Of a DNA stretch of 11,419 nucleotides, positions 1 through 11,419 are shown one piece after another. The notes beneath the pieces were generated by a model. The model was not told where the DNA came from. It was given only the letters and a program-made list of their open reading frames with translations, and searched no databases. The position numbers and the translations under genes are program-made. This stretch comes from Candidatus Eisenbacteria bacterium (GTDB lineage: Bacteria; Eisenbacteria; RBG-16-71-46; JAFGJU01): positions 1 through 11,419 of the forward strand of contig JAPLKG010000015.1 of NCBI GenBank assembly GCA_026388185.1, read 5' to 3'. Numbering within the stretch: the first letter of the stretch is position 1; each line of letters begins with the position of its first letter.

Positions 1-360
1 GAGAGCCTGCGCCGAATTCGGGACGCAATGGCTCAATACCCGGAAATGGTGGCTGGTGAAGGTAGGGTCTGTACTGCTATCATTAGGAGCACCGGGGGTC
101 GGGTCATCGCCAAGGGCGGTGGTGAGGGAATATATTGCGTCGGCGACGGAGACAAGGGAATCGGCATCTGCCTCAAGGTCGAGGACGGGTCGGCGAGAGC
201 CGTCGCTCCCGCTGCAATGGAAGCCATGAGACAGATGGGGCTTCTTACCGAGAGCGAGCTTGAGGAGCTGAGAGAATTTCGGACGACCCCCGTCACGAAC
301 CATCGCGGAAAGATTGTGGGTGAAGTCAGACCGTGCTTCGAATTGGAGAAATGTGTCTGA
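1..360 (+). CDS. L-asparaginase II family protein, 3' end only
   Basis: This is the C-terminal 119 residues of a protein whose 5' end lies outside the window; the frame is open from base 1 and ends at TGA 358-360. The fragment reads as the last third of the asparaginase II family (PF06089-type, about 330 residues when complete). The matching stretches are YPEMVAGEGR, the glycine-rich VIAKGGGEGIYCVG, GIGICLKVEDG followed by SARA, and a closing NHRGKIVGEVRP. Members are thought to hydrolyse L-asparagine to aspartate and ammonia in the cytoplasm, and some are annotated only as homologues. The residues that would prove activity are mostly upstream of the window, so activity cannot be judged. A 125-base gap separates it from the next gene, so it need not belong to the operon that follows. 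An aspartate supply would nevertheless feed oxaloacetate, the partner of the neighbouring citrate-type enzyme; that link is inference. The family call is fairly sure. Confidence 0.85.
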   Translation, partial: ESLRRIRDAMAQYPEMVAGEGRVCTAIIRSTGGRVIAKGGGEGIYCVGDGDKGIGICLKVEDGSARAVAPAAMEAMRQMGLLTESELEELREFRTTPVTNHRGKIVGEVRPCFELEKCV

Positions 361-476
361 GCGACCGAGATATCTTTTCGGATCGGATAAATGTGACAAG
401 AGAATCGCGATCGTGTGGCAGGCTCGGAGCGCGTTTTAGACTCTGTAGCCCGTAGACTTTGGAGGCGTCAACCGCC

Positions 477-481
477 GGAGG
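477..481 (+). promoter_or_regulatory. Ribosome binding site favouring the ATG at 486
   Basis: GGAGG lies 4 bases before ATG 486, which is slightly close. The frame also opens at a TTG at 459, but that codon has no Shine-Dalgarno sequence before it. Protein sequence starting at 486 (MSWVTRITKIEPN) looks like the usual N-terminus of short citryl-CoA lyase-type proteins, so ATG 486 is preferred. Confidence 0.5.
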
Positions 482-485
482 CCAG

Positions 486-1238
486 ATGAGCTGGGTCACA
501 AGAATCACCAAGATCGAGCCTAACAGAATCACGGTACGAGGGCAGAGACTCGACGAGCTCATGGGCAAGTTGAGCTTTGCGCAGGTGGTCTACCTCATTC
601 TGAAGGGTGAGCTGCCGAGCGAGTCTCACCGGAGAGTGCTCGATGCGATACTTGTTGCATCGATAGACCACGGCGTCACACCGCCGTCCACGGTCGCAGC
701 GAGGACCGTGGCTTCGTGCGGGGTGCCGCTCACGGCGGCGCTGGCCGCGGGAGTGATTTCGATCGGAAAGCATCACGGCGGCGCCGTGGAAGACTGCATG
801 AAGGCTCTCAAGAGCGCCGTCGACGAGGCGAAGAAGAAGGGGATTTCGTTTGACGAAGAGGCCCGAGACGTTGCCCGCAGACTGAAGGACGAGGGAAAGA
901 GACTGCCTGGCTTTGGACATCGCGTCCACACCCAGGACCCCAGGACAAAAAAGCTCCGTGAACTTGCGGCAGAATCCGATCTCAAGGGCCCTCACGTCGA
1001 GATGACCGAGTGCCTGGAAAGAGCCCTCAAGGAATCCTCGGGCAAAGAGCTTCCACTCAACGTTGACGGTGCAATCGCTGCCCTACTTTGTGAGATGGAT
1101 TTTCCGCCTTCACTGGGGAACGCATTCTTTGTGATTGGCAGAGTGCCCGGTCTCGTCGCTCACATCCACGAAGAAACGAGTACCATGAGACCCATGAGAA
1201 CCGTCGTTCCCTCTGAGGCAGAATACCAGGAGAAATAG
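486..1238 (+). CDS. Citryl-CoA lyase / short citrate synthase-fold protein
   Basis: This is a 250-residue member of the citrate synthase superfamily, in the short form that corresponds to the C-terminal lyase domain of ATP-citrate lyase and to stand-alone citryl-CoA lyase. Full citrate synthases have about 370-430 residues. The catalytic triad of the family is visible: His97 in HHGGA, His145 in GFGHRVH followed by TQDPR, and Asp194 in LNVDG. Arg153 of the DPR motif and the Arg in GRVPGLVAH are placed like citrate-binding arginines. The known reaction of the lyase is citryl-CoA to acetyl-CoA plus oxaloacetate; synthases of this fold run the condensation. No citryl-CoA synthetase is visible nearby, so sequence alone does not settle lyase against synthase. 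It heads a run of same-strand genes that includes aconitase-type hydro-lyases and a beta-decarboxylating dehydrogenase, which supports a role at the citrate node. The 125-base upstream gap shows no convincing promoter or terminator. Confidence 0.82.
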   Translation: MSWVTRITKIEPNRITVRGQRLDELMGKLSFAQVVYLILKGELPSESHRRVLDAILVASIDHGVTPPSTVAARTVASCGVPLTAALAAGVISIGKHHGGAVEDCMKALKSAVDEAKKKGISFDEEARDVARRLKDEGKRLPGFGHRVHTQDPRTKKLRELAAESDLKGPHVEMTECLERALKESSGKELPLNVDGAIAALLCEMDFPPSLGNAFFVIGRVPGLVAHIHEETSTMRPMRTVVPSEAEYQEK

Positions 1239-1277
1239 CGTTCGGTCTTGATTTGTCCGCCGTTGAAGGGGGTTAAC

Positions 1278-1910
1278 ATGAAAGGTAACGAGCGTCTCAG
1301 AGGACACAAGATCATCCAAGGACGGAAGAGCGTCCGAAGAACGGCGAGCGTCGGAGGGCAGGCCAGCGTCAAGGAAGAGATGAGGAGACTCCTCCCGGAA
1401 TGTGAAGAGATCTCCGACGTCAAACTTCGCGCGGCGACTCTGAAGGCGTGGGTTCTCGGCCTCGAGAGGGGAGGCTGGAAGCCTTCCGACATTGACTTTC
1501 TCCCCTTTACGCTGCTCATACCTGAGTGTGACGTGAGCCTGCTTGCCCACACACGCGCCGTGACGAAAGCGGCGATCAAACTCGGAGACGTTGTTGCGGA
1601 GTTCTTCTCCGAGTCTCTTTCGATAAACAAGGACGTGCTCATTTCCGGCGCCCTGGTACACGACGTCGGGAAGCTCCTCGAATTTCAGAAGAAGCAGGGT
1701 TTCTTTGTGAAAAGCCCGACCGGGGCTCTGTTGAGGCATCCTTTCTCGGGTGTCTTCCTCGCGGAGAGAGCGGGGCTTCCCCCCGAAGTCATCCACATCG
1801 TGGCCGTCCATGCTCACGAAGGAGACGGCGGATATAGAAGCGCTGAGGCGATAATCGTGAATCACTGTGACTTTGCCCTGTTCGAGTCCCTCAAGGCAAA
1901 GGGCAGGTGA
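1278..1910 (+). CDS. HD-domain metal-dependent phosphohydrolase, substrate unknown
   Basis: The product is a 210-residue HD-superfamily protein. The metal-binding pattern is nearly complete: His91 in LLAHTRAV, His128-Asp129 in ALVHDVGK, His154 in LLRHPFSG, His178 or His180 in VAVHAHEG, and Asp198 near the C-terminus. This resembles the HDIG-type arrangement found in phosphohydrolases acting on nucleotides, cyclic nucleotides or other phosphoesters. No partner domain is present, so the substrate cannot be named. Residues 1-30 are rich in Lys and Arg and low in obvious structure. ATG 1278 has AAGGGGG upstream, but ATG 1380 (residue 35, MRRLLPE) also follows a purine-rich AAGGAAG and could be the true start. 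The gene sits 39 bases after the citryl-CoA lyase gene and ends 4 bases before the next start, so co-transcription and probably translational coupling with the hydro-lyase gene are likely. A regulatory or repair role in the pathway is inference. Confidence 0.85.
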   Translation: MKGNERLRGHKIIQGRKSVRRTASVGGQASVKEEMRRLLPECEEISDVKLRAATLKAWVLGLERGGWKPSDIDFLPFTLLIPECDVSLLAHTRAVTKAAIKLGDVVAEFFSESLSINKDVLISGALVHDVGKLLEFQKKQGFFVKSPTGALLRHPFSGVFLAERAGLPPEVIHIVAVHAHEGDGGYRSAEAIIVNHCDFALFESLKAKGR

Positions 1911-1914
1911 AGCC

Positions 1915-3171
1915 ATGACAATAATCGAGAAGATCCTTTCAACAGGCTCCGGCAAGGCAGTGAAGCCGAACGACAGGGTTTGGGCGGGGATAGATCTGGC
2001 CGTCATCAGAGACTTCGGAGGCCCGAACGTGGTCATTGAATACGAAAAGACCTTCGGCGAGAGACCGGTGTGGGACCCTTCACGGGTGGCTCTCACGTTT
2101 GATTACCAGGCTCCCGCCAAGGTTTCGGACGTTGCAAACAACCAGAGAATCTGCAGAGAATTCGCCAAGAAACAAGGCATACAGAAATTGTTCGACGTCA
2201 ACGCCGGCATCGGTCAGCACGTTCTTCTGGAGCACGGTCTTATACGTCCCGGTTCCATTGTCGTCGGAACCGACAGTCACATGAACCTGCTCGGCGCTGC
2301 GGGATGTTTCGCAACCGGAGTCGGGACCACGGACATGGTGGCCACATGGTACGCGGGCAGGCTGTGGTTCAAAGTACCGGAGACAATCAAAGTCAATTTC
2401 AAGGGCAAGTATTCGTTTCCCACGACCGCGAAGGACCTCACTCTGTACTTCATTTCTCGCATCGGTCCGGACAAGCCGAACTACAAGTCGCTCGAGTTCT
2501 ACGGGGACGTAATCAACGGTTTCCAACTGCATGACGCGATCACGCTCGCCAGCATGATCACGGAAATAAATGGAAAGATAGGCTTCGTGCCCACCAATCA
2601 CCAGATCTCTGAATTTCTCAAGAGCCGCATGGGAGAGGCTTCGGAGCCCGTCTTGGCAGACGCCGACGCGACCTACTCCGAGAGCATCGAGATTGACATA
2701 CATGACCTGCCCCCTCAGGTCGCCTGCCCGCACGCACCTGGAAATGTGAGGCCGGTCTCCCAGGTGAAGGGGACTCACATAGATTTTGCGTTCGTGGGTT
2801 CGTGTACGAACGGGAGATACGAGGACCTTTCCGAGGCCGCAGCGGTGCTCAAGGCCGGAGGACGGGTTCATCCTTCCGTTCAGCTCACGATAGTGCCGGC
2901 CACGATTGAGGTGGCAAGAAAATGCCTCAAGGCGGGTCATTACGAAACGTTCCTGGAGGCGGGTGCGATAGTGACTAATCCGGGCTGCAGTTTGTGTACG
3001 ACGGGGCATCACGGCGTCCTCGGCAAGGGCGACGTGCTCATAAGCACGTCGAACAGGAATTTTCTCGGAAAACTGGGTAAGGGGTCTCAGGTTTACCTGG
3101 CGAGTCCGGCAACGGTGGCCGCGTCTGCGGTGAAGGGCGAAATCGCCGATCCGGGCGAATTCCTGAGGTAG
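1915..3171 (+). CDS. Divergent aconitase/isopropylmalate dehydratase large subunit (pair 1)
   Basis: This is a 418-residue large subunit of the LeuC/HacA family, the compact archaeal-type length rather than the roughly 466 residues of enterobacterial LeuC. It should carry a [4Fe-4S] cluster: Cys297 in GSCTNGR, and Cys358 and Cys361 in NPGCSLC. The DSH motif at residues 120-122 and the C-terminal STSNRNF and YLASPATVAASA blocks are conserved. Unlike its neighbour (3711-4967), it reads Asp63-Tyr64 where the family has Asp-His (aconitase Asp100-His101). It has Arg32 where the paralogue has His35 (aconitase Gln72 region), and Gln101-His102 where the paralogue has His102-Gln103. The motif after the cysteines is CTTGHHG rather than CLGxHxG. 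It therefore probably binds an Fe-S cluster but may use an unusual substrate or be catalytically altered. ATG 1915 is chosen because AGGTGA overlaps the preceding stop and the protein begins MTIIEKIL, as expected. Its small subunit follows after 30 bases. Confidence 0.88.
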   Translation: MTIIEKILSTGSGKAVKPNDRVWAGIDLAVIRDFGGPNVVIEYEKTFGERPVWDPSRVALTFDYQAPAKVSDVANNQRICREFAKKQGIQKLFDVNAGIGQHVLLEHGLIRPGSIVVGTDSHMNLLGAAGCFATGVGTTDMVATWYAGRLWFKVPETIKVNFKGKYSFPTTAKDLTLYFISRIGPDKPNYKSLEFYGDVINGFQLHDAITLASMITEINGKIGFVPTNHQISEFLKSRMGEASEPVLADADATYSESIEIDIHDLPPQVACPHAPGNVRPVSQVKGTHIDFAFVGSCTNGRYEDLSEAAAVLKAGGRVHPSVQLTIVPATIEVARKCLKAGHYETFLEAGAIVTNPGCSLCTTGHHGVLGKGDVLISTSNRNFLGKLGKGSQVYLASPATVAASAVKGEIADPGEFLR

Positions 3172-3201
3172 TACCGAACGATAAACCACGGAGCGATTGC
3201 C

Positions 3202-3696
3202 ATGAAACTGAAAGGTAGAGCGTGGGTGACGGGGGACGACATCGACACGGATCAAATCTATCACGGCCAATACTTGCCGGTAACCGACCCGCACGAGATG
3301 GCCAAACATGCCATGGAGTACGTTCCCGGCATGGAGAATTTTCCGCGCGAAGCACGAAGCGGAGACGTGGTCGTGGCCGGGAAAAACTTCGGGACCGGAA
3401 GCTCGAGAGAGCACGCGGTGTTGTGTCTTCAGTACCTCGGGATTTCGTGCGTGGTTGCCAAGTCCTTCAGCAGAATTTTCTTCAGGAACGCGGTCAACCT
3501 GGGCTTTCCCGTCATCGAATGTCCCGAGATCTCTGACACCATGAAGACCGGCGATATCGTCGAGGTGCACGTTGACAGCGGTAAGATAATCGATCTCACG
3601 ACGGGTGAGTCATTTCAAGGAATCCCGGCGTCCGGTCTGGAAAAGGAAATCGCGGGGTCCGGAGGACTGATCGAGTATCTGAAGAAGAACGCTTAG
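3202..3696 (+). CDS. Aconitase/isopropylmalate dehydratase small subunit (pair 1)
   Basis: This is a 164-residue LeuD/HacB-type swivel-domain subunit, the short archaeal-type length (bacterial LeuD is about 200). Visible family features are KGRAWVTGDDIDTD at the N-terminus, the active-site GTGSSREH with Ser67-Ser68-Arg69 (aconitase Ser642-Arg644 region), and the SFSRIFFRNAVNLGFP core. In this family the Ser is the catalytic base and the Arg binds a substrate carboxylate. The loop thought to set substrate specificity reads Tyr24-Leu-Pro-Val. That is neither the YLRT reported for methanogen homoaconitase nor the YLV[YM] form linked to isopropylmalate isomerase. It follows the divergent large subunit and precedes the second large subunit by 14 bases, so the expected complex is with 1915-3171. 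A GGAG at 3190-3193 serves as ribosome binding site. Family and partner are clear; the substrate is not. Confidence 0.88.
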   Translation: MKLKGRAWVTGDDIDTDQIYHGQYLPVTDPHEMAKHAMEYVPGMENFPREARSGDVVVAGKNFGTGSSREHAVLCLQYLGISCVVAKSFSRIFFRNAVNLGFPVIECPEISDTMKTGDIVEVHVDSGKIIDLTTGESFQGIPASGLEKEIAGSGGLIEYLKKNA

Positions 3697-3710
3697 GTGG
3701 AAGGGGAAGC

Positions 3711-4967
3711 ATGGGACTCACGTTCGCGGAAAAGCTCCTCGCCTTTAAGGCCGGGACTGACTTTGTGCAACCGGGGCAGATAGTGGAAGTGTCGCCCGAC
3801 GTTGCGATGAGCCACGACAATGCCGGTCTTGTGATAAGACAGTTCAGACAGATCGGCGTCGACAGAGTGTGGGATCCGTCAAAGATAGTGATTCCACTCG
3901 ATCATCGCGTGCCCGCAGAATCCACCAAGACCGCAAATGCTCACAAATCAATAAGAGAGTTCGTCAAGGAACAAGGAATAGCCTCGTTCTACGACGTGGG
4001 AGAGGGGGTCTGCCACCAGGTCCTGGTGGAAAAGGGACACGTGCTTCCCGGAATGCTCGCGCTCGGCACCGACTCGCACACCACGTCGTACGGTTGCGTT
4101 GGGGCCTTCGGTACCGGAATAGGCGCGACCGAGATGGCGGCCGTGTGGGCGACCGGGAAGATATGGCTGAGGGTGCCCGAATCCATAAGGGTTCACGTGC
4201 ACGGCAGTTTCCCCGAGATGGTCTTTCCGAAAGACTTCATTCTTCATCTCGTGGGGAGACTTGGAGCCGAAGGCGCAAACTATTGCTCGGTGGAATTTCA
4301 CGGACCCGCGATGGCCGGCATCGGAATCCCCGGTCGGTTCACCATCTGTAATCTCTCGATGGAGATGGGCGCGAAGAACGCCGTCGTGCCCGTTGACAGA
4401 GTCACCACCGCGTTTTTCGAGGGTCTGAAAGTGACGGGCGGCAAGGCATTCCATCCCGATCCCGACGCGGCCTACGTGCGAGAAGAGACCTGCAACATAT
4501 CGCTGATGGTGCCGCAGGTGGCCTGTCCCCACGGCGTCGACAACGTGAAGCCCGTCGCCGAAATGGAGGGCACGAGGATCGATCAAGCAGTGCTTGGCTC
4601 GTGCACTAACGGAAGAATTGAAGACTTGAGAGAAGCGGCATCCGTCATGGCCGGGAGACGTGTTCATCCTCACGTGAGGATGCTCGTTGTTCCCGCCTCG
4701 AGGACCGTTCTTCTCGAGGGAATAAGGACCGGCGTTATCACGGAGCTCATAGAGGCCGGGGCCGTGCTGGTGAATCCCGGGTGTGGTCCCTGTCTGGGCG
4801 CGCACGAAGGAATCCTCGCCGACGGCGAGATCTGCATCGCGTCGACAAATCGCAATTTCAAGGGCAGGATGGGGAGTCCGACATCCGAGGTCTATCTGGC
4901 AAGTCCTGCCACCGTGGCCGCGAGCGCGGTCGCCGGAAAGATAACGGATCCGCGAAGGGTGAAGTGA
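3711..4967 (+). CDS. leuC: 3-isopropylmalate dehydratase/aconitase-type large subunit (pair 2)
   Basis: This is a 418-residue LeuC/HacA-family hydro-lyase large subunit with an intact set of family residues. His35 in MSHD, Asp64-His65 in LDHRVPAE, His102 in CHQVL and GTDSHTTSYG are all present. The cluster cysteines are Cys298 in GSCTNGR and Cys358/Cys361 in NPGCGPCLG. It should isomerise a 2-hydroxy or 3-hydroxy acid by dehydration and rehydration. Candidates are citrate/isocitrate, homocitrate/homoisocitrate, citramalate and isopropylmalate; the symbol leuC denotes the family, not a proven substrate. Same length as the 1915-3171 product and clearly homologous, but well diverged from it by eye, so it is an old duplication rather than a recent copy. 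AAGGGG is 4 bases before ATG 3711. The small subunit begins 19 bases after its stop. The gene order lyase, two hydro-lyases, dehydrogenase suggests this intact pair is the better candidate for the aconitase-like step, which is inference. Confidence 0.9.
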   Translation: MGLTFAEKLLAFKAGTDFVQPGQIVEVSPDVAMSHDNAGLVIRQFRQIGVDRVWDPSKIVIPLDHRVPAESTKTANAHKSIREFVKEQGIASFYDVGEGVCHQVLVEKGHVLPGMLALGTDSHTTSYGCVGAFGTGIGATEMAAVWATGKIWLRVPESIRVHVHGSFPEMVFPKDFILHLVGRLGAEGANYCSVEFHGPAMAGIGIPGRFTICNLSMEMGAKNAVVPVDRVTTAFFEGLKVTGGKAFHPDPDAAYVREETCNISLMVPQVACPHGVDNVKPVAEMEGTRIDQAVLGSCTNGRIEDLREAASVMAGRRVHPHVRMLVVPASRTVLLEGIRTGVITELIEAGAVLVNPGCGPCLGAHEGILADGEICIASTNRNFKGRMGSPTSEVYLASPATVAASAVAGKITDPRRVK

Positions 4968-4970
4968 GTC

Positions 4971-4978
4971 AAGGAGGG
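4971..4978 (+). promoter_or_regulatory. Strong Shine-Dalgarno that points to a TTG start at 4987
   Basis: AAGGAGGG is the strongest ribosome binding site in the window. It lies 8 bases before TTG 4987 but 17 bases before the in-frame ATG 4996, which has only weak GG-rich sequence of its own. This spacing favours TTG as initiator, adding three residues (MET before MKGRVW). The protein family tolerates either start. Confidence 0.55.
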
Positions 4979-4986
4979 CGGGTAGG

Positions 4987-5484
4987 TTGGAAACAATGAA
5001 AGGTCGAGTCTGGGTGCTCGGCGACAACGTCGACACGGACGTCATATATCCTGGGAAGTATCTCCCGATAATCGTTCCGGAGGAGATGGCGCTTCATGCG
5101 CTCGAGGGAGTCGACCCGCAGTTCGCGAGCAAGTTGAAACCGGGAGACATAATCGTCGCCGGCTCGAACTTCGGATGTGGTAGTTCGAGAGAGCAGGCCG
5201 CCACGTGTCTCAAAGCCGCGGGCGTGGCCGCGGTTGTTGCCGGTTCGTATTCGAGGATATTCTTCCGCAACGCCCTCAATCAGGGTTTGCCCCTCGTCGA
5301 ATCAAGAGAATGCAGCAAGCGCGTCAAGGAAGGCGACGTCGTGACGATTGATTTTGGACGAGGGAAGATTCTCCTTCCCGGGGGAGAGATGTCTTTCGAG
5401 CCACTGCCTTCCTTTCTCACGGAGATACTCGAGGACGGAGGTCTCATAGAGCACACAAAAAAGAAGATCGCGAAGGAACAATAG
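4987..5484 (+). CDS. leuD: 3-isopropylmalate dehydratase/aconitase-type small subunit (pair 2)
   Basis: This is a LeuD/HacB-type small subunit of 165 residues from TTG 4987, or 162 from ATG 4996. Family features are GRVWVLGDNVDTD, the active-site GCGSSREQ with Ser66-Ser67-Arg68, and a YSRIFFRNALNQGLP core. The His that follows SSRE in the pair 1 subunit is Gln70 here. The specificity loop reads Tyr25-Leu-Pro-Ile, again without the Arg of the homoaconitase YLRT loop, so the two small subunits share a YLP[VI] loop. It should form the active site together with the large subunit encoded immediately upstream, closing the swivel domain over the Fe-S cluster. The dehydrogenase gene begins 27 bases downstream, so product hand-over from hydro-lyase to dehydrogenase is likely. 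The symbol leuD is a family label; the natural substrate could equally be citrate or a homologue. Confidence 0.9.
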   Translation: METMKGRVWVLGDNVDTDVIYPGKYLPIIVPEEMALHALEGVDPQFASKLKPGDIIVAGSNFGCGSSREQAATCLKAAGVAAVVAGSYSRIFFRNALNQGLPLVESRECSKRVKEGDVVTIDFGRGKILLPGGEMSFEPLPSFLTEILEDGGLIEHTKKKIAKEQ

Positions 5485-5511
5485 CTGACGAGAGAATAGC
5501 TGGAGGATCTT

Positions 5512-6567
5512 ATGGCCAGGTACACGATTGCATGGATGCCCGGGGACGGAATCGGAGTGGACGTTCTGGACGCGGCGAAGATTGTTTTTGATGCAATGGC
5601 GCTGGACGCCGAGTACGTCACCGCCGAGATAGGCTGGACCTGCTGGGAAAGATACGGAAACGCGCTTCCGGATGCCACGGTCGAGATTCTCAAGAACTCT
5701 ACGTGCGGATTCTTTGGCGCCATCACTTCGAAGCCGCACGTTCCCGGCTACCGCAGTCCCATAGTCAAGATGAGGCAGCTCTTCGATCTCTACGTCAATC
5801 TGCGTCCCTGCAAGGCCTATCCGGGAAATCCTCTAAACCTGAAGGAAGGCATAGACCTCGTGATCTTCCGCGAAAACACCGAGGGCCTCTATTTCGGGGC
5901 AGAGTTCTTTCCGATGCCGAAGGAAATAGCCGGACTCGAAGGAGTGAAGGGAAGGGTCGATCCGAGCGAGACGGCAGTGTCACTCAGAGTGATAACGCGC
6001 AAGGGCTCTCACAGAATTGTTAAGGCCGCCTTTGAATACGCAAGAAAACACGAGAGGAAGAGTGTCACCGTGGTGCACAAGGCGAACGTCCTGAGAAAGA
6101 CGTGCGGTCTCTTCCTGGAAGAAGCTCAGAAGGTCGCCAAGGAATTCGCGGACATCGAGTACAGAGAGGCCAACGTTGACGCAGTCGCCATGTGGCTCAT
6201 CAAGAATCCGACCGATTATGACGTGTTCGTGACGACGAATCTCTTCGGCGACATAATCTCCGACGAGGCGGCCCAGCTCGTGGGAGGCCTCGGTTTTGCT
6301 TCGTCGGGCAACATAGGCGAGAAGTTTGCCGTCTTCGAGCCTACGCACGGCTCCGCCCCCAAGTACGCCGGCCAGTACAAGGTAAATCCCATGGCGACGC
6401 TGCTTGCGGCGAGATTGATGCTGGAATGGCTTGGAGAAACGGCGAAGGCTCAGAGGCTCGAAGCGGCAATAACCGCCGTAATAAGAGAGGGCAGGAAGAG
6501 AACGTACGACATGGGCGGAACCTCGACCACACTGGAAGTCGCTGAAGAAGTCGCAAGAAAAGTCTGA
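5512..6567 (+). CDS. Isocitrate/homoisocitrate/isopropylmalate-type beta-decarboxylating dehydrogenase
   Basis: The 351-residue product oxidises a 3-hydroxy-2-alkyl dicarboxylic or tricarboxylic acid to a 2-oxoacid with loss of CO2. Family residues are in place: Arg88, Arg98 and Arg120 (E. coli Icd Arg119, Arg129, Arg153), Tyr127, Lys190 in VHKANV, and the metal aspartates in TTNLFGDIISDEAA. The substrate loop is YRSPIV followed by KMR. Ser82 matches isocitrate dehydrogenase Ser113, but Ile84 stands at the Asn115 position. The S-P-I-V form resembles homoisocitrate dehydrogenases and archaeal-type enzymes. The cofactor segment HGSAPKYAG has Lys284, Tyr285 and Val291, matching the NADP determinants Lys344, Tyr345 and Val351 of E. 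coli Icd; NAD enzymes usually have Asp-Ile. The C-terminal TYDMGGT, however, looks NAD-type. GGAGG lies 5 bases before ATG 5512. It closes the tight gene run, so isocitrate to 2-oxoglutarate is the leading guess. Confidence 0.85.
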   Translation: MARYTIAWMPGDGIGVDVLDAAKIVFDAMALDAEYVTAEIGWTCWERYGNALPDATVEILKNSTCGFFGAITSKPHVPGYRSPIVKMRQLFDLYVNLRPCKAYPGNPLNLKEGIDLVIFRENTEGLYFGAEFFPMPKEIAGLEGVKGRVDPSETAVSLRVITRKGSHRIVKAAFEYARKHERKSVTVVHKANVLRKTCGLFLEEAQKVAKEFADIEYREANVDAVAMWLIKNPTDYDVFVTTNLFGDIISDEAAQLVGGLGFASSGNIGEKFAVFEPTHGSAPKYAGQYKVNPMATLLAARLMLEWLGETAKAQRLEAAITAVIREGRKRTYDMGGTSTTLEVAEEVARKV

Positions 6568-6597
6568 ACGTGTGATTCGGGGGCATGATTGCAGGAT

Positions 6598-6625
6598 TTG
6601 ATCGAACCGCGTGACCTGGTATTGT
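6598..6625 (+). promoter_or_regulatory. Possible weak promoter before ppdK
   Basis: TTGATC at 6598-6603 and TATTGT at 6620-6625 are separated by 16 bases, each matching 4 of 6 positions of the sigma-70 consensus. They lie in the 83-base gap between the dehydrogenase gene and ppdK, the largest gap in the run after 486, so a separate start for ppdK is possible. Matches this weak occur by chance, and sigma preferences of this organism are unknown. Confidence 0.2.
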
Positions 6626-6650
6626 AGTGACTCATTCGGAGGAATGGTTG

Positions 6651-9452
<2,802 letters not shown>

Positions 9453-9616
9453 CCGCGGTTTTTCCACGAACCTATCTGTACGGACCTCTTGGGCGCACCC
9501 TCTTGCGCAATCACATATCCTTGCGTAACCGCACATCGAATCCCGCAATTCCAGCGCTTCTACCGAGCACTGCAAACGGCGCCACGTGGCATGCTTGTTG
9601 CAACCTGTGGTCTGAA

Positions 9617-9660
9617 ACCGAAACTCCTTTAGTTTCAAGCTGAAAAGGGGAGTTTGCGGT
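9617..9660 (+). other. Strong imperfect hairpin between ppdK and the secreted protein gene
   Basis: Bases 9617-9637 pair with 9641-9660 around a 3-base AGC loop. From the outside in, the pairs are ACCG/CGGT, AAACTCC/GGAGTTT, TTT/AGG (two G-U pairs) and TTTCA/TGAAA. There is a one-base bulge at G9656 and a two-base bulge at 9631-9632, giving 19 pairs in all. No T-run follows on either strand, so it is not a textbook intrinsic terminator. It lies 34 or 54 bases before the two candidate starts of the downstream gene, and 164 bases after the ppdK stop. It could end or stabilise the ppdK transcript, or lie in the leader of the secreted protein gene. The rest of the 9453-9693 intergenic stretch shows nothing I can assign. 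Confidence 0.55.
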
Positions 9661-9714
9661 AAGAGATTTGTCCTTGCGGAAAGGCTTCTTCCAATGCCGG
9701 GACGGAAGGTTTCC

Positions 9715-11419
9715 ATGCTCCGACACCGACAGCTTACAGACATAGTGGCGCGGCAACGGCTTTTCGCGGTCCCAGTGAGGTTCGCCGCCGTCTGGGCAGT
9801 TCTTTCTCTTGTTGCTTCCGCGCCGTGCCTGGCCGCACCTGGGAGCGGCACTGCCGAAATGTGGCCCAACACGGACGCGGTGGCCGGCACGTACGGCCAA
9901 TGGACCATCAGGTACACTGCCGCAGAGGACTTCGGCGGGGACGGGGGTACGGTGGCTATCGATATTCCTGAGGGATGGAGTGCTCCCCAGCTTTCGGACT
10001 CGACCGTGGAAGGATTCGTGCGGGCGACGCTCTCGGGTCTGTTTGATCCTGACTCGCTGGTCATAGTGGACAGAACGATTCGTCTGCATATCGGAAGTCT
10101 CCCCCAGAGCTTTAGCAACGGAGACTTCGTTGAAGTCATCTACGGCGGTTCATACAGTCTGGCCAGGGCGCAGACCACGGCGCCGGACTCCGCCTCATTC
10201 GTTGTGAAGAGCGATCCGGATGGTGACTCTCCACAGGCCCTCACGTCAGGCTCTCCCAAGATCAGCGTTCTCCCCGGGCCGAGTTCCAGAGTGGTCGTAT
10301 TCTTCGCCGGGAGCGAAGCGGGTGAGATAGGCTTCACCGCCGATCAGAACTCCAACGTCTTCACGGCCAAGGGATTTGACGACTACGACAACCCCACGGG
10401 CGGAGTAAGCTGCACGTGGAGCGTCACGGGCGAAATCGGTGAACTCGTCGGCGGTAAGGATTCGACCATCACCCTTGACGCTGACAAGACCGGTACCGGA
10501 TACATCATTGCCGAAGACGACTTCGCCCACGTCGACTCGACGGGGCTCGTCACGGTCACGAACGGAGCCTACACGCGGCTCGACGTTGCCCAGGCCGACA
10601 CGGCTGTCGCCGGAGAAGATTTCTCTGTTGCGGCGGCCGCCCTCGATGCTGACGGAAACATCGTCACTACCGGGGTCGGAAGTGACGATGTGCTCACTTT
10701 GACCGCGTGGAGCGACTCCGTTGGCAGTGTGCCCGGAACCGGAAGTCTTTTCATAGCGACCATGGACCTTTCGCAGGGCCAGGGCAGTATCGATGAGAAG
10801 TATTTCGTGGCCGAGTCCATCTACATCAGAGCCGTCGATGACGCAGACACCACGATTCGCGATTTCGGCCCGACGCCTACTGTCGTCACGCCCGGAAGTC
10901 CTTCCGTCCTTGTCGTCATCCCGGACAGCTTGTTCCTCGTTGCCGGCACGCAAGGGACGTTTTTGTTCACGTCGCTGGACTCCTTCGGTAACGTATCTCC
11001 CGTGTCCTCTCCGCAGACTCTGCAACTAGCGACAAGCTCTGTCTCGGGAGAGTTCAGGGAAGTTGGGGGAGTGGACGAGATATTTGAGAAGGTGATGGCG
11101 GAGGATAGTTCACAGGTTTCCTTCGACTACTATGACATTGGGGCTGGCGAGTTCCAGATCACCGTGACGGACGTTGACACAAATACCCCGGCATTCCCCA
11201 CAGTCACGACGTACGCTTCGATTCGTTATTCCGTAGAGGATACTCTTATTGTGTCCAGCGTATCGGATCCTGTCGTTTCCGGAACTTCGAGCGACGTTGT
11301 CGTTGAGGTGAGGGACAGGTTTGGGAACAGGGTGCCTGACTACGATGGGACAATCGAGTTTTCGAGCAGCGACGGCAACCCCGAGACCGTTCTTCCACCT
11401 GACTACACGTTTGTTCTGC
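9715..11419 (+). CDS. Large secreted protein with tandem Ig-like domains, 5' part
   Basis: The frame stays open to the window edge, giving 568 residues and no stop. Residues 1-40 form a Sec signal peptide: an Arg-rich start, the hydrophobic stretch FAAVWAVLSLVA, and a probable cleavage after SAPCLA. There is no proper lipobox. Residues 41-185 form a beta-rich domain with GTYGQWTIRYTA and IPEGWSAPQ. From about residue 190, four Ig-like or invasin-like blocks start near 190, 287, 397 and 509, each about 100 residues. Typical strands are SLDSFGNVSP and VRDRFGNRVPDYDG followed by TIEFSSSDG, ending in LPPDYTF. This is the pattern of long bacterial surface or secreted adhesion-type proteins; anchoring or secretion signals would lie beyond the edge. 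GGAAGG is 5 bases before ATG 9715. An in-frame ATG at 9694 with GGAAAGG upstream would add seven residues. It is unrelated in function to the metabolic genes and probably belongs to another transcript. Ligand and role are unknown. Confidence 0.8.
   Translation, partial: MLRHRQLTDIVARQRLFAVPVRFAAVWAVLSLVASAPCLAAPGSGTAEMWPNTDAVAGTYGQWTIRYTAAEDFGGDGGTVAIDIPEGWSAPQLSDSTVEGFVRATLSGLFDPDSLVIVDRTIRLHIGSLPQSFSNGDFVEVIYGGSYSLARAQTTAPDSASFVVKSDPDGDSPQALTSGSPKISVLPGPSSRVVVFFAGSEAGEIGFTADQNSNVFTAKGFDDYDNPTGGVSCTWSVTGEIGELVGGKDSTITLDADKTGTGYIIAEDDFAHVDSTGLVTVTNGAYTRLDVAQADTAVAGEDFSVAAAALDADGNIVTTGVGSDDVLTLTAWSDSVGSVPGTGSLFIATMDLSQGQGSIDEKYFVAESIYIRAVDDADTTIRDFGPTPTVVTPGSPSVLVVIPDSLFLVAGTQGTFLFTSLDSFGNVSPVSSPQTLQLATSSVSGEFREVGGVDEIFEKVMAEDSSQVSFDYYDIGAGEFQITVTDVDTNTPAFPTVTTYASIRYSVEDTLIVSSVSDPVVSGTSSDVVVEVRDRFGNRVPDYDGTIEFSSSDGNPETVLPPDYTFVL

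Follow-up and report, generated by a model that had tools for sequence, protein, structure and literature searches.

An aconitase-family enzyme pair with a remodelled active site in Candidatus Eisenbacteria, and its tentative placement in a reversed alpha-aminoadipate pathway

Gene content of the locus

The window, that is, the whole stretch of 11,419 nucleotides that we analysed, is positions 1 to 11,419 of contig JAPLKG010000015.1 from a Candidatus Eisenbacteria bacterium (GCA_026388185.1). It contains a gene cluster with two pairs of LeuC/LeuD-type subunits, the first of which is divergent and the second ordinary.

1-360, + strand: C-terminal end of an asparaginase-II family gene (Pfam PF06089, positions 221-321)
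486-1238, + strand: P0005, short citryl-CoA lyase-like protein with citrate-synthase fold (NF004869, 281 bits against a cut-off of 212)
1278-1910, + strand: P0006, HD-domain protein, usual neighbour of the divergent pair (PF01966, TIGR00277, synteny)
1915-3171, + strand: P0001, divergent LeuC/HacA-type large subunit (R32, D63-Y64, Q101-H102, S213, K386)
2101-2106, + strand: Asp63-Tyr64 codons (GAT TAC) of P0001, aligning to aconitase Asp100-His101
2215-2220, + strand: Gln101-His102 codons (CAG CAC) of P0001, with Gln at the His147 site and a His102 that is invariant in the clade
3202-3696, + strand: P0002, cognate LeuD-type small subunit (GSSRE motif, clade-specific His21)
3262-3264, + strand: His21 codon (CAC), in the P0002 loop after Asp-Thr-Asp
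3711-4967, + strand: P0003, ordinary large subunit with all catalytic residues, proposed homoaconitase
4996-5484, + strand: P0004, ordinary small subunit
5512-6567, + strand: P0007, isocitrate/homoisocitrate dehydrogenase family, Ser-Pro-Ile-Val motif, proposed homoisocitrate dehydrogenase
6651-9452, + strand: P0009, pyruvate phosphate dikinase (PPDK) at the cluster end (TIGR01828, 1350 bits against a cut-off of 843)

Beyond the cluster, positions 9694-11419 cover the beginning of a large protein that looks secreted and is cut off by the contig end; its only Pfam match, Ig-like, is sub-threshold. At its end, contig C7 of the window's genome carries the N-terminal part of the asparaginase-II gene (residues 11-143). 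Because this gene is split across both contig ends, C7 and the window contig are very probably adjacent, with about 75 asparaginase-II residues missing between them. The C7 end reads, in order, an aldehyde dehydrogenase (ALDH), a class-III omega-aminotransferase, SucC-like and SucD-like genes and the asparaginase-II start. The omega-aminotransferase scored 611 bits against PRK05769 (cut-off 552), a model that is not lysine-specific, and the ALDH scored best, though below the cut-off, against a model for 2-oxoglutarate semialdehyde dehydrogenase. P0007 fell below every equivalog cut-off (AksF2, 378 against 540 bits). The dehydrogenases of this module have Ser-Pro-Ile-Val where isocitrate dehydrogenases have Ser-x-Asn-Val, and by sequence this motif fits a homoisocitrate dehydrogenase rather than an isocitrate dehydrogenase. 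For P0005 we propose a homocitryl-CoA lyase, a substrate suggested by the operon.

Elsewhere, the genome (G000) encodes a full citrate synthase and, separately, a third LeuC/LeuD-type pair, which is aconitase-type and of the Gln class. This pair, at G000:C11:316917-318649 (L130), has Gln at the site of mitochondrial aconitase Gln72 and falls in a tree group shared with pairs that adjoin Ser-x-Asn isocitrate dehydrogenases; it is probably this genome's true aconitase.

The divergent large subunit has lost two catalytic histidines

P0001 scored above the curated cut-offs of two family profiles (PRK00402, 468.6 against 385 bits; TIGR01343, 447.3 against 385.7 bits) and below the equivalog cut-offs for 3-isopropylmalate dehydratase (TIGR02083, 390.7 against 610.65 bits) and methanogen homoaconitase (NF040615, 377.1 against 550 bits). 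Its alignment with the paralogue P0003 was free of gaps across the active-site stretch. In HMMER alignments with the large subunits of Methanocaldococcus jannaschii isopropylmalate isomerase (IPMI) and homoaconitase (HACN) and with pig aconitase, P0003 residue H65 fell on His101 and H102 on His147. At the positions where P0003 has H35, D64-H65 and H102-Q103, P0001 has Arg32 (AGA, 2008-2010) at the Gln72/His site, Tyr64 for His101 and Gln101 for His147. The residue differences listed in the first-pass annotation, foremost the missing histidine of the Asp-His pair, were thus borne out by the codons and alignments alike, and no alignment placed a histidine of P0001 at the His101 site.

Further substitutions that had gone unremarked are Ser213 for Asn258, Lys386 for Arg452 and Gly100 for the 'fourth cysteine'. 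Equivalents of Asp100, Asp165-Ser-His167, Glu262, Arg447 and Cys358/421/424 are retained, the three cluster cysteines being residues 297, 358 and 361 of P0001. The earlier statement that the Asp-Ser-His motif, the cysteines and the Ser-Ser-Arg motif of the partner (GSSRE) are kept is therefore correct, as is the view that the pair retains its cluster ligands around an altered active site.

The altered residues define a conserved clade

The first-pass annotation had proposed a search for homologues with Asp-Tyr at this position; 50 relatives from several phyla proved to share the altered pattern. Zixibacteria, Chloroflexi and G001, a genome of the same family as the window, supplied sequences 58-70% identical to P0001, and less similar ones came from Cloacimonadota, Neomarinimicrobiota, the window's class and two further lineages. 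In a 90-row tree built by a quick method, all 23 divergent rows, which had been chosen by similarity and not by the Gln/Thr/Ser-His pattern, formed one clade with a long stem (SH-aLRT 100).

The 50 clade members were themselves chosen by the Gln/Thr/Ser-His pattern, so that independent evidence comes from the remaining columns alone. Their signature reads Arg; Asp-Tyr/Cys/Thr; Gly-Gln/Thr/Ser-His; Ser; Lys, and it was found in none of 81 other family members. Arg32 was present in 49/49, Ser replaced Asn258 in 50/50, Lys replaced Arg452 in 48/49, Gly stood at the 'fourth cysteine' in 50/50 and the cluster cysteines were complete in 50/50. The classical catalytic set is therefore broken throughout the clade, with Asp100 kept and His101, His147, Asn258 and Arg452 replaced. 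The first-pass annotation had allowed that the Gln-His difference could be a one-residue alignment shift. This no longer holds, as the clade has Gln, Thr or Ser at the His147 site and His at the following position in 50/50 members, while the His147 site itself is His in 81/81 others. Every family member compared from outside the clade has His101 and His147 and no clade member has either, so neither chance nor sequencing error explains their loss. Two subclades differ in what replaced them, either Tyr with Gln or Cys/Thr with Thr/Ser, which indicates that the loss is old.

Among four close pairs, dN/dS (NG86) was 0.06-0.10. A single mutated or decaying gene was also considered and is ruled out by the clade, its signature and these ratios, with the copy in G001 perhaps excepted. 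There (L004/L046), Asp165 is replaced by Gly and Gln stands at the Arg452 site; no cognate small subunit for the divergent large subunit was found in that genome, and the copy may be a remnant or have changed its role further.

As far as sequence can tell, P0001 belongs to a conserved, specialised aconitase subfamily with an active site remodelled in both subunits. This branch apparently has not been described so far. PDB sequences and PMC full text yielded no characterised member, with Tyr at the His101 site or otherwise, and a literature search from which subscription journals were mostly absent found no relevant paper on active-site-variant aconitase paralogues.

The small subunit carries a matching change

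The loop position of P0002 that holds His21, a residue that the first-pass annotation did not mention, was His in 31 of 98 small subunits, every one from genomes of the clade; the remaining 67 had Pro, Ala, Gly or Ser there. GSSR was kept in all listed cognate small subunits. In many genomes of the Cloacimonadota phylum the divergent large and small subunits are naturally fused into a protein of about 600 aa. An AlphaFold model of the divergent large subunit had a confident aconitase fold (pLDDT 91), with MJ1003 homoaconitase as its nearest structure (Z 55). The matching histidine, the fusions and the confident fold together point to an enzyme with a rebuilt acid/base set, not to a dead or sensing protein.

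These observations bear on the possibility that the divergent pair is a non-catalytic partner that binds or regulates the ordinary pair, or senses the state of its cluster. Such a role would agree with the loss of two acid/base histidines of aconitase, with the intact ordinary pair next door and with the G001 copy that lacks Asp165 and a small subunit. We nonetheless regard it as improbable: the new residues are invariant across phyla, Ser-Ser-Arg is kept, dN/dS is low, the partner in the fusions is a catalytic small subunit, the operon is metabolic, and in many genomes the divergent pair does not adjoin the ordinary one. Of the two functions suggested in the first-pass annotation, a different or narrowed reaction is hence the better reading, and regulation or Fe-S sensing fares poorly.

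Operons of relatives point to a possible link with lysine

Chloroflexota genome G321 has the genes of the window plus lysine-ketoglutarate reductase (LKR) and saccharopine dehydrogenase (SDH). Its order is LKR, SDH, SucC, SucD, Ccl, HD, the ordinary pair (P3-P4), a dehydrogenase 60% identical to P0007 and the divergent pair (P1-P2). In operons from the Cloacimonadota phylum the order is SDH, LKR, CitDE, CitF, dehydrogenase, HD, P1P2 and P3P4, with both pairs fused. LKR matched the lysine-ketoglutarate reductase domain of human AASS (E 1e-75) and SDH matched saccharopine dehydrogenase (E 3e-89). Within 8 kb of contig ends, neither was found in the window's genome. In Zixibacteria genome G172 an aminotransferase precedes SucC, as on C7.

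The HD gene nearly always lies directly before the divergent gene (window; L027, L034, L049, L132, L216-L225, L230-L235). It also follows a citryl-CoA-lyase-like gene in several Zixibacteria that lack the divergent pair. Among 132 Zixibacteria genomes, Ccl was found in 90, HD in 87 and the divergent pair in 12; with Ccl and HD this common where the pair is absent, their co-occurrence there is unusable as evidence. An asparaginase-II gene lies within the shared gene order both in the window's genome (C7 end, L261) and in Zixibacteria (L025, L232, L233, L234), where a TrpB-like PLP enzyme is also found between HD and the divergent gene (L025, L231-L234; PF00291 in L025). In G001, ALDH, aminotransferase, P1 and PPDK form an unbroken run from which Ccl, HD, P2, P3, P4 and the dehydrogenase are absent, and PPDK, which ends the window cluster, comes after the divergent gene.

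The same genes could act on C6 tricarboxylates, in a reductive citric-acid cycle or an ornithine/glutamate or ornithine/citrate version of the pathway, with the divergent pair as a split or accessory aconitase. Isocitrate would then pass through cis-aconitate, citrate and citryl-CoA to acetyl-CoA and oxaloacetate. The SucCD-like ligase plus Ccl resembles citryl-CoA synthetase/lyase, PPDK is present in the window, and G012 and its class carry 2-oxoacid:ferredoxin oxidoreductase and ATP-citrate-lyase-like genes, the latter being found in G021 too. The aminotransferase family includes ornithine-type enzymes, which would suit the ornithine/glutamate version. Against the cycle stand LKR and SDH in the relatives' operons, the Ser-Pro-Ile-Val motif of the dehydrogenase, and the Gln-class pair and citrate synthase that G000 has elsewhere. 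We consider the C6 assignment unlikely, though with an appreciable chance. A plain reductive citric-acid cycle had been our initial reading of the context, from G012 and G063, and was demoted by LKR/SDH, CitDEF and the Ser-Pro-Ile-Val dehydrogenase.

A possible role in a reversed alpha-aminoadipate pathway

Placement of the divergent pair in the homocitrate-homoaconitate-homoisocitrate segment is fairly well supported. That the pair at 1915-3696 is a subfamily [4Fe-4S] hydro-lyase of this segment, in a pathway most likely reversed for lysine breakdown, is a reading to which we give close to an even chance. For the substrate, direction and half-reaction of each pair, what we infer is as follows.

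Aminoadipate semialdehyde is formed from lysine either via LKR plus SDH or via a lysine omega-aminotransferase. The window's genome would use its omega-aminotransferase and the relatives LKR and saccharopine dehydrogenase, and it is this exchange within the same operon that points to lysine. The semialdehyde would be converted to 2-aminoadipate and then 2-oxoadipate, which P0007 would reductively carboxylate to homoisocitrate. The ordinary pair (3711-5484) may interconvert homoisocitrate and homoaconitate, and the divergent pair (1915-3696) homoaconitate and homocitrate. The SucCD-like ligase plus P0005 would then take homocitrate via homocitryl-CoA to 2-oxoglutarate and acetyl-CoA. The reverse direction is suggested by the genes for citrate-lyase-type cleavage, no homocitrate synthase having been seen among the operon genes.

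The division of labour between the pairs is drawn by analogy with a two-enzyme isomerisation. In fungi, homoaconitase is limited to the step between homoaconitate and homoisocitrate, homocitrate being left to another enzyme of the aconitase family; Thermus aconitase converts homocitrate too (PMC3556520). A divergent pair dedicated to homoaconitate and homocitrate, with the ordinary pair serving homoisocitrate and homoaconitate, is on this analogy conceivable but doubtful. The divergent pair has lost His101 and His147 and installed Arg32, His102, Ser213, Lys386 and the small-subunit His21. It retains its cluster ligands, the small subunit's catalytic Ser and Arg, and the equivalents of Asp165 and of Glu262-His167.

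It may instead be a hydro-lyase of this pathway, or of one linked to it, that acts on a different, unnamed substrate; the additional Arg32 suggests a further acidic group. Several substrate-contact positions changed together, and His102 and His21 are new. In Zixibacteria, and in some members of the Cloacimonadota phylum, the divergent gene also stands alone, apart from the dehydrogenase and the ordinary pair. Its tight operon bond with the ordinary pair, the HD gene and the dehydrogenase in several lineages argues the other way, and we hold a different substrate to be rather unlikely.

Taken as a whole, our proposal is that anaerobic lysine breakdown runs the alpha-aminoadipate route in reverse: CO2 is added to 2-oxoadipate, homocitrate is cut by citrate-lyase-type enzymes, and a new aconitase subfamily serves the route with acid/base residues that have moved, partly onto the small subunit. 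We advance it tentatively, as possible rather than probable. A literature search covering few subscription journals found no relevant paper on reversed aminoadipate lysine degradation or on saccharopine genes with citrate lyase.

Classical aconitases have more than 15 of 20 active-site residues in common, and aconitase X (AcnX) is the only branch that departs (PMC8184944). Another such branch, present in bacteria of several phyla and with its cluster site intact, would reveal which of the catalytic residues are free to move. If the operon reading is true, uncultured anaerobes including Cloacimonadota and Zixibacteria gain a new way to degrade lysine, the textbook biosynthesis reversed, much as the oxidative citric-acid cycle is run backwards in its reductive form.

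Comparison with known systems

HacAB and LeuCD (MJ1003, MJ0499) are closest to the divergent pair, with two subunits, fold Z scores of 55 and 52.6 and 39-42% identity. They share its cluster cysteines, Ser-Ser-Arg, Asp165, His167, Glu262 and Arg447. However, the clade replaces His101, His147, Asn258 and Arg452 and has new invariant Arg32, His102 and small-subunit His21. Mitochondrial aconitase and IRP1 share the fold of domains 1-3 (Z 40.7 and 30.4) and the cluster ligands, but the divergent protein lacks the Asp100-His101 pair and His147.

Aconitase X, which comprises hydroxyproline and mevalonate-phosphate dehydratases, is the other aconitase branch that departs from the classical catalytic residues (PMC8184944). 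Its similarity to the divergent subunit (Z about 19-20, 13-15% identity) is well below that of HACN and IPMI, and its own cluster ligands differ, whereas the P0001 clade keeps the equivalents of Cys358/421/424.

At the pathway level, the relatives' operons combine genes of the saccharopine (AASS) and alpha-aminoadipate pathways, namely LKR, SDH, homoisocitrate-dehydrogenase-like and homoaconitase-like genes. In mammals, 2-oxoadipate is converted to glutaryl-CoA. Unlike in these known pathways, the citrate-lyase-type genes, or CoA-ligase plus lyase genes, of the operons suggest that homocitrate is cleaved and not synthesised.
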